Shown piece after piece: positions 1 through 63,426 of a DNA stretch of 63,426 nt. The position numbers were made by a program, and so were the translations under genes. The stretch is from contig JAHDNZ010000007.1 in NCBI GenBank assembly GCA_018435125.1, positions 1-63,426 on the forward strand, given 5' to 3'. Each line of letters begins with the position of its first letter. Positions within the stretch are counted from its first letter, which is position 1. A model generated the notes under the pieces. It searched no databases and was not told where the DNA came from. It saw only the letters and a list, made by a program, of their open reading frames with translations. This stretch comes from Bacillota bacterium. GTDB lineage: Bacteria; Bacillota; DTU065.

Positions 1-451
1 AATGTAAAACGCTTCTTTAGAGGTATAAGAATCTCTGAAAAAAACAAACCGCAATCCCAAGGGGGAAGTGTACCCATTTTGGCCAGTTAAAGAAGAAATT
101 AAATAAAGCAGACTAGTTTTAGTCTGGTATTAGGCTTGTTTGATCCCTCTTTTAACTAGAATCCTTAATAATTTAAACCAAACTACTGATTTTTACCTGT
201 ATAAAGTTTCATATGAGTTATTAAGAGGGGACAGTACTCTATTTACGCAGTGGAGTCATATATATTTAATCGGGATTTCATAAATTCCTTCCGAATATTA
301 GCAAATAGATTATAAAAAAAGACATTCATAGAATAGTTAATGAAGCGATTAATAAACGAAAATCTTATAAAAACTAGTTCTGTTTAGCTAAGCTTGTTCG
401 CTTTTCTTCCAACTGATTGTAGCTAGATAGTACTTAATTCATCAAGTTCTT
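1..451. other. Non-coding left edge
   Basis: No convincing gene is visible on either strand. A short inverted repeat (CAGACT ... AGTCTG, about positions 109-126) is present but has no T-tract, so I do not call it a terminator. The stretch is AT-rich with many stops in all frames. Confidence 0.5.
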
Positions 452-664
452 TTAGGTTATATGCATCATTTTTCGCTTTGACTTGATCTTGAAACTATAG
501 TCGGAAGCTAAGAAAGAACGATACTCATCCCCTTTTATGGTAAGGAAAATATAGATCTGAGAAAACGGTACCTCTATTAGGGCAACTTCAGGTGAATAAC
601 GTTTATTATAACGTTGAATCACAACATATGCTCGAGCTAATTTTATACCGGTTTGATCATCCAT
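452..664 (-). CDS. Small protein of unknown function (70 aa)
   Basis: I do not recognise this protein. It begins MDDQTGIKLARAYVVIQRYN, is mostly soluble, has an aliphatic/aromatic centre (VPFSQIYIFLTIKGDEY) and ends in a basic tail (KIKSKRKMMHIT). The start is set at the ATG at 664 because AAAGGAG lies 8 nt upstream of it; a GTG three codons earlier would overlap that ribosome-binding site. It is divergent from the cation transporter that starts at 725, so the two 5' ends share a spacer of about 60 bp and possibly a control region. No transmembrane segment, metal motif or DNA-binding motif is apparent. The good ribosome-binding site is the main reason to treat it as real. Confidence 0.55.
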   Translation of the reverse strand: MDDQTGIKLARAYVVIQRYNKRYSPEVALIEVPFSQIYIFLTIKGDEYRSFLASDYSFKIKSKRKMMHIT

Positions 665-724
665 AAATACCACTCCTTTACTGCTAACCTATGACAAAAA
701 CTAAAGTTATTGGGAGGATTATGA

Positions 725-1573
725 ATGAATAAGGAAGCTTTAACTACAGCAGGAGTACTGGTTAGTGTGATTTTTTTTGGCTTAAAAACCTACGCTGGCT
801 TAGTCTCAGGCAGTATAGCTATCATTTCAGATGCTATTAATTCGTTTTTGGATGTTTTTTCCTATTCGATTATTAAAATAAGTGTGCGAATGCAAGCCAA
901 AGCTCCTGATAAAACACATCCTTTTGGCCATTACCGTGCTGAACCTTTAGCTGGTTTTATTATTAGTCTGGTAGCCTTTATGCTTGGAGGAAATATTGTT
1001 AAGGATGCTATAATAAGCTTTTATAAACCTAAACCAATTTTCTTTTCTAAATTTCCTCTGTTAGTTCTCAGTCTTGCGGTGATGGTTAAAGTAATTTTAA
1101 CTATTTTATTTAACAACGAAGGTAAAAAAACTGATTCCCCAGCACTTAAAGCCGCTGCGATAGACTCTCGCAATGATGTTCTTGCCTCATTAACAGCGTT
1201 GATAGGTTTTTACATTTCGAATTATTGGGATAATCTGGCAGCTTTATTTATCGGGTTATGGATTTTGTTTTCCGCATTTAAGCTTGGCATGAGCAATATT
1301 GGTTATTTAATTGGAGTAGCTCCCAATGAGACTTTTCTAAACGAAATAAAAAGTCTAGCCCTTGATATTCCACAAGTGATGGGTGTTAATGATGTAAGAG
1401 CTCATTTTGTAGGAACTTATCTTCATGTTGAAATTCATATCGAGGTAAAACCGCAATTAGGCATTCAAAAAGCACATGATATTGGTGAAAATGTACGCCA
1501 AAAGCTACTGACCTTAAAAGATGTAGATACTGTTTTTGTCCATATTGATGTTTGGGAAGGTGTTAATAACTAA
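725..1573 (+). CDS. Cation diffusion facilitator (CDF) efflux transporter
   Basis: The protein should export divalent metal across the cytoplasmic membrane by proton antiport, as CDF proteins do. At 282 aa it has the usual length, with about six membrane helices and a C-terminal cytoplasmic domain (from about residue 205) rich in His and Asp. Metal-site residues are visible: N39-xxx-D43 in helix 2 and D147-xxx-D151 in helix 5. In CDF classification Zn exporters use HxxxD in both helices, whereas N/DxxxD with DxxxD is typical of the Mn branch, so manganese is the likelier substrate (inference). The ATG at 725 follows GGGAGG; an ATG at 721 hits a stop at once. The gene stands alone, divergent from the small gene at 664, and no Mn riboswitch is visible in the short leader. 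Confidence 0.9.
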   Translation: MNKEALTTAGVLVSVIFFGLKTYAGLVSGSIAIISDAINSFLDVFSYSIIKISVRMQAKAPDKTHPFGHYRAEPLAGFIISLVAFMLGGNIVKDAIISFYKPKPIFFSKFPLLVLSLAVMVKVILTILFNNEGKKTDSPALKAAAIDSRNDVLASLTALIGFYISNYWDNLAALFIGLWILFSAFKLGMSNIGYLIGVAPNETFLNEIKSLALDIPQVMGVNDVRAHFVGTYLHVEIHIEVKPQLGIQKAHDIGENVRQKLLTLKDVDTVFVHIDVWEGVNN

Positions 1574-1665
1574 AATTTTTAACAGTTTTCAATAACCTTC
1601 ACTGCTTAAACGTAGGTACAAAAGACTAATGAAATAAAAATTTTTATTTTTACAGGAAAATATTT

Positions 1666-1694
1666 GCAGGATATTTCCCCGATATAATGAATTT
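1666..1694 (+). promoter_or_regulatory. Candidate SigH (Spo0H)-type promoter for the riboswitch transcript
   Basis: GCAGGATAT is followed by 14 nt and GAATTT. This fits the Bacillus SigH consensus (RnAGGAWWW, 11-12 nt, RnnGAATWW) at every defined position. A TATAAT lies at 1683-1688 but has no good -35 at the right distance. The same arrangement recurs upstream of the adenine deaminase gene. Confidence 0.45.
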
Positions 1695-1735
1695 ATTATG
1701 CAAAGGGGATTTTGAACTAAAAAAAGGGAAATAAG

Positions 1736-1835
1736 AGCAAAGCGAACATAGCAAACCTGCTTAAAGGCAGGGACGCAAAGCCACGGGTCTAAAGCTTTAT
1801 GCCATGATAGCCGGGTTGCCGAAAGTGCTAAAGAA
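1736..1835 (+). promoter_or_regulatory. c-di-GMP-I (GEMM-I) riboswitch
   Basis: The conserved core is directly readable: GCAAACC, then a P1b-type stem (CTGC..GCAG), GGACGCAAAGCC, and, after the second helix, GCCGGGTTGCCGAA. These match the GEMM-I consensus, including the tetraloop-receptor region. The aptamer lies just upstream of a strong intrinsic terminator and of a gene for a combined c-di-GMP synthase/phosphodiesterase protein, so transcription of that gene should respond to intracellular c-di-GMP. Whether ligand turns it on or off cannot be read without folding the whole leader. Confidence 0.92.
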
Positions 1836-1851
1836 GGGCAGTTATAACTGA

Positions 1852-1902
1852 CCTCTCTTGTGATAGCTATTTGGCAATTCTAGCTATCGAGAGAGGTTTT
1901 TT
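1852..1902 (+). terminator. Riboswitch expression-platform terminator
   Basis: A long hairpin pairs CCTCTCT..GATAGCTA with TAGCTATC..GAGAGG and is followed by a T-run. It sits between the c-di-GMP aptamer and the start codon at 1933, which is the position of a transcriptional expression platform. A small palindrome, CAGTTATAACTG, just upstream (1840-1851) could take part in an alternative fold. Confidence 0.85.
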
Positions 1903-1932
1903 GTCTAATTAACTAACAATGGAAGTGAGAAT

Positions 1933-4900
1933 ATGTATCTAAATCAGTGGATAAAGCTAAGCTTAGTTGCCCTTACTACAATAGGCTTTCTTTCTGCTTT
2001 ATGTAGTTTATGGTTATACCTGGTATTTAGAAAAAAATACATATTTATCTGGTTTTTAAGCTGGGCTTTCAATGGTTTCCGCTATCTTGTTGAATTAAAT
2101 ACTCCTTTTATCTCAACCGACATATCTCAGTATATAGATCTATTTATGATGATTTCAAGCCTTCTTTTTTGGGTTGGATTTGTAACATTTATCAAAAGTA
2201 AAAACAGATATAAAATTTACGGCCCTTACTTTTTAGTGGGAGCAAGTCTGTTATGGGGTGCTCTTTTAAGGTATTTTTTGCATAAACCCAGTTTAGCTTC
2301 GGTACCGGTATTTTTGACAAGTGGATTGTTGGTAATTTTAGCTGGGTGGGATGTCTTTAGAAAAAAATACCAACTAGATCATTTTACTATTGCTAACCCC
2401 CTAGGAGTAACATTAATTCTTTGGGGAATCCATAGAATAGACTTTGCTTTTTTAAGGTATAATGTTAAGTTTGCTCCCTATGGATATCATATAGGCTCTA
2501 TTTTGACAGCTTTTGTATCAATATTTCTTTTTGTATTGGCCATTGAAAAAGAGAAGTATGAGAAAGACACTTCGATTACTAGGTATAAGCTGATCTTTGA
2601 AAATTCTCGCGATATCATGATACTGGTTGACAATAATAACAAAATTGTTGAAGTTAATAATGCCGCAGAAACACTGTATGGTTTCTCCAGAAATGACCTT
2701 TGTGGCAGTTCTATTTATACTGTTAAAGCTGCTTCGAATCTAAATAGTAGCATTGGACTTTATGGAGGAGAGCTATACGAAACCATTCATGTAAAAAAAG
2801 ATGGCAGTTCATTTCCGGTAGAAGTCAGTAGCCAAACTATTAATATTGATGACGAAAAGTTGACCCTTGCCATTATCCGTGATATTACTGAAAGAAAAGC
2901 TAACGAGGCAAAAATAATTAAATCTCAAGAGTTTTACTTATCTCTTTTTGAACAAGTACCGTTGTTGATGTGGCAAGCTAGTCCTAATGGTCAAATAAAC
3001 TATGTCAACCAAAGTTGGTTGGATTTTACGGGAAAAACCAAAGAAGAAGAATTTGGGTTTAATTGGATAACTGGGATCCATCCTGAAGACAGACTTAAAT
3101 ATGAGGCCGAGTATCTTAAAGCGTTAAGAAGTAAAGTACCATTTGAACTTGCTTATCGATTTAAATGCTTTGATGGCAATTACCGTTGGATCATTAATAA
3201 AGGACGACCATTTAACGATTTGGAAGGTAATTATGCCGGCTATATCGGTACCTGTTTTGATGTTACTAGCGAACGTGAATCACGTGAAAAAATTAGCAAG
3301 TTACAGGAAAATCTTTTCATTACCTTAAAAAGTATTAGCGAAGTAGTTATTGCTACTGATGTAGAAGGCAGAATAACCTTTATTAATCCTGCTGCAGAAA
3401 AGATGATCGGGCAAAAAGAGAAAGATGTAGTAAGCAAAAGCATGACTGAGGTAGTGCTATTGTTTTTTGAAGATGACTCTAAATTTTCGGTCTCTGTCGG
3501 TGAGAAAATTGATCCTAACGAAGTAGTAATTAACCAAGAGCTTTATCTTAAAAATGCCGCCGGAGATATTTGCCCCGTAGCCTACTCAGCCAACTTAATT
3601 AAAAAAGAAGATGGCTCTTTGGAAGGCAGGGTAGTTGTACTAAGAGACCTGACCAAAGAAAAAGAAGCAGCCTATGAGTTAAAAGCAAGTGAAGCGAGGT
3701 ATAGGCTAACATTTGAAAATATTGGCGCGGGATTAATGATTTTTGGAGAAGATACCATAGTCGAACTGGTAAATAAAGGCATGGAACAACTCCTTGGATA
3801 CAGTAAAAAAGACCTAGAAGGAAAAGTCAGCTGGACTCAATTTATTAAGCCTCAAGACATAGAAAAAATGCTCAAGTATAAGACCCAATTATTTAGAAAC
3901 GAAAATCCTCCCAAGTTCTTTGAGTTTACATTAATTGATGCCTCCCAGAGAGAACACTATATTTTATGTAATGTAGAATGTTTACCAGGTGGTAAGAAGG
4001 CCATAGCTTCTTGGATTGACATCACCGAGCAAAAGAAGGCCGAAAAAAGAATCAGCTATCTCAGCTACCACGATCATCTTACAGGCTTATATAATCGAGC
4101 TCGCTGCGAAGATGAGTTAAAAAGGCTTGATATACCGGATAACCTACCCTTTAGTGTTATAATGGGCGATGTAAACGGACTTAAGCTTGTTAACGATGCC
4201 TTCGGTCATGAAAAAGGCGACAGTTTGCTTAAAGATATTGCAAACATTCTTTCTACAGTTACCCGAGAAGATGATGTGCTGGCACGCTGGGGTGGAGACG
4301 AGTTTATTATACTTATGCCTAGGACATCCCAAGATGAGGCGGAAAAAGTGTTATCAAGTGTCCAGGAGATTTGTGCAACCCAAGAATCCGAAGCTAATTT
4401 AATTCAGGCTAGCATTTCCCTTGGTTTAGGGGTAAAAACAAATCCAGAGCAAGATTTAAACGAGATAATAAGTCAAGCTGAAAGTTATATGTATAGTCAA
4501 AAATTACAAGATACCCATGAATTTAAAGCCAAAGTTTTTGCAATACTAGAAGAACGCTTATTGGAAAAGAATATGGAAACCAAGCACCATGTTCTTAGGG
4601 TAAAAAAACTTTCAGAACGCCTAGGTAAAGCTATAGGATTAACTAAAACTCAACTTGAAGAGCTTACGATGGCTGCTGCGCTTCATGATATTGGCAAAGT
4701 GGGCTTGGAAAAAAGTTTGTGGACTAGAGATGAAAAACTAACCCCAGGAGAGCTAGAGAAAATAAAAAAGCATCCTTTAGTTGGATACCAAATAATGAAG
4801 ATCTATCCTCAGCTTTCAGGTGTAGCTGAAGCTATTCTTGCCCATCATGAGCGTTGGGATGGCAAAGGGTTTCCGCAAGGCTTAAAAAAGACAGAAATTC

Positions 4901-5085
4901 CTCTTATGGCAAGGATTATAGCTATTGCTGACGCTTTTTATGCTATGACTAATCTTGATGGCAAGCTTACCTCTGAAAAAGTTAAAGAGGCACTACAAAA
5001 GTTGGAAGCAGGAAAGAACACCGAATTTGACCCCGAATTAGTAGAGGCCTTTATTGCAACTTTTAATAAAAAAAAGTCAAAATAA
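1933..5085 (+). CDS. Membrane PAS/GGDEF/HD-GYP c-di-GMP turnover protein
   Basis: This 1050-aa protein has an N-terminal membrane sensor of about seven helices (residues 1-205), then four PAS-like domains (about 212-320, 325-440, 450-575, 582-700), a GGDEF domain (about 708-860) and a C-terminal HD-GYP domain (about 870-1045). The GGDEF motif is intact (787-791) and the inhibitory I-site RxxD (R778..D781) is present, so it should make c-di-GMP with product inhibition. The HD-GYP part keeps HDIGK (918-922) and HHE (971-973), with GFP in place of GYP (979-981), so it may also hydrolyse c-di-GMP. Transcription is under the c-di-GMP riboswitch just upstream, giving feedback. The DUF4855 gene follows after 15 nt. 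The sensed signal is unknown. Confidence 0.93.
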   Translation: MYLNQWIKLSLVALTTIGFLSALCSLWLYLVFRKKYIFIWFLSWAFNGFRYLVELNTPFISTDISQYIDLFMMISSLLFWVGFVTFIKSKNRYKIYGPYFLVGASLLWGALLRYFLHKPSLASVPVFLTSGLLVILAGWDVFRKKYQLDHFTIANPLGVTLILWGIHRIDFAFLRYNVKFAPYGYHIGSILTAFVSIFLFVLAIEKEKYEKDTSITRYKLIFENSRDIMILVDNNNKIVEVNNAAETLYGFSRNDLCGSSIYTVKAASNLNSSIGLYGGELYETIHVKKDGSSFPVEVSSQTINIDDEKLTLAIIRDITERKANEAKIIKSQEFYLSLFEQVPLLMWQASPNGQINYVNQSWLDFTGKTKEEEFGFNWITGIHPEDRLKYEAEYLKALRSKVPFELAYRFKCFDGNYRWIINKGRPFNDLEGNYAGYIGTCFDVTSERESREKISKLQENLFITLKSISEVVIATDVEGRITFINPAAEKMIGQKEKDVVSKSMTEVVLLFFEDDSKFSVSVGEKIDPNEVVINQELYLKNAAGDICPVAYSANLIKKEDGSLEGRVVVLRDLTKEKEAAYELKASEARYRLTFENIGAGLMIFGEDTIVELVNKGMEQLLGYSKKDLEGKVSWTQFIKPQDIEKMLKYKTQLFRNENPPKFFEFTLIDASQREHYILCNVECLPGGKKAIASWIDITEQKKAEKRISYLSYHDHLTGLYNRARCEDELKRLDIPDNLPFSVIMGDVNGLKLVNDAFGHEKGDSLLKDIANILSTVTREDDVLARWGGDEFIILMPRTSQDEAEKVLSSVQEICATQESEANLIQASISLGLGVKTNPEQDLNEIISQAESYMYSQKLQDTHEFKAKVFAILEERLLEKNMETKHHVLRVKKLSERLGKAIGLTKTQLEELTMAAALHDIGKVGLEKSLWTRDEKLTPGELEKIKKHPLVGYQIMKIYPQLSGVAEAILAHHERWDGKGFPQGLKKTEIPLMARIIAIADAFYAMTNLDGKLTSEKVKEALQKLEAGKNTEFDPELVEAFIATFNKKKSK

Positions 5086-5100
5086 TAGGAGGTTAGAAAG

Positions 5101-6141
5101 ATGGAAAAGAGCTATTTCCCACAGTTAACTTCGCAATCAAAAGGAATCAAAGAATTGATGCTAATCTATACCAATTATGGAGCAACTTGGCAAAAGGACG
5201 ATGCTCTTCCTTATGTTTGCTATCTGGAATACAAAGATAATAAACCTGTTATTAAAGATTGGTTTTTTGATAGTTTTTTATTTCTAGCATTGCTTTCTAA
5301 TCAAAAGCGAGCTTTTGATTCTCCTCAAAGAGCCACCCCTGCAATTAAAGAAGACTGGCAATGGTGGCTAGATGACTTATTTGAACCAGGTAAACAGATC
5401 TCTGCCTTTAATGAAGCATTTAGAGTAGCCAATAAGTTTTTGCCTAACAAGAAAAAAGGCAAGATTTATATTATGATACCAAACCCTATAGCAAAGGTTA
5501 AAGAATTTGGGGAGATAGCAGGCGAAAGTCTGGATTTTTCTTCTGCTGATGCTACTCTAGCTACAAGACAAAGATTTAAGGCCGTTAAATGGTTTGTTGA
5601 AAGTTTCCTGGAGCTATATAAAAAAGCCAACCTCGACCAGATCGAACTGGCAGGCTTTTATTGGCTTGAAGAATTGATTCACTTTGACATAGCTGGAGAA
5701 ACCAATTTAGTTAAACAGGTTGCTGATTACCTACACAGCTTAGGTTACAAGTTTTGTTGGATTCCTTGGTTTAGGGCTCCGGGCCATGAGATATGGGATC
5801 AGGTTGGTTTTGATTTTTGTATCCACCAACCCAATTATATGTTTAACGATAAGGTTCCGCTGCAAAGGTTTTTAGATGTAAGCAGTGATGCTAAAAAATA
5901 TCGTCAAGGTATCGAAATCGAAGCTGACCATAGGGTTATTACCTCCAAAGAAGCTAGAGAAAGATTTCGCGATTATCTTAGAGCCGGAGTAACTTATGGC
6001 TTCATGAAGGAAGCTTTGCATGGTTACTATCAAGATGTAAAAGTTCTTGGAATTGCCGCCTCTAGCAATGATCCTGAAGTTAGAGCTATCTATGATGATG
6101 TGTATAGGTTTGTTCAAGGAACTTTTAGCGAAGAATTATAA
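5101..6141 (+). CDS. DUF4855-family protein, no signal peptide
   Basis: The 346-aa sequence shows DUF4855 hallmarks: an opening with YTNYGATW and LPYVCYL, DSFLFLALL, AFDSP, a WQWWLDDLF block, IYIMIPNP, GFYWLEELIH and CIHQPNYMF. These are typical of this uncharacterised, probably TIM-barrel family often found in secreted glycoside-hydrolase-like proteins of Bacillota. Unusually, this copy has no signal peptide and no accessory domain and starts straight into the domain; the ATG at 5101 has ATAGGAGG upstream. It lies 15 nt after the c-di-GMP turnover gene and is almost certainly co-transcribed, hence under the riboswitch. A secreted but frameshifted paralogue lies at 39148-41038. Conserved acidic residues (for example EIEAD near residue 280) could be catalytic, but no activity is established. 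Confidence 0.85.
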   Translation: MEKSYFPQLTSQSKGIKELMLIYTNYGATWQKDDALPYVCYLEYKDNKPVIKDWFFDSFLFLALLSNQKRAFDSPQRATPAIKEDWQWWLDDLFEPGKQISAFNEAFRVANKFLPNKKKGKIYIMIPNPIAKVKEFGEIAGESLDFSSADATLATRQRFKAVKWFVESFLELYKKANLDQIELAGFYWLEELIHFDIAGETNLVKQVADYLHSLGYKFCWIPWFRAPGHEIWDQVGFDFCIHQPNYMFNDKVPLQRFLDVSSDAKKYRQGIEIEADHRVITSKEARERFRDYLRAGVTYGFMKEALHGYYQDVKVLGIAASSNDPEVRAIYDDVYRFVQGTFSEEL

Positions 6142-6282
6142 AATATTGATAGCATTAATATAACTTAGATGTTAGAATATATTGGAAACTAATGGAATCT
6201 AGTTGCTTCACAAGGAATCACATCTCTTTATAACAGAATAATACTTAATTGGTGAGAAGCAGTAAAAAGGAGAGGGAAAAAG

Positions 6283-6900
6283 ATGAATTACCGTTTAATA
6301 TTAATAGTTATATTAATATCACTTTTAGCCATCACAGGCAGCGCATTTAAAATGGGTGGTGGAGGATCGTTTATAGTTTATCAGCAGTATAATGTTTCTG
6401 AGATCAATGCTCTTTTAGCAACAAATAACTTTCCGACTCTCAAAAGCCAAGGCATAGGCAAAGGTGGTTTTGGCTATGGGAGGATCTCTGCCAACTATGT
6501 TGCTGGTGGTGAAGGATATAGTTTTTCTGTCAAAGAAAAAGTTGGTAATAAAACTTCAAATATTATTATTAATGCTGGTGGTTTCTATTTAGCCAGACAG
6601 GTTAATCTAGCTGAAAGTGTTTCTTTGCGGGTAGGAGGAACAATTGGTAGTTTCGAAAAAGCTCTCATTCTGAGAGAGGAGTCCGTAGACCCGATTCAAA
6701 ATAGAGAATATTCCAAACTGACACAAGATGGTTTTCTATTCAAGCCTCAGCTTAATTTAGCAGTTAATATAACTCCGTTTGCAGCCATAGAAATCGGACT
6801 AGGTAAGTCTTTCCTTTTTAATACTGAAGGAGATAGTTTAGACAGTATTAAAGTGGGAAATTTCCCAGATGTTTCTTTGGCCATAGTTTTTGGTCTATGA
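6283..6900 (+). CDS. Exported glycine-rich protein, possibly beta-barrel-like
   Basis: I recognise no named family. The 205-aa product has a clear N-terminal export signal (about residues 1-22, ending near ITGSA), then a Gly-rich stretch (KMGGGGSF), then alternating hydrophobic/polar segments with many Gly, Tyr and Phe residues, ending in a strand-like DVSLAIVFGL. That pattern resembles small outer-membrane barrel proteins, which would imply a diderm envelope, but surface or coat proteins of monoderms can look similar. The ATG at 6283 is preceded by AAAGGAGAGG. The gene is 141 nt after the DUF4855 gene and ends before a bidirectional hairpin. Barrel topology is only my reading of residue alternation. 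Confidence 0.6.
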   Translation: MNYRLILIVILISLLAITGSAFKMGGGGSFIVYQQYNVSEINALLATNNFPTLKSQGIGKGGFGYGRISANYVAGGEGYSFSVKEKVGNKTSNIIINAGGFYLARQVNLAESVSLRVGGTIGSFEKALILREESVDPIQNREYSKLTQDGFLFKPQLNLAVNITPFAAIEIGLGKSFLFNTEGDSLDSIKVGNFPDVSLAIVFGL

Positions 6901-6961
6901 TATAGTGATGCTAATAAGTGAAAAAATGCGTTTAAGAAAAAAATAACCTAAAAATTAATTA

Positions 6962-6997
6962 AAATAGCAGAGGTAAAATAACCTCTGCTATTTTTTT
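6962..6997. terminator. Bidirectional intrinsic terminator
   Basis: A 13-bp perfect stem (AAATAGCAGAGGT / ACCTCTGCTATTT) with a 6-nt loop is followed by Ts on the plus strand and preceded by As. It separates the converging genes ending at 6900 (+) and 6999 (-). Confidence 0.9.
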
Positions 6998-6998
6998 G

Positions 6999-7115
6999 CT
7001 ATGATTTTTCTTTAGGAGGTTTAGACGGGGATTTCTTTTCTTGAGTGCGAGTAATCTTTATTTCTTTAGCTATTTTTTCGGTTTTATCTTTATCGTTACA
7101 ACCACACTTAGGCAT
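6999..7115 (-). CDS. 38-aa Cys-containing basic microprotein
   Basis: This reading frame begins MPKCGCNDKDKTEKIAKEI and continues to a Lys/Pro/Ser-rich tail ending PPKEKS. Its ATG (7115) has a strong ribosome-binding site, AGAGGTGAT, 5 nt upstream, and its stop abuts a bidirectional terminator, so it forms a complete small transcription unit. CGC near the N-terminus could bind metal or be modified; the rest is highly charged and likely disordered. It is convergent with the Gly-rich protein gene and divergent from the GH20 gene. I know of no family; the evidence is the site architecture, not homology. Confidence 0.5.
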   Translation of the reverse strand: MPKCGCNDKDKTEKIAKEIKITRTQEKKSPSKPPKEKS

Positions 7116-7293
7116 AAAATCACCTCTTTTTTTTAGCTTAAGCTATATGCTGGTTAGTTATCAAAGAAAATCACTGCTAAAGCATACCAGTTACTGGTTA
7201 AATTAGTACCAAAGGATTTTTAGGAAAGGAGCAAAATATAAAAGGGTAATAATAATATTAAAACGAAGACAACCTAAAAGGAGGTTGGTATTA

Positions 7294-9288
7294 TTGTTAA
7301 TTAATATTATGGCAATTACCCTTATGGTTATAGTTAGTATTTTTCCAGCTCAAGCCGAGAATTATGTATCGGCTTCAAAAAGACTTATCCCAAAACCGGT
7401 AGAGGTAGAAAACCTAGATACGGTTTTTGAGCTTTCTCAAGCCAATTGGTATCTCGGCAAGGCTACAGATAGATTCCCACTCGATGAGTATCTGAAGGAA
7501 TTAAAGATAGCTGGAGTAAGCCAAGAAGGTCAAAAAAATGCTTATTTTGGAACAGTTAATGATCTAGGTGAGGTAGAAGCTTGTAAAGAGGCTCTAAAAA
7601 ATGTTCCCGAAGATGAGGAAGGGTATTATTTAGAAGTTACTAATGACAAGCTAGTTGTCATAGGGCGGTCTGACGCCGGTGCATTTTATGGTATTCAGAC
7701 TCTTAGACAGCTAACTGAAGATGATAAGTTAGTTGCAGTGGGAGCTAGAATTATAGATTATCCAGCTCTTCGCTATCGAGCAATTACTGATGATATTTCC
7801 AGAGGACCCTTAACCAAGCTGGAATTTATGAAGCAGATTATAAAAACAATGAGTTCATTTAAGCTAAATATCTATTCGCCCTACATGGAACTCCAGGTTC
7901 TAGAGGGTATAAGGTTGCCGGAGGAGACTATCTCCACTAACGATTATGAGGAATTAATTGCCTTTTCTAAAAAATACCATGTCGATGTAGTCCCATCCTT
8001 ACAGACCTTTGGTCATTGTACCGTCTTTTTAGCTTTACCAGACTATAAGCATTTAGGGAATCTCTCTTCAGGAAGTTCACAGCTAGATCCGACTAATCCA
8101 AAGGTCTATGAATTCCTAGAACAAGAGATCTCCAAATTGGCATCTTTAACTAAGGCCCCCTTTATCAATATTGGTGGGGATGAAACCTGGGAGCTAGCTT
8201 CGGGAAATAGTGGCATTGAGGTTAGTAGAATCGGAGCTTGCAATGTGTATCTTGAACATATTCTTAAGGTGATGGAAATAGTTAAGAAGAATGGTAAAAT
8301 ACCAATGTTTTGGGGAGATATGGTTCTTGCTCATCCGGAATTAATCGCTAAGCTGCCTGAAGATGTCATTGTTTTGAATTGGCATTATGGGGATGCAACC
8401 AGTATGCCGCAAAGACTAGCTCCCTTCCAAGCTGAAGGTAAAAGACAATGGGCAGCACCGGGAATTGATAACTGGCTAAGAATTTTTCCGTTTTACTTAA
8501 GCTCTAATAACAATGTTAACAGCTTTGCTAAAATTGGAACCAAACATGGTATAGAGGGTCTATTTACAACTACTTGGGATGACGATGGAGATACACTTTT
8601 TGGTAATAATTGGTATGGTGTTGTTTTTGCTAGTGAAGCTGCCTGGAAAGGTGGAGGTCCTGGAACTAGCTTTTTTAATAACAGATTTGATTTGGCTGTA
8701 TTTGGTCAAGATTATGATATACAAGATGCCATCATGAAACTGGCGTATACTAACTACTACACTTATCAAGGCTATTTCAAAAACAGCAATCTCTTGTTTT
8801 TTAAGGATCCTTTTGCAGATTTAGAGATATACAATATGGCTTCAAATGGCAGTCAATTGGTTTTAACCGAAGAACAAGTGCTAAAAACCTTGGCTAAGGC
8901 GGATGTTAAGAGAAATCAGCATTTTCTTTCAACTCTTAGTTTTACAGCCTGGAAAGTGGGGACTTTTGGACGCAAGCTATTGGTTACTAAAAAGGTGATT
9001 GATACTGTAACTGAAATCGAAGGAACACCAGAAACTGAAAAACTCTACGAATTAGCACAAGACCTCTATGCTTTAGAAAAAGAGATTCGCGAGCTATACA
9101 ACGAGTTTTCGACTCTTTATCTTAAAGAAAACAAAAGTAGTTTTTTGAATGAATTAAAGCAACGCTATCTATCGTTGCGTTCATGTCTATTTGCTAAAGC
9201 AATGGAACTCGAGAATGCAAGTTACCAAGAATATGTTCAATCACCAGAGATGTTAGGTTTGCCACGATCACCAAAAAAGAAGAAATAA
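7294..9288 (+). CDS. Secreted family 20 glycoside hydrolase (beta-N-acetylhexosaminidase-like)
   Basis: The protein should release terminal beta-linked GlcNAc/GalNAc outside the cell. It has a signal peptide ending near FPAQA, a GH20b-type N-terminal domain (about 30-155) and the catalytic TIM barrel (about 160-460). The family's catalytic pair is visible in GGDE (D296-E297), with the preceding barrel strands (YRAITDD; VVPSLQTFGH) and WGD, WHYGD and TTWDDDG later. The C-terminal 170 residues are helical. I choose the TTG at 7294 because AAAGGAGG is 9 nt upstream; an in-frame TTG at 7285 lies inside that site. It is a single gene with its own terminator. Of the neighbours, only the gal genes also concern sugars. 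Confidence 0.88.
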   Translation: MLINIMAITLMVIVSIFPAQAENYVSASKRLIPKPVEVENLDTVFELSQANWYLGKATDRFPLDEYLKELKIAGVSQEGQKNAYFGTVNDLGEVEACKEALKNVPEDEEGYYLEVTNDKLVVIGRSDAGAFYGIQTLRQLTEDDKLVAVGARIIDYPALRYRAITDDISRGPLTKLEFMKQIIKTMSSFKLNIYSPYMELQVLEGIRLPEETISTNDYEELIAFSKKYHVDVVPSLQTFGHCTVFLALPDYKHLGNLSSGSSQLDPTNPKVYEFLEQEISKLASLTKAPFINIGGDETWELASGNSGIEVSRIGACNVYLEHILKVMEIVKKNGKIPMFWGDMVLAHPELIAKLPEDVIVLNWHYGDATSMPQRLAPFQAEGKRQWAAPGIDNWLRIFPFYLSSNNNVNSFAKIGTKHGIEGLFTTTWDDDGDTLFGNNWYGVVFASEAAWKGGGPGTSFFNNRFDLAVFGQDYDIQDAIMKLAYTNYYTYQGYFKNSNLLFFKDPFADLEIYNMASNGSQLVLTEEQVLKTLAKADVKRNQHFLSTLSFTAWKVGTFGRKLLVTKKVIDTVTEIEGTPETEKLYELAQDLYALEKEIRELYNEFSTLYLKENKSSFLNELKQRYLSLRSCLFAKAMELENASYQEYVQSPEMLGLPRSPKKKK

Positions 9289-9290
9289 CT

Positions 9291-9336
9291 AAAAGCACTG
9301 GTGTTTTCTTTCTGTCGTTAACACCAGTGCTTTTTT
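9291..9336 (+). terminator. Intrinsic terminator after the GH20 gene
   Basis: A 15-bp stem (AAAAGCACTGGTGTT / AACACCAGTGCTTTT) is followed by Ts directly after the stop codon. Confidence 0.9.
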
Positions 9337-9412
9337 GGAATAGGTTTAGACAAAATAACCTAAAAACCAAGTCAAATTACAAAAGGACAGATTATGCTTT
9401 CGGTAATATAAA

Positions 9413-10228
9413 TTAAGATGCCTTGGGTAGATGGGGGGATGGTTGATTGGGGTTAAAGGAATCAAATGTCGACAAATAGTTAAAAATTAATTTAGCTGTG
9501 TCAATGCCTTGGTCCAGAAGTCCCTGGTTACCAAAGAGGACATTAAATTCCCAGATATAGGGGAAATTGTCCACAACCCCTACATCAAAACCAGCATGGT
9601 CGATACCTAGTTTATTGGCAAGCTCTACTACTTTTAATACAACATCTGTTGGGATATGATCATAGGAAATTGTACCTCCCTGAGCTATGTTATGAAGCAG
9701 GTTATGGGGATTGATGCGCCAATAGGCGCTGATTGCTTCTTTCCCTATAATTACCACCCGCAGATCCCTGTCTAGGGGTAGATATTCTTGTAAATAAAGT
9801 ATCTCTTTACCGGCAAGATAGTCCCGAAACTGTGAAATATCTTCAAGTAAAACTACACCTCGACCACAGGAAGAGCGTATTTCCTTGGCCACAAGAGGTA
9901 AACCTAAGAGTTCTTTGGCTTCGTACCATACCTCCTCTTTGGCCCTACGGATAAGAGTCTGGGGGAAATTATGCGGCATGATACTTTGAATGGCCCGAGT
10001 CATTTCAATTTTATCATGCCCGAGGTGGTAGGAACTAAGACTCGGAAAGATGCGCTTTTTCAGAGCATAGTACAGGGTATTTACTTGCCAGTATTCAGGA
10101 AAGAGAACCCACTCAGCTTGGTTGATCTCATCTTGGTAGGCAAAAAACTGTTCGGGTTTAATATATTTAACATTAGGAATCCCAATTAAGCGGTAAGGAT
10201 CAAAACTTATTAAACGCAAATAACTCAC
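9413..10228 (-). CDS. ATP-grasp ligase (RimK-like)
   Basis: At 271 aa this is a single-domain ATP-grasp protein. Readable features are the Lys-containing ATP-binding strand (LPLVAKEIRSSCGRGV), the hinge-region YLQEYLP, the RDLRVVIIG strand and the metal-binding end (HAGFDVGVVDNFPYIWEFN). Such enzymes join a carboxylate to an amine or thiol via an acyl-phosphate. The N-terminal 95 residues form the usual pre-ATP-grasp fold; the substrate cannot be told. It is monocistronic and divergent from the adenine deaminase gene, with a 151-bp shared control region. No peptide-substrate gene is adjacent, so a ribosomal-peptide modification role is not supported. Confidence 0.8.
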   Translation of the reverse strand: MSYLRLISFDPYRLIGIPNVKYIKPEQFFAYQDEINQAEWVLFPEYWQVNTLYYALKKRIFPSLSSYHLGHDKIEMTRAIQSIMPHNFPQTLIRRAKEEVWYEAKELLGLPLVAKEIRSSCGRGVVLLEDISQFRDYLAGKEILYLQEYLPLDRDLRVVIIGKEAISAYWRINPHNLLHNIAQGGTISYDHIPTDVVLKVVELANKLGIDHAGFDVGVVDNFPYIWEFNVLFGNQGLLDQGIDTAKLIFNYLSTFDSFNPNQPSPHLPKAS

Positions 10229-10318
10229 CTCGTAAAAAACGTAGCATTTTATATCCCGACAGTCAAAATCTGCAAGAACTAATCTGAGTTGACAAAAATT
10301 AGGTTTAGGTATTATTTT

Positions 10319-10346
10319 GCAGGATAGAAGGGCGATACAAAGAATT
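10319..10346 (+). promoter_or_regulatory. Candidate SigH-type promoter upstream of the adenine deaminase gene
   Basis: GCAGGATAG, 14 nt, then GAATTC has the same spacing as the motif at 1666-1694, with six matching bases in the spacer and -10 flank. A possible SigA promoter (TTGACA at 10289-10294, TATTAT at 10310-10315, only 15-nt spacer) lies just upstream, so the gene may have tandem promoters. Confidence 0.4.
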
Positions 10347-10379
10347 CCCTTGAATAGCGCTTAAAGAGGAGGTTTTTAA

Positions 10380-12164
10380 ATGCACCAAATAAAACCACTT
10401 TATGAAATGACCCAGGAGCTTTCTCTAGTAGCTATGGGTTTAGAAAAAGCTGATCTTGTTATAAAAGGCGGCAAACTTATTAATGTAAATACACATGAAA
10501 TTATCCCCGATATGGATGTAGCTATAGTTGGAGGAAGGATAGCCCTAGTCGGTGATGCTACACATACAATCGGTGAAAATACCGAGGTTATAGATGCTTC
10601 TGGTTACTATCTTTCACCAGGCTTTATGGATGGACATATTCATGTAGAAAGCAGTATGCTGACAGTGTCTCAGTATAGTAAAACTGTAGTGCCACGAGGC
10701 ACTACGGCTATCTTTATGGACCCGCACGAAATCGCCAATGTTTTAGGCATAGAGGGAGTACAACTGATGATTGCCGAAGGCAAAAAGGTACCCTTAAGAG
10801 TCTATGTGGCTATGCCTTCTTGCGTCCCATCTGCCCCAGGGTTTGAAGATGCTGGTGCTAAGATAACTCCTTTGGATATTAAAGAAGCTATGACTTGGAA
10901 AGAGGTAGCAGGCTTAGGAGAGATGATGAACTTCCCGGGAGTTGTTTATGGCGATAAAGAGGTTCATGACGAGATTAAGTATACTTTACAGGCGGGAAAG
11001 TGTGTCACCGGCCATTTCTCTTTACCAGAAACAGGTAAAATGCTTAATGCTTATATCGCCTCTGGATGTCGTTCTTGTCATGAATCGGTTAGGAAAGAGG
11101 ATGCCTTAGCTAAGATGCGTCTTGGCATGTATGCCAAGCTTAGAGAAGGTTCAGCCTGGCATGATCTTAAAGAAGTAGTTAAGGCTATTACTGAAAATCA
11201 GGTCTCAGCTAGATTTGCCATTTTAATCAGTGACGATACTCATCCCGATACCTTAATAAACAATGGCCATCTGGATTATATCGTCAAAAGAGCCATCGAA
11301 GAGGGTGTTAATCCTATTACAGCTATTGAGATGGTTACTATCAATGTGGCTGAATGTTTCTATATGGGTATGGACTTTGGTTCCATTTCTCCAGGCAAGA
11401 TCGCTGATATTAATTTAATAAGTGACTTAACCAAGGTCCGGGTAGAGCAAGTCTTTATCGGTGGTAAACTAGTTGCTAAAGATGGTCAGATGAGGGTTGA
11501 TACGCCACAAATTACCTATCCTGATTGGTCTAAAAATACCGTAAAAGTAGGTAAGACTCTTTCCACTGATGATTTTAGCATAAAATCTTCAGGAGAAAAA
11601 AGGCAGATCAGGGTTATAGAGATTGAGGAAGCCAAGGTTGGAACAAAACACCTGATCAAAGAAGTCCCTGTGAAAAATGGCTTTATAGAAGCTTGTCCTA
11701 AGAAGGATCTGGCCAAAGTTGCCATCTTTGAAAGGCATAAGAAAACCCTTACCAAAGGCTTGGCTTTAGTAAGTGGGTTTGGTATTAAAAAAGGTGCCGT
11801 AGGCTCAACAGTGGCGCACGATAGTCACAATCTGCTTTTAGTCGGTGTTAATGATCAAGACCTGGCTTTGGCAGGGAATGAGCTTATTAAAGCCGGCGGC
11901 GGAATGATTGTAGTGGCTGAAGGTAAAATACTAGCTCTTTTAAGTCTACCGATTGCAGGGTTATTAACTGACAGTCCGGTAGAAGAAGTTGAGTCCAAGG
12001 TCTTAGCTTTAGATAAAGCCTGGAAAGAAATAGGTTGTAAGCTTATTTCACCGTTTATGACTATGGCCTTACTGGGACTGCCGGTTTTGCCTGAGCTTAG
12101 GATTACTAACCGGGGACTAGTAGATACCGTTAATTTTAAGTTTGTCGATCTCTTTGTTGATTAA
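10380..12164 (+). CDS. ade: Adenine deaminase
   Basis: This enzyme hydrolyses adenine to hypoxanthine and ammonia in purine salvage. The 594-aa length and the amidohydrolase layout fit the Ade family. The metal-binding HIH lies in GFMDGHIHVESSML, followed by DPHEIANVLG, GHFSLPETG, CRSCHES and ISDDTHPDTL; the C-terminal Ade-specific domain contains VAHDSHNLLLVG. The ATG follows AGAGGAGG. The galT start lies only 21 nt after the stop, so ade and the gal genes probably share a transcript even though their pathways differ. A tandem SigA/SigH-like promoter region lies upstream. Confidence 0.95.
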   Translation: MHQIKPLYEMTQELSLVAMGLEKADLVIKGGKLINVNTHEIIPDMDVAIVGGRIALVGDATHTIGENTEVIDASGYYLSPGFMDGHIHVESSMLTVSQYSKTVVPRGTTAIFMDPHEIANVLGIEGVQLMIAEGKKVPLRVYVAMPSCVPSAPGFEDAGAKITPLDIKEAMTWKEVAGLGEMMNFPGVVYGDKEVHDEIKYTLQAGKCVTGHFSLPETGKMLNAYIASGCRSCHESVRKEDALAKMRLGMYAKLREGSAWHDLKEVVKAITENQVSARFAILISDDTHPDTLINNGHLDYIVKRAIEEGVNPITAIEMVTINVAECFYMGMDFGSISPGKIADINLISDLTKVRVEQVFIGGKLVAKDGQMRVDTPQITYPDWSKNTVKVGKTLSTDDFSIKSSGEKRQIRVIEIEEAKVGTKHLIKEVPVKNGFIEACPKKDLAKVAIFERHKKTLTKGLALVSGFGIKKGAVGSTVAHDSHNLLLVGVNDQDLALAGNELIKAGGGMIVVAEGKILALLSLPIAGLLTDSPVEEVESKVLALDKAWKEIGCKLISPFMTMALLGLPVLPELRITNRGLVDTVNFKFVDLFVD

Positions 12165-12185
12165 ATCTAACTGGAGGTATTTAAA

Positions 12186-13166
12186 TTGGCTGAACTCAGG
12201 TACAATCCTTTACTTGATGATTGGATTATGGTGGCTGCTTCAAGACAAAAAAGGCCGGATATGCCCAAAGACTATTGTCCTTTTTGTCCTGGATCGGGTA
12301 AAGTTCCCAAAGATTATGATGTATATCTATATCATAACGATTTTCCTGTTCTAAGCGAAGCCCCACCCCTTCCGGATCAAGTTTTTGGAGGGCCCTATAA
12401 AGTTAAAGAATCTAAAGGTAAATGTGAAGTAGTTCTTTATTCTCCGGATCATTTAGCAACTATTCCCGATCTTCCGCTAGAGCATATTGAAAAACTAATC
12501 TCGCTTTGGACTGAGACTTACCAAAAGCTGGCAGCAAAAAAAGAACACCACTATGTCATGATCTTTGAAAACCGTGGTGCTGAAGTTGGAGTTACTATGC
12601 CCCATCCCCATGGACAGATATATGCCTATCCATTTATACCTCTTAAAGTCCGTACGGAAATACAAAACGCTAAAAAACATTTAAAAAAGACAGGACGCAA
12701 TCTTTTTTTTGATATCATAAACGAAGAGAAACGTTTTGGGGAAAGAGTAGTTTGGGAAAACAAGGATTTTATAGCTTTCATTCCTTTTTTTACCGACTAT
12801 CCTTTTGGTACTTTTGTGTTTCCTAAAAGACAGGTGCTTTCTTTACCGGAGTTAAAAGCAAACGAAAAGCAATCACTTGCCCTTTGCCTTAAAGAGCTAA
12901 TTGGCGGTATGGATAACATCTATGAGAGGCTATTTCCTTATATGATGGTTATGCATCCTGCGCCATGTCACAGTAAAGATGCTTTAGATTACTACTGGTT
13001 TCATATAGAATTCTACCCACCGCTTAGAGGAAAAAACAGCATTAAATACAATGCTTCGTCGGAGACAGGCGGCTGGGCAGCTGCCAACCCGACCAAAGTT
13101 GAAACTAATGCAGTGATCTTAAAAGACGCGATTAGCCTCTTTAGAGAGAGGGGGGATCTAAAGTGA
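12186..13166 (+). CDS. galT: Galactose-1-phosphate uridylyltransferase
   Basis: The second Leloir enzyme, exchanging galactose-1-phosphate with UDP-glucose. It is a HIT-superfamily protein of 326 aa; the active-site HPHGQ is readable in MPHPHGQIYAYPF, and the zinc-site pair CPFC lies near residue 35 (YCPFCPGSG). The TTG start at 12186 is preceded by GGAGG 8 nt away. It overlaps galK by 4 nt, indicating translational coupling. The family also contains ADP-glucose phosphorylases, but the galK and galE neighbours support galT. Confidence 0.93.
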   Translation: MAELRYNPLLDDWIMVAASRQKRPDMPKDYCPFCPGSGKVPKDYDVYLYHNDFPVLSEAPPLPDQVFGGPYKVKESKGKCEVVLYSPDHLATIPDLPLEHIEKLISLWTETYQKLAAKKEHHYVMIFENRGAEVGVTMPHPHGQIYAYPFIPLKVRTEIQNAKKHLKKTGRNLFFDIINEEKRFGERVVWENKDFIAFIPFFTDYPFGTFVFPKRQVLSLPELKANEKQSLALCLKELIGGMDNIYERLFPYMMVMHPAPCHSKDALDYYWFHIEFYPPLRGKNSIKYNASSETGGWAAANPTKVETNAVILKDAISLFRERGDLK

Positions 13167-14326
13167 AAAAAGCCGCAGATTTAGTTAGCGATTTCAAACT
13201 GTTATATCCAAAGGCCGAAAAACCACGGGCTTTTTTTGCTCCCGGACGTGTTAATCTAATTGGTGAACATACAGATTATACAGGTGGTTTTGTAATGCCT
13301 TTTGCTCTTGATTTAGGAATTACAATGCTTATCAGTCCCAGAGATGATGGTCTATACTATTTAAAAAGTTTAGATTATGATAATCAGGTGGTTTTTGATA
13401 ACAATTTAGTCTTTAATCCTGATGATAGCTGGGGTAACTACCCCAAAGGTATTGTTTTAGAGTTGCAAAAAAAAGGTTTAAGTCTTAATGGCGCTAACAT
13501 TTTGTATGCTACCGATCTACCTACAGGTGCCGGGTTATCCTCATCAGCAGCCATTGGAATGGTAACAGCTTTTGCCTTGGCAACACTAAATAATCTACCA
13601 CTTGATCTCAAAGAGCTGGCCTTTTTATGTCAGCGTATGGAAAACGACTTTATTGGTGTTAAAAGTGGTATTATGGATCAATTTGCCGTAGGGCTGTCTA
13701 AAAGAGCACAGGTTCTCTTTTTGGATTGTCAAAACATAACTTATGAACATGTCCCTTTGCTCTTAAATGATATGCGTGTATTAATTACGAACTCAGGCAA
13801 AAAAAGAGGTCTGAAAGAATCGCGTTACAATGAAAGAAGATATGAATGTGAAGAAGCTTTAGATATATTAAAGACACTAAAACCAGATATAAACAGTTAT
13901 AGAGATCTTAATATCACCGATCTACCTCTAATAAACAGTAATCTACAATATCCATTTAGGGAAAGAGCTAAGCATATTATTACCGAAAACAATCGTGTTA
14001 TAGAAGCAAAAAAGGCCTTAAAAGCCGGGGATCTTACTTGCTTGGGACAGTTAATGCTGGCATCACATCGTTCATTGTCTGTTGATTATGAAGTAACAGG
14101 AAATGAACTAGATGAGCTGTTTATGGCTCAGTTAAATGCTGGTTGCTTTGCGACACGCATGACCGGTGCCGGCTTTGGTGGTTGTACTATAAGTTTGGTT
14201 AACCAAGCTGAAATCAAGGCATTTTGCGAATCAGTACAAACAACATACATGGAAAAAACAGACCTGATACCAGAATTTTATATTACCGCAAGCGGGGATG
14301 GGGTATCAGAGATAAATTTAGACTAA
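13163..14326 (+). CDS. galK: Galactokinase
   Basis: GHMP kinase of 387 aa that phosphorylates galactose at C1. The galactokinase signature GRVNLIGEHTDYTGGFV is near residue 28, the ATP loop LPTGAGLSSSAA near 115, and the third GHMP motif GAGFGGCT near 335. The GTG start overlaps the galT stop, and GAGAGAGGGG precedes it. GalE follows after 31 nt. Confidence 0.95.
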   Translation: MKKAADLVSDFKLLYPKAEKPRAFFAPGRVNLIGEHTDYTGGFVMPFALDLGITMLISPRDDGLYYLKSLDYDNQVVFDNNLVFNPDDSWGNYPKGIVLELQKKGLSLNGANILYATDLPTGAGLSSSAAIGMVTAFALATLNNLPLDLKELAFLCQRMENDFIGVKSGIMDQFAVGLSKRAQVLFLDCQNITYEHVPLLLNDMRVLITNSGKKRGLKESRYNERRYECEEALDILKTLKPDINSYRDLNITDLPLINSNLQYPFRERAKHIITENNRVIEAKKALKAGDLTCLGQLMLASHRSLSVDYEVTGNELDELFMAQLNAGCFATRMTGAGFGGCTISLVNQAEIKAFCESVQTTYMEKTDLIPEFYITASGDGVSEINLD

Positions 14327-14357
14327 AAAGCCAAATTAAACTTAAGGAGGCTTTATA

Positions 14358-15341
14358 ATGGCAATCTTAGTTACGGGTGGAGCTGGGTATATTGGTAGTC
14401 ACACGGTAAAGTTTTTACGCAGTCAAAATGAAGAAGTTGTGGTTTTAGATAACCTTTCTAAAGGGCATAAAGAGGCTGTAGGGGATGCTCACTTTTATGA
14501 AGGTGATATCCGGGATAAAGATTTAATCGCTGAGATCTGCAGAAAGCATGATATTGAAGGAGTAGTACATTTTGCTGCCTATTCGCTGGTTGGCGAAAGT
14601 ATGAAAGAACCATTTGCATACTACACAAATAACGTGGCCGGCACCTTAGAATTGCTTAAAGCCTTAGTAGCAAATAAAGTTAAAAATCTGGTGTTTTCAT
14701 CAACCGCCGCAGTCTACGGTGAGCCAGATAGGATTCCTATTGAAGAGACTGATAAAACCATACCAACTAATCCTTATGGGGAAACGAAATTGGCGATTGA
14801 AAAGATGCTCAAATGGTCTTTTAAAGCTTATGGGTTGAATTCAATTTGCTTGCGATATTTTAACGCTGCAGGGGCTGATCCTGAAGGTCAGTTAGGTGAA
14901 GATCACCATCCCGAGACTCACTTAATACCGCTTATTCTAAGTGTGGCCTTAGGGCAAAGAGATACAATAACTGTTTATGGCGACGACTATGATACTTCGG
15001 ATGGTACCTGTGTTAGAGACTATATCCATGTCTTGGATTTAGCTAGTGCCCATTATCAAGCCTTAAAGAAATTACAGACAACAAAGGGAGCTTTGGCTTA
15101 TAATCTTGGAAACGGAGCAGGCTTTTCTGTGATGGAAGTAATTAAAACTGCAAGGCTAATAACTGGTAAGGATATCCCTGTTGTTAAAGGAAGTAGACGC
15201 TTGGGAGATCCGGCTGTTTTAGTAGCCTCACCAAAAAAGGCAGAAGCGGAACTTAAATGGCAGAGACAATTTAGTTCTCTGGAAAACATTGTTAAAGACG
15301 CTTGGCAATGGCATAAAAGCCATCCTCAGGGCTATAGATAA
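14358..15341 (+). CDS. galE: UDP-glucose 4-epimerase
   Basis: An extended short-chain dehydrogenase of 327 aa that interconverts UDP-galactose and UDP-glucose. The NAD-binding VTGGAGYIGSH is at the N-terminus, SSTAAVYG and the catalytic YGETK lie near residues 115-150, and CLRYFNAAGA and LGNGAGFSV are typical of GalE. AAGGAGG precedes the ATG. It closes the ade-galTKE cluster, and a terminator follows immediately. It may also supply UDP-galactose or UDP-GalNAc for envelope glycans. Confidence 0.95.
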   Translation: MAILVTGGAGYIGSHTVKFLRSQNEEVVVLDNLSKGHKEAVGDAHFYEGDIRDKDLIAEICRKHDIEGVVHFAAYSLVGESMKEPFAYYTNNVAGTLELLKALVANKVKNLVFSSTAAVYGEPDRIPIEETDKTIPTNPYGETKLAIEKMLKWSFKAYGLNSICLRYFNAAGADPEGQLGEDHHPETHLIPLILSVALGQRDTITVYGDDYDTSDGTCVRDYIHVLDLASAHYQALKKLQTTKGALAYNLGNGAGFSVMEVIKTARLITGKDIPVVKGSRRLGDPAVLVASPKKAEAELKWQRQFSSLENIVKDAWQWHKSHPQGYR

Positions 15342-15347
15342 AGGTTA

Positions 15348-15391
15348 CCTCCTAAGCATAAGCAGCATATTCTGCTTAGGAGGTTTTTTTT
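15348..15391 (+). terminator. gal-operon terminator whose 3' arm is the next gene's ribosome-binding site
   Basis: An 11-bp perfect stem (CCTCCTAAGCA / TGCTTAGGAGG) is followed by eight Ts and then directly by ATG. The GGAGG of the 3' arm is the only ribosome-binding site for the gene at 15392, so the hairpin both terminates and masks initiation. A shorter competing hairpin (AAGCAG at 15360-15365 with CTGCTT at 15372-15377) would leave AGGAGG free. Confidence 0.85.
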
Positions 15392-16192
15392 ATGCACATT
15401 TATGTCAATAACTACCTGATTGCGGGAAATCAGCCGGAGATGCTAAAAGAGCTTATTGTGGAAATAGGAAAGAAAGCAGGCATTAGAGTAATAGTACATC
15501 CCAACTATGTATCGTTTGCACCGCCGGTAGATAATTTCCTAGTTGTGTTAAGTATCAGCAAGAACTTAAAAGCTTTGGAGCAATCTTTGAAAGAGAGGTT
15601 ATCAATTTCGGGGTTTATAACTGATCCGGTTAATAAAGAAAGACAGACTTATTTAAGAAAGCTAAAGAAGATTCAGCTTACAGTTCGTGAAGGTAAACCC
15701 GGAATATATTGGCGAGGTTTTATTACCCAAAAAAGCCAAGCCTTACTGCTGCAAGAAACTCTTGACTTGAAAGAAATAAAGTTTAAGGTAGCAAAGTTAC
15801 GAGGTGACCTTAAAAAGCAGATTATTTTACAGGGAGATAAAGACACTTTAGTCAAAGCTGAAGATGGAATTCTAGAATGGATTTTCTTACAAGCAAAAAT
15901 CGATACTATACCAACTTGGGTCAAAAATGTTTACACTTATCCGGATCATAAACTACCGGACCCTTTTAATGTATTAGCTCCAAACCTGCCAGCTACCGAG
16001 CAAACTAATCCCAAAGGACTCGACAAAGAACTTGAGGACTTACCCCTTGGAGATAATATCACTCAGTTTTTACAAAGTGATGATCCTAGAGCTGAAAAAT
16101 TACAAGAAACCATTAAGAAATTTTATGAAACCCAAAAAAAACCAAGTGTTCCATCTAACTTAACGTGTAATTTACCACCAAACAAACCATAA
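15392..16192 (+). CDS. Unknown cytosolic protein (266 aa)
   Basis: No family recognised. There is no signal peptide or membrane helix. Residues 1-90 and 95-175 look like two alpha/beta units of similar size (ILVVLSISKNLKALEQSLKERL-type helices alternating with short strands), followed by a Pro-rich linker and a polar tail ending PPNKP. Its ribosome-binding site is inside the gal terminator hairpin, so expression depends either on read-through with translation or on processing. A bidirectional terminator follows, convergent with the coat-like gene. Confidence 0.65.
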   Translation: MHIYVNNYLIAGNQPEMLKELIVEIGKKAGIRVIVHPNYVSFAPPVDNFLVVLSISKNLKALEQSLKERLSISGFITDPVNKERQTYLRKLKKIQLTVREGKPGIYWRGFITQKSQALLLQETLDLKEIKFKVAKLRGDLKKQIILQGDKDTLVKAEDGILEWIFLQAKIDTIPTWVKNVYTYPDHKLPDPFNVLAPNLPATEQTNPKGLDKELEDLPLGDNITQFLQSDDPRAEKLQETIKKFYETQKKPSVPSNLTCNLPPNKP

Positions 16193-16271
16193 AATAGATA
16201 GAAGAAAAACATAGGTCTTAGGTTGGCTAGGTTGGTAAGACTGCAAAAGTCTTGTCGGGAAGATAAAAAAG

Positions 16272-16307
16272 AAGGTACATTGCCTTTATGCAATGCACCT
16301 TTTTTTA
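16272..16307. terminator. Bidirectional terminator
   Basis: AAGGT-A-CATTGC pairs with GCAATG-C-ACCTT (one mismatch), with Ts on the plus side and As on the other. It lies between converging genes at 16192 (+) and 16316 (-). Confidence 0.85.
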
Positions 16308-16315
16308 AGACCATT

Positions 16316-16960
16316 TTAAAGTTGTGGGGGAAAGAATTCTGGGAAGGGCCTAGTATCAAATTCAATACAGACATTAGGTTGATCAGGCAGCTCTTCGCAT
16401 TCCACAGGAACAGGACAAAAACCAAAGGAAGGAACAAGCAGTTGGACAAAAAGTCCGATCTTGACAATGATAAAGGCACCGACAAAACAAGCCAGGTCAC
16501 CGTCTGTAGTAATTCTGCAAGATAAGCATTCAAAGACAGCTTCGGTTAAAACTCTATAATCGTAGTTTTCAGCATCCGGTGCATACAAAAGTACTGCCTT
16601 TTTGAACGCTACAGAACGCACAAGGGTTATCTCCGTACCATCTGTGGCAATATAGGTCAAGCTAACATCAGCACAGATAGTAACGTCAACTCTAGCTAGA
16701 GGACCCGAATCAAATTGGGTGATGCAAGTTTGCACAGCTTTGACACTGCCAGGAACAACTTGGCAGCTGACAAAACGTGCTACTGGTTTATCAACATTGA
16801 AAACAAATTCTTCGCATTCACGTTGAGAACAAGCATCATAGATTTTCTGGACATAAATGCAGACAATCTCAGACGGAGTGGGACAGCATTTCTGGTCATA
16901 GATCTGTCCGGGAGATGTTGGTCCAGGTGCCCAGTGAGTTCTAACTGACTTTGTATTCAT
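16316..16960 (-). CDS. Cys-rich coat/surface-type protein
   Basis: The 214-aa protein has about 16 cysteines and short conserved-looking blocks such as KIYDACSQREC near the N-terminus, resembling Cys-rich hypothetical proteins of spore-forming clostridia whose typical block is KxYDSCRxxxC. There is no signal peptide, as expected for spore coat or morphogenetic proteins made inside the mother cell. AAGGAGG lies 9 nt before the ATG at 16960. The C-terminus is Pro/Phe-rich. Assignment to the spore coat is inference from cysteine content and resemblance; I see no sporulation-sigma promoter that I can defend. Confidence 0.6.
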   Translation of the reverse strand: MNTKSVRTHWAPGPTSPGQIYDQKCCPTPSEIVCIYVQKIYDACSQRECEEFVFNVDKPVARFVSCQVVPGSVKAVQTCITQFDSGPLARVDVTICADVSLTYIATDGTEITLVRSVAFKKAVLLYAPDAENYDYRVLTEAVFECLSCRITTDGDLACFVGAFIIVKIGLFVQLLVPSFGFCPVPVECEELPDQPNVCIEFDTRPFPEFFPPQL

Positions 16961-17186
16961 TTACAAAAGCCTCCTTGAACCACGTGTGAAGGCATAGCCT
17001 TCTGTTACCATATTATGAAATATTAAAAAAGGGGTGCAAAGAAGGTGAAATAATGAGGCAGCTTATGCGTTGTTTGGTAAAAATTCATGAATAAGACATG
17101 GGGTATTCATATTGAATAAGCCAAAGCATCATCTTCTTTATTGAAAAAGAATTTTAATAGCAAGTAGTAAAGCTACCTTTCAGGGT

Positions 17187-17215
17187 TTGCTGATAGTACT
17201 TTATGCCTGTATAAT
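17187..17215 (+). promoter_or_regulatory. SigA-type promoter for the CAP-domain gene
   Basis: TTGCTG, a 17-nt spacer, then TATAAT, 25 bp upstream of the ATG. Spacing and -10 are consensus and the -35 matches four of six positions. Confidence 0.65.
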
Positions 17216-17240
17216 CGGATTGTTCAAAGGAGGTATAAAA

Positions 17241-17894
17241 ATGAGACAAATTGTTAAGAAATTTGGGTTTGCGGTACTACTTGCTGTGACAATCCTTTTT
17301 ATGTATACAACACCTGCATTGGGAGCTTCATTTTATTACTGGAATGGATATCAGCTAAAAGTACCTCACTACCTGGCTTATTATTTTAAGGGTGGACAAG
17401 CTACTCCAACTCCAACCCCAACCCCAACTCCAAATCCTAACCCTACACCCACACCCACACCCACACCAGATCCTACCCCAACTCCCACTCCAGAACCTAT
17501 CAATCCCTCTGAGATGAGTGAATCTGAAGATTGGATGTTTGCTAAGGTAAATGAAGAAAGGGTCAAAGCTGGTGTAAAGACTCTGCAAAGAGATCCGGAA
17601 TTAGATCGCATCGCTAGAATTAAAAGTCAAGATCTGGTAGACAACAATTATTTTGCTCACGTCTCGCCAACCTATGGCAGTGTATCCCAGATGCTAAGAA
17701 GCTTTGGCTATGTGTTTAGAGGTGCAGGAGAAAACTTGGCCAAGAGTCAAAGTGCTCAAATCTCCCATTATCGCCTCATGGCTAGTGACGGACATCGTTC
17801 TAATATCCTTTACCCTGCTTATACCCATGTGGGTATTGGGATCGTGCCTTACAAATCTGGTGTTATGATCACACAAATATTTGTTATTAAATAA
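17241..17894 (+). CDS. Secreted CAP-domain (SCP/YkwD-like) protein
   Basis: A 217-aa exported protein: signal peptide to about residue 30 (TTPALGA), a short Tyr-rich segment, a Pro-Thr linker of repeated PT units (about 53-85), then a CAP domain (about 95-217). CAP hallmarks are readable: VNEERVKAGV, the HVSPTYG strand, GAGENLAKS and SDGHRSNILYP with HVGIGIV. Such proteins occur on spores and cell surfaces of Bacillota; their molecular activity is unsettled. The ATG at 17241 with AAAGGAGG is preferred over upstream in-frame starts that lie in the promoter. The last codons lie inside a perfect palindrome. Confidence 0.9.
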   Translation: MRQIVKKFGFAVLLAVTILFMYTTPALGASFYYWNGYQLKVPHYLAYYFKGGQATPTPTPTPTPNPNPTPTPTPTPDPTPTPTPEPINPSEMSESEDWMFAKVNEERVKAGVKTLQRDPELDRIARIKSQDLVDNNYFAHVSPTYGSVSQMLRSFGYVFRGAGENLAKSQSAQISHYRLMASDGHRSNILYPAYTHVGIGIVPYKSGVMITQIFVIK

Positions 17895-17930
17895 AGAGCT
17901 GCCCTAGGGCAGCTCTTTATTTAATAACAA
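17881..17930. repeat. 50-bp perfect palindrome overlapping a gene end (bidirectional terminator)
   Basis: Each 25-nt arm is the exact reverse complement of the other with no spacer; the centre is GCCCTAGGGC. The left arm contains the last four codons and stop of the CAP gene. It works as a terminator stem (GAGCTGCCC..GGGCAGCTC, then TTTATTT), but terminators do not need this much extra perfect symmetry. Confidence 0.85.
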
Positions 17931-18068
17931 TCAGTTGGCTTAAGCAGAGAGATGAGACTTCCTAGAAGGAATTTAGTGGTCATGCGGGAAATTTATGATA
18001 AGGTATCTAAAATACTAATGTATTTTTACAGGGGATATATTTATCCTTAAAGGGGAGGTAGAAAAAGT

Positions 18069-21000
18069 ATGAGAAAAAAACAAAGCTTAATACTGTGCAT
18101 TATTTTCTTGCTTATTATGGTTTCTTTAAACAGTTTTGCTCTAAAAAAGCTAAGTGAAGAAACCAAATCTGAAGAGATCGCCAGGGGTGTTATCCTGACT
18201 GAAAAACGCTGGCAAACAGATTCGGGTTGGGTAGATATCTATATTCTTGAAGTAGATCTCAACCAACCGGGAGTTAAGATTGATGCACTATCTAGCAGCA
18301 ATGGTCTTGCCAATACCCAAACAATGAGTAACATGGCCAGAGAAGCTGGAGCTATCGCTGCAGTTAATGCTGACTTTTTCCTCATTTCCAGCACAGGTGT
18401 ACCTATTGGTTCACAGGTAAGGGATGGCAGGCTTATTAAAACACCTCAACCTGGGCTCGGTGGCTGGACTCATTTTATGATTGATATTGAAAATACAGCA
18501 GATTTTGTTAGGCCTGTTTTTTTAACCAATATTACTTTTGCTGATGGTTCTAGAACCTCAATCCAAGGCTTAAATTGTGAAGTCAACTTTTCCGGATCTA
18601 TAATTGCAGTTTACGACGGCTTCTTTTCACGCACCTCACCTGGACGTTACAGCATTATGAGTAAAAACGCTCAAGACTATATCGAAGTAATTGTAGATGG
18701 CAACAATAAAGTTGTTGAGGTTCGCGAAAATCTTGGAGCGGTGATGATTCCAGAAGGAGGTTTTGTAGTAGCCGGCAGTAATGATGAAGCTCAGTTTTTA
18801 CGCGAGAAGGTTAAAGTTGGCGAGGAGCTAATTTTCAAGGCTTATTCAGAACCCTCTCTTGAGATAATTTATGCTATGCTGGGTGGGCAGCCACTTTTGG
18901 TTGACAGAGGCCATGTTATGCCCATAGGTAGCAGTGATATTTCCGGCATTAATCCCCGAACAGCTGTAGGTATTAGCGAAGATGGTAAAAAGGTATGGCT
19001 AGTTGTAGTAGATGGACGTTCTGCTCGCAGTAGAGGGTTTACATTTAAAGAACTGGCTGAATTTTTCCACGAAGAGATCGGAGCTTATAAAGCCATTAAC
19101 TTAGATGGCGGTGGTTCTAGTGCTATGGTAGTAAAAAAGCCCGGAACAGAGTTTCTAACAGTAGTTAACAGACCTTCTGACGGGAGTGAGCGTCGCGTAC
19201 CTAATGGTTTAGGAGTCTTTATTGATGTAAAAGCAGATGATGTCTATAATATGGCCATACAACTGGAAGAAGAAGGCAAATTTGTTTCCTTTCCCACAGA
19301 AATTGTTAATATTCCTCAAACAACTAGTAAAAAGATTAAAGCGTTGGCTTACGCAGCTGATGGAAGTGTTATTGGGAATGCTAAAGTGGTTTGGACAGTT
19401 GAACCTGAAATTGCAACTATCGAATATGGGTATATCAAACCTTTTGATACTGGATATGCTACCGTGACGGCCAAAGTAGTGGGAACTGATATTGAGGCAA
19501 CCCAAGAGATCCATGTTCTGGATGAATTGGTAAGTTTGGAAATAATGCCTAACTCAATTGCGACCTCAGTTGGTCAGAGTATACCTCTTCAGGTAAAAGC
19601 CACTGACGTGGAAGGCTTTTCTGTACTTTTGGAGCCAAATGATGTTAACTGGGAAATTCGCGGTGAGATTGGGGTAGTAAGAAACGGTATTTTTTACGCG
19701 GAAAAAGACATGTCAGCTGGAGTTATTGCAGCTGAATACGAAGGGCTAAAAGCAGGTGTGGCGGTTGTTGTTGGCTCGCAGGTCCTTCTTTTGAGTGATT
19801 TTGAAAATCCAAGAGAATGGTCCTTTAGCACCTATCCGGCTGAAGTTTCCGGTAAACTTGAATTTACAACCGAACAGGTAAAAAATGGTTCATTAGCAGC
19901 TAAACTTAGTTATGACTTTACCACCACTACTAGAACTCGCGCCGCTTATGTAAACAATGTCAATATTAAACTACCAGGCAGACCTTTAAAGCTTGGCCTT
20001 TGGGTCTATGGAGATGGTAATGGTCATTGGTTCCGCGGTGAGCTTACAGATGCTAATGGAGTGAAAAAAGTTCTCGATTTTGCTATGAATGTTGACTGGA
20101 CAGGATGGAGGTATATTACAGCTGAGATACCTCAAGATATTGATTTTCCAGTAAATTTAAAACGGGTCTATTTAGTCGAAGCCAAACCTGACAGGATGGA
20201 TAAAGGTGTAATCTATCTCGATGGGTTGGAAGCAGTTTTGCCTCAAGAGATACCAGCTGATCTTTTAGATGGGTTTGAGACAATAGTTAAAGATCCTCAC
20301 AATATATTAGTAGAACCAGTTAAGCCCGATATGGAGAATGAATTCAGATTTGTGGTTTTGGGCGATTCAAAAGTTATTGCCGGAGCATCAAGTTCAATTG
20401 GTAATACTATTTTGAGGCGTTCTATCGAGATGATTAATAACGAAAAAGACTTAGATTTTGCTATCTACACCGGTGATTTAATCGAACACGATACTTCAGA
20501 AAACTATCAAGCTGGCATAGAGGCTCTAAAACCTCTTAATATCCCATATAAAATGGTAATAGCCAATCATGAAATAGCTAAAACCAATAACTATCGAAAC
20601 TTTATTAAATACTTTGGTGAAACCTATTATAGTTTTGTGCATAAGAACTCTTACTTTATAGTTCTAAACTCAGCCAAAGGTGGTCTGACAGTTTCGGATC
20701 CTGCCCAATGGGCTTGGCTAAGAGAGGAGCTTGAAAAAGCTAATCAGCTAACTAAAATAGATAATGTCATTCTGGCTATGCATATACCTACCTACGATCC
20801 TAACCCTGGGAGCAACACTGGTTTTAATACTGCTGAAGCTGAGCAATTAGAGAAAATGCTGGCCGAATACAAACGCACCAGTGGCAAAAATGTTTGGCTC
20901 TTCCATGGACATGTGCATGGTTTTGCGCGTCGTATCCGTGATGGAGTGCAATACATTGATTCTGCGGGTTCAGGAAGTGAACTATATCTTCCGCCTAAGT

Positions 21001-21329
21001 TTGGTGGCTTTTATCACTATGTAATAGTTGCTGTTAAAGGTCCCCAAATTACCTACCAAGTCTACCCATTAATTGATAAAATAGTCATAACTCCCACAAA
21101 TGATACCCTGAAAGTAGGAGAAACAGCAGTTTTTTCGGCTGAAGCATATGGGCCAAAGGGACTTAAATTTCCTCTGCGTTATCCGGCTCAAGCTATCTGG
21201 GCTTCATCAGATCCTGCTATTGGGACAATTGATCCAGATGGTTACTTTACAGCTTTAGCCAAAGGGACTACAACAATCACCATAACTTCAGGAATATTTA
21301 CAGAAAGTTTAACCTTAAAGATAGAATAA
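18069..21329 (+). CDS. Large secreted phosphodiester glycosidase / metallophosphoesterase fusion
   Basis: The 1086-aa product begins with a signal peptide (to about residue 24). Residues about 75-380 form a NAGPA-type (DUF2233) phosphodiester glycosidase domain, with AVNADFF, RTAVGIS and INLDGGGSSAMV (N344-DGGGS). Two bacterial-Ig-like domains (about 400-565) and a galactose-binding-like beta domain (about 580-745) follow. Residues about 755-1000 are a calcineurin-like metallophosphoesterase with GDSK (765), GDLIEHD (802), NHE (833-835) and GHVHG (947-951), followed by a third Ig-like domain. NAGPA-family enzymes cleave sugar-1-phosphodiesters, and the second domain could then hydrolyse the phosphate product; both would act outside the cell, perhaps on teichoic-acid-like or glycan phosphodiesters (inference). 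A single gene with its own terminator. Confidence 0.88.
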   Translation: MRKKQSLILCIIFLLIMVSLNSFALKKLSEETKSEEIARGVILTEKRWQTDSGWVDIYILEVDLNQPGVKIDALSSSNGLANTQTMSNMAREAGAIAAVNADFFLISSTGVPIGSQVRDGRLIKTPQPGLGGWTHFMIDIENTADFVRPVFLTNITFADGSRTSIQGLNCEVNFSGSIIAVYDGFFSRTSPGRYSIMSKNAQDYIEVIVDGNNKVVEVRENLGAVMIPEGGFVVAGSNDEAQFLREKVKVGEELIFKAYSEPSLEIIYAMLGGQPLLVDRGHVMPIGSSDISGINPRTAVGISEDGKKVWLVVVDGRSARSRGFTFKELAEFFHEEIGAYKAINLDGGGSSAMVVKKPGTEFLTVVNRPSDGSERRVPNGLGVFIDVKADDVYNMAIQLEEEGKFVSFPTEIVNIPQTTSKKIKALAYAADGSVIGNAKVVWTVEPEIATIEYGYIKPFDTGYATVTAKVVGTDIEATQEIHVLDELVSLEIMPNSIATSVGQSIPLQVKATDVEGFSVLLEPNDVNWEIRGEIGVVRNGIFYAEKDMSAGVIAAEYEGLKAGVAVVVGSQVLLLSDFENPREWSFSTYPAEVSGKLEFTTEQVKNGSLAAKLSYDFTTTTRTRAAYVNNVNIKLPGRPLKLGLWVYGDGNGHWFRGELTDANGVKKVLDFAMNVDWTGWRYITAEIPQDIDFPVNLKRVYLVEAKPDRMDKGVIYLDGLEAVLPQEIPADLLDGFETIVKDPHNILVEPVKPDMENEFRFVVLGDSKVIAGASSSIGNTILRRSIEMINNEKDLDFAIYTGDLIEHDTSENYQAGIEALKPLNIPYKMVIANHEIAKTNNYRNFIKYFGETYYSFVHKNSYFIVLNSAKGGLTVSDPAQWAWLREELEKANQLTKIDNVILAMHIPTYDPNPGSNTGFNTAEAEQLEKMLAEYKRTSGKNVWLFHGHVHGFARRIRDGVQYIDSAGSGSELYLPPKFGGFYHYVIVAVKGPQITYQVYPLIDKIVITPTNDTLKVGETAVFSAEAYGPKGLKFPLRYPAQAIWASSDPAIGTIDPDGYFTALAKGTTTITITSGIFTESLTLKIE

Positions 21330-21343
21330 ATAAAGATAATGGC

Positions 21344-21374
21344 AAAGAGGGCATAAGAAATGCCCTCTTTTCTT
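21344..21374. terminator. Bidirectional terminator
   Basis: An 11-bp perfect stem (AAAGAGGGCAT / ATGCCCTCTTT) with a 5-nt loop and T-rich flank, between the converging genes at 21329 (+) and 21379 (-). Confidence 0.88.
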
Positions 21375-21378
21375 TAAT

Positions 21379-21564
21379 CTATTCTTCGGTTTCTATAGCA
21401 TTAGTTGGACAAGAGTCTGCAGCATCCAATACGGCATCTTCGTTGCCGTCTGGTTTGTTGATAACCTGAGCAGTTTCATGCTCACCGAGTTCAAAGACTT
21501 CGGGACAGATTTCCTCACACATTCCACAGGCAATACAAAGATCAGGATCGATACGAACTTTCAT
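21379..21564 (-). CDS. Single-cluster ferredoxin
   Basis: This 61-aa electron carrier has C10-x2-C13-x2-C16 and a distant C52-P, the ligand pattern of a single [4Fe-4S] ferredoxin of the monocluster type. C20 is an extra cysteine, at the position that in dicluster ferredoxins would ligate the second cluster; here it may form a disulfide or be free. The sequence is acidic, as is usual. GGGAGGATTT precedes the ATG. It is monocistronic; its redox partner is not evident locally. It fits an anaerobic lifestyle. Confidence 0.93.
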   Translation of the reverse strand: MKVRIDPDLCIACGMCEEICPEVFELGEHETAQVINKPDGNEDAVLDAADSCPTNAIETEE

Positions 21565-21729
21565 AATGTAAATCCTCCCTCTTTTTACAACATGTTAAAA
21601 TCTAAGCTAATCTCTATCTAAAGGCAGGATACCCAGCCTTTGGCAGACATATGCATCTAAAGGCAGGTACTTATCTTGTGTTTAGCGAATAAAACCAAAT
21701 AATAGTTTTACTTTGGTATATAGATGGTA

Positions 21730-21755
21730 TGAACAATTACCTTAGGCTATGCGAC
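21730..21755 (+). promoter_or_regulatory. Possible ECF-sigma promoter (autoregulation)
   Basis: TGAACA, then CGAC 17 nt after the AAC, resembles the AAC/CGT-type promoters used by SigW-like ECF factors, 60 bp upstream of the ECF sigma gene. The match is partial, so autoregulation is only a hypothesis. Confidence 0.3.
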
Positions 21756-21812
21756 AATAATAAATGTAAGGAATTTATTTTAGGATAAGTTTGTGCCAGC
21801 GAGGTGAAAAAC

Positions 21813-22409
21813 ATGGCGCTAGAGGAAAGACTAGCTGATTATTCTTTAGTTCAAAAGTTAAAAGCAGGAGACAGCGATGCTTATGATAGTTTAAATAGAG
21901 AGTATGCTGGCAAAATGTTTCGCTTAGTTTGCCGTCTGGCAGGGCCAGAAGAAGCTGAGGACCTTGTACAGGAAGCTTTTATGCAAATCTATCGTTCGAT
22001 GGATTCCTTTCGAGGTGACTGTAGTATTGGGACCTGGGTTTATAAAATAACTACCAATGTGTGCCAGGACTATCTAAGGCGAAAGAACAGACGTAGTTGG
22101 CGAAATCTTTTTTCGCTGGACTGGTTAAAAAGCGAAACTGATCGCGAACTTCCTTCTCCACTTTTAGAACCACCTGAGATAGCTGAAATAAAAGATGATT
22201 TAGATCGTTTAAGGCTAGCAATTGCCACTTTGCCGGTAGAACAACGCGCAGTTTTGGTACTGCATGACTTAGAACAGCTAACCTATCAGGAAGTGGCTGA
22301 TGTTTTAGGCATAGCTTTAGGGACGGTTAAATCACGTCTTTTCTATGCTAGACAAAAGGTACGGTTGATCTTTGAGGGGGGTGCAAAAAGTGAGATGCCC
22401 CGATCGTAA
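21813..22409 (+). CDS. ECF-type RNA polymerase sigma factor
   Basis: This 198-aa sigma-70 family protein contains region 2 (about 20-90; AEDLVQEAFMQIYRSMDSFRG, and TWVYKITTNVCQDYLRRKNR) and region 4 (about 130-180; LPVEQRAVLVLHDLEQLTYQEVADVLGIALGTVKSRL), with no regions 1 or 3, as in SigW/SigM-like ECF factors. The ATG at 21813 has GAGGTG upstream; a GTG three codons earlier would overlap it. The gene overlaps the anti-sigma gene by 20 nt and heads a three-gene unit. Confidence 0.93.
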   Translation: MALEERLADYSLVQKLKAGDSDAYDSLNREYAGKMFRLVCRLAGPEEAEDLVQEAFMQIYRSMDSFRGDCSIGTWVYKITTNVCQDYLRRKNRRSWRNLFSLDWLKSETDRELPSPLLEPPEIAEIKDDLDRLRLAIATLPVEQRAVLVLHDLEQLTYQEVADVLGIALGTVKSRLFYARQKVRLIFEGGAKSEMPRS

Positions 22410-22791
22410 ACAATTATCAGCCTATGTCGATAAAGAACTTACCTTTTCAGAAATGCAAGTAATTGACGAGCATTTAAAAGACTGTTTAAGTTGCCGAATT
22501 GAAGTAGAACGTTTAAAAAGGATGCTCAATGGATTTCGGGCTTTAGCTAAGGAAGGGCTGTCTATACCGGCACCATTTCAGATATCCCATTCAGACAATC
22601 ATTTTAAATGGGCGATTACAGTAGCTGTTTTTGTTTTGGTATTGGTAAGTGCTATTATCATAGGTTACAGCCATGAAAATACAGTAGCTAAAAATTTAAA
22701 TCATAATGACCTGGAATTTTATTATAAAAATCATAGTAACTATATTCAAAAACCTAGTCAAAGCTATTTTAGTTTAGTCTCCTGGGAGTGA
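22390..22791 (+). CDS. Membrane zinc-binding anti-sigma factor
   Basis: A 133-aa protein with an N-terminal ZAS/zf-HC2 zinc motif (C3, then H28-x3-C32-x2-C35), one membrane helix (about residues 72-94) and a short external tail. It should hold the preceding ECF sigma factor at the membrane until a redox or envelope signal arrives. I choose the GTG at 22390 because GAGGGGGG ends 9 nt upstream; the GTG at 22381 is possible but touches the site. Overlap with the sigma gene indicates coupled synthesis. The external part is short, so sensing may rely on the next protein. Confidence 0.88.
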   Translation: MRCPDRKQLSAYVDKELTFSEMQVIDEHLKDCLSCRIEVERLKRMLNGFRALAKEGLSIPAPFQISHSDNHFKWAITVAVFVLVLVSAIIIGYSHENTVAKNLNHNDLEFYYKNHSNYIQKPSQSYFSLVSWE

Positions 22792-22797
22792 TTATAA

Positions 22798-23742
22798 ATG
22801 CTCTGGTTAGTAATACTAGTGGCTCTAGCTATTAATACACTTGCTGCAAATCCAGCCAGTATTTGGCAACAGTTACAGTTAGCAGAAAATACACCTGTTT
22901 TATATGACGAAGTAGTTATTAATACCATAGGAGATGGGTTTTCCATACACTACTACAAAGTTTATCGCTTAGATGCCTTTAATGAAAGAAGAGAAGAAAC
23001 AGGTTATTATAAAGAAGAAACCATCCAGGTCTACTTAAAAAAGAATGACAGTACCTATTTATGGATAGGTAATATACCCTACGCCCTAGAAAAAAAGATG
23101 ACTTCAAAAATTGAAGATATGGTTCCGGTAGATTATGCTGTGGAGTATTTAGACGGGAAAGAGGTTGCTGTTTTGTATCTGCAATCAAAGCTTTTACCTG
23201 TAATGATCAAAAAGTATCTCAATCCTTTAGATAATGAATTAATAAAAGAAGAGGTTTACCACCAAAACATATTGGTACAGGTAAGAGAACGGAGAAACAT
23301 TCAAACCAACCCTTCTTTAGAAAAGATGCTTTTTGAGATACCCAAAGGGTATAAAATCTATACCGATAGGCATACCTGGGAGAGGTTTATAGTTAGTAAA
23401 TTCCTTAAGCCGAGGATCTCTTTTAATATCTTATATCCGGTTTGGTTACCCATAAACTGGGAACTTGCAGATATAGGTATTAATGATTTTGCAACAACAA
23501 AAATGGTTGTGTATCGCTTCTTTGATGGCAAGGAATTCTATTCTCTGTTTTTAAGGCCAGCAGAGCTTACACCAGATGATGACAGCGGCAAAGAAAGGAC
23601 TCGCTTTTTTGTCCAATATAAAGGTAACATGGGTGTTTACCAGCTCGAGAACCAAGATTATATAATCACCTTAGTAGGCAAACTCCAAGAAAAGGATGCT
23701 ATTAAAATCATTGATTCCTTAACTAAATTAAATGCAGAGTGA
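22798..23742 (+). CDS. Exported RseB/LolA-fold-like regulatory partner
   Basis: This 314-aa exported protein has a signal peptide (to about residue 17, INTLAAN) and then long antiparallel-strand segments typical of the LolA/RseB fold (LYLQSKLLPVMIKKYLNPLDNELIKEEVYHQN, read in parts; a dimer-like second half from about residue 190 with FNILYPVWLPINW). It starts 6 nt after the anti-sigma gene. In proteobacteria RseB binds the anti-sigma RseA outside the inner membrane and gates its cleavage; the same role is inferred here from position and fold-like pattern. The sequence similarity is weak, so a general outer-surface lipid-binding protein remains possible. Confidence 0.65.
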   Translation: MLWLVILVALAINTLAANPASIWQQLQLAENTPVLYDEVVINTIGDGFSIHYYKVYRLDAFNERREETGYYKEETIQVYLKKNDSTYLWIGNIPYALEKKMTSKIEDMVPVDYAVEYLDGKEVAVLYLQSKLLPVMIKKYLNPLDNELIKEEVYHQNILVQVRERRNIQTNPSLEKMLFEIPKGYKIYTDRHTWERFIVSKFLKPRISFNILYPVWLPINWELADIGINDFATTKMVVYRFFDGKEFYSLFLRPAELTPDDDSGKERTRFFVQYKGNMGVYQLENQDYIITLVGKLQEKDAIKIIDSLTKLNAE

Positions 23743-23815
23743 TTATAAATAAGAGGATTATGCAGGATGTTTTGGAAACACAAGTAGAAACTATAGATTG
23801 AAAACAGAAGGTTTT

Positions 23816-23845
23816 AAGTCGGCCTTATTGGGTCGGCTTTTTTAT
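23816..23845 (+). terminator. Terminator of the sigma operon
   Basis: AAGTCGGCC pairs with GGGTCGGCTT (including G-U pairs) and is followed by TTTTTT. The following 226 nt to the next gene hold no other feature I can support apart from a small palindrome GGTGAGACTCACC near 24035. Confidence 0.8.
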
Positions 23846-24071
23846 TAAAAAGAAGGTAAGAGCCAATTTAGGTAGGTGTAGTGGAATTAGAGATCTATTT
23901 ATAAAGCGTTAATAATTTTATGCCTTGATAAACCATTAAAGATAAATCATAATAAACCTATAAAAAGATAAAACTTTTTGCATTTGGATTAATTTAGGGT
24001 TAAACTAAGTAAAACAGAGGCAGAGAGAAAATTACATGGTGAGACTCACCTTAGCAATAGGGGGCTTGTAA

Positions 24072-25058
24072 ATGGAAGTAGGGAAATTATCACCGGATTT
24101 ACTAAAAAGTTCAGTTTTACGCTTTGAAGGCACTAAAAGATCTGAGGTTTTAATTGGAGCTTTGTTAGGAGAAGATAGTGCCATAATAGATATGAAGGAT
24201 TATTTATTAGCTATTTCTGTTGATCCAATCACTGGTGCCGGTAGCAATGTAGGACGACTAGCTGTTCATGTTTCCTGTAATGATGTTGTAGCCAATGGAG
24301 CTGAACCCTTTGCTATTCAGGTATTGCTTTTGATGTCTGTAAACGAGAAACCTGAAGATATTGAAGCGATAATGTATGAAATTTCTAAAACAGCGGAAGA
24401 AATTGGAGTCCAAGTTATAGGTGGGCATACCGAATTTACAGATAAAGTAACAGCTCCAATTGTAGCGGTCACAGCTTTAGGTAAGGTTTCAAGGGAAAGG
24501 TTAGCAACTAGTACAGAAGCTAAAATCGGTGATAAGATAGTCATTACAAAGGGTGCCGGTATTGAAGGAACAGCAATAATTGCTAAAGATTTTCCAGAAC
24601 TATTAACTGGTATATCTACAGAAATAATTGCTAAAGCTGAAAAAAACTTCGGTTTAATTAGTGTGATACCTGAAGGACGTATAGCTTCTTCTCTTGGAGT
24701 TAAAGTGCTTCACGATGCCACTGAAGGTGGTGTTTTAGGAGCTTTATGGGAAATTGCAGAAGCTTCTAACGTGGGTTTTGTGATAGATGCAGGAGCTGTC
24801 CCTGTCAGAGAGGAGACAAAAGTTATCTGTAATCATTTAGGTCTTGATCCGCTTAGACTACTATCATCGGGTACTTTAATTATGATAACTGAAAAGGCTG
24901 ATATTCTTATAAAGAATCTTTCTGAAGAAGGTATTGATGCCAGTATCATTGGCAAAATAGTTGATAAAGATAGCGGTCGCTTTTTAATGGCCCAAGAAAA
25001 GAGGATACCTATTGCTGGCCCAAGCAATGATGAGTTATGGCGCTTAAAAAAGTCATAA
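24072..25058 (+). CDS. AIR-synthase-related (HypE/PurM-like) protein
   Basis: At 328 aa this has the two-domain PurM/HypE layout: an N-terminal half with the acidic GEDSAIIDM and DPITG motifs, then NDVVANGAEP and GGHTEFT, and a C-terminal half with HDATEGGVLGALWEI. These are conserved in ATP-dependent AIR-synthase-like enzymes. It lacks the C-terminal Cys-containing tail needed by true HypE, ending KKS, and no hydrogenase-maturation genes are near, so the substrate is unknown. Many Bacillota carry this orphan type as an 'AIR synthase related protein'. The ATG is preceded by AGGGGG. The tRNA cluster follows immediately. Confidence 0.82.
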   Translation: MEVGKLSPDLLKSSVLRFEGTKRSEVLIGALLGEDSAIIDMKDYLLAISVDPITGAGSNVGRLAVHVSCNDVVANGAEPFAIQVLLLMSVNEKPEDIEAIMYEISKTAEEIGVQVIGGHTEFTDKVTAPIVAVTALGKVSRERLATSTEAKIGDKIVITKGAGIEGTAIIAKDFPELLTGISTEIIAKAEKNFGLISVIPEGRIASSLGVKVLHDATEGGVLGALWEIAEASNVGFVIDAGAVPVREETKVICNHLGLDPLRLLSSGTLIMITEKADILIKNLSEEGIDASIIGKIVDKDSGRFLMAQEKRIPIAGPSNDELWRLKKS

Positions 25059-25065
25059 AAGGGTG

Positions 25066-25095
25066 TTGACATTATAATGGGAAACATCATATAAT
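25066..25095 (+). promoter_or_regulatory. Near-consensus SigA promoter of the tRNA cluster
   Basis: TTGACA, an 18-nt spacer, then TATAAT; both hexamers are perfect. It lies 8 bp after the stop of the preceding gene and about 35 bp before the first tRNA, as expected for a strong stable-RNA promoter. Confidence 0.92.
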
Positions 25096-25130
25096 AGGGA
25101 TTGTCAGTAAGCGCTTTAGCGCTAGGGGAC

Positions 25131-25219
25131 GCCGAAGTGGCGGAACTGGCAGACGCAGCAGACTCAAAATCTGCCGTGGCTTAAACCACGTGCCGGTTCG
25201 ATTCCGGCCTTCGGCACCA
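25131..25219 (+). tRNA. tRNA-Leu (CAA)
   Basis: Class II tRNA of 89 nt with GCCGAAG/CTTCGGC acceptor stem, a long variable arm (GTGGCTTAAACCAC), GTTCGATTC T-loop and encoded CCA. The anticodon loop CTCAAAA gives CAA, reading UUG. Confidence 0.96.
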
Positions 25220-25223
25220 AAAT

Positions 25224-25300
25224 GCGGATGTAGTTCAATTGGCTAGAACGCTGCCTTGCCAAGGCAGAGGTTGTGGGTTCGAGCCCCATCATCCGCTCCA
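25224..25300 (+). tRNA. tRNA-Gly (GCC)
   Basis: 77 nt, GCGGATG/CATCCGC acceptor stem, anticodon loop TTGCCAA between CTGCC and GGCAG, T-arm GTTCGAG, encoded CCA. Confidence 0.96.
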
Positions 25301-25320
25301 TAGTCTATATTTTAGAGCGC

Positions 25321-25394
<74 letters not shown>

Positions 25395-25398
25395 TAAT

Positions 25399-25474
25399 GC
25401 CGACGTAGCTCAGCAGGTAGAGCAACGCATTCGTAATGCGTGGGCCACCGGTTCAATTCCGGTCGTCGGCTCCA
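25399..25474 (+). tRNA. tRNA-Thr (CGT)
   Basis: 76 nt, GCCGACG/CGTCGGC acceptor stem, anticodon loop TTCGTAA between ACGCA and TGCGT, encoded CCA. Reads ACG. Confidence 0.96.
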
Positions 25475-25491
25475 GAAGTTGTTTTATTAAC

Positions 25492-25576
25492 GCGGTGATG
25501 GCGGAACTGGCAGACGCGTACGTTTGAGGGGCGTATGGTTTACACCGTGAGGGTTCAATTCCCTCTCACCGCACCA
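25492..25576 (+). tRNA. tRNA-Leu (GAG)
   Basis: Class II tRNA of 85 nt with GCGGTGA/TCACCGC acceptor stem, anticodon loop TTGAGGG, a variable arm and encoded CCA. Reads CUC/CUU. Confidence 0.95.
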
Positions 25577-25583
25577 GTTAAAT

Positions 25584-25659
25584 GCCCGCATAGCTCAGTA
25601 GGTAGAGCGCATCCATGGTAAGGATGAGGTCATCAGTTCAATTCTGATTGCGGGCTCCA
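25584..25659 (+). tRNA. tRNA-Thr (GGT)
   Basis: 76 nt, GCCCGCA/TGCGGGC acceptor stem, anticodon loop ATGGTAA between CATCC and GGATG, encoded CCA. Reads ACC/ACU. Confidence 0.95.
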
Positions 25660-25670
25660 TTAATTTATTT

Positions 25671-25747
25671 GCGCTCGTAGCTCAGCTGGATAGAGTGCTT
25701 GACTACGAATCAAGAGGCCGCAGGTTCGAGTCCTGCCGGGCGCACCA
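25671..25747 (+). tRNA. tRNA-Arg (ACG)
   Basis: 77 nt, GCGCTCG acceptor 5' strand pairing with CGGGCGC (one G-U), anticodon loop CTACGAA between CTTGA and TCAAG, encoded CCA. A34 is normally edited to inosine by TadA to read CGU/CGC/CGA. Confidence 0.95.
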
Positions 25748-25761
25748 CTTAGAACATTGAT

Positions 25762-25790
25762 AAGACTGCTTTTAGCGGTCTTTTTTGTTT
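25762..25790 (+). terminator. Terminator of the tRNA cluster
   Basis: AAGAC-T-GC pairs with GCGGTCTT around a TTTTA loop and is followed by a T-run, 15 nt after the last tRNA. Confidence 0.88.
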
Positions 25791-25799
25791 TTTAAAACT

Positions 25800-26454
25800 A
25801 GCTCTAAAGTTGTTGAAAATCGCTTGAAAAACTTTAAAAACTATACGCATAGCACACAAAAAAATAATGGTTTAAATTTTTTCTACTGCTTTTCTCAATT
25901 CTTCTCTTTGGAGTTATAACCGCTTTCCCAAAGTGGTGTAATATAGCTTAGCAGTAATAACCCACCCCTTATTCTCTGAAAACCAAGCTGATTAATTCTC
26001 TGTTATTAAAGATAGCGTATTCTTAGGCATGGGTTTTATCCATTACAACAGCTTTCTTAGGTTGTAGTTCGGTTCGTAAATATATTTGTCTTTTACCACT
26101 AACTCATTTCACACTGAGAATCTTTCTGATACATATCTGGATCTGGTTGAAATCTTTAACTGTTTTCTTTAAAAACTAAAAGACAAAGGAATTATAATGT
26201 TTTGGTACGAAGTAATAAGTGGATAAAAAAAGTGTTGGATTATGGTGAACTCACTACAAAGGCTGAAGAAAAGCTGCAATATCATTTCGAAAGAGCACTG
26301 GATATCGAGGTTAAATTAGGAAGCAACCAAAAATGACATGTCAAAGGGAGGTCAACAAATCCGAAAATGCCAGAAATAAGTAATGCGAGCACTGGTTTTT
26401 AAGAACATCTTCTCGAAAAGACTGAACCAAATATATTAGTTAGGAGTGATGAAA
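25800..26454. other. Long intergenic region with a possible gene remnant
   Basis: About 650 bp without an intact gene. An open frame on the plus strand runs from about 26160 to a stop at 26334-26336 and encodes a charged helical tail (KWIKKVLDYGELTTKAEEKL, then a further 20 residues ending SNQK) but has no start with a ribosome-binding site, so it may be the 3' end of a lost gene. The rest shows no terminator, tRNA or riboswitch that I can support. It also serves as the promoter region of the chemoreceptor gene. Confidence 0.4.
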
Positions 26455-28665
26455 ATGAATATGCCAGAAGATACCTGTGGTAAGAAGAAAAAAACTCTAA
26501 GCAGAAAAATTACCGTTATTGTACTGGCCGTTGTTTTAATGACAATTTTGGGTGTAAGTATTAGTAACATCATTAACACAAATAAAATAGTTCAGGAACT
26601 ATCTTATTCCTCCGCAGAGAGTGCTACCACCGCTCTAATAGCTAAAGTTAAAGAGTTATTGGTAAGCAAAGCGATTCTGATTGATACGCTAGCAGAAAAC
26701 GATACAGTTAAAAGAGTGTCGTTTGACAACCTTCATAATACATTTATTAATTTGTTATTGCATAATCCAGATGTGGATAGTATTTTTATGGCATCCGAAG
26801 AAACTGGCGAAATTTTCATGTATATGAGAGATCAATCAACGATTAAACAGTGGGAAGCTGAAGCAGGATATGATGCTAGAATTCGTGACTGGTATAAACA
26901 GGGTAAAGCAGCTGATTCAGTAATTTTTACAGATCCTTATATTGACGGGGCTACTGGCAAACTTACTGTTTCTGTTATTTCTCCAGTGTTAAACGAATTG
27001 GGAGAAAAAGTTGCCGTTATTGGAGCTGATATTCTCTTAGATCAATTAGCGGTCTTTTTTACTTCAGTACGAATTGGGAAAAACGGCTATGCTTTTTTGT
27101 TAGACCAAAAAGGCATAGTAATCTACCATCCTAATCAAGAAGAGCTAGGTAAAGAATTAACTAAAGCTTCCGGAAAAGTTGGCGAAATTTCCCAGAGAAT
27201 GTTAAGAAACGAAGAAGGAATAGATAATGCTGTTTTCGATGGTGAAAAACAATTAGTTTTTTATAATCCAATTGGAATAGCTAACTGGTCTTTAGCAGTA
27301 GTTATTCCAGAATACGAACTTAAAGAGCCAATTATCAACATTATTTGGTTAACTGTTGTAGTTATAATTATCTCAGTTATAGTCGTTATGATTGTAGTTA
27401 CAGTATTAACCCGAGGTATAGTAAAACCTTTAGTCCAGGTCTGTGAGCAACTAGAGGAAGTTGCAACTGGTGAGGGAGATCTGACTAGGAGGTTATCAGT
27501 AAAATCAAATGACGAAATAGGACGATTGGCTACAGCTTTTAATATGTTCGTAGATAAACTATCAAGTATCATCAGTGATGTTAGAGATTCTGCCAATTCC
27601 GTAAGCGATGGTACCCATCAATTATCTAAAGCTACTGAACAACAAGCTAAAGTGAATGAGCAAATTGCAGTCATTGTAGGTCAAGTTGCCCAAGGTGCTC
27701 AAAAACAGACCTCTGATATTCACAATTCAAAAGCTTCAATTGATCAGCTTTCAAATGCAATAGAACAAATTGCCCTGGGCTCTCAAAAACAAGCAGCTCA
27801 TGTAAGTGATACTGCAGAACTGATAAAAAATATGATCGGTAATTTAGACGAAGCTCGTATCTTTGTTAACAATATCAGCTTACAAGAAAAAGAGAATATC
27901 AAAAAAGCCAATTCAGGCCATGAAATAGTGACTCTGGTTGCCAGTAACATGAATGTTATAAATGAAGGAGTTGAAGAAGCTCTAAATAGTGTTAAGGTCT
28001 TAGGCGAAGGCTCTAAACAGATTGGGGAGATTGTTGAAGTTATTAAAGAAATAGCAGATCAAACTAATCTTTTAGCTCTAAATGCTGCTATTGAAGCTGC
28101 CAGAGCCGGAGAACATGGGAAAGGCTTTGCGGTTGTGGCCGAAGAAGTCCGTATCCTTGCAGAAAGGGTAAGATCATCAACAGCAGAAATAAGTGAAATC
28201 ATAGATAAGCTTTTTTCGGCTATTGGTAGTACGGTTAAAGCTGTGGAGAACAATAAGGAACAAGTTAACCAAGGTAATACACTTGTAGAGGACGCGAAAA
28301 AATCGCTTGCTGAAATAGCTGGTTCTGCTACTGAATCCGGTTTAGCTTTAGAAAAGCTTGCTAATCTCAACGAAAAAATTAACACCAATAGCCAAGCTGT
28401 TGATGAAGCTATGGACAATATTATTGCTATTACTGAGGAAAACAGTGCCGCTTCCGAACAGATGACAGCCAATAGCGATGAAGTTGTCCGATCAATTGAA
28501 TCGATAGCTGCTATAAGCGAAGAGAATGCAGCTAGTGCAGAGGAAGTAGCAGCTTCTTCTGAAGAACAGAGTGCTACTTTAGAAGAAGTTTCAAGCGCAG
28601 CTAATTCTCTTGAAACTATTGCCGATAATCTAAAAAAACTTGTCGGTACTTTTAAGACAAATTAA
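26455..28665 (+). CDS. Methyl-accepting chemotaxis protein with dCache sensor
   Basis: A 736-aa chemoreceptor: membrane helix 1 (about 20-45), a periplasmic/extracellular dCache_1-type ligand domain (about 50-285, with the typical RDWYKQGKA and [21 protein letters not shown] blocks), membrane helix 2 (about 290-315), HAMP (about 316-370) and a cytoplasmic signalling domain. The hairpin tip is intact ([22 protein letters not shown], read in two parts). dCache receptors of this type often bind amino acids; the ligand here is unknown. The ATG at 26455 is preferred, 8 nt after TTAGGAG; two earlier in-frame starts crowd the site. No chemotaxis genes are adjacent. Confidence 0.93.
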
Positions 28666-28760
28666 TTGCAAAGCCTACCTGGCAAGACATCTTTAGAAGA
28701 ACTTCTAATTAATTCATAGCTGGAGAAGTTATCATTTAGCTAATTAACTCTAAACAAAAA

Positions 28761-28803
28761 AAGAAAAACCGACAAAGACAGAAATGTCTTGCCGGTTTTT
28801 CTT
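28761..28803. terminator. Bidirectional terminator after the chemoreceptor gene
   Basis: AAGAAAAACCG-a-CAAAGAC pairs with GTCTTG-c-CGGTTTTTCTT. Its TTGCCGGTTTTTCTT half recurs at 29936-29950, beyond the pseudogene. Confidence 0.88.
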
Positions 28804-28950
28804 ATACCTAAAATTGAGTACTATACTAATACTACGAAGAAAAAGAGAAAAAATGGCCTGAAACTAAGGAGCTAGAATGAGTATGTAGTATAGATGAGAT
28901 AAGACTTCATGGTTAAATAGTTAATAGAAAAGCAGTAGAGTTAGTCTAGC

Positions 28951-29689
28951 TTATTCTATTGGAAGAGCGACAATTCGTCTTTCGCCGTGAGGGTCTTGAT
29001 AGCATGGTGCATAATGTGGATACGTCATAACCAGAGAGTCTATCAACACATCGTAATCCATTGCCAGATTTTCTACCAATACTTTGCTAGTAGCAAACAT
29101 GGTATAGCCATCACCGTTGTCATGTAAGGTATAGTCGATGCCCGATAGCGTATGCCGTCTTCTGGGTCGAGTGACTTTCCACCTATCAGTACCTTTTGCA
29201 CGCGGCGATCACCTTCGATACCTATAAACATCCCTTTTTCATCTCGTTTTACTGGCGAGGGAATGTTGGTGCGAAATTCAAAAGTTAGCCCTGAAACCTG
29301 TAAAAAGCCTCCGTTTTCTACAGGAAACATGCTTACGCTAAACTCGAGTGTATCCAGCAATTGCTGCCATTTAACCTGAATTATGTGTAGTTGATTGCTA
29401 AATGGGAAAACGCTGAGCACGTTGCTGTAAGCAATCTTCCCAGCCATCAGATCGGCTCTAATTCCACCGCCGTTTAGGAAGGCTACATCAATGCCTGTCG
29501 CAGTTCGAATTGCGTCTGCGCAAAGGTCCCAAGATTGGTTTTAGCAACCCTTACGAGCCTTGTTCTTGTTTCAGAGTCATTGGCGACAAGCTTGTCAATC
29601 ACTGTCGCAACAGTTTGTTCTAGCTTTTGTTTAAATTCAGCTTGATAGCTTTTTATATTTTCAGTAACTTTTTTCGTCTTTCTTTTCAT
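28951..29689 (-). pseudogene. 5'-nucleotidase C-terminal domain remnant
   Basis: Reading across three frames gives the C-terminal domain of a secreted 5'-nucleotidase/2',3'-cyclic phosphodiesterase: VTENIKSYQAEFKQKLEQTV and ...TKTNLG-like, then, after a frameshift near 29519, DAIRTATGIDVAFLNGGGIR and ADLMAGKIAYSNVLSVFPF, and, after another near 29140, TLHDNGDGYTMFATSKVLV to a final RRIVALPIE. The NLG..ADAIR and NGGGIR motifs are diagnostic. The N-terminal metallophosphoesterase domain and signal peptide are absent upstream, and the single long ancestral frame is broken at least twice, so this is a fossil. The surrounding DNA shows a duplicated terminator-like element on each side. Confidence 0.82.
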
Positions 29690-29919
29690 AATTCGCTACA
29701 AGCCGCGCGGAAATATTTCCCTTCTTATCAATCCAGCAAAGAATATGAAGAAAAAAATTGATGCAGAAAAGATACCTTTATATACGGAGTTATTCTGCTA
29801 CCTGAGGCTTCGTGCCGGATTTCGCGCCTTATTCTTACTGATTGCCGATTGACGAGAATTGGTAATTTCACTAATTAGATGCAACTTACTTCTAATTTGG
29901 TAAAATGAAAAGCTGAACT

Positions 29920-29950
29920 GGTAAGGAGAAAAACCTTGCCGGTTTTTCTT
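29920..29950 (+). terminator. Terminator-like hairpin, partial copy of the one at 28761
   Basis: GGTAAGG pairs with CCTTGCC (one G-U) and is followed by GGTTTTTCTT. It shares TTGCCGGTTTTTCTTA with the terminator downstream of the chemoreceptor gene, suggesting local duplication. No gene obviously needs it on the plus strand. Confidence 0.55.
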
Positions 29951-30024
29951 AGGTTAAAAAGGATCCTAGGTATTTGAACGGATAACAAGGGTTATAATTT
30001 ATCTCTATAAAGTTAAGCAAAAGG

Positions 30025-30042
30025 TTGTTAAAATCTTGACAA
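30025..30042. promoter_or_regulatory. Rex-like operator 1 (adhE)
   Basis: TTGTTAAAATCTTGACAA is an imperfect palindrome with one mismatch to the clostridial Rex consensus TTGTTAANNNNTTAACAA. It overlaps the -35 hexamer of the adhE promoter, so Rex bound at low NADH should block RNA polymerase. Confidence 0.7.
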
Positions 30043-30064
30043 ACTGTTTTTGATAGGCTAAGAT
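30036..30064 (+). promoter_or_regulatory. SigA promoter of adhE
   Basis: TTGACA, a 17-nt spacer, then TAAGAT. The perfect -35 lies within the first Rex-like site and the second Rex-like site follows just downstream of the -10. Confidence 0.82.
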
Positions 30065-30069
30065 AAAGA

Positions 30070-30087
30070 TAGTTAAAAAATTAACAA
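30070..30087. promoter_or_regulatory. Rex-like operator 2 (adhE)
   Basis: TAGTTAAAAAATTAACAA matches the Rex consensus TTGTTAANNNNTTAACAA with a single mismatch. It covers the expected transcription start of adhE. Two sites 45 bp apart suggest tight redox control. Confidence 0.65.
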
Positions 30088-30120
30088 AGTAAAAATATCT
30101 AATGGTCTGGAGGAATAGTT

Positions 30121-32706
30121 ATGGCTGAAAAACAAATTGATTACCAAACCCATATTGATCAGTTGGTGAATAATGCGAAAAAGGCATCAACTCAGATGCT
30201 AAGTCTGACCCAAGATGATGTAGACCGTATAGTTAAAGCCATGGCGCTAGCCGGAGTTGATCATCATATGGAGTTAGCACGCATGGCGGTAAATGAAACT
30301 GGCATGGGTGTGTATGAAGATAAAGTAACTAAGAACCTCTTTGCTACTGAATATGTATATCATGATATTAAAAGAGAGAAGACCGTTGGAGTAATTGAAA
30401 ATAATGATGAAGAAGGTTATGTGAAGATAGCTGAACCTGTAGGTATTATTGCCGGGGTAACACCTGTGACTAATCCAACCTCTACAACCATGTTTAAGGC
30501 CTTAATTGCACTAAAGACAAGGAATGTAATTATTTTTAGTTTTCATCCAAGGAGTATGAATTGCTCTATTAAAGCAGCTAGTATTATGAAAGAAGCAGCT
30601 ATAAGGGCTGGAGCACCGGAAGGTTGTATTAATTGGATCGAATATCCATCGATAGAAGCAACTAACTATCTAATGCGCCATAAGGACGTAGCTTTAATAT
30701 TGGCAACCGGAGGTTCGGGTATGGTTAGTGCTGCTTATTCCAGTGGTAAGCCGGCTTTAGGTGTTGGTCCAGGCAATGTGCCTGCATATATCGAAAGAAC
30801 AGCCAATCTTTATCAAGCTGTAAATGATCTGATTCTCTCTAAAACATTTGATAATGGCATGATATGTGCCTCCGAACAAGCAGTGATTGTTGATAAAGAA
30901 GTAGCTGATAAAGTCAAGAAACTTTTCTCTGATAATGGTGGTTATTTTTTAAGCTCAGAGGAGATAAAAAAGGTTGAAGAGATTGCAATTGACAAGGAAA
31001 GAAAATCAATGAACCCTCTTGTAGTAGGGCAAGCAGCAAAAAAGATTGCTTCTTTGGCCCAAATTAAAGTACCAGAAGATACCCGCATACTACTAGCTGA
31101 GATAGATGGTGTAGGTCCGGAATATCCTCTTTCCAGAGAAAAACTCAGTCCGATTTTGGCTTTTTATACAGTAGCTGATTATGACCAAGGAATCAGACGT
31201 TGCGAAGATATGACCGAGTTTGGTGGTTTGGGACATTCTGCTGTAATTCACTCTAATGACGAAATGGTTATTCGCGAGTTTGGAACTCGAGTAAGGACAG
31301 GAAGACTTTTAGTAAACTGTCCATCGGCTCAGGGTGCCATTGGTGACATTTATACCAACAATAACCCTTCACTTACCTTGGGCTGCGGTTCTATGGGTAG
31401 AAATTCAACAACAGCCAATGTGAGTGTAGAAAATCTATTAAATGTAAAGAGATTGGATTTACGGAGGGTCAATATGATGTGGTTTAGAGTTCCCCCACGC
31501 ATCTACTTTGAACCAGGTTCATTAGAATATCTATCGAAGATGCACTGGGCTAAGAAAGCAGTTATTGTTACAGATAAGACCATGCTTGATATTGGATATG
31601 TCAAAAAGGTAATTTACCAGCTGGAAAAAATCGGTGTTAGCTATGAGATCTTTAGTGAAGTAGAGCCGGATCCATCTGTAGAAACAGTGCAAAAGGGTGT
31701 ATCCTTAATGCAGCGATTTCAGCCAGATACGATTATTGCTTTAGGCGGGGGCTCACCAATTGATGCTGCCAAGGGTATGTGGCTCTTTTACGAACACCCG
31801 GAGATCGATTTTGAAGCGCTTAGATTAAAATTTATGGATATTCGAAAGAGAACATTTACCTTTCCCGAATTAGGTAATAAAGCACAATTTGTTGCTATTC
31901 CTACAACTAGTGGTACCGGGAGTGAAGTTACGGCTTTTGCAGTTATCACCGATAAAAACAAAGGGATTAAATATCCACTGGCAGATTATCAACTAACACC
32001 AAATATAGCAATTATCGATCCTAATTTAGTCAAGACTGTTCCAGCTAGAGTTACTGCAGATACCGGAATGGATGTTCTAGTACATGCGATTGAAGCTTAT
32101 GTATCAGTAATGGCTTCAGATTATACAGATGCTTTAGCTATTAAAGCTATTCAAATTGTTTTTGAGTATTTAGAAAGAAGCTATCGCTTTGGAGATAAAG
32201 ATTTAAGGGCAAGAGAGAAAATGCATAATGCCAGTTGTTTAGCTGGTATGGCTTTTACCAATGCTTTTTTAGGCCTCAATCACAGTATGGCTCATATCTT
32301 AGGAGCTCGTTTCCATATCCCTCATGGCAGAGCCAATGCACTTTTACTACCCCATGTAATTCGCTATAACGCATCCAAACCATCAAAAAGAGTCGGTTAT
32401 CCTAAATATGAATTTTACCAGGCACCAGAACGCTTTGCCGATATTGCTAAAGCTATTGGCCTTAAGTTTAGTACAAACGAGGAAGCAGTAAATAAACTGA
32501 TTGCAGCAGTTATTGACTTAATGAAGCGTTTGGAGATGCCTATGTCGCTAAAAGAGGCAGGAATTGATAAGAAAGAATTCGAATCCTCTTTAGAGATGGT
32601 TGCCGATACTGCTTTTGCTGATCAATGTACAATCACTAACCCCAGATTACCTTTAGTCGAAGAAATTAAAGAAATATATAGACAGGCTTACAAAGGGGCT
32701 ATTTAG
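30121..32706 (+). CDS. adhE: Bifunctional acetaldehyde/alcohol dehydrogenase
   Basis: The enzyme reduces acetyl-CoA to acetaldehyde and on to ethanol with NADH, regenerating NAD in fermentation. The 861 aa form an N-terminal CoA-acylating aldehyde dehydrogenase (about 1-445; catalytic C249 in DNGMICASEQ) joined to a C-terminal iron-dependent alcohol dehydrogenase (about 455-861; ALGGGSPIDAAKG, DTGMDVLVHAIEAY and NHSMAHILGARFHIPHGRAN with the metal-binding Asp and His residues). AdhE normally assembles into spirosomes. GGAGG precedes the ATG. It is monocistronic, with a consensus promoter flanked by two Rex-like operators and a terminator overlapping the stop codon. Confidence 0.97.
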   Translation: MAEKQIDYQTHIDQLVNNAKKASTQMLSLTQDDVDRIVKAMALAGVDHHMELARMAVNETGMGVYEDKVTKNLFATEYVYHDIKREKTVGVIENNDEEGYVKIAEPVGIIAGVTPVTNPTSTTMFKALIALKTRNVIIFSFHPRSMNCSIKAASIMKEAAIRAGAPEGCINWIEYPSIEATNYLMRHKDVALILATGGSGMVSAAYSSGKPALGVGPGNVPAYIERTANLYQAVNDLILSKTFDNGMICASEQAVIVDKEVADKVKKLFSDNGGYFLSSEEIKKVEEIAIDKERKSMNPLVVGQAAKKIASLAQIKVPEDTRILLAEIDGVGPEYPLSREKLSPILAFYTVADYDQGIRRCEDMTEFGGLGHSAVIHSNDEMVIREFGTRVRTGRLLVNCPSAQGAIGDIYTNNNPSLTLGCGSMGRNSTTANVSVENLLNVKRLDLRRVNMMWFRVPPRIYFEPGSLEYLSKMHWAKKAVIVTDKTMLDIGYVKKVIYQLEKIGVSYEIFSEVEPDPSVETVQKGVSLMQRFQPDTIIALGGGSPIDAAKGMWLFYEHPEIDFEALRLKFMDIRKRTFTFPELGNKAQFVAIPTTSGTGSEVTAFAVITDKNKGIKYPLADYQLTPNIAIIDPNLVKTVPARVTADTGMDVLVHAIEAYVSVMASDYTDALAIKAIQIVFEYLERSYRFGDKDLRAREKMHNASCLAGMAFTNAFLGLNHSMAHILGARFHIPHGRANALLLPHVIRYNASKPSKRVGYPKYEFYQAPERFADIAKAIGLKFSTNEEAVNKLIAAVIDLMKRLEMPMSLKEAGIDKKEFESSLEMVADTAFADQCTITNPRLPLVEEIKEIYRQAYKGAI

Positions 32707-32717
32707 CCCCTTTTTTT
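32692..32717 (+). terminator. adhE terminator
   Basis: AAAGGGGCT / AGCCCCTTT with an ATTT loop and seven Ts; the stem includes the last codons and stop of adhE. Confidence 0.9.
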
Positions 32718-32939
32718 GATCATATTTTGTTTAAAAAGTGTTTTAAATTAAGAAACCCTTGGTTTTTTGATGACTGGCAATTAATTGAACTAGAAAATTC
32801 ATTTGCAAGATCATGAGATCCATATAATTCTATTTTAGAGCAATAAATCATCAAGTAACTTCGAAATGCTCATGAGTATTGTTTTGTAGTAACAAGAAGA
32901 ATGAGACAGCTTTAAAGAGAAACATAACCAGAACACTAG

Positions 32940-33121
32940 GCAACATTTTTTCACGATCTTATTTTAGTAAGCTGAATTATTTCTGATCTAATGTAGTATC
33001 GACCTGTTGACCATTCTTCAGAGTATTCTATTGGATAGGTACTCACTAGACGAAGGTAAGAATTCAAACATGCCAAAGGGGATGGCAATCTCTGTTACCC
33101 AAAACAAAATTGTTTAAAATA
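32940..33121 (-). pseudogene. Inverted fossil copy of the CBM9-like gene
   Basis: On the minus strand, positions 33104-33071 read GGGTAACAGAGATTGCCATC and on to GGCATGTT, matching 33859-33892 of the neighbouring plus-strand gene at 30 of 34 positions. The translation FWVTEIAIPFGMFEFLP matches FWVTEIAIPFDMLGFWP. Further along, the reading frame is broken by stops and shifts. It is a decayed, inverted paralogue fragment; its outer limits are approximate. The remaining parts of 32718-33371 show no other gene. Confidence 0.6.
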
Positions 33122-33371
33122 TTTTTTGAACTAAGAGTTAGTAATAAAAGCAAGTGGATGTTTTTAAGAGTTTCAATTTACTTTCCGTAAAAGAAGGCTC
33201 AAAAAATGACGCTTTGACAGATAATGCCAAAATTATAAATTTTGAAAGCGAATTAGTTGCTATATGTAGCCCAAAATGGTGTCGGGACAAACGCAAAGGA
33301 GGTATTTTCGTTTATAATTAGAAATAATACCTTAGAGATCAATTTAAATAACGAGGGGGTTAAAAGAAAAA

Positions 33372-34049
33372 ATGAAGAGGTTTCCAACTAGCCTTATTTT
33401 TGTTATGCTGATTTTAGTTCTGTCTTGTAGTGCTTTTGCAGAGATGACCCTCAAAGCTCCTTATGTAAAAAAAGCTCCTAAACTTGATGGCAAACTTGAT
33501 GATGAAGCTTGGCAGATCGCAACTCAAAAAGGTGGTAAAGGTGAAATCGCCTTTTTCCTCAATGCTGCACCAATCAAAAAGGATAAGTCTGATGTATTTA
33601 TTTGCTGGGATGATGATTATCTCTATATAGCATTTAAAAACTATCAAAAAGAGAACACTGTTGTAGTTAATGCAACAACTAATGGTTCTGATATTTGGAA
33701 CACAGATGATGACAACGAGATTTTTCTCTCAACTATGTATCCTGGGGCTAGACCATTTCTCCAGGCTATTATAAGCCCAGAAGGTGTAAAGACAAGTTCT
33801 GGCTTTGGTTCAGTAGACGATTGGGAAGTCGAAGCTCTTATTTCGAAAGATTTTTGGGTAACAGAGATTGCTATTCCATTTGACATGTTAGGATTCTGGC
33901 CTGAGGTTAATGACGAGTGGGCAATTAACTTAACACGCCGTTATGCAAATGCCAAAGGTACTGACGAAGAATGGAGAACTTGGAGCAACCTTCCTGTTAC
34001 CACATTCTTAGATCCAAATGTATTCAGTTTATTAGTCTTTGTTAAGTAA
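33372..34049 (+). CDS. Exported CBM9-like carbohydrate-binding protein
   Basis: A 225-aa protein with an export signal (to about residue 24, SAFAE; a Cys at the end of the hydrophobic core could also make it a lipoprotein). The body is a single family-9-like carbohydrate-binding beta-sandwich, shown by the opening APKLDGKLDDEAWQIA, then VFICWDDDYLYIAFKN, DDDNEIFL, WEVEALISKDFWVTEIAIPF and NLTRRYA. This is the standard arrangement of the domain found at the ends of xylanases, here with no catalytic partner. Two neighbouring GG-rich ribosome sites precede the ATG. A decayed inverted copy lies just upstream. A role in sugar capture at the surface is likely but the ligand is unknown. Confidence 0.8.
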   Translation: MKRFPTSLIFVMLILVLSCSAFAEMTLKAPYVKKAPKLDGKLDDEAWQIATQKGGKGEIAFFLNAAPIKKDKSDVFICWDDDYLYIAFKNYQKENTVVVNATTNGSDIWNTDDDNEIFLSTMYPGARPFLQAIISPEGVKTSSGFGSVDDWEVEALISKDFWVTEIAIPFDMLGFWPEVNDEWAINLTRRYANAKGTDEEWRTWSNLPVTTFLDPNVFSLLVFVK

Positions 34050-34061
34050 AACGAAAAAGTT

Positions 34062-34090
34062 AAGCTGGTGGTTTTTGTCACCAGCTTTTC
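34062..34090 (+). terminator. Terminator after the CBM9-like gene
   Basis: AAGCTGGTG / CACCAGCTT with an 8-nt loop, followed by TTCG; a moderate T-run. Confidence 0.75.
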
Positions 34091-34205
34091 GCTTGTCTGA
34101 TATGTCTATGAGAAACTCTGTCAACTAACCAACGAGAAACCAAGCTTATGGTAAGAAGAGCAATAATTAAACCAAGATTTTATTGTTAATATCCAAAGTC
34201 GATTT

Positions 34206-34613
34206 TTAGCTAGCTTTTTTTAATAAATCACGAATTTCTTCTAATAATAATTCTTGTTTAGACGGAGCCGGAGGAGTTGAAGGAGTAGTCTCTTCTTCTT
34301 TTTTCATTGAGTTTATAGCCTTTACAACCATGAAGACTGAAAAAGCTATGATTAAAAAATCTAAAATAGTTTGAAGGAAAACACCATATTTAATAGATAA
34401 ACCAGTGGTCGTCGCTGTTGCGGGAATAACAACTAACTGTAATTGGGTAAGATCAATTTTACCTGTTATTAAACTAAGTAGCGGCATAAAGATATCATTA
34501 ACCAAGGAAGAAACTATTTTGCCAAAAGAACTACCAATAACTACACCTACTGCCATGTCTACCACATTTCCACGCATGGCGAACTTTTTAAATTCAGCTA
34601 ATAACTTGCTCAA
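34206..34613 (-). CDS. mscL: Large-conductance mechanosensitive channel
   Basis: The 135-aa protein opens a large pore on membrane stretch and relieves osmotic downshock. It shows the MscL signature: a short amphipathic N-terminus (LLAEFKKFAMRGNVVDMAVGVVIGSSFGKIVSSLVNDIFMP, read in parts) leading into membrane helix 1, an external loop (about 45-75), helix 2 (LQTILDFLIIAFSVFMVVKAIN), then a Pro-rich linker and the cytoplasmic helix KQELLLEEIRDLLKK. Length is typical. The gene stands alone. AAGGAGGGG precedes the ATG at 34613. Confidence 0.96.
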   Translation of the reverse strand: MSKLLAEFKKFAMRGNVVDMAVGVVIGSSFGKIVSSLVNDIFMPLLSLITGKIDLTQLQLVVIPATATTTGLSIKYGVFLQTILDFLIIAFSVFMVVKAINSMKKEEETTPSTPPAPSKQELLLEEIRDLLKKAS

Positions 34614-34635
34614 AAAAACCCCTCCTTCTTTATAG

Positions 34636-35136
34636 ACTAATAATACCTCATTCTAAGGCAAACCAAACTAGTAAATATATGAAAACGTACCCCTAACCTC
34701 TAACCACTATATCAGCCGGGAGCAGAAGAACCATTAACGCAGACTTTTTAGAAATCTTCCCCGAAAGTAGTCTGCGAAGATGTCTTGGCCTATAACCAGC
34801 ATAAGAAATAGCTATGAAAAAAGGTATTAATAGTTCCAAAAGTAAAATAGTTATTTGCTACTGTTTGAAAGATTATATTCTGCCTTTGAAAAAAGGCAGA
34901 CCATACCTGCTAGTTATTTATGTTGGAGAAAGGGATTTTTCAGTCAGAGGGTGAAAGTGATATTAGAAATAAAATAAAGAGAAAAACTTATTAATAATAC
35001 GACGATGAAGTGTTCATTTACAACGAATGGCTAGTAAAATCAAATATGCTTATATTACGGATATTATTTTTTTTAGCAGGATTATTTGTTTCAGTAGACA
35101 AATAATCTGATTAGAACATATGAGGGGGGTATTATC
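34636..35136. other. Intergenic region without a recognised gene
   Basis: About 500 bp. A stem CGCAGAC..GTCTGCG spans about 34738-34776 with an AT-rich interior and could be a small structured RNA, and CTGCCTTTgaaaAAAGGCAG (34879-34897) is a strong short hairpin. There is no ORF with a ribosome-binding site. It forms the leader/promoter region of the sugar-binding-protein gene. Confidence 0.4.
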
Positions 35137-36432
35137 TTGAAGAATAAAATGTGGTTAGGAGTTCTATTAATTCTTTTGTTTTCTTTTTCTAGTGCAGCTG
35201 TTAAACTTGAAGTTTGGTGTATCGGTTGGGGCAATGAAATGGCGCAAGTTGCAGAGTCTATAGCCGCCAGAGAATTTACACCTAAAACCGGTATTGAAGT
35301 TGATATTGTCCCATTATCCTGGGGAGATGGCGATAAAGTATTTTTATCTATCATTTCTAACGATGCTCCCGAAATAATTACTGGTAGCGTTGTTGAACTT
35401 GGCATCAGAGGGTCACTTCTTGATCTCAAAAAGACCTTTGGTAAAGAGTTTGATGAACTTGAAGCTCAGCTTTTCCCGGCTATTACTAAGCAATTACATT
35501 TTTCTGGGACAAGATTTGGTGTTCCTCAGAACGTTAGTGTTATGAATGCTTGTTATCGAACCGATATACTTGCGGAAATGGGCTTTGAAATACCTAATCT
35601 TTGGACAGATGTGTATAAGCTCTTACCAAAGCTACAGGCTAAAGGGAAAGACGCTGGCTTTTGCTATGGCAGTCCAAGTTCGAATAGTATTTGGGGTGCT
35701 TATACTCTAATAACTCAGCATGGAGGCAACTTTTTTAAGCCAGATGGTTTTACATCCGCTATGGATTCACCTGAGTCCATCAGAGGTTTTAAAGAGTACA
35801 TTGAACTATATACTAAGCACAATATGCCAAAAGCCAGTGCCGGTATGACCCAATTCAGAACAGGTGAATGGGTAATGTTTATTGAAGGCTATTGGACCTA
35901 TAGTAGTCTTCTTATTGGTGCTCCTGAGATTAAGGGAAAATGGGAACCAGGTTTAATCCCTGGAATTAAAAGAGATAATGGTGTAATAAACCATGGTACA
36001 TTTACAGGTGCTACCAGCTTTGGGATTCCCAAGACAACAAAAAACTATAAACAAGCCTGGGAGTTTATAAAATGGTTTTGTTCAGCACCAATTCAACAGA
36101 AGTATGTTGAAGAATTAATGGCAAAAGTGCCTGGTTCTCTCCAGGTTCCAACCTCCAAGGAGGCCTTATATAAAATTAAGGGATTGCCAGAAAACATTGC
36201 CAAAACAATCCATGCTCAAATAGATGAGTCTGTTGCAATTCCTTATGCACCTACTTCTGGTGTCTTATACAGATTCGTGGAATTTGCAGTTCAAGGTTGT
36301 ATTCAACAGGACAAAAACCCTGAAGCTGAAGCAAGAAATGCTGCAGCTGAAATGAACAAAGAGATGTCTAGACGTAAGATAGAATATAAACGTTATTTAG
36401 ATCAATTGGCTAAAGAAAAAGCTAAAAAATAG
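35137..36432 (+). CDS. Extracellular solute-binding protein (family 1, sugar type)
   Basis: A 431-aa substrate-binding protein of the maltose-binding/MalE type (SBP family 1). It has a signal peptide (to about residue 20, FSFSSAA) and then the typical LEVWCIGWGNEM start of the first lobe, NDAPEIITG, GVPQNVSVMNACYRTDI and GWxxxPxxPG-like blocks. It would deliver an oligosaccharide to an ABC transporter. No permease or ATPase gene is adjacent, so it works with a transporter elsewhere or only as a surface sugar binder. The TTG start at 35137 has GAGGGGGG upstream; an ATG four codons later would shorten the signal peptide. Confidence 0.87.
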   Translation: MKNKMWLGVLLILLFSFSSAAVKLEVWCIGWGNEMAQVAESIAAREFTPKTGIEVDIVPLSWGDGDKVFLSIISNDAPEIITGSVVELGIRGSLLDLKKTFGKEFDELEAQLFPAITKQLHFSGTRFGVPQNVSVMNACYRTDILAEMGFEIPNLWTDVYKLLPKLQAKGKDAGFCYGSPSSNSIWGAYTLITQHGGNFFKPDGFTSAMDSPESIRGFKEYIELYTKHNMPKASAGMTQFRTGEWVMFIEGYWTYSSLLIGAPEIKGKWEPGLIPGIKRDNGVINHGTFTGATSFGIPKTTKNYKQAWEFIKWFCSAPIQQKYVEELMAKVPGSLQVPTSKEALYKIKGLPENIAKTIHAQIDESVAIPYAPTSGVLYRFVEFAVQGCIQQDKNPEAEARNAAAEMNKEMSRRKIEYKRYLDQLAKEKAKK

Positions 36433-36480
36433 TTCTGGTGGTATAATTTCTATGCCAAAACTATAACAGATTACGGAAAG

Positions 36481-36526
36481 AAGAGATGGAAAATTAGCTT
36501 TGTAAAGCTTTTCCGTCTCTTTTTTA
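36481..36526 (+). terminator. Terminator after the sugar-binding-protein gene
   Basis: AAGAGATGGAAAA pairs with TTTTCCGTCTCTT (one G-U) and is followed by Ts. Just downstream, AGGAGAG-N15-GAAA (36537-36562) faintly resembles the SigH-like motifs elsewhere in the window. Confidence 0.85.
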
Positions 36527-36603
36527 TTTTCCAAGCAGGAGAGTTGAACCAGTAGGAAGAAAAATTCTCCAGGGAAACGATAAATTTTGAGAGGAGCTTA
36601 GCG

Positions 36604-37977
36604 ATGTTAAAAATATCAAGGACATTATTAATTGTATTACTCATCTCCCTTTTCAGTGTTTCTATTATTGCCTCACCAGAGATGCAATTTATTGAAGGTA
36701 AATGGGTTAAAGACGGTGATTCGCTAATAGGACAGCTTGATAATGAAGAACTTGATTTTGCCTCAGCCTATTTTACAGAGCCTAAGGCTAGTTTTTCTTT
36801 GGAATTCGATTTTTGTATAGAAGAGATCTCAAGTTATAATCAGTGGTTAGGTGTTTCTTATAGAACTAATGAGGATAAATCAATTTCTCATATGTTGCGT
36901 ATAAAACAAAAGACTGGTCTGCCAACCGGTATTACAGTTTCTTTTTTAAACGATGATAGATGGAGTTATCAGCAAAAAAATCAAGGAGAGGTTGTCCTAG
37001 AACCGGGGCAGATATACCACTTAAGACTAGCTGTGTCTAAAGACTACTGCCTTGTTTTTTTAGATAATGAACTAATGTTGGCCAATAAACTTCCTACCAA
37101 TGTTGCTCGAGGTCTGGTAGGTATACACACCAGTGTTCCCAAAGTTAGGTTTGAAAATATAGTTTTAACAGATTACCCTCAAGATGAAATGATAGCTTTT
37201 GAACAGACTGCAGATTGGCAAGCTGGCAGACAAAGAGCAGCAGCTTTTCCAACAGTGCCGATAATTGTTGCACATAGAGGTAACTCTTCGGAAGCTCCAG
37301 AGAATACTCTGGCAGCAGTTCGTTCCGCTATAGTAGCCGGTGCTGATGCAGTAGAGGTCGATGTTTACTCTACTCTAGACGGTGAGCTTATTTTAAGCCA
37401 TGATAACACTGTTGAGCGTTGTACAAACGGTAAGGGAGAGATTCGTTACAGTACTTCTGAATATTTGCGCTCTGTAGATGCTGGTTATTCAAAGCAGTTT
37501 GGTAAAAAATTTGCCGGTGAGAAGATGCCATTTTTAAGAGAGGTTTTGGAAGAGATTAAAGATAAGATCACCTTAGTCATAGAGATCAAACAGATTGGTA
37601 TTGAAGAAAAAGTTCTTCAGCTGTTAAACGAAACCGGGACAAGAAACCAGGTTGTGATAATCGCTTTTGCACCGGAGATATTGGCGAAATTTCGTGATAT
37701 CGCACCTGATATCCCAACGAGTGTGTTAACTTTCTCGCATAAAACCTTAGAGGAGATAATCGCTCTGGCCCAAAGGGCAAAAACGTTTTCTGTTGATCTC
37801 AATTTCGGTCTGTGTACCAAGGAAATTGTATCAGCTCTAGTTACTAAAGGTTACTCTGTTTGGGCATGGACAGTAGATGAACCAGCCACAATGAACAAGA
37901 TGGTCCAAAATGGAATAAGTGTAATAACTACTAATGTGCCTAGAAAGGCTCTAGATACATTTAGACCCTTGAAATAA
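36604..37977 (+). CDS. Secreted glycerophosphodiester phosphodiesterase with N-terminal lectin-like domain
   Basis: A 457-aa exported protein: signal peptide (to about residue 22), an N-terminal beta-sandwich of the LamG/DUF1080 type (about 25-195; FCIEEISSYNQWLGVSYR, VRFENIVLTDYP) and a C-terminal GDPD TIM barrel (about 215-457). The catalytic motifs are readable: HRGNSSEAPENT, VEVDVYSTLDGELILSHD and VIEIK. GDPDs split glycerophosphodiesters into glycerol-3-phosphate and an alcohol, and secreted forms act on lipid head groups or teichoic acids. The lectin-like domain may tether it to glycan. GAGAGGAG precedes the ATG. A single gene. Confidence 0.9.
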   Translation: MLKISRTLLIVLLISLFSVSIIASPEMQFIEGKWVKDGDSLIGQLDNEELDFASAYFTEPKASFSLEFDFCIEEISSYNQWLGVSYRTNEDKSISHMLRIKQKTGLPTGITVSFLNDDRWSYQQKNQGEVVLEPGQIYHLRLAVSKDYCLVFLDNELMLANKLPTNVARGLVGIHTSVPKVRFENIVLTDYPQDEMIAFEQTADWQAGRQRAAAFPTVPIIVAHRGNSSEAPENTLAAVRSAIVAGADAVEVDVYSTLDGELILSHDNTVERCTNGKGEIRYSTSEYLRSVDAGYSKQFGKKFAGEKMPFLREVLEEIKDKITLVIEIKQIGIEEKVLQLLNETGTRNQVVIIAFAPEILAKFRDIAPDIPTSVLTFSHKTLEEIIALAQRAKTFSVDLNFGLCTKEIVSALVTKGYSVWAWTVDEPATMNKMVQNGISVITTNVPRKALDTFRPLK

Positions 37978-38123
37978 CTGTAAGACGTAATCTTAAGGAT
38001 ATAAAACTAGATTTCTAATATACGATAAGCTTTAGCAAGGTTAGGTTATTGAATTAAGAAAGGTAATAAAAAAAAGGTGTCGAAAGATTTAAACAGCATA
38101 AAAGTTATTTAGGAAGAGAAGAG

Positions 38124-38156
38124 GTGAAAAGTGCACTTAACGTGCACAAAAGATGA
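38124..38156 (+). CDS. Candidate 10-codon leader peptide overlapping the next start
   Basis: A GTG with AGGAAGAG about 5 nt upstream opens a frame encoding MKSALNVHKR and stopping at a TGA that overlaps the ATG of the next gene (ATGA). The frame contains the inverted repeat GTGCACTTAACGTGCAC (38131-38147). It may couple translation of the following gene, or the sequence may be only a looped-out spacer between the ribosome-binding site and the ATG. Confidence 0.3.
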   Translation: MKSALNVHKR

Positions 38157-38878
38157 AACGTTTAATAGCATTTTTTATGGTTTTATCTTTGCTTTCAGTA
38201 TTGGCTTTTGCTGAAGATATCCGCTTTGTCAGAGAAGAACTTCCCAACAAACAGCTAGTTGGCCCAGATGGAATCTACATGATGTTAAGTCACTATAACC
38301 GCAATATTTCTCTAAAAAACATTGTTGGTTATGAACAAGAGCTTGCGGTCTATACATCTGAATTTAAAGATAAAATTAAAGTTTTCCCCGCAGGGTTTGT
38401 AAAAATCTTTGTTGTGAAAAATGATATCATTAAAGAAATTACCACCAAGGTACCTGATATTCCTGAAGATGGTTACCTCGTAGTTGGCCATGGAAGGGCG
38501 GCAATTGCTTTTATGGTCCAATTTGGGGTGGGAGATAAAGTAACAATCAGGGACTATACTCCTCAGATAAAAGATGGTAAATATATGAAGCTTATTTATA
38601 TGCCAGATGGCTCAGAAGTTGAAATAAACGGGTGGAATAGAGGCCGTGGCCCGGACGAGGTTATAGTCTTTAACGCAGATTATGCTGATAAGACTTATTC
38701 CAATGAATGGGGTATTGAATTCGCAGTTGATGTTGATGAGGTCTGTGAAATAAGACCAATGGCCAAAAAAGAATCCCTTGAAATACCTAAAAAGGGTTTT
38801 GCAGTCTCAGGCCATGGTAATAAAGTAGAAATGGTAAAAAGGGTTATGGAAGGCGATTTGGTTGAATTAGGAGATTAA
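38153..38878 (+). CDS. Exported protein with two copies of a phosphodiester-glycosidase-linked motif
   Basis: I do not recognise a complete family. The 241-aa product has a signal peptide (to about residue 20, LAFAE) and two copies of an element, IPEDGYLVVGHGRAAIAFMV... and IPKKGFAVSGHGNKVEMVKRV, each followed by a GDxV strand. The same element (IPEGGFVVAGSNDEAQFLRE) occurs inside the NAGPA domain of the 1086-aa protein at 18069, so this may be a partial relative that keeps the substrate-binding insert without the catalytic DGGGS motif. The ribosome-binding site lies 26 nt before the ATG, with an inverted repeat between. Confidence 0.6.
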   Translation: MKRLIAFFMVLSLLSVLAFAEDIRFVREELPNKQLVGPDGIYMMLSHYNRNISLKNIVGYEQELAVYTSEFKDKIKVFPAGFVKIFVVKNDIIKEITTKVPDIPEDGYLVVGHGRAAIAFMVQFGVGDKVTIRDYTPQIKDGKYMKLIYMPDGSEVEINGWNRGRGPDEVIVFNADYADKTYSNEWGIEFAVDVDEVCEIRPMAKKESLEIPKKGFAVSGHGNKVEMVKRVMEGDLVELGD

Positions 38879-38887
38879 TTAGGTCTT

Positions 38888-38922
38888 AAGGGCGGCTGGC
38901 TTTTCAGCAGCCCTTATCTTTT
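38888..38922 (+). terminator. Terminator
   Basis: AAGGGC-g-GCTG pairs with CAGC-a-GCCCTT, followed by ATCTTTTTAT. It closes the gene ending at 38878. Confidence 0.85.
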
Positions 38923-39147
38923 TATACCAAATGCAGTGTAAATATCAAGTGCAAGTTAAATAAATTAAGTAGGAATTAAGATAATCTAGTGGAGTTAATG
39001 GAAAGTAGATAAGGTTTTATTTTTATGCCAACTGATATATAACAGACAAATCCTAGCTTACCTAAAAAAAGCCTAGGGTAAAATATAAGTTATATCATGT
39101 TATATAAAACCCTATTTTGTTTCAAAATAAAATGGGGGTGTAAAGAA

Positions 39148-41038
39148 ATGAGAAAAAGTATTCTTTTAGCAGTTTGCTTAACACTGGCTTTAATAAGTGT
39201 TGCTTTAGCAGCTCCGACCAACTTTGCGCTTAAGAAAGAGTATATTGTTAATCGTGAAGCTTCTCCAACTTACCCGGATAATTATAAGCTTATATACAGT
39301 AACGCTGCTAGGTATAGCAGTCCAGCTTTTGTAGGTTATCTTGGCGAAGATCCGATGATTTGGGTAGTTGATCTTATTGATGTTTACAAGATTGATAAGG
39401 TGCTAGCTAACTTCCTTAGCCAAAAAAAGATGGTTGTTTTTTGCCAAAGTTACTCTACCTTTCAATTTCAGTCGATGGCAAAAAGTGGAAGTTAATTGAG
39501 GCAAACACCTCAAAAAAGTCTCCAAAAAACAGCGACCAATCTTCTTTTAAATGAGCCTGGCTTTACTTTTGTATCTATAGGGGAGAACAATTGGAAAAAC
39601 TACCACTTAAAACTTGATCTTAAACCACTTAGTTATGGAACAAAAGGTGTGTTACACTTGTTTTCGCTAGGAGTTTTTTTGGTCTAGCTACTCCTTAGAT
39701 ATTACAGCTGAGAAAACACAGCTAGTTCGTTATGATGGTATTTGGGATAAATACAGGGTCTTAGCTGAGGGAAGAGGTATTCAATCCGGCGAAGAAATAA
39801 GCATTACTCTTGAGGTATTGGAAGATCAAATCAAGGTATTTTATAATAGCGAGTTATGTTTAGAAGCTGAAAGCAATAAATATAAAACAGGTAAACTAGT
39901 CCTCTTCTCAGAAAACGTAGCCTTTAGAGCTTCAAAGGTCTATGTAGAAGGCACAATCGAAGAGGAGTATTCCTCCAGGGATCGCGGTTATATACCCCAA
40001 GGTGACCCTCAAGGTGGTAGGGTAGAGCATATGGTCTTAATTTATGGCAATGCAGGCACTAAATGGGATCTTATAAGTGCATATCCCTATGTCGGTTACC
40101 TTAGTCCGTTAGAAGAAAGTAATTTTCAGATTGAATTTACGGACTATCTCTTTGATAGTGTGATGTTTTTAGCATTAACAGCACCAAATGGCTATGCTTT
40201 TGATTCACCTAGCCGAGGTAAACCAGCTCTTAAAGAGCAATGGCAGTGGTATCTTGATTCGTTATTTACAGAAGGAAGACACCTAGCTGCTTTTGACGAA
40301 GCCATGGATAAAGTAAATAATCAGCTAGGCCAAGAGCGAAAATTAAAGATCTATATCATGATTCCCAATCCAATGCCCCAGATTAAAAGTTTTGGTGCAG
40401 TAGATAATACCAGCTCACTTAACTTTTCTCTTAAAGACTCCATAGCCAATAAAGAGCAACGTTATAAAGCTGTAAAATGGTATTTAGACCAATTCTTTGT
40501 CTGTTACGAAAAAGCTAATTATAAAAACATAGAATTAATTGGTTTTTACTGGTTACAAGAGATTGTAGATCGTAGCATTCCGGGGGAACTCGAGTTACTT
40601 AAAGATATTAACAGCTACCTTCACGCCAGAGAGTTAAAGTTTTCCTGGATACCTTACTTTAATGTTGACGGTCGCAGGGAGTATGAAAATTTAGGTTGTG
40701 ATCTTTGCATTTACCAGCCAAACTATATGTTTGGTGCCGATATTCTCCCGACTAGATTGCTTGAAACTGCCAAAGGAGCGTATAAATACCGTTTAGGTGT
40801 AGAGATTGAAGCTGATATCAGTGTTCTTTCAACCTTAAAAGGCCGAGAAAAGCTGTATGATTATTTCAGAGCTGGGTTATCCTATGGTTTTATAACTGAG
40901 GCGACCTTAGCCTACTACCAGGATATTGAAGTATTTAGTTTGGCAGCCACAAGTTCTGCACCAGAAAAAAAAGCGGTTTATGATAATCTTTATAAGTTTA
41001 AAGGAACTTGGGAAGAATCACTTGAAGCCAGAAGATAG
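39148..41038 (+). pseudogene. Frameshifted secreted DUF4855 protein with discoidin/LamG-like N-terminus
   Basis: The gene starts with a good ribosome-binding site (GGGGGTG), an ATG at 39148 and a signal peptide (RKSILLAVCLTLALISVALA). A discoidin-like segment follows (WVVDLIDVYKIDKVLANFL). At the A7 run near 39422 the frame shifts to one reading SISVDGKKWKLIEANTS; it shifts again near 39540 (NEPGFTFVSIGENNWKNYHL, a LamG-like strand set) and a third time at the T7 run near 39671. From there to 41038 is an intact DUF4855 domain (GNAGTKWD, YIMIPNP, GFYWLQEIVD, CIYQPNYMF) paralogous to the 346-aa protein at 5101. It is either a real pseudogene or a gene hit by homopolymer errors. Confidence 0.8.
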
Positions 41039-41047
41039 AGCTTAAAA

Positions 41048-41069
41048 TATAATTAAGCGCTTAATTATA
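41048..41069. repeat. 22-bp perfect palindrome
   Basis: TATAATTAAGCGCTTAATTATA is perfectly symmetric and lies between the DUF4855 stop and the terminator that follows. It could be a dimeric-repressor site or simply extra secondary structure. Confidence 0.6.
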
Positions 41070-41104
41070 AAGCCCTTGCTATTTTGCGCAAGGGCTTTAT
41101 TTTA
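41067..41104 (+). terminator. Terminator after the DUF4855 pseudogene
   Basis: ATAAAGCCCTTGC / GCAAGGGCTTTAT (13 bp) with TTTTAG following. Confidence 0.9.
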
Positions 41105-41227
41105 GAATTTGTTATGGTGTTTTTATTAGAAAGCGGAAGTAAAAATGTTTCTAGAGAGGAATTAAATTACTACCAGGAAACTAGTAAGTAAGTTGAATCT
41201 TGAAGTACTATGGATGGAGGAGCGAAG

Positions 41228-41303
41228 ATGAAAAATACAACTCAAGTTTGCTTTGATTATCTTTATCACCAGCACTTTAACAATTGCAGTAAATGAGCGC
41301 TAA
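41228..41303 (+). pseudogene. Signal-peptide stub of a lost exported gene
   Basis: An ATG with GGAGGAG upstream starts a frame that, after a one-base shift in the A-run following the ATG, reads KIQLKFALIIFITSTLTIAV, a clear export signal. It stops after NER at TAA. Group II intron 3' sequence follows directly, so the body of the gene appears to have been lost when intron DNA arrived or was deleted. Identity of the original gene cannot be told. Confidence 0.5.
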
Positions 41304-41488
41304 AAGCAAAAATGACGGCTAAATTTGGTATGAAATCCAACGAGCGTTTTAAGCGAATCGGATACCTCAGCTTCAGTGAATGTTATTCTGCAAGCAATGT
41401 GTAAACTTTGGAAGCGCCGTATACCGAACGGTATGTACGGTGCTGTGGGAGGTCGGCTACTCAAATAAGGGGTAGCCTCCTACCCGAT
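41304..41488 (+). mobile_element. 3' end of a group IIC intron (IEP tail, domains V and VI)
   Basis: A short open frame ending FGMKSNERFKRIGYLSFSECY and a few more residues looks like the C-terminus of an intron-encoded protein. A canonical domain V follows at 41413-41443 (GCCGTATACCGAACGGTATG within a GCGC..GTAC frame). Domain VI and a CTCCTACCCGAT 3' end follow to 41488, the same end as the copy at 53779. The 5' domains and most of the reverse transcriptase are missing, so it cannot move by itself. Confidence 0.82.
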
Positions 41489-41504
41489 TAATTTAGCTTT
41501 TAGC

Positions 41505-42341
41505 TTATTGTTCCCGGTAAAGAATAAGCCCTGCTTCCGGTTCGCGGTAACCATCAAAAAGCTTTGCCTCAAGTTGTTCAAAAGAAAGATCCCAATTATT
41601 TGGATAAGCTATGATGTCACTGACAGAAAGGTTATAGATATGGTAGGTATGATTACGCAAAAAGGTATTATTTTTGATCACAGGACCGACCTCACCAAGT
41701 AGAATCTTAATGCCAACATCATTATTTTCAATAACATTTTCAGTAATAGTAGCGGGGGTGGAAGCAGTTGCGATTCCGTCGATATTATTTGTAAGCGAGC
41801 ATTTGTTAATCTTACTTATTTGCCAGCCCCAAAGAGCGATAGCCGTTTGATTATTGAAAAGCATACAATTCTCCAATTGCATTTGCCCGCCTGAAGAGGT
41901 GACTCCAGCGGTAGCATCCTGAATAAAAGCATGTTCTATTTTTACGGTTCCTAAAGAGAAAATCCCTTGCCAAATACCTCGGGATGGCTCTAGGGCTTGA
42001 AAATAGATAGGATTATCTGATTTACCAAGAGCTTCAAGAGTACCATAGATGCTAATTTCAAGACCGTTAAAAAGATTATCAGCTGATAGAACGGGATTGT
42101 GAATATAATTAGCAACGATCTTTGTGCCCGGTAAAATTTTTAAGGTAATACCTTCCGGAACAACGATATCATCAGTTAGAAAAATAATGTCATCTGCTAA
42201 TAGAGCCTCTGACCCCGAAGGACCCCATATACAGGTTTTAAGATCGACAATCCCTGCAAAATCAATGGTTAAAGACAAGTTGCTGGTTATTAAAACAAGA
42301 AGCGTTATAAAAGCTGTTCTTTTCAATCTTCCCATCTCCAT
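41505..42341 (-). CDS. Exported right-handed beta-helix protein
   Basis: A 278-aa protein with an N-terminal export signal (about residues 5-27) and a parallel beta-helix body of regular turns (LKILPGTKIVANY, IYGTLEALG, IYFQALEP, IEHAFIQDATAGV, LENCMLFNNQTAIAL, ITENVIENNDVGIKI, IKNNTFLRNHTYHIYN), as in NosD and pectate-lyase-like surface proteins. Such proteins bind or cleave polysaccharides. The ATG overlaps the 3' end of the DUF362 gene by 19 nt, which makes coupled translation likely, so it is the last gene of a four-gene minus-strand unit. No lyase active site is evident. It resembles the helix repeats of the lipoprotein at 48597. Confidence 0.8.
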   Translation of the reverse strand: MEMGRLKRTAFITLLVLITSNLSLTIDFAGIVDLKTCIWGPSGSEALLADDIIFLTDDIVVPEGITLKILPGTKIVANYIHNPVLSADNLFNGLEISIYGTLEALGKSDNPIYFQALEPSRGIWQGIFSLGTVKIEHAFIQDATAGVTSSGGQMQLENCMLFNNQTAIALWGWQISKINKCSLTNNIDGIATASTPATITENVIENNDVGIKILLGEVGPVIKNNTFLRNHTYHIYNLSVSDIIAYPNNWDLSFEQLEAKLFDGYREPEAGLILYREQ

Positions 42342-43858
42342 ATTAACTGTAGAGGTGTTGTACCGGTATAGAAACTGCGATTTTTGAGATTTTTCGGTAG
42401 TACTTCAGCCATGGTAAGAGAAAAGATTCCCTTTTTGGGGAGGGTAATTGTCAGTTCATGGCTACCGGTTGATACAGATATCGGTACTATATCGTTCGGT
42501 AGGGCATGTTTTCTTTTACCTTGATGAAGATAAATTGGCTTATCATCTAAAGAAATGCTAAGGTTGTTATCACTGCCCACCCACATTTCTAGATCTAAGT
42601 CTTCAGCTAAACTAAACCAAGTTCTAAGGATATACTTAGAAGCGTTACCCAAGACCCAAGGATTAATCAAGGTATCCATAAAAAGCAAAGGTTCGGAGAA
42701 AATTTGGTCATCTGCAGAAACTTCAAAGATTCTCACCCCCTGGCCAAAATGGCCACGTGGTGAATATTTTGGATCGGGCTTAATCCATTTGGAAGAGAGA
42801 CTTTCTAAAGAATCGCCACATATGGTAGGATAAATAGAACCAAGGCCAAGATAATAAGCTAAAGCAATATGTTCAATATCGCGGGGGTTTAGCCCCATTA
42901 AAAGACAGGCTGCAGCATCAACAGCTACAGGGTCTTTTCCGGCAATGATTAGGTTGGCTTGTTTTTTAACGCCACGCCTGAAATTGGTCTTATCTTTTTC
43001 CATACCTACAATACCGTCGATGATAACAAAATCAGGCACTCTCACTTGGGTTAAATCCACAATCTCCTCATCAATGACAGGATAGGTGTGTCTAAGGCCA
43101 CCCTGGTTTTTGGTATAGGGAAAACCTCGGTTTTTAGACCAGCCATAAACAGCTCCGGCTGCAAGCCCCACATTGTTTTTTATGCTTAGTGTCACTTGAC
43201 AGGTTTCAATTATCTTTAAAACGGGAACCGATACATATAGATCACAGTCATGTACAAGACGATGAATATAATAAATGTCTTCCGAAAGCGGTTTTTTAGG
43301 TTTAACTTCAACTAAATCTTCAAGGGGAATATTAAGATCCACTATTTCAATATCGATTTTCGGATAGGATTTTTTTAGTTTTAAGACCATATTTCGGTAA
43401 CCTGCAATCTCAAACCCATCAGAGGCTTTAGCCCCGGGAAAAGCTCCCCACTCATAACCTGCAGGGACCCAACCACCGGCACCTTCGCCGACAATAATTT
43501 TAAGGTTGGGATTTTTTTCATAAATATAGCTAGCGATATTTTCAACGACACGGTAATCGGTAATAACACCAGAGCCGCTTTCTAAAGGCTCTACGATATT
43601 AGGTTTTAATAGTACAGTTTTAATATCAGGAGTTAATAACTGGTCAAACCGGGCTAAGTCTAAAACATTATAGACCAATTTTTTTACTTCGGCATCGCAA
43701 AGAGTTTTGCTTGGATCAGCACCAGATTTGATAACAACAGACGGGTTAGCGCTAGCAGAGACGGGGTTTTTAATACTAGCGAGCGGATAATAAGGCAAGT
43801 CTACATAGGCTCCTATTGCTGAAAGCGAGAGCAACAAAATAAGCAATAGACTTAACAT
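42323..43858 (-). CDS. Exported DUF362 protein
   Basis: A 511-aa protein. After a signal peptide (MLSLLLILLLSLSAIGA) the main body (about 40-400) is a DUF362 domain, recognisable by VLLKPNIVEPLESGSG, IIVGEGAGG, SVPVLK-like and LSIKNNVGLAAG motifs, FVIIDGIVGMEKD and GKDPVAVDAAACLLMGL. The C-terminal 100 residues are a beta-sandwich (LDLEMWVGSDNNLSISLDDK). DUF362 proteins are usually cytoplasmic, often with ferredoxin domains; an exported form with an added beta domain is unusual and its function is unknown. The ATG at 43858 follows AAAGGAGG; an earlier in-frame start would lie in the permease gene. The ribosome-binding site overlaps the permease stop. Confidence 0.85.
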   Translation of the reverse strand: MLSLLLILLLSLSAIGAYVDLPYYPLASIKNPVSASANPSVVIKSGADPSKTLCDAEVKKLVYNVLDLARFDQLLTPDIKTVLLKPNIVEPLESGSGVITDYRVVENIASYIYEKNPNLKIIVGEGAGGWVPAGYEWGAFPGAKASDGFEIAGYRNMVLKLKKSYPKIDIEIVDLNIPLEDLVEVKPKKPLSEDIYYIHRLVHDCDLYVSVPVLKIIETCQVTLSIKNNVGLAAGAVYGWSKNRGFPYTKNQGGLRHTYPVIDEEIVDLTQVRVPDFVIIDGIVGMEKDKTNFRRGVKKQANLIIAGKDPVAVDAAACLLMGLNPRDIEHIALAYYLGLGSIYPTICGDSLESLSSKWIKPDPKYSPRGHFGQGVRIFEVSADDQIFSEPLLFMDTLINPWVLGNASKYILRTWFSLAEDLDLEMWVGSDNNLSISLDDKPIYLHQGKRKHALPNDIVPISVSTGSHELTITLPKKGIFSLTMAEVLPKNLKNRSFYTGTTPLQLIWRWED

Positions 43859-43871
43859 GATGTATCCTCCT

Positions 43872-44792
43872 TTATATGGCAAGCCAAATATTAAAAAGAT
43901 AACCGGACATGACAGCAAATAGCAAAGAAACTAACAGATAAAAGAGGAAAAAGTACCATTTAAATGTTAAAAAGACTGCGCTTACATTTGGTAGGTTTGT
44001 GGCTGGTCCGGCAATAAAGAAAGCTAAAGCGGCACTTCTGTCCATACCTAGATCGATTAGAGAACTTACTATGGGAATGGTAGCTCCTCCACAGGTATAA
44101 AAAGGAACCCCTAAAAGTGCGGCCAAAGATATACTCCAAGGTTTATCGGCACCAAAAAGGCCGGCCACTGCTTCTGGTTTTAAAAAGACTCTGACTAAGC
44201 TCGCTAGCAATAAAGCTAATAAAAAAGCTTTGCTCATATAACGGGTCATAGCACAAACCGTAGGCCAGAAGGCCTTGGATTTTGGCATCTTTAGAGCTTG
44301 GTTTTTTCTAAGGACAGAGCGCTTAAAAAGCAATTCTGCCAAAAGACCGGCTAAAATACCGATTAAAATTGTGGCCACTAAACGTGCCAGAGCCATTTCA
44401 AGGCCTAGGCCTCTTAGAGTTAGAATAAAGATAGTGGGATTCATTAACGGAGTACTGATAACAAAAGCTGAAACAGCTCCGAGGGGAAAACCTAGGCTAA
44501 GAAGAGCTCCGGCAAAGGGTATTAAGGCATAGCTAGACAAAGGAGAGATTGCACCAAGCAATGAAGCGATAATTATACCGCTGATTTTGTTAAAGCAAAG
44601 AAGCTTTCCCAGCTTTTTAGGGGTAAGGTAGATGGCCAGTAGAGCACTAAACAAAATGCTTAAAAAGATATAGGGAAGATATTGCCAAAGCAATTGAAAA
44701 AAGACTAAAATAATTTTAAACCACTTATAGTCAGCGAGTTTATCTATATAGTAAGCTAGGTAATCTAAAAACGATGAATGGCTGACATACAT
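43872..44792 (-). CDS. Permease of the SO_0444/ArsP (DUF318) type
   Basis: A 306-aa membrane protein with about eight helices in two halves. It has the family's characteristic repeated motif, PLSSYALIPFAGALLSLGFP and STPLMNPTIFIL in the first half and GVPFYTCGGATIPIVSSLID with AGPATNLPNVSAV in the second. Relatives export metal(loid)s or organoarsenicals using a conserved Cys; here the Cys in YTCGG is kept. It is in the middle of the minus-strand operon, 13 nt before DUF362. The substrate is not known and could be a metal needed or released by its exported partner. Confidence 0.85.
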   Translation of the reverse strand: MYVSHSSFLDYLAYYIDKLADYKWFKIILVFFQLLWQYLPYIFLSILFSALLAIYLTPKKLGKLLCFNKISGIIIASLLGAISPLSSYALIPFAGALLSLGFPLGAVSAFVISTPLMNPTIFILTLRGLGLEMALARLVATILIGILAGLLAELLFKRSVLRKNQALKMPKSKAFWPTVCAMTRYMSKAFLLALLLASLVRVFLKPEAVAGLFGADKPWSISLAALLGVPFYTCGGATIPIVSSLIDLGMDRSAALAFFIAGPATNLPNVSAVFLTFKWYFFLFYLLVSLLFAVMSGYLFNIWLAI

Positions 44793-44843
44793 CTTTAATC
44801 CCCCCCAAAAAAAGGATTAAAGATAGGTAACCAATATCCTTCT

Positions 44844-45122
44844 TTAAGGAGATTCAATAGCAAACTGAATAGTTTCATCCCAGTTGCCCTCACCATCGTG
44901 GAAGGTGAGATTAAGTAACTTTTGAGGGAGGACTGCAATATTTATTGTCCAGCCATGATCTGGCCAAAGGTGCATTGGCAGATCAAATACTTCCTCCCAG
45001 TTAACAGCACCATAACCACCGTGGATGCGCATTATTTTAGCTTTGTCTCCCACCTGACCCTGGTAGATAATAGTAAGTAGTAGATAAGCCTCGGGTTTGG
45101 CAGGATGAATCTTTATTTCCAT
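44844..45122 (-). CDS. Stand-alone CBM25-like starch-binding domain
   Basis: A 92-aa protein that is only one domain: IIYQGQVGDKAKIMRIHGGY, GAVNWEEVFDLPMH, WTINIAVLPQKLLNLTFHDG and EGNWDETIQF. This is the layout of a family 25-type carbohydrate-binding module (IHYG..W, then FNDG.GNWDNN in the reference). No signal peptide is present, so it is probably cytosolic, where it could bind glycogen or another alpha-glucan. GGAGGTG precedes the ATG. It leads the minus-strand operon with the permease 51 nt downstream. Confidence 0.75.
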   Translation of the reverse strand: MEIKIHPAKPEAYLLLTIIYQGQVGDKAKIMRIHGGYGAVNWEEVFDLPMHLWPDHGWTINIAVLPQKLLNLTFHDGEGNWDETIQFAIESP

Positions 45123-45245
45123 AAATAAACACCTCCACAGATAGTGTTACCTAAAATAATTGTTATAGACATTTTGGCAGGAGTATGAGCTAGCAGATGA
45201 GAAACATTTCTTTGGAAGTAAAAAAGAGAAAGGCGGTTATGAGTA

Positions 45246-46220
45246 ATTAAGACATATTTAAAAGATCTAACAGTAGGTCAAAAGATAGATGATATTTTTG
45301 TTGTGACTCAAAAGCAGATGGTTCCTTACAACAATAAACCCAATGAATACTATCTTAAGTTTATCCTGAAAGATGCTTCAGGCGAATTAGCCGGAAGGGT
45401 TTGGCAGGGTGTTTATTCATTGAATGACTTAATGGCTGATGGTTACCCTGTTAGAATAAAGGGTTCGGTAGTAGAGTTTAAAAGTGCTTTACAAATCAAT
45501 GTTGATGATGTTTTACCTGTAAGCCCGGATGAAGTAGACGCCAAAGATTTTATTCCGGAAGGCCCCTATTCAAAGGCCGAGCTGGGAAAACGCTTGGATA
45601 CTATAATAGAAACACTACCTAAAAGTCCGGGATTGAGTTTTTTAAGAAAAGTTTTTAATAATGAGAGAATCCGTACTAACTATCTCTTGTGGCCTGCAGC
45701 TACCTCAATTCATCATAGCTGGCTTGGTGGCTTGGCACAACACAGTCTGGAAGTAGCCGAGCAGTGTCAGTTTTTGGCCAAAACCTATAAACTTTCACTA
45801 GGCCTTGTCACCGTGGGAGCTCTTTTACACGATATTGGCAAATTAAAAGAGTATAGTTTTACTGGAGCAGCATTTACTCTTACCGATGAAGGTAGACTCA
45901 ATGGGCATATGCAGCTAGGTATCGAAATGCTTTATCCTTATTTAGATGAACTACCGGTACTCGAGGCGGCTCAAATTAAACATATTATTCTTTCTCATCA
46001 CGGTAAAAAAGAATGGGGTTCGCCTGTACTGCCACAAACTTTAGAGGCGTATGCTGTCCATTTAGCTGATTATACTTCAGCCAAGTTAGTCAGGGTACAA
46101 ACTGTTTTAGAAGGAGTTACTTCCGGTTGGTCTGATTATGATAGATTCTTAGAAACCAGCATTTTTACGGGTGAAGCGAACCAGAAAGGTACTAACAGTC
46201 TTTTTGATGATCTCGAATAG
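45246..46220 (+). CDS. YhaM-type 3'-5' exoribonuclease (OB-fold plus HD domain)
   Basis: The protein trims RNA 3' ends. It has an OB-fold nucleic-acid domain (about 1-110) and an HD domain (about 125-310; THEF of HHSWLGGLAQHSLEV and GALLHDIGKLKEY, later HHGKKEWGSP) as in Bacillus YhaM (314 aa). Family similarity (KTYLKDLTVGQKIDDIFVVT) begins in frame at an ATT codon at 45246, preceded by AAAGGCGG. No ATG, GTG or TTG is available until the GTG at 45303, which would cut off the first OB strand; an ATG at 45239 is in another frame. So this is either a rare AUU start or a one-base frameshift near the start. It is followed 11 nt later by a sugar isomerase gene. Confidence 0.85.
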   Translation: MKTYLKDLTVGQKIDDIFVVTQKQMVPYNNKPNEYYLKFILKDASGELAGRVWQGVYSLNDLMADGYPVRIKGSVVEFKSALQINVDDVLPVSPDEVDAKDFIPEGPYSKAELGKRLDTIIETLPKSPGLSFLRKVFNNERIRTNYLLWPAATSIHHSWLGGLAQHSLEVAEQCQFLAKTYKLSLGLVTVGALLHDIGKLKEYSFTGAAFTLTDEGRLNGHMQLGIEMLYPYLDELPVLEAAQIKHIILSHHGKKEWGSPVLPQTLEAYAVHLADYTSAKLVRVQTVLEGVTSGWSDYDRFLETSIFTGEANQKGTNSLFDDLE

Positions 46221-46231
46221 AGGTGTAATTA

Positions 46232-47020
46232 ATGAGAATAGCACTAAACACTCTTGTCTTAAAAAACTATTCTGCGCTCGAGGCTATTCAAGCAGCTAAA
46301 CCCTTTGGAGCCATAGAAATAAACGGCAGACATCTCCCACCAGATACACCTCTGGATATAGCTCAAAGTATACTAAAAGACTTCGAGGTTATTGGTATTG
46401 GAGCCTATACCGGTGGTTTTACCACCGGAGATCATAAGCTAATCATAGCTGAACTGGAAAAATATGTGGCTATAGCTCAGGTGGTTAAAGCTAAAGGCAT
46501 TAGAATTTATCCAGGTGCTCCAGGAAGCGCTCAGGCGACAAAAGAAGAATATAAAAGGGCTGTAATGGGTCTTAAAAAGGCAGCTCAAATTGCTGCCCCG
46601 ATTAAGCTTTATTTTGAACTACATCATAATGATCTAGCCGATAGTGCTAAAAGTGCGGTAAGATTAATTAACGATATTGAGTTTGAGAATCTTGGTCTCA
46701 TTTTAGATCCGGCCAATATGTATATTGCCAATCAAGATTATCTGGCAGAAGCTTTGCATACTTTAGGTTCTTATCTTAGCCTAGTGCATATGAAAGATAT
46801 AAAAAGACTTGAAAAAGATGAACCAGGTGCTATTTGTATCGATGGGGTTTACTACTTACACAAACTTTTAGGTACTGGTGATCTACAATTAGAAGCTTTA
46901 CTGACTAACCTCAAAGAGATTGGCTATCAAGGTTACCTATCTCTTGAATACCACGGTGAGGATGCGGATTTTAACACGGTTTTACGAGAAGCTGCTTGGC
47001 TTAGAGAAAGATTAAAGTAG
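46232..47020 (+). CDS. Sugar phosphate isomerase/epimerase (xylose-isomerase-like TIM barrel)
   Basis: A 262-aa AP-endonuclease-2-like TIM barrel. The core strands are readable (GAIEINGRHLPPD, GIGAYTGGF, IRIYPGAPGS, LYFELHHND, LGLILDPANMY, LVHMKDIKR, GYLSLEYHGED), with metal-ligand Glu, Asp and His residues in ELHHN, DPANM and EYHG. Relatives isomerise or dehydrate sugars and inositols. AGAGGTG precedes the ATG and YhaM ends 11 nt upstream, so the two are probably co-transcribed. The Gfo/Idh/MocA oxidoreductase that follows 153 nt later is a common functional partner. Confidence 0.88.
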   Translation: MRIALNTLVLKNYSALEAIQAAKPFGAIEINGRHLPPDTPLDIAQSILKDFEVIGIGAYTGGFTTGDHKLIIAELEKYVAIAQVVKAKGIRIYPGAPGSAQATKEEYKRAVMGLKKAAQIAAPIKLYFELHHNDLADSAKSAVRLINDIEFENLGLILDPANMYIANQDYLAEALHTLGSYLSLVHMKDIKRLEKDEPGAICIDGVYYLHKLLGTGDLQLEALLTNLKEIGYQGYLSLEYHGEDADFNTVLREAAWLRERLK

Positions 47021-47173
47021 TTAGGAATATTGCCTTAGAAGCCTTTAACCTAGCTTTTTAAGGAGTTTGTTTTTAGGTAAATGCTTAATGAAACTGCTAT
47101 ATTTTAGCAGGACAGCGGTTTCATTGCGAGAATAAAATAATGATGGCTAATAACAGGAGGTTGAAAAAAAGAG

Positions 47174-48187
47174 ATGTCTAAAAAGATCAAAATCGGCGTA
47201 ATAGGCGCCGGAGCAATTGCTGAGCATGCACATTTGAATGGTTATTCGTTAATACCAGAACTCTGCGAAATCAGAGCTATTTGTGATGTAAATAAAGCTC
47301 GTGCAGAAGAGATGGCAGCTAAATTTAAGATTCCCGAGGTATATACAGATCACAAAGAGATGCTTTTAAAAGCCGATATCGATGCAGTATCTGTCTGTAC
47401 ACCAAATAAATTCCATGCACCACAAACTATTGATGCCTGTAATGCCGGAAAGCATGTTCTGTGCGAAAAACCTATGGCTACAAGTATCAAAGAGTGCGAA
47501 GAGATGATTGAAGCTGCAGTAAGAAACAATATCCAATTGATGGTTGGTTTTACCCACAGATTCTATAACTACAATCAAAAGGCCAGAAAACTAATTCTAG
47601 AAGGCGTTATTGGCAAACCATTTATGATCAGAGTCCGTTTTGCCCATGAAGGTCCATATATTTCATGGCCTGCCAAAAGCAACTGGTTTTTTAATAAAGA
47701 AATGGCCGGTGGCGGTGCATTACTTGATATGGGTATTCATGCTCTCGATATTATGCGTTTTCTTGTAGGAGATATTAAAGATATATCTGCCAATATCAAT
47801 ACCTTGGTGCGTACCATTGAAGTCGAAGATAATGCTGTTTGTTCCGTTAATTTTGAAAATGGCGCTATGGGTTATCTGGAAGTTGGCTGGTCTTCCAAAG
47901 CCGGTGTTTTAGGTATTGAAGTCTATGGTGAAGACGGTTCTATGGTTATAGACTATTCAACACCTCTTAAGATCTATATTGATAAGAAAAAAGCTATCGG
48001 TGGTCCGGGTTGGGTTGAGCTTAAAGACTGTACCGGTGGTGGATGGGATGCCGAGATGAAAGCTTTTGTAGAGGCTCTTCTCAATAACGAGCCGGTACCT
48101 GTTAACGGTTTTGACGGCTTAAAAGGTGTTAAACTAGCCACAGCTGCCTACAAATCCAACGCAGAGGGAATCAAAGTTACCCTTTAA
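47174..48187 (+). CDS. Gfo/Idh/MocA-family oxidoreductase
   Basis: A 337-aa NAD(P)-dependent sugar or inositol dehydrogenase-like enzyme. The Rossmann motif GVIGAGAIAEHAH opens the protein, followed by VCTPNKFHA and the family signature CEKPMATS near residue 98. The substrate domain has GGGALLDMGIHALDIMRFL with the catalytic-type H. AGGAGG precedes the ATG. The neighbouring TIM-barrel isomerase suggests a shared sugar or polyol pathway. The substrate cannot be read. Confidence 0.92.
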   Translation: MSKKIKIGVIGAGAIAEHAHLNGYSLIPELCEIRAICDVNKARAEEMAAKFKIPEVYTDHKEMLLKADIDAVSVCTPNKFHAPQTIDACNAGKHVLCEKPMATSIKECEEMIEAAVRNNIQLMVGFTHRFYNYNQKARKLILEGVIGKPFMIRVRFAHEGPYISWPAKSNWFFNKEMAGGGALLDMGIHALDIMRFLVGDIKDISANINTLVRTIEVEDNAVCSVNFENGAMGYLEVGWSSKAGVLGIEVYGEDGSMVIDYSTPLKIYIDKKKAIGGPGWVELKDCTGGGWDAEMKAFVEALLNNEPVPVNGFDGLKGVKLATAAYKSNAEGIKVTL

Positions 48188-48247
48188 GATCTTAATTAAA
48201 TTGGATTTAATAGGTATATAAAAAAGCCACTATATTAGAGGTATATC

Positions 48248-48283
48248 TAGCGGAGGGAAAAAAGGCCCTCCGCTAATTTTTTT
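48248..48283 (+). terminator. Terminator after the oxidoreductase gene
   Basis: TAGCGGAGGG / CCCTCCGCTA with an 8-nt loop and a T-run. Nothing else is recognisable between here and the hairpin at 48526. Confidence 0.92.
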
Positions 48284-48525
48284 AGTCTGTTCTATAGAAA
48301 AAAGAAGAAAATTTTTAGATGTGTCAATATCTAGGCCTAAGTTTACGGGAGTTAGTAAAAAGCTCAGTTTGTAGTCAGGCTATTTGTAAATACCAATAAG
48401 AAATGTACTAACTATCTCTTTTCAACTTGCTTAGTGAAGAAAGAATCGTTACTCTAGCTAGACAAACACAGGCAGAATAGAAAAAGGCTGCCTCATTCTA
48501 CCCATGTTGCTAAGGAGTAAATTAA

Positions 48526-48548
48526 GGAGGGGGTAACTAACCCCCTCC
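48526..48548 (-). terminator. Hairpin at the 3' end of the lipoprotein gene
   Basis: GGAGGGGG-T / A-CCCCCTCC with a 5-nt loop, about 50 nt past the lipoprotein stop on the minus strand; followed in that direction by TTAATTT. Confidence 0.7.
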
Positions 48549-48596
48549 TATTAATACATACCAAGTGCTAGGCTTTAACGTTCCGCTAGTGATATT

Positions 48597-50522
48597 TCAT
48601 TTTGCGGGAGAACAGTTAGCAGCAAAGTAGATTGTGGACCAGCTTACATAGGAACCAGCCTGGTCATCATAGATACCATCCCAGTAACCTGCCGAACCTA
48701 CAGACTGACCATCACCATTGGTATCTCCACCTCTAGAGTCATCGCTAAAGGCAGTAAAAACAACCGAGGGGTGGACTAAATTGGTTCCGTAGATTGTAAA
48801 AGAGGTATCTCTAACAAATTTAAGAATGGCACTACTACCTAAAGTGAGCTTACCGGTTTTCGCGATTTCTAAACCTGCTTCTATAACATATGGTACAGCT
48901 GTGTCAAGCCAATTTGTTTGTTCTTCTACGGTAAAACAGTCTTCTGCAACAAAAATACCATTTTTTGTATTGGTAATACTGCTATTTTTGGGATCAGAAA
49001 AGCGATTACCAAGTCCAGTTGTGACTAGATCATTTATAACTAAAGGTTTAATATTACCAAAGAAGGTGCAGGAGTTAATTTCAGTAGCCAGAGCTTTACT
49101 TGCATTTAGAGCGCCTACGTTGGCCCCATTTGAATAGGCGAAAGTGCAATTATTTAGTTTAGCATTGCTAAAGTAAAGGTTTAAGACCCCATCATAACTA
49201 CCGTCGCTACCACCATACATAAAATAACAATAGCTAAATTCATTGGTAAGATTTGGAGATTGATAAAGAGTAATATTTCTCCAATTAGCAGCAGCAGGTG
49301 TAGTATTGCTTCCGTCTCCGTTTGTATCGCTGAGAATGTCATGCAGGAGTGAAGTGAAGTAAATAGGTTTATCGGCGGTACCATTGGCTTTCAGAGAGCC
49401 TCTTACATTAATATCGACATTTTGACCAAATTTACATACTACTCCGGGAGATAACGTAAGAGTAGCATTTTGGTCAATTACAAAGCTGTTCATAAATACA
49501 AAGGGAACTTCGGTTTCTGCCCAGGAAATGGCTGTACTTATGGGACTGTAAGTAATAAAGTAGACACCGTTTTGAGTATTTTTTTCGGTTGTTTTTTCCG
49601 GGTTGTGGAAAGTGTTGGAGTCATCAATGTTAATATTTGCCCCTATGGTAAGAGGTTTAATGTTATTGTGGAAAACTGTGTTTCTAACAAAAGAACCATC
49701 TAAAGCAGATCCAAGGTCTAGAGCAGATGTGGAACTGCTGTTGTTATAGGCAAAGAGGCAGTTATTTATTTCTGCTTTAGCTTGATAAGCTCCCAGAGCG
49801 GCATCATAGGAAGAAGTATTACCGGCATATAGGAAATGACAGTAATTAAAGGTAGAAAGTCTTGCTTCATCTAGTTCAATACCTACCCAATCTCCGGCAC
49901 GAGGGGTTGAATTTGCACCATCTTTGTTAGTATCTCCACCGTGGTAATCATCACGCGAAGAGGTAAAGAAAATAGGTTTATCGGAGGTGCCATTGGCAGT
50001 TATAGAACCAGCTAAATCAACAAAAAGCTTGGCACCTTCTTTGAACTTAACAATGGCACCGGCTTCAATTGTTAAGGTGGAACTTAAGTTTATACTGTTT
50101 AACAAATAGATTTTATTAGCTTCAAAGGTAGTTGGAGTAGTGATGTTCTGCTCAACAGCAATATAGCCTGGGTCGGCTGTAACGTTTATATTCCAAGTAT
50201 ATTTTGTTGTAGCTTTACCATCATTAATTGATACAATAACTTGAGCAGTTCCGGCAGTTGCTGGAGCAGTCCAGGTTACGGAGGTGCCGGATTGACTGCT
50301 TAAAGCTCCTTTCGTGGCACTCCAAGCATAATTGATACGGTCAGTATCAGGATCACTTGCGGTTACGGAAAGAACAACTGATTTACCAACTTGAACAGAA
50401 ACCGGACTATCAGGTGAGGTACTGGTAATAACAGGTGCTGAGTTAGGTTTGGGTTTGGGAAGACACCCAAAAAGTGCAAATACTATCACTAAAAAGAACA
50501 CTAACTTACTAAACCTTTTCAT
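48597..50522 (-). CDS. Surface lipoprotein with Ig-like domain and beta-helix blocks
   Basis: A 641-aa exported lipoprotein: the lipobox ALFGC places the lipidated Cys at residue 20, followed by a PKPKPN linker, a PKD/Ig-like domain (about 30-118; VSVQVGKSVVLSVTASDPD, YAWSATKG, VIVSINDG) and three beta-helix blocks. Each block carries an Asp-rich, Ca-binding-like loop (GGDTNKDGANSTP, LSDTNGDGSNTTP and GGDTNGDGQSVG) before a GxW turn, suggesting three homologous repeats of about 170 residues. The role is probably binding of a surface or environmental glycan. The ATG follows TGGAGGG. A single gene with its own terminator; the shorter helix protein at 41505 looks related. Confidence 0.86.
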   Translation of the reverse strand: MKRFSKLVFFLVIVFALFGCLPKPKPNSAPVITSTSPDSPVSVQVGKSVVLSVTASDPDTDRINYAWSATKGALSSQSGTSVTWTAPATAGTAQVIVSINDGKATTKYTWNINVTADPGYIAVEQNITTPTTFEANKIYLLNSINLSSTLTIEAGAIVKFKEGAKLFVDLAGSITANGTSDKPIFFTSSRDDYHGGDTNKDGANSTPRAGDWVGIELDEARLSTFNYCHFLYAGNTSSYDAALGAYQAKAEINNCLFAYNNSSSTSALDLGSALDGSFVRNTVFHNNIKPLTIGANINIDDSNTFHNPEKTTEKNTQNGVYFITYSPISTAISWAETEVPFVFMNSFVIDQNATLTLSPGVVCKFGQNVDINVRGSLKANGTADKPIYFTSLLHDILSDTNGDGSNTTPAAANWRNITLYQSPNLTNEFSYCYFMYGGSDGSYDGVLNLYFSNAKLNNCTFAYSNGANVGALNASKALATEINSCTFFGNIKPLVINDLVTTGLGNRFSDPKNSSITNTKNGIFVAEDCFTVEEQTNWLDTAVPYVIEAGLEIAKTGKLTLGSSAILKFVRDTSFTIYGTNLVHPSVVFTAFSDDSRGGDTNGDGQSVGSAGYWDGIYDDQAGSYVSWSTIYFAANCSPAK

Positions 50523-50731
50523 ACTAACCCTCCATTTGATTAAAATAATGATACTGCTCTCTCCAAAAATATTATTACATAATATTCACAAAATTGTAAA
50601 GCATATATAAATTAGAATGGGAGCAAAGAATTATAAAACATATGAATCTAAGATACAATGTAAAATGTGAAATGATTCTAATAGAAAAGACAACTCATTT
50701 TAATACTATTCACTTAATTTGCTAGACTAGC

Positions 50732-50849
50732 TATAAGATACTATGAAGAGGGTTGTCTTAATATGACTGCCAATGTCCACTTAGAAAGTGGCGTTTAGAG
50801 AGAAAACAGAGCAGAAAAAGAGAAGCTCTTGATGGCTTCTCTTTTTTTG
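50732..50849 (+). other. Possible small transcript with its own terminator
   Basis: Between two minus-strand genes, a plus-strand unit ends in a very strong terminator (AAAAAGAGAAGC / GCTTCTCTTTTT at 50815-50849). Upstream are a CCACTT..AAGTGG stem, a TATAAG-like -10 near 50732 and an 11-codon frame (50763-50798, MTANVHLESGV). No known family is recognised. It could be a small RNA, a leader remnant, or just the minus-strand histidine-kinase terminator read backwards. Confidence 0.35.
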
Positions 50850-50944
50850 TTACTAGTCGTTTTTCACGTGACTAATATTTTTGCTGAAACCAATTTCAGG
50901 TACATTTACAAAAAGGCTTTGCTGAATATGGACAATTTGTTTTT

Positions 50945-52300
50945 TTAGGTATTGATTTTGGGAATTATAAAGCTAAATTGTACGCCACCTGCAATATTTT
51001 TAACTTCTATTTTGCCGCCATGAGCTTCTATATAAGCTTTGGCAATGGATAATCCTAAACCAGAGCCACTTTTATCTCTAGTTCTAGCAGGATCTGTTTT
51101 GTAAAAACGATTAAATAAATGCTCCAAATCTGCTGCTGGTATATGTGGACCGGAATTAGTGATTGTAAACAAAACATCATTATCTTTTTCGGTTACAATG
51201 AGAGAAATACGACCGTTATTGGCATAACGAAAAGCGTTAGAGATTATGTTAATCAGTATTTGTCTTAACCTGTTTTTATCAACTATTAAATCAAGATCCG
51301 GATATATAAAATCCAGTTTGATATTTTCTAATTCAGCTTCGGCTTCGAAGTTTAGACGTAGATCAGATAAGAGTTCGCTTAGATTTTCTAAAGTTAAATT
51401 CAATTTAAGTTCCCCGGCTTCTGCCAAGCCAATTTCCTGGAGTTCACGTACTAAAGAGGTAAGCCTGATTATTTCATCATTAAGCGAAGCGATTCGCAAA
51501 GGAGTTGGTTTTATAGCACCTAACTGCATACCCTCAAGATTACCGCGAAGTATAGCCAGAGGAGTTCGCAGTTCATGGGCAACATCATTAAAAAGGTTTT
51601 GTCTGGCTCTTTCATTAGCAGCTAATTTTTGTACCATCTTATTAAAAGCTTCGGCTAGTTGAGCTAGTTCATCGTTGCCATTAACCGGCACCAGAGAATT
51701 AAAATTTCCTTTAATGAGGTCTGTGGTAGCAGTGTTTAAGGCTTGGATACGCTTGATTAGATCATAAGAAAGTAAAAGACCAATACTAAGGGCAATAAGA
51801 GAGGCAAAGATACCACTAATCCAGGAGACTCTTTTTAGAGAGGCATTAAATGATTCTCTAAGTGAAGCTATTTTACTTAAAGCCGGTGTTTCAATACTTA
51901 GATAGCCAATAATATTAGAATTTACAGTAATAGGGGTAGCTTCTAGTAGCTCTTCTTTGGTAAACATGGTTTTGGTATTATCAGAATCATAATAAACAGT
52001 ACCCAGATTATCGGCAACTATTATTCTTTCTTGGTTAAACTGAGCTCCATGACTCATCATACCTCGACCACCTCTAAATCCTAGTGGTTTGAGGTATAAA
52101 ACAAAATCCCAGCCAAGGTTCTGATAGCTTTCAGCAGCCCAGAGAGCGAGAGCTTCTTCACGAGCACCTTTTTCTTGTCTTAAATAGGAATTGAAACTTT
52201 TTAGAGTCAGATATGAGGCTATGGTTCCATATAAGATGGTAGTTAAAAGAGAGATACTTAAAACAACCGCCAATATTTTTACAGCCAGTTTGCTTTTCAT
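50945..52300 (-). CDS. Two-component sensor histidine kinase
   Basis: A 451-aa membrane kinase: helix 1 (about 8-30), an extracellular sensor region with an unusual RGGRGMMSHGAQF stretch, helix 2 (about 160-182), HAMP (about 183-235), HisKA with the phospho-acceptor in DVAHELRTPLAILRG, and HATPase with ANAFRYAN (N box), ITNSGPHI and SGLGLSIAKAYIEAHGG. It overlaps its response-regulator gene by 4 nt. The adjacent DUF2680-like secreted protein is a possible signal or target. The stimulus is unknown. Confidence 0.93.
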   Translation of the reverse strand: MKSKLAVKILAVVLSISLLTTILYGTIASYLTLKSFNSYLRQEKGAREEALALWAAESYQNLGWDFVLYLKPLGFRGGRGMMSHGAQFNQERIIVADNLGTVYYDSDNTKTMFTKEELLEATPITVNSNIIGYLSIETPALSKIASLRESFNASLKRVSWISGIFASLIALSIGLLLSYDLIKRIQALNTATTDLIKGNFNSLVPVNGNDELAQLAEAFNKMVQKLAANERARQNLFNDVAHELRTPLAILRGNLEGMQLGAIKPTPLRIASLNDEIIRLTSLVRELQEIGLAEAGELKLNLTLENLSELLSDLRLNFEAEAELENIKLDFIYPDLDLIVDKNRLRQILINIISNAFRYANNGRISLIVTEKDNDVLFTITNSGPHIPAADLEHLFNRFYKTDPARTRDKSGSGLGLSIAKAYIEAHGGKIEVKNIAGGVQFSFIIPKINT

Positions 52301-52974
52301 GGAGTATCACCTGTGAATTTATAGCCCACACCAAAAACGGTTTGAATGTATTGATGCTCATCCTGACTTAGCTTTTTTCTAAGGTTACTTATATGAGTAT
52401 CGATAGAGCGTTCATACCCTTCGTAAGAATCACCTAAGACAGCTTCGACCAATTGGAGTCTGGTGAATACTCTGCCGGGAGATGAAGCCAGAAGGCGAAG
52501 GATTTTAAACTCTGAAGGCGTTAGAGGTATTTCACTGCCATTTTTAAGGGCTCTGAAATTATCAGGCTCAATCACAAGATCAAGTACCGGCCATTGAGTC
52601 TGGGTTTTAGCTTTTTCCAAGCGCCTAAGTACCACTCTTATTCTTGCCGATAACTCTCTTAAGCTAAAGGGTTTGGTTAAATAGTCATCGGCCCCGAGTT
52701 CCAGACCAAGAATTTTATCTAGTTCACTTGTTTTGGCGGTTAGAAAAATAACAGGCACCTCACTTTTTTTATGAAGGTGCTTAATAACCTCAATTCCGGA
52801 GATGTCTGGAAGCATCCAGTCAAGAACAATTAGATCAAACGGTTCACTTTCCCAAAGCTTGATTCCTTCGCTACCTGTTTTAGCTGTTTTAACTGTAAAA
52901 CCCTCAATTGTTAAAAACTCAGCAATTAAAGAAAGCAGTTTTTCTTCGTCATCAATTACTAGTAGACGAGTCAT
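52297..52974 (-). CDS. OmpR/PhoB-family response regulator
   Basis: A 225-aa regulator. The receiver domain (1-120) has the acidic pair DD at 8-9, the phospho-acceptor Asp in LIVLDWMLPDISG (near 52), T in LTAKTS and K in LTKPFS. The winged-helix domain (about 130-223) shows PLTPSEFKILRLLASSPGRV and SIDTHISNLRKKL. GGAGGTGG precedes the ATG. It is the first gene of the pair with the overlapping kinase. Confidence 0.95.
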   Translation of the reverse strand: MTRLLVIDDEEKLLSLIAEFLTIEGFTVKTAKTGSEGIKLWESEPFDLIVLDWMLPDISGIEVIKHLHKKSEVPVIFLTAKTSELDKILGLELGADDYLTKPFSLRELSARIRVVLRRLEKAKTQTQWPVLDLVIEPDNFRALKNGSEIPLTPSEFKILRLLASSPGRVFTRLQLVEAVLGDSYEGYERSIDTHISNLRKKLSQDEHQYIQTVFGVGYKFTGDTP

Positions 52975-53084
52975 CCTTCCACCTCCTTAGAGCTCATTAT
53001 CCTTGATTTAAGTATCTCCTCTAGGCGGTAAAATTTTGCGTATATTAGATTAGGCTTACCTTTTCTGTCTTTGAAAGGTTAGAT

Positions 53085-53124
53085 AGAAGCGGCAGAAAAA
53101 ACTTGGTTTTCTACCGCTTCTTTT
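53085..53124 (+). terminator. Terminator hairpin that forms the intron's 5' exon
   Basis: AGAAGCGG-c-AGAAAA pairs with TTTTCT-a-CCGCTTCT and is followed by TTTT. The group II intron begins at the very next base, matching the known preference of group IIC introns for insertion after terminator stems. Confidence 0.88.
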
Positions 53125-53779
53125 GTGCGCCCGACATGGGTAATAACTTGGTGGCGAAAGTCCACTACACGTTTGGCAGTAGGAAACGTTAGCCAAAGGA
53201 AGGGTGTTCGTCGCGAGGCGAAATCTGTAGGAAGCAAGAGGCAAAGTCCCGAACCGATGTACAGAAACCGCATATAAGGCTGATTTAGAACGGACGAGCT
53301 TACAATACAAAGCGAAGTCCAATACTACCCTAACTCTATACAGTAAATGCGGCGGTTACATGGGATGAAGGTTATTGCACCTTCCTCGGGGAGGTCTGTA
53401 GGGTATGTTATGCAAGGTGATGAACTATTCGCCTCTTAGCAACCTCTACCGATAAGCAGAGATGAACGTGCAGAAGTCAGTTCAAGTTGTAGTACCGTAG
53501 AAGTTACTGAAAGCTAATCGAGAAAAGGACTCGATGGTTACAGCGAATTAGTCGTAGTTTACTGAAGAAACGAAAATAGCAGTTGCTCGAAAGAGGTTAT
53601 TTGTCTGAAAGGAGGTTGGAAAACGAGGATAGACGACAAGAACACTTAGTGACCAAGGATAGACTATGCAAGACATACGCCAGATTTACTGAAACTGAAC
53701 CGCTGTGAGCGTGTTTTGCATACTCGGTGGTGTGGGAGGACGGGAGTTAGTTATGGTTAGTCACCCCCTCCTACCCGAT
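53125..53779 (+). mobile_element. ORF-less group IIC intron, both ends present
   Basis: The element starts with GTGCGCCCGACATGGG, the group II 5' signature, shows the IIC-like core (GGTGGCGAAAGTCC, GGGTGTTCGTCGCGAGG, AGTCCCGAACC, ACAAAGCGAAGTCC, AGAAGTCAGTTC.AGT.GTAGTACC) and ends with a domain VI and CTCCTACCCGAT. It is only 655 nt: the reverse-transcriptase ORF expected in domain IV is reduced to a few broken codons. Domain V is aberrant (GCTGTGAGCGTGTTTTGCAT in place of the GCCGTAT..ATAC-type sequence seen at 41413), so self-splicing is doubtful. The first 432 nt are closely similar to the copy at 62532. Confidence 0.88.
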
Positions 53780-53784
53780 TTCAT

Positions 53785-54228
53785 CTAGAACCTTCTACCT
53801 TGTCCATTTCTACTCATTCTTTTAATTCCACTTGTCCCACAACCAAGACATTGACCTCCAAATTCAGTCTTGCTCCAGTTGCGACCAAGATTCTCTTCTA
53901 TTATTACCAGGTGGGCATCTCTTTCACGAGCAGTCATTTGGTCATCTTTAACTAATTGATCCAGCTTAGCTTTTCTGTCATTAAGGATTTCAGCTCTTAA
54001 GTCTGTTTCCTTGATGTTCTTATTCTGTAAAAATTCTGCGAAAGTTTTACCAGATTGTCTCCAGGTGTAGTATTCTTCCAAAGAAATCCCTTTTTCTACG
54101 AGGTAATCTATGGGGCGTTTAAATGTAGTTTTAGCAGTTGGAGTGGTTTTAGGCGTACCATAGCGGGCAAATGCGGTTCCTACTAGAACAAAGACCAATA
54201 AAACAGCAACAAACCAGAACTTTTTCAT
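53785..54228 (-). CDS. Secreted DUF2680/YckD-like protein
   Basis: A 147-aa exported protein: signal peptide to about residue 21 (LVGTAFA), a basic Thr/Pro linker, a central helical domain (about 35-115; DYLVEKGISLEEYYTWRQSG, NDRKAKLDQLVKDDQMTAR) of the kind named DUF2680 in secreted Bacillota proteins, and a tail with CLGCGTSG ending in NGQGRRF. The two cysteines may bind metal or form a disulfide. AGGAGGTC precedes the ATG at 54228. The stop lies 5 nt from the 3' end of the intron, so the intron separates this gene from the terminator beyond. Confidence 0.7.
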   Translation of the reverse strand: MKKFWFVAVLLVFVLVGTAFARYGTPKTTPTAKTTFKRPIDYLVEKGISLEEYYTWRQSGKTFAEFLQNKNIKETDLRAEILNDRKAKLDQLVKDDQMTARERDAHLVIIEENLGRNWSKTEFGGQCLGCGTSGIKRMSRNGQGRRF

Positions 54229-54342
54229 TAATAAAGACCTCCTTTGATTAGAAAGAGTAGCTCTCTTTCATTTACTTGATTGTACTAAGTTGTTTTTAAG
54301 GAGGTTTGAGGAAGATCTTTAGAAATTGTCAAGATTTAAGGT

Positions 54343-54370
54343 GCAGGAGTAGGATGACAAAAGCAGAAAT
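54343..54370 (+). promoter_or_regulatory. Weak SigH-like motif upstream of the exonuclease gene
   Basis: GCAGGAGTA, 14 nt, then GAAAT. The spacing equals that of the better motifs at 1666 and 10319, but the -10 has GAAA in place of GAAT. Confidence 0.25.
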
Positions 54371-54389
54371 GGAAATTGTGGTGATTTAG

Positions 54390-55247
54390 ATGATTGATAA
54401 TAATCTAGCTGTATTTTCGGAAGGAGAAGAATGTTCTAACGCCTGGGGATCTTTTTGGGTTTTTACATATCAAGCTAGTGTTTTAATACCTAAACTACAT
54501 AGTTTTCAAGATTTTTATTTTCATCTTCAGGCAATAAATGGTATTGGCCTAGTTCGAGAAAAAGCTCTTCACAAAAAAGGTATTAGATCACTTCTTGAAT
54601 TGGAAAACACCCCTTTTAATGAAGATGGCAATCTTGTTCGGGTAGGTTTAGAAGCCAAAGATTGGCCGTTTATTTATAACCGTTTTCCTCGGTTTATGGT
54701 TTTAGCTGCTCTGCCAAGAGAGAGAATTGCGGTCTTAGATATTGAGACCTCAGGGTTCGGGTTTGCTATGCCGATCTTTTTAGTAGGGATTATGACTCTA
54801 ACACCGCTACCTCAGATTAAATTGTTTTTAGCTAGACATCCTGCAGAAGAGGCAGCTATGTTATACGCTGTAAGCTTAGAACTAGAAAAGAAAGAAGCGG
54901 TTATAACTTATAATGGTGCTTCTTTTGATCTACCTGTCTTAAAAAGAAGAGCAGCCAGATGGGAACTCCCTTTTCAAAAACCACTCAATCTAGATCTTTT
55001 ACCAGTAGTAAGAAAAATACTTGGCAAAGAGGTACCCGATTGTCGCTTAAAAACTATTGAAAAAATAGTTTTAGACTATGAAAGACATCTTGATCCAGCT
55101 TCTAGTGAAATTCCTTTAATTTACCAAAAGTTTCTGCTAAAGCAAGAACCTAAGCTTTTAGAGGAAGTCATTAACCACAATGCCAGAGATTTAGAGAGTT
55201 TGATTTTGATCTGGAACTATCTAGATGAACGCGAAAATAATTATTAA
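54390..55247 (+). CDS. RNase H-like DEDD exonuclease (YprB type)
   Basis: A 285-aa protein. Residues about 45-75 look like a helix-hairpin-helix pair (INGIGLVREKALHKKGIRSL), and residues about 105-280 form an RNase H-like 3'-5' exonuclease domain. The DEDD-type acidic residues are readable in VLDIETSGF, TYNGASFDLPVL, LDLLPVVRK and HNARDLESL. Bacillus YprB is the closest family I recognise; its substrate is uncertain (DNA or RNA). The ATG has GGTGAT upstream, a modest site. The methyltransferase gene follows after 170 nt. Confidence 0.85.
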   Translation: MIDNNLAVFSEGEECSNAWGSFWVFTYQASVLIPKLHSFQDFYFHLQAINGIGLVREKALHKKGIRSLLELENTPFNEDGNLVRVGLEAKDWPFIYNRFPRFMVLAALPRERIAVLDIETSGFGFAMPIFLVGIMTLTPLPQIKLFLARHPAEEAAMLYAVSLELEKKEAVITYNGASFDLPVLKRRAARWELPFQKPLNLDLLPVVRKILGKEVPDCRLKTIEKIVLDYERHLDPASSEIPLIYQKFLLKQEPKLLEEVINHNARDLESLILIWNYLDERENNY

Positions 55248-55417
55248 TGCCTCTTTTAATGTCTCTTAACTTAAGAGACATTATATTTGGCGGTTAGATT
55301 ATTAATAGCTAAGGTGTTTATCGATCTTGGTAGCTATTACCCATTTGGTTGGGGTAGTTTATAAAAAGGGGTGAGTCGGTTTAGGCTAAGAGTTATATCC
55401 TGGCTTAAACAAAAATT

Positions 55418-56020
55418 ATGAGCGATCATTATTATTCCAAAGAACCAACTAGCAAGAGCGAACCAAAATTAATAGAGATAGAAGTTTTAGGTCAAGTCTA
55501 CAGGTTGTATAGCGATAGAGGAGTCTTTTCTAAAAGTAGTTTGGATAAGGGAAGTAAATTGCTTATTGAGACGATGCCTATAAGGCCTACGGATAGAATT
55601 TTAGATTGGGGTACAGGTTATGGCATTATTGGTTTGGTGGCAGCTAACCTTGCCAAGCAAGGGCAGGTCGAGATGATCGATATTAATGAAAGAGCAGTCA
55701 ATTTAGCTTTGCAAAATATTAACCTAAATGGCATTAATAATGCTTTCGCCTACTCAAGTGAAGGTTTTAATGCTGTTAAGGGAAGCTTTGATCTGATTGT
55801 CTCCAACCCGCCTTTTCGAGCTGGCAAAGCTATTGTTCACGAACTGGTAGATAAAGCGCCCAACTATCTAGTCGAAGGTGGAGGTTTGTGTTTAGTGGTG
55901 CAAAAAAAACAAGGCGCTGAAAGTTTAACTAAAAAGATGGCTGAAGTATTTAATAATGTGGATATCCTTGCTCGCTCTGGCGGCTATAGAGTTCTTTTTT
56001 CAAAAAAGGGAACTTTCTAG
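55418..56020 (+). CDS. RsmC-like class I methyltransferase
   Basis: A 200-aa SAM-dependent methyltransferase of the 'small methyltransferase' (MTS) family. Motif I is ILDWGTGYGIIGLVAA, motif II has MIDINERAVNLAL, and the active-site NPPF is at DLIVSNPPFRAGK, as in rRNA guanine-N2 methyltransferases such as RsmC. RsmC is longer and has a duplicated domain; this single-domain form is common in Bacillota. No strong ribosome-binding site precedes the ATG. Possible substrates are rRNA or tRNA guanine. Confidence 0.9.
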   Translation: MSDHYYSKEPTSKSEPKLIEIEVLGQVYRLYSDRGVFSKSSLDKGSKLLIETMPIRPTDRILDWGTGYGIIGLVAANLAKQGQVEMIDINERAVNLALQNINLNGINNAFAYSSEGFNAVKGSFDLIVSNPPFRAGKAIVHELVDKAPNYLVEGGGLCLVVQKKQGAESLTKKMAEVFNNVDILARSGGYRVLFSKKGTF

Positions 56021-56068
56021 TCCTAGATAAAGCCCCTATTTGCATATTAATTGGCGGAGGGGGTTAAA

Positions 56069-57211
56069 ATGCGAAGAAAAACATTGCGCTTTGGGATAGC
56101 ACTTTTTGTTATTGCACTAAGATACTTAAACCCCAATTATCCGCTTGAGACGCTACCGGTTAATCAAGTCTCCGGCAAGATAATCATTATCGATCCAGGC
56201 CATGGAGGAATTGATCCGGGCTGTTCTAGTAAAGGCGGAGTAAGAGAAAAAGATTTGGTTTTAGAGATTTCAAAAAAACTAGCCCAAAAATTAAACAGTT
56301 TAGCTATTTACACTGTTTTTACCAGAGAATCTGACACTGATTTGGCCAAAGACATTAAAGGCCCACTCATAAGGAGAAAAAGAGAAGATCTTAATAGAAG
56401 GGCACAGCTAGCAAAAACACATAAGGCGGATCTACTAATATCAATCCATGCTAACAGTTTTCCAGAGAGCAGATGGTCGGGTGCTCAAACCTTTTATTCA
56501 TCAGAATGTGGCCGGAGTAGATTGTTAGCCGAAGCTATCCAAAATAATTTAGTTCTCGCTCTTGGTCCGAATAAGCGCAAAGCCAAACCTGGGGATTTTC
56601 GAATTTTAAGGGAGAGTAAAGTCCCTAGTGCCATGGTTGAAGTTGGTTTTTTATCTAATCCCAAAGAAGCAACCCTACTACAGGATGATAATTATCAGGA
56701 AAAGTTAGCTCAAGCAATTGCCAAGGGCATTGTGGATTATTTCAAAACTGGCGGTGCGGCATCTGTTAGTGCCAAACCACTGCAGCCAGAGGTTTTTTTA
56801 AGGCCATCACTACAAGAAAAAGAAGTACTTTTATTTTATGCCTCACTGGAAAACAATGGTTTACTCGGCTACGAAAAACGCACTATTTCTGCGTCTAATC
56901 CGGATAATGTTTTAAAAGAACTACAAGCTAAACCCCAAAATCAAAACTCGTTACGAGAGCTTCTAGAAGACTCGGTATCGCTTAACTTTTTAGGGAAAAC
57001 AAACACCAGAGTTTATGTCAGTGTAGATATAAGTGATCTTAACCTAGCAGGTCACTTGGAAGAACTAGCAGTTTATTCAATAGTCAATACCTTAACCATG
57101 CTTCCTGGGATTGACGAGGTAGCTATTGAAGTTCTCGGAGGAAGTGGGGAGTTTGATTGGAGCCAACCACTTAAATTTAATTCTTTTCTGCTCAAAGACA
57201 GTCCCAATTAA
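56069..57211 (+). CDS. N-acetylmuramoyl-L-alanine amidase with C-terminal GerMN domain
   Basis: A 380-aa cell-wall hydrolase: an N-terminal signal/anchor (about 1-25), an Amidase_3 domain (about 35-230) with IIDPGHGGIDPG, the Zn ligands His/Glu in DLVLE, SIHANSF and the catalytic Glu in MVEVGFLSNP, and a C-terminal GerMN domain (about 250-375; VLLFYASLENNG, VYVSVDISDLN and TLTMLPGIDEVAIEVLG). GerMN domains are linked to spore germination and wall assembly, so this is probably a sporulation-linked amidase. The ATG at 56069 follows GGAGGGGG; an earlier TTG overlaps that site. Confidence 0.92.
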   Translation: MRRKTLRFGIALFVIALRYLNPNYPLETLPVNQVSGKIIIIDPGHGGIDPGCSSKGGVREKDLVLEISKKLAQKLNSLAIYTVFTRESDTDLAKDIKGPLIRRKREDLNRRAQLAKTHKADLLISIHANSFPESRWSGAQTFYSSECGRSRLLAEAIQNNLVLALGPNKRKAKPGDFRILRESKVPSAMVEVGFLSNPKEATLLQDDNYQEKLAQAIAKGIVDYFKTGGAASVSAKPLQPEVFLRPSLQEKEVLLFYASLENNGLLGYEKRTISASNPDNVLKELQAKPQNQNSLRELLEDSVSLNFLGKTNTRVYVSVDISDLNLAGHLEELAVYSIVNTLTMLPGIDEVAIEVLGGSGEFDWSQPLKFNSFLLKDSPN

Positions 57212-57241
57212 GATGAATTCTAAAGATGCTGGGAGGAAAAA

Positions 57242-57264
57242 ATGCCAACCTGGCATCTTTTTTT
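57242..57264 (+). terminator. Terminator after the amidase gene
   Basis: ATGCCA / TGGCAT with a 3-nt loop, followed by CTTTTTTT. An outer stem (AAGATGC with GCATCTT) extends it. Confidence 0.82.
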
Positions 57265-57342
57265 ATTGTAAAAGAAAAAAATCACCTGCATAGATCGTCT
57301 ATATTCGTAAATAAACAGCTATAAATCCTGGATTCCCTTAAT

Positions 57343-59076
57343 CTCATAACGAGGAGTTAACCAAATATCACTTAAACTATTGAAAAAACAGAGTTATTTC
57401 CATATTTTTCTTGCGTCTCACATCGTTATGTGTTATAATATACATAACGAGGAGGCGCAAACGAATGGCAGCCATTGTGTATCAAAAAGACAAGCGGTCA
57501 GGGATTACTTACGCTTATGAATCATTTTCCTACTGGGATAAAAACAAGCAGCAATCTCGAGCAAAAAGGACACTTATCGGGCGGGTGGATAATGAAACAG
57601 GAGAGATCGTCCCAACAGACGGTAGAGGTAGAAAAAAGAACAAAGTACCCACAGCGGCAAAAAGGGGTCCTGTCGCATCTATTCAAACCGCAAGATCCTT
57701 TTATGGAGCAACTTATCTGCTAGATGCTATCGGTGAAAAACTAGGTATTACTGAGGACTTAAAACAGTGTTTCCCAGGTAATTATCAACAGATCCTTTCG
57801 ATTGTGTATTACTTAATCCTGGAGGATAAAAATCCCCTCTACCGTTTCGAAAAATGGAGTGGTTTGCATAAGCATCCTTACGGTAAGGATATTCCTTCAC
57901 AACGAAGTAGCGAAATCTTCGGTTCAATCACGGAAGAAGCAATGAAAAAGTTTTTCCATTTGCAAGGTAAACGGCGGATGGAGAAAGAGTTCTGGGCATA
58001 TGACATTACTTCCATTTCCAGCTATTCTGAGCACCTACGCCAAGTACAATACGGCCTAAATAAAGAAAGCGATCACCTTCCCCAACTTAACCTAGCATTG
58101 GTATTTGGGGAAAAATCTAACCTTCCGTTTTATTATCGTAAACTGGCTGGAAACATCCCTGATTGCAAGACTATCAAGAACTTACTTGCTGAGTTGGATA
58201 TCCTTGGCTTTTCCAAAGTAAAACTGGTTATGGACAGAGGTTTCTACAGCGAAGATAATATCAATGCTTTCTTTAATGAACACTTGAAATTTCTTATTTC
58301 TGTAAGGATGTCTCTAGCTTTTATAAGGAAAGAACTAGATCCCATCTATGATAAGTTTCGTTCCTATGAGTACTATAGTGAAAAATATGAGCTGTATTGC
58401 CATACCGTACAGACAGAATGGATTAGTACTAAATACCGTCTTTATAAAGGAGACACCCTGTCGAAACCGAGACGTATCTATATCCACTATTACTACAACA
58501 TTGACAAAGCTGCCGAAGACGAAAAAGCTTTTGACAAAAAATTGATCGCAGCTCGACATGAACTGGAGTCAGACAAACGGGTTCCGGAACACGAGAATTT
58601 TTATAAAAAGTACTTCGAAACGAAAACAACTCCTAAACGTGGGTTGAAGGTCACCATCAACGAAGAGGCTGTCACCAAAGCAAAACGGTATTATGGATTT
58701 TTTGCACTCTTGACTAATGAAAAGATGGATGCCATTTCCGCCCTGGAGCTCTACCGTAATAGGGATGTGTGTGAAAAAGCATTTGGTAATCTCAAGGAAC
58801 GATTAAATATGCGACGCACATTGGTTTCGTCAGAACAAAGCCTTGATGGTAAATTATTTGTGGAATTTGTGGCTCTCATCTATCTTTCTTACATCAAAAA
58901 GCAGATGCAAGAAGCAGATTTGTTCAAAGAGTACACTATGCATAGTGCTCTTGATAAACTTGACGTTATTGAATGCTTTGAAGAACCTGGACAGAAACTA
59001 CGTGTGGGGGAGATCCTCGATAAACAGAAAGATATTTATATAAGCTTAGGTGTTACGCCACCTTCCTCGTTATGAG
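57343..59076 (+). mobile_element. Complete IS1634-type insertion sequence
   Basis: The 1734-bp element is bounded by 13-bp perfect inverted repeats, CTCATAACGAGGA at the left and TCCTCGTTATGAG at the right, and encodes one transposase. The transposase stop codon overlaps the right repeat. Near the left end a second partial copy of the repeat (CATAACGAGGAGG, 57443-57455) pairs with CGTTATGTG just before it. I see no matching target-site duplication (TTAAT on the left, TAAGC on the right), so a rearrangement or very short duplication is possible. The repeats and ORF are intact, so the element may still be active. Confidence 0.9.
57465..59075 (+). CDS. IS1634-family transposase
   Basis: A DDE transposase of 536 aa from the ATG at 57465, which has GGAGGCG upstream; an in-frame upstream start would lie inside the repeat. 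Typical blocks are YAYESFSYWDKNKQQSRAKR at the N-terminus, IYDITSISSYS-like AYDITSISSYSE with the first catalytic Asp, KLVMDRGFYSEDNI with the second, and NRDVCEKAFGNLKERL with the Glu. Promoter sequence TATAAT (57435) and a hairpin lie just upstream, inside the left end of the element. Confidence 0.92.
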   Translation: MAAIVYQKDKRSGITYAYESFSYWDKNKQQSRAKRTLIGRVDNETGEIVPTDGRGRKKNKVPTAAKRGPVASIQTARSFYGATYLLDAIGEKLGITEDLKQCFPGNYQQILSIVYYLILEDKNPLYRFEKWSGLHKHPYGKDIPSQRSSEIFGSITEEAMKKFFHLQGKRRMEKEFWAYDITSISSYSEHLRQVQYGLNKESDHLPQLNLALVFGEKSNLPFYYRKLAGNIPDCKTIKNLLAELDILGFSKVKLVMDRGFYSEDNINAFFNEHLKFLISVRMSLAFIRKELDPIYDKFRSYEYYSEKYELYCHTVQTEWISTKYRLYKGDTLSKPRRIYIHYYYNIDKAAEDEKAFDKKLIAARHELESDKRVPEHENFYKKYFETKTTPKRGLKVTINEEAVTKAKRYYGFFALLTNEKMDAISALELYRNRDVCEKAFGNLKERLNMRRTLVSSEQSLDGKLFVEFVALIYLSYIKKQMQEADLFKEYTMHSALDKLDVIECFEEPGQKLRVGEILDKQKDIYISLGVTPPSSL

Positions 59077-59275
59077 TAAGCGGGAATGCAGGATAAATTG
59101 CGAAAATTGCAGGACTTTAGGACAGAATAGTGGAACTAATCTTGAGGGAAATCACACCGGAAGCTTATCACCAGATAAAATGGGGAAAAACGCAAAAGGA
59201 AAAGTCCAAAACTACGCTTTACGTAATGAATAGTCTGTGGTAAAATGGTTATCGTAAGAAGGCAGGTGAGCAGCC

Positions 59276-59719
59276 ATGGATGAACTGGACAGGAAAATAG
59301 TAGCTATTCTGCAGGAAGATGGCCGTACTCCATATACAACGATTGCAGAATCTTTAGGAGTCGCAGAAGGAACTATACGTAAAAGAGTAGCTCGTTTAAT
59401 AGACGAAGGAATCATGCGCATAGTTGGCATAGTGGACCCTAAAATGGTTGCCCAAAGTACAATTGCGATAGTAGGCATCCATACTGAAGGTGAACCGGTT
59501 AATAATATTGTCGCCAAACTAGCTGAACTTGAAGAAGTGCGCTATATAGGTGTATGTGCCGGTACTTATGATCTAATAGTGGAGATTGTTGTGGGTTCAA
59601 ATGAGCAATTATTTGACATTTTAACCCATAAAGTACGTCTAATTCCTGGGATTGCAAACAGTGACACCTCACTGGTCATGAAAGTTTATAAAGAGCGTTA
59701 TAATTGGAGAGGTATTTAA
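59276..59719 (+). CDS. Lrp/AsnC-family regulator
   Basis: A 147-aa transcription regulator: N-terminal winged helix-turn-helix (MDELDRKIVAILQEDGRTPY then SLGVAEGTIRKRVARLIDEG) and C-terminal RAM ligand-binding domain (about 65-140; TIAIVGIHTEGEP and EVRYIGVCAGTYDLIVEI). The stop is 12 nt before the binding-protein gene of the ABC transporter, so it probably regulates that transporter in response to an amino acid. The ATG has AGGTGAG upstream. The right end of the IS lies 199 bp upstream. Confidence 0.93.
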   Translation: MDELDRKIVAILQEDGRTPYTTIAESLGVAEGTIRKRVARLIDEGIMRIVGIVDPKMVAQSTIAIVGIHTEGEPVNNIVAKLAELEEVRYIGVCAGTYDLIVEIVVGSNEQLFDILTHKVRLIPGIANSDTSLVMKVYKERYNWRGI

Positions 59720-59731
59720 GGAGGTACTTTG

Positions 59732-60664
59732 ATGAAGAAGCTTCAATGGGTGATTTCCCTCATTTTTATGCTGGCCTACCTTTGTGTAGCTGTAAACATT
59801 GGGGTTATTCAAATCGTTGAGCATCCGGCTTTAGATGCTGCCAGAAATGGTTTTATGGATGAATTGAAAGCTCAGCAAATCGATGCAAAATACAGCTACC
59901 AAAATGCTCAAGGCGATATGAGCACTTTACAGACCATTGCCGGTAAATTAGCTGCAGATAAAGTGGACCTTATTCTGGCTATAGCCACTCCTTCTGCCCA
60001 AGCTGCAGCCAAGGCTACATCAACAATACCAATCTTAATTACAGCTGTTACAGATCCAAAGGTAGCAGGATTAATTAAAGATTTTGATAAACCAGGTACT
60101 AATGTTACAGGTACCTCAGATATGAATCCGGTTGAGAAACAGTTGGAATTGATTAAATTATTTCAACCCAAAGCAAGCAGAGTAGGCATCATTTATAATG
60201 CCGGTGAAGCTAACTCGGTGGTACAAGTGGAGTTAGCCAAAAAAGCAGCTGCAGCCATGGGTTTAAAGCTTGTTTTAGTTACTGTAACTGAAACCAGTGG
60301 TGTCTATCAAGCGGCTCAATCCCTACAAGGCAGAGTAGATGCAGTATATGTACCAACCGATAATACGGTTGTGGCTGCTTTGGAGTCTGTTATTGCTTTT
60401 TGTGAAAGAAATAGAATCCCCCTTATAGCAGGCGAAAGTGAGTCGGTCACAAGAGGTGCTATAGCTACAATAGGCTTAGATTATTATCTGTTAGGCCGCC
60501 AAACAGGTACGATGGCGATACGCATCTTACAGGGGGCAAAACCAGAACAAACCCCAATAGAATTTCAAAAAGAAAATTCTCTTGTTATTAATCAGTCAGC
60601 AGCTAAACGGATGGGTGTAGCCATTCCTAAAGAGCTTCTGAAAGACGCTGTAATTGTAGAATAA
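59732..60664 (+). CDS. ABC transporter substrate-binding protein (TrpX-like)
   Basis: A 310-aa binding protein of the ABC_sub_bind (PF04392) family. After the signal (about 1-22) come INIGVIQIVEHPALDAARNG-type (VNIGVIQIVEHPALD), QNAQGDMSTLQTIA, ILAIATPSAQ, ITAVTDPKVAGL, GTSDMNPV and GLDYYLLGRQTG, all family markers. It captures tryptophan, tyrosine or a related aromatic in known relatives. The ATG at 59732 has AAGGAGG; the preceding AsnC stop overlaps that site. The transporter unit is followed by a stable hairpin that may raise binding-protein mRNA. Confidence 0.9.
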   Translation: MKKLQWVISLIFMLAYLCVAVNIGVIQIVEHPALDAARNGFMDELKAQQIDAKYSYQNAQGDMSTLQTIAGKLAADKVDLILAIATPSAQAAAKATSTIPILITAVTDPKVAGLIKDFDKPGTNVTGTSDMNPVEKQLELIKLFQPKASRVGIIYNAGEANSVVQVELAKKAAAAMGLKLVLVTVTETSGVYQAAQSLQGRVDAVYVPTDNTVVAALESVIAFCERNRIPLIAGESESVTRGAIATIGLDYYLLGRQTGTMAIRILQGAKPEQTPIEFQKENSLVINQSAAKRMGVAIPKELLKDAVIVE

Positions 60665-60666
60665 AC

Positions 60667-60697
60667 ATATACACGCGGAATTAACCCGCGTGTATAT
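60667..60697 (+). promoter_or_regulatory. Intra-operon hairpin after the binding-protein gene
   Basis: ATATACACGCGG / CCGCGTGTATAT is a 12-bp perfect stem with a 7-nt loop and no T-run. In transporter operons such structures protect the upstream binding-protein mRNA and reduce downstream expression, giving excess binding protein over permease and ATPase. Confidence 0.7.
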
Positions 60698-60767
60698 CCA
60701 TCCTAAAAGTACTTTTATATGCTTTGAATGGGAGGTGAGCAGCTGCTAGTTAGCAGTCTGTGATACT

Positions 60768-61733
60768 ATGTTAGGCATTTGGGCAACCCCTCTTGAGCAG
60801 GGATTAGCATATGCAATCTTGGTTTTAGGAGTCTATCTTACCTTTCGCATTCTCGATTATCCGGATTTAACTGTAGACGGTAGTTTCCCTTTAGGTGCAG
60901 CCATTGCGGCAACTTTAATAACTAAAGGAATTCATCCCCTTTTAGCAACTTGTGGCGGCTTTTTAGGGGGAGCTTTAGCCGGAACAGTTACAGGTTTTCT
61001 TAATACCAAATTAAAGATATCTGGCTTGTTAGCTGGAATTCTAACCATGACCGGCCTTTACTCGGTTAATCTAAGAGTGATGGGTGGACGATCTAATTTA
61101 CCTTTGCTTAGGGAGAAGACACTGGTTACTTTGTCTCAAGATACCCTGGGGTTTAACTGGGGTGCAATTGTTTTATTTGCTGTGACTGTCTTTATTATTA
61201 AAATTATCCTGGATTATTTTTTGCATACCGAAATCGGTCTTGGACTTAGAGCTTGTGGCGATAATGAAAAGATGATCAGAGCCCTGGGTGTAGACACTGA
61301 TCTTTATAAGATAGTAGGGCTGGCTTTATCTAACGGGCTAGTAGGTATGGCCGGAAGCATGATAGCCCAGTACCAAGCTTTTGCCGATGTTGGCATGGGT
61401 ATAGGTACCGTAGTAGCAGGGCTCGCCTCGGTGATTCTTGGTGAGGCCATAATTAAACCCAAGACAATTCTTAGGGCAACACTGTCGGCTGTTTTGGGTT
61501 CAATCCTTTATCGCTTTACAATTGCTATAGCACTAAGAGCTGGCTTTGCAGCTACTGATTTGCGTCTTGTAACTGCTGTCTTAGTTGTGATAGCCCTTTC
61601 GGCACCTAAATTGAAAGAAATTGGTCTTTTTAAAAAAAGAAGTGAAGCCAAAAAAGCAGCCAAAACTAACCCAGCTATAATAGCTCGCAGTGCAACTGCT
61701 TTGATTGGAAGTGAAAAACATGCTAGTGATTGA
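60768..61733 (+). CDS. ABC transporter permease (TrpY-like)
   Basis: A 321-aa inner-membrane protein of the BPD_transp_2 type with about eight to nine helices. It begins LEQGLAYAILVLGVYLTFRI and contains the family blocks DLTVDGSFPLGAA, ISGLLAGILTMTGLYSVNLR, GLGLRACGDNEKMIRALGVD and GLASVILGEAI. The GGGAGGTGA site is unusually far (30 nt) from the ATG, with a CTGCT..AGCAG hairpin between. Its 3' end overlaps the ATPase gene by 29 nt, indicating coupling. The C-terminal tail is Lys/Ala-rich. Confidence 0.92.
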   Translation: MLGIWATPLEQGLAYAILVLGVYLTFRILDYPDLTVDGSFPLGAAIAATLITKGIHPLLATCGGFLGGALAGTVTGFLNTKLKISGLLAGILTMTGLYSVNLRVMGGRSNLPLLREKTLVTLSQDTLGFNWGAIVLFAVTVFIIKIILDYFLHTEIGLGLRACGDNEKMIRALGVDTDLYKIVGLALSNGLVGMAGSMIAQYQAFADVGMGIGTVVAGLASVILGEAIIKPKTILRATLSAVLGSILYRFTIAIALRAGFAATDLRLVTAVLVVIALSAPKLKEIGLFKKRSEAKKAAKTNPAIIARSATALIGSEKHASD

Positions 61734-62511
61734 GAACTTAAACAAGACTTTTGAACTCGGTGGGGGTACTTTTAAAAGAGCTATTAGCGATTTAAATCTA
61801 ATAGCCCCCGAGGGCGATTTTATCACTATGGTTGGTTCCAACGGAGCGGGAAAATCTACCCTGTTAAATCTCATTGCAGGTGTTTATCCTGCTGATAGCG
61901 GCAGTATTAAGATAAATGGAACAGATATTTCGACCTTTCCTGAACATAAAAGAGCTAAATTTATCGGGCGTGTATTTCAGGATCCTATGATGGGTACAGC
62001 TGGAACTATGACTATTGAGGAAAACCTCGCTATGGCTATAAAAAGAGGTGAAAGACGTGGTTTTAGCTTAGGTGTAAAGGGCAAAAGAACAGAATTTCGC
62101 CACATCTTAAAAGAACTGGATTTAGATTTAGATGAGCGTTTAAAAGACCAGGTAAAACTGTTATCGGGAGGCCAAAGACAGGCTCTAACTTTGATGATGG
62201 CAACCCTAACTACACCCAAACTATTACTTTTAGACGAGCATACAGCAGCTCTGGATCCAAAGACTGCAGCTAGAATTATTACTCTTACCAACAATATTGT
62301 GGCCGAAAATCAGCTAACAGTCTTAATGGTAACTCATAATCTCAAGCAAGCTTTAGAGGTTGGTAATCGCACCATAATGATGCATGATGGAGAGATTGTT
62401 TTAGATCTTAAAGGGAGAGAAAGAGAACAAACTAGTGTCGAGCGTCTCTTAGAGGCTTTCAGCCGAGTTAAAAAGGAAAGGTTTCTTGATGATCGAGCGC
62501 TCTTAGCTTAA
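61705..62511 (+). CDS. ABC transporter ATPase (TrpZ-like)
   Basis: A 268-aa ATP-binding subunit: Walker A GSNGAGKST (near residue 45), Q-loop GRVFQDPMMG, signature LLSGGQRQALTL (near 155), Walker B LLLLDEHTAAL and the switch His in MVTHNL. An in-frame ATG six codons later is also possible, but the upstream start overlaps the permease as usual for this family. It completes the transporter cassette, followed by a terminator and a group II intron fragment. Confidence 0.94.
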   Translation: MEVKNMLVIENLNKTFELGGGTFKRAISDLNLIAPEGDFITMVGSNGAGKSTLLNLIAGVYPADSGSIKINGTDISTFPEHKRAKFIGRVFQDPMMGTAGTMTIEENLAMAIKRGERRGFSLGVKGKRTEFRHILKELDLDLDERLKDQVKLLSGGQRQALTLMMATLTTPKLLLLDEHTAALDPKTAARIITLTNNIVAENQLTVLMVTHNLKQALEVGNRTIMMHDGEIVLDLKGREREQTSVERLLEAFSRVKKERFLDDRALLA

Positions 62512-62531
62512 AAAGTTAAGAGCCTTTTATT
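62499..62531 (+). terminator. Terminator after the transporter operon, next to intron copy 2
   Basis: GCTCTTA pairs with TAAGAGC around an A-rich loop, followed by CTTTTATT. The second group II intron copy starts at the next base, repeating the arrangement at 53085-53125. Confidence 0.8.
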
Positions 62532-62964
62532 GTGTGCCTGACATAGGCAATAAGTTGGTGGCGAAAGTCCACTGCACGCTTGGTAGTAGGAAGCGTTAGC
62601 CAAAAGCAAGGGTGTCCGTCGCGAGGCAGAATCTGGAGGAAGCTAGAAGCAAAGTCCCGAACCGGCGTACCGAAACCGCATAAAAGGCTGATTTAGAGCG
62701 GATGAGCTTGCAATACAAAGCGAAGTCCAATACTACCCGAACTATATACAGTAAATGCAGCGGTTACATGGGATGAAGATTATTGCACCTTCCTCGGAGA
62801 GGTCTGTATGGTATGCTATGCAAGGTGATGAACTATTCGCCTCTTAGCAACCTCTACCGATAGGCAGAGCTGAACGTGCAGAAGTCAGTTCGAGTCATAG
62901 TACCGTAGAAGTTAGTGAAATTGAATCGAGAAAAAGACTATATGGTTACAGTGAATTAGTCGTA
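62532..62964 (+). mobile_element. 5' fragment of a group IIC intron (copy 2)
   Basis: From GTGTGCCTGACATAGGC to GAATTAGTCGTA the sequence parallels 53125-53556 nearly base for base, with mostly single substitutions. The domain IV ORF, domain V and domain VI are absent, and unrelated coding sequence starts immediately after. It is a truncated, inactive copy. Confidence 0.85.
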
Positions 62965-63298
62965 AAATTGCGCTTCTAAAAGGTGAGTTAGAAGTACTTA
63001 AGGATCTAGAAAAAGACTTTGCAGAGTATTTTCCTAAACAAGCTATTGAAGGAGAAAAATATCTTAAACGTCTCAGCAATTTAGGCTATACCGGAGTAAA
63101 GATTCTAAGCTCCTTAGAAGATTTGACCTTTGCTTCGGGGTTAAATGCGGAAAAGCTGTTAGAAGAAGGTAAATTAGCCCTTAAAAAGACAGTAAAAGAC
63201 GTGAAAAAGTACCCAGTAGTGTGTCTAAACTGCTGGCTGAGATAAATAGCCTATATAAGAAGGTTCTGGATTTAAAAATAAATAACGCTTCATTGTAA
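62965..63298 (+). pseudogene. 5'-truncated, frameshifted gene fragment
   Basis: An open frame begins at the break with the intron fragment (IALLKGELEVLKDLEKDFAE and on through LSNLGYTGVKILSSLEDL) without a start codon. Near 63211 a one-base shift is needed to continue into SSVSKLLAEINSLYKKVLDL, ending INNASL at 63298. The protein is helical and charged (Lys/Glu/Leu-rich), probably coiled-coil; the family is unknown. Its 5' half appears to have been deleted at the intron boundary. Confidence 0.5.
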
Positions 63299-63391
63299 AA
63301 TGAAGTTGAACTAAAAAAAGATCCACAGTGATCGATTTCCATGTTAGGATAGTTTTGTCGAGAAACAAATCTAACAGGAGGCACAATCACT

Positions 63392-63426
63392 ATGGATCAT
63401 AATGATCATACCACTAATAACCTTAA
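63392..63426 (+). CDS. Start of a gene cut by the window edge
   Basis: An ATG with AGGAGG 10 nt upstream opens MDHNDHTTNNL and runs off the window. The upstream 90 nt contain no other gene. The His/Asp-rich start is compatible with many families, including some transposases, so I assign no function. Confidence 0.45.
   Translation, partial: MDHNDHTTNNL

Follow-up and report, generated by a model that had tools for sequence, protein, structure and literature searches.

The 63,426-nucleotide stretch of Bacillota DNA that we analyzed (the window) carries a GEMM-I riboswitch ahead of a gene for a predicted bifunctional diguanylate cyclase/c-di-GMP phosphodiesterase (DGC/PDE). This module, a putative feedback loop, is real and conserved, and it is uncommon for its riboswitch class (PMC6366702). 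The best explanation for the element as a whole, to which we give a probability of roughly two in three, is a ligand-OFF switch that would form a self-regulating loop on the bifunctional enzyme, with c-di-GMP as the most likely ligand and with the adjacent DUF4855 gene as an independently conserved neighbor. The initial annotation had proposed a closed c-di-GMP feedback loop. The tie between riboswitch and DGC/PDE gene held in all three orthologues and a sign can now be proposed for the loop (ligand = OFF), but the ligand itself is uncertain, given an A at the specificity base. Features are listed in Table 1.

Table 1. Positions of the riboswitch, enzyme and DUF4855 features in the window.
Feature	Position	Strand	Basis
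GEMM-I (c-di-GMP-I class) riboswitch aptamer	1740-1823	+	RF01051 covariance-model match, 79 bits
Specificity nucleotide at the Vc2 G20 position; A in the window, as in GEMM-Ib	1750	+	Rfam alignment
Ligand-contacting nucleotide, equivalent to A47	1777	+	27 nt past position 20, within conserved GACGCAAA
Antiterminator pairing of the aptamer 3' strand GAUAGCCGGGUUGCCGAAA (1806-1824) with UUUGGCAAUUCUAGCUAUC (1870-1888)	1806-1888	+	MFE fold, -55.9 kcal/mol
Intrinsic terminator (1852-1896) with U6 tail	1852-1902	+	Fold, -20.4 kcal/mol; forms once aptamer helix P3 is enforced
Membrane-anchored PAS4-GGDEF-HD-GYP protein (putative diguanylate cyclase/c-di-GMP phosphodiesterase)	1933-5085	+	Pfam PF00990, PF13487 and PAS; motifs; anchor read from hydrophobic N-terminus
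AGGAGG Shine-Dalgarno sequence for DUF4855, within the 15-nt gap	5088-5093	+	Sequence
DUF4855 protein without a signal peptide; predicted TIM-barrel fold; conserved neighbor, probably outside the conserved circuit	5101-6141	+	PF16147, 310 bits; AF2 mean pLDDT 91.2

The riboswitch leader and the enzyme gene

The aptamer scored far above the RF01051 gathering score of 35 bits (E = 7e-14 in a search of the window), had the conserved core, and was the only GEMM-I copy recovered in a search of the genome. Its score and the fold of the terminator confirm the aptamer and terminator that had been read here in the initial annotation. It has the aptamer fold, A47, interhelical C and transcription-termination platform of the GEMM-I riboswitches Vc2, Cd1 and Bc1, but differs from them in having A, not G, at position 20.

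We compared two folds of the leader, using energies that are equilibrium rather than co-transcriptional estimates. In the minimum free energy (MFE) fold, the 3' strand of the aptamer was paired with the loop and 3' arm of the terminator; when aptamer helix P3 was forced, the terminator formed, at -51.2 kcal/mol. Ligand binding that paid the difference between the two folds would cause transcription to terminate, and so we propose that the leader is a transcription switch of the ligand-OFF type. Binding of a cyclic dinucleotide would let the aptamer retain its 3' strand, the terminator would form, and the DGC/PDE gene would be off. With no ligand, the 3' strand would pair with the terminator and the gene would be read, giving a membrane-bound enzyme predicted to make and hydrolyze c-di-GMP. 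Since the leader appears to be ligand-OFF, the loop would be one of negative feedback, in which the riboswitch probably shuts off the gene of its own enzyme. Class I riboswitches in C. difficile are also mostly OFF (PMC6200980).

The enzyme contains four PAS domains, and its GGDEF and HD_5 domains were far beyond the Pfam cut-offs. The GGDEF, I-site and HD-GYP motifs had been described as intact and all are present, with GFP in place of GYP in the last. On the cyclase side there are the GGDEF motif, the base-recognizing Asp (in NDAFGHEKGD) and an I-site (REDD) five residues ahead of GGDEF; on the phosphodiesterase side there are the HD pair, HDIGK, and HHERWDGKGFP, which fits HHExxDGxG(Y/F)P. 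Judged from these motifs, the product should both make and hydrolyze c-di-GMP. PAS-GGDEF-HD-GYP bifunctional enzymes likewise have intact GGDEF, I-site and HD-GYP metal-site motifs; unlike them, this one is encoded behind a cyclic-dinucleotide riboswitch. The target also sets the switch apart from GEMM-I riboswitches in general, as cyclic-dinucleotide riboswitches rarely control c-di-GMP metabolic enzymes (PMC6366702).

We examined conservation in five genomes from four genera of the family: the source genome, G002, G003, and two genomes of genus g2. DGC orthologues were found in G002 (58% identical) and G003 (51%), with a riboswitch upstream in all three cases and the GGDEF, I-site and HD-GYP motifs intact in each, so that riboswitch and enzyme are paired in three of the four genera. 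The family search found no DGC orthologue in either g2 genome. G004 had no GEMM-I match above the cut-off. The GEMM-I riboswitch of G001 lies ahead of a FapA gene, and on that ground we do not take it for a displaced orthologue. The G002 riboswitch also matched RF03167 (c-di-GMP-I-GGC), and was rejected as a true GGC variant: its A47 position is A, and that of the model is G. G003 and G002 allow the same mutually exclusive pairing, and in all three genera the terminator formed when the aptamer helix was imposed. The antiterminator was the MFE fold of the window and G002 leaders; that of G003 had a different MFE fold. Between aptamer and terminator (1829-1860), a GGGCAGUUUAUACUG-like hairpin followed by CCUCUCUU is kept in the window and at the G003 and G002 loci; this stretch may belong to the switching platform.

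Identity of the ligand

We rebuilt the riboswitch numbering from two published descriptions. G12 and A39 of Vc1 correspond to G20 and A47 of Vc2, and C36 of Vc1 is the universally conserved interhelical C (PMC4744006); the Bc1 equivalents of positions 20 and 47 are G11 and A38 (PMC11218506). The 27-nt spacing to A47, together with the C three bases before A47, places position 20 (model position 11) at nucleotide 1750. The A found there is the base of GEMM-Ib (cGAMP) riboswitches, not the G of c-di-GMP-selective GEMM-I riboswitches, and it makes c-di-GMP uncertain as the ligand. We rejected an assembly error at 1750, because G003, a separately assembled genome of another genus, also had A; the orthologous riboswitch of G002 has G. 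In a phylum sample skewed to high-scoring matches, and with a search pattern that demanded an adjacent GCAAA, position 20 was G in 53 rows and A in five, or about 52 G and four A without two double-counted loci. The A-bearing loci (four of about 56 distinct ones) were those of the source genome, G003, G026 and G100. The last two are GEMM-I riboswitches from other families of the phylum.

The main alternative is that the A marks a true cGAMP (GEMM-Ib) sensor, in which case a second cyclic dinucleotide would control the DGC/PDE gene and the arrangement would be cross-talk rather than self-feedback. We consider this unlikely. It would fit the presence of A in both the window and G003, the rarity of A in the phylum sample, and the finding that A20G alone made the Geobacter Gmet_0970 riboswitch select c-di-GMP instead of cGAMP (PMC6456294). 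Given that result and the A in two genera, c-di-GMP may be a poor ligand. Against a cGAMP sensor, each of the genome's four GGDEF domains has the canonical Asp at the position of the Hypr Ser348, and no SMODS domain was found; thus neither kind of cGAMP synthase, Hypr GGDEF or SMODS/CD-NTase, was found in this 96%-complete genome. The G in the G002 orthologue also argues against it. In addition, cGAMP riboswitches reportedly can bind c-di-GMP by way of a protonated adenine, to go by the title of a 2018 study by Keller and colleagues. The position-20 equivalent has been treated as a selectivity factor and not as a hard filter (PMC9262584), and that paper cites work on adenine protonation that lets cGAMP riboswitches bind c-di-GMP.

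With the Asp present in all four GGDEF proteins and a SMODS cyclase not found, c-di-GMP is the likelier ligand of the riboswitch, although possibly bound less tightly owing to the A at position 20. The genome has the parts for c-di-GMP signaling: four GGDEF, three PilZ and three HD-GYP domains. The Geobacter GEMM-Ib riboswitches share the A, but differ in gene context and in that the source genome is without a Hypr GGDEF; the GSU1761 switch among them is described as ON (PMC6456294), whereas the leader here is predicted to be OFF. Tentatively, the specificity base of the orthologous riboswitch may have changed between A and G from one sister genus to another, with the DGC/PDE gene behind it remaining the same. 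This would leave a Hypr-less bacterium with a GEMM-Ib-type switch that either is tuned, via a protonated adenine, to high levels of c-di-GMP or senses cGAMP made by an unknown synthase.

The neighboring DUF4855 gene

The DUF4855 start codon lies 15 nt past the DGC stop, and the protein matched nearly the whole PF16147 profile (2-313 of 313). Only four further in-frame codons lie upstream, so a signal peptide is impossible. A signal-less DUF4855 gene at this distance had been noted and is borne out, as is the statement, within this family, that DUF4855 proteins are usually secreted: the genome's nine further copies occupy frames of 455-812 aa, and the ones that we read are extended at the N-terminus, mostly with a start that resembles a signal peptide. 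The copy next to the DGC gene differs from them in having neither a signal peptide nor an extra N-terminal domain. Other complete copies in the five family genomes are likewise all in longer frames. A cytosolic form is less exceptional than the initial annotation had supposed, however, as a single-copy, signal-less orthologue (69-71% identical) occurs in all five family genomes and signal-less DUF4855 proteins were found in two or more additional families of the phylum (G324, G211, G284).

Several other features of the window were observed. A GH20-type beta-N-acetylhexosaminidase gene (7285-9288) lies shortly downstream of DUF4855. A second DUF4855 copy (39097-41038) has a signal-peptide-like start (39148) and an N-terminal domain broken across several frames, and its DUF4855 domain (39980-41020) is still open; it looks like a decayed secreted paralogue. 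There are strong matches to group II intron domains D1-D4 at 53207-53378 (143 bits) and 62615-62786 (124 bits) and a separate Intron_gpII match at 41412-41488; we saw no ORF of the length expected for a reverse transcriptase adjoining these three matches in the window.

DUF4855 had been proposed as the output of a single conserved c-di-GMP-controlled operon, which we now regard as quite improbable. The 15-nt gap, the gene's own Shine-Dalgarno sequence and the adjacency kept in three genera are consistent with such an operon, and no terminator was found between the two genes in the window. In both relatives with the same gene order, by contrast, an intrinsic terminator with a strong hairpin and T tract separates DGC from DUF4855 (-20.9 kcal/mol in G003; -18.1 kcal/mol in G002, where a terminator scan agreed). 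The G002 locus also has a promoter-like site, TTGAAA-16-TAGAAT, just ahead of DUF4855. A survey of the neighborhood recovered the order riboswitch-DGC-DUF4855 in three genera but not in genus g2, whose DUF4855 orthologues lack both DGC and riboswitch, and no DGC was seen adjoining the signal-less genes of the other families. Because terminators are present in both relatives and none was found in the window, riboswitch control of DUF4855 would be at most local to the source genome. There, the short gap and strong Shine-Dalgarno sequence make co-transcription by read-through plausible. DUF4855 is probably outside the conserved circuit, as a separable and independently conserved neighbor.

The initial annotation had also suggested a TIM barrel to be compared with glycoside hydrolases. 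A confident AF2 model (pTM 0.91) with eight barrel strands supports the fold. Residues E190/E191 follow strand 4 and E272/E274 are on strand 7, and they are conserved in the alignment. Glu residues at strands 4 and 7 are the arrangement of 4/7-type glycosidases. Foldseek matched many TIM barrels, including those of GH18, GH66, GH5, GH30 and GH84, but these matches were generic, with TM only about 0.4, and no PDB sequence match was found. As modeled, DUF4855 resembles TIM-barrel glycoside hydrolases in its eight strands and conserved Glu residues, but only weakly in overall structure. Our literature search on DUF4855 returned nothing of use. The best hypothesis from the model is that the cytosolic protein is a glycosidase-like enzyme.

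The surroundings of other signal-less copies differ. In genus g2, DUF4855 sits between an FAD-dependent oxidoreductase gene and a manganese-catalase gene that we take to be of the CotJC type. In G324 (L161, 3307-8119), it is beside genes that we read as NanE-like, SIS-domain, BadF-type kinase-like and DeoR-like. This context suggests amino-sugar catabolism as a lead to the role of cytosolic DUF4855.

Implications for c-di-GMP control and for DUF4855

A degenerate, non-functional riboswitch remnant ahead of an ordinary DGC gene would account for an A where the phylum sample nearly always has G, but it is very improbable for an aptamer of 79 bits with every conserved core motif and a mutually exclusive terminator and antiterminator that are intact and conserved in three genera. 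The self-regulating loop remains our preferred reading. Enzymes of cyclic-dinucleotide metabolism are seldom under a riboswitch for their own messenger (PMC6366702), so a conserved example in front of a predicted bifunctional DGC/PDE would offer a feedback loop that is compact and open to testing. Orthologues that differ in A or G at the specificity base provide a natural test of ligand change in GEMM-I switches. With DUF4855 taken out of the circuit, a mistaken functional assignment is avoided, and the TIM-barrel model gives this uncharacterized family its first concrete hypothesis.
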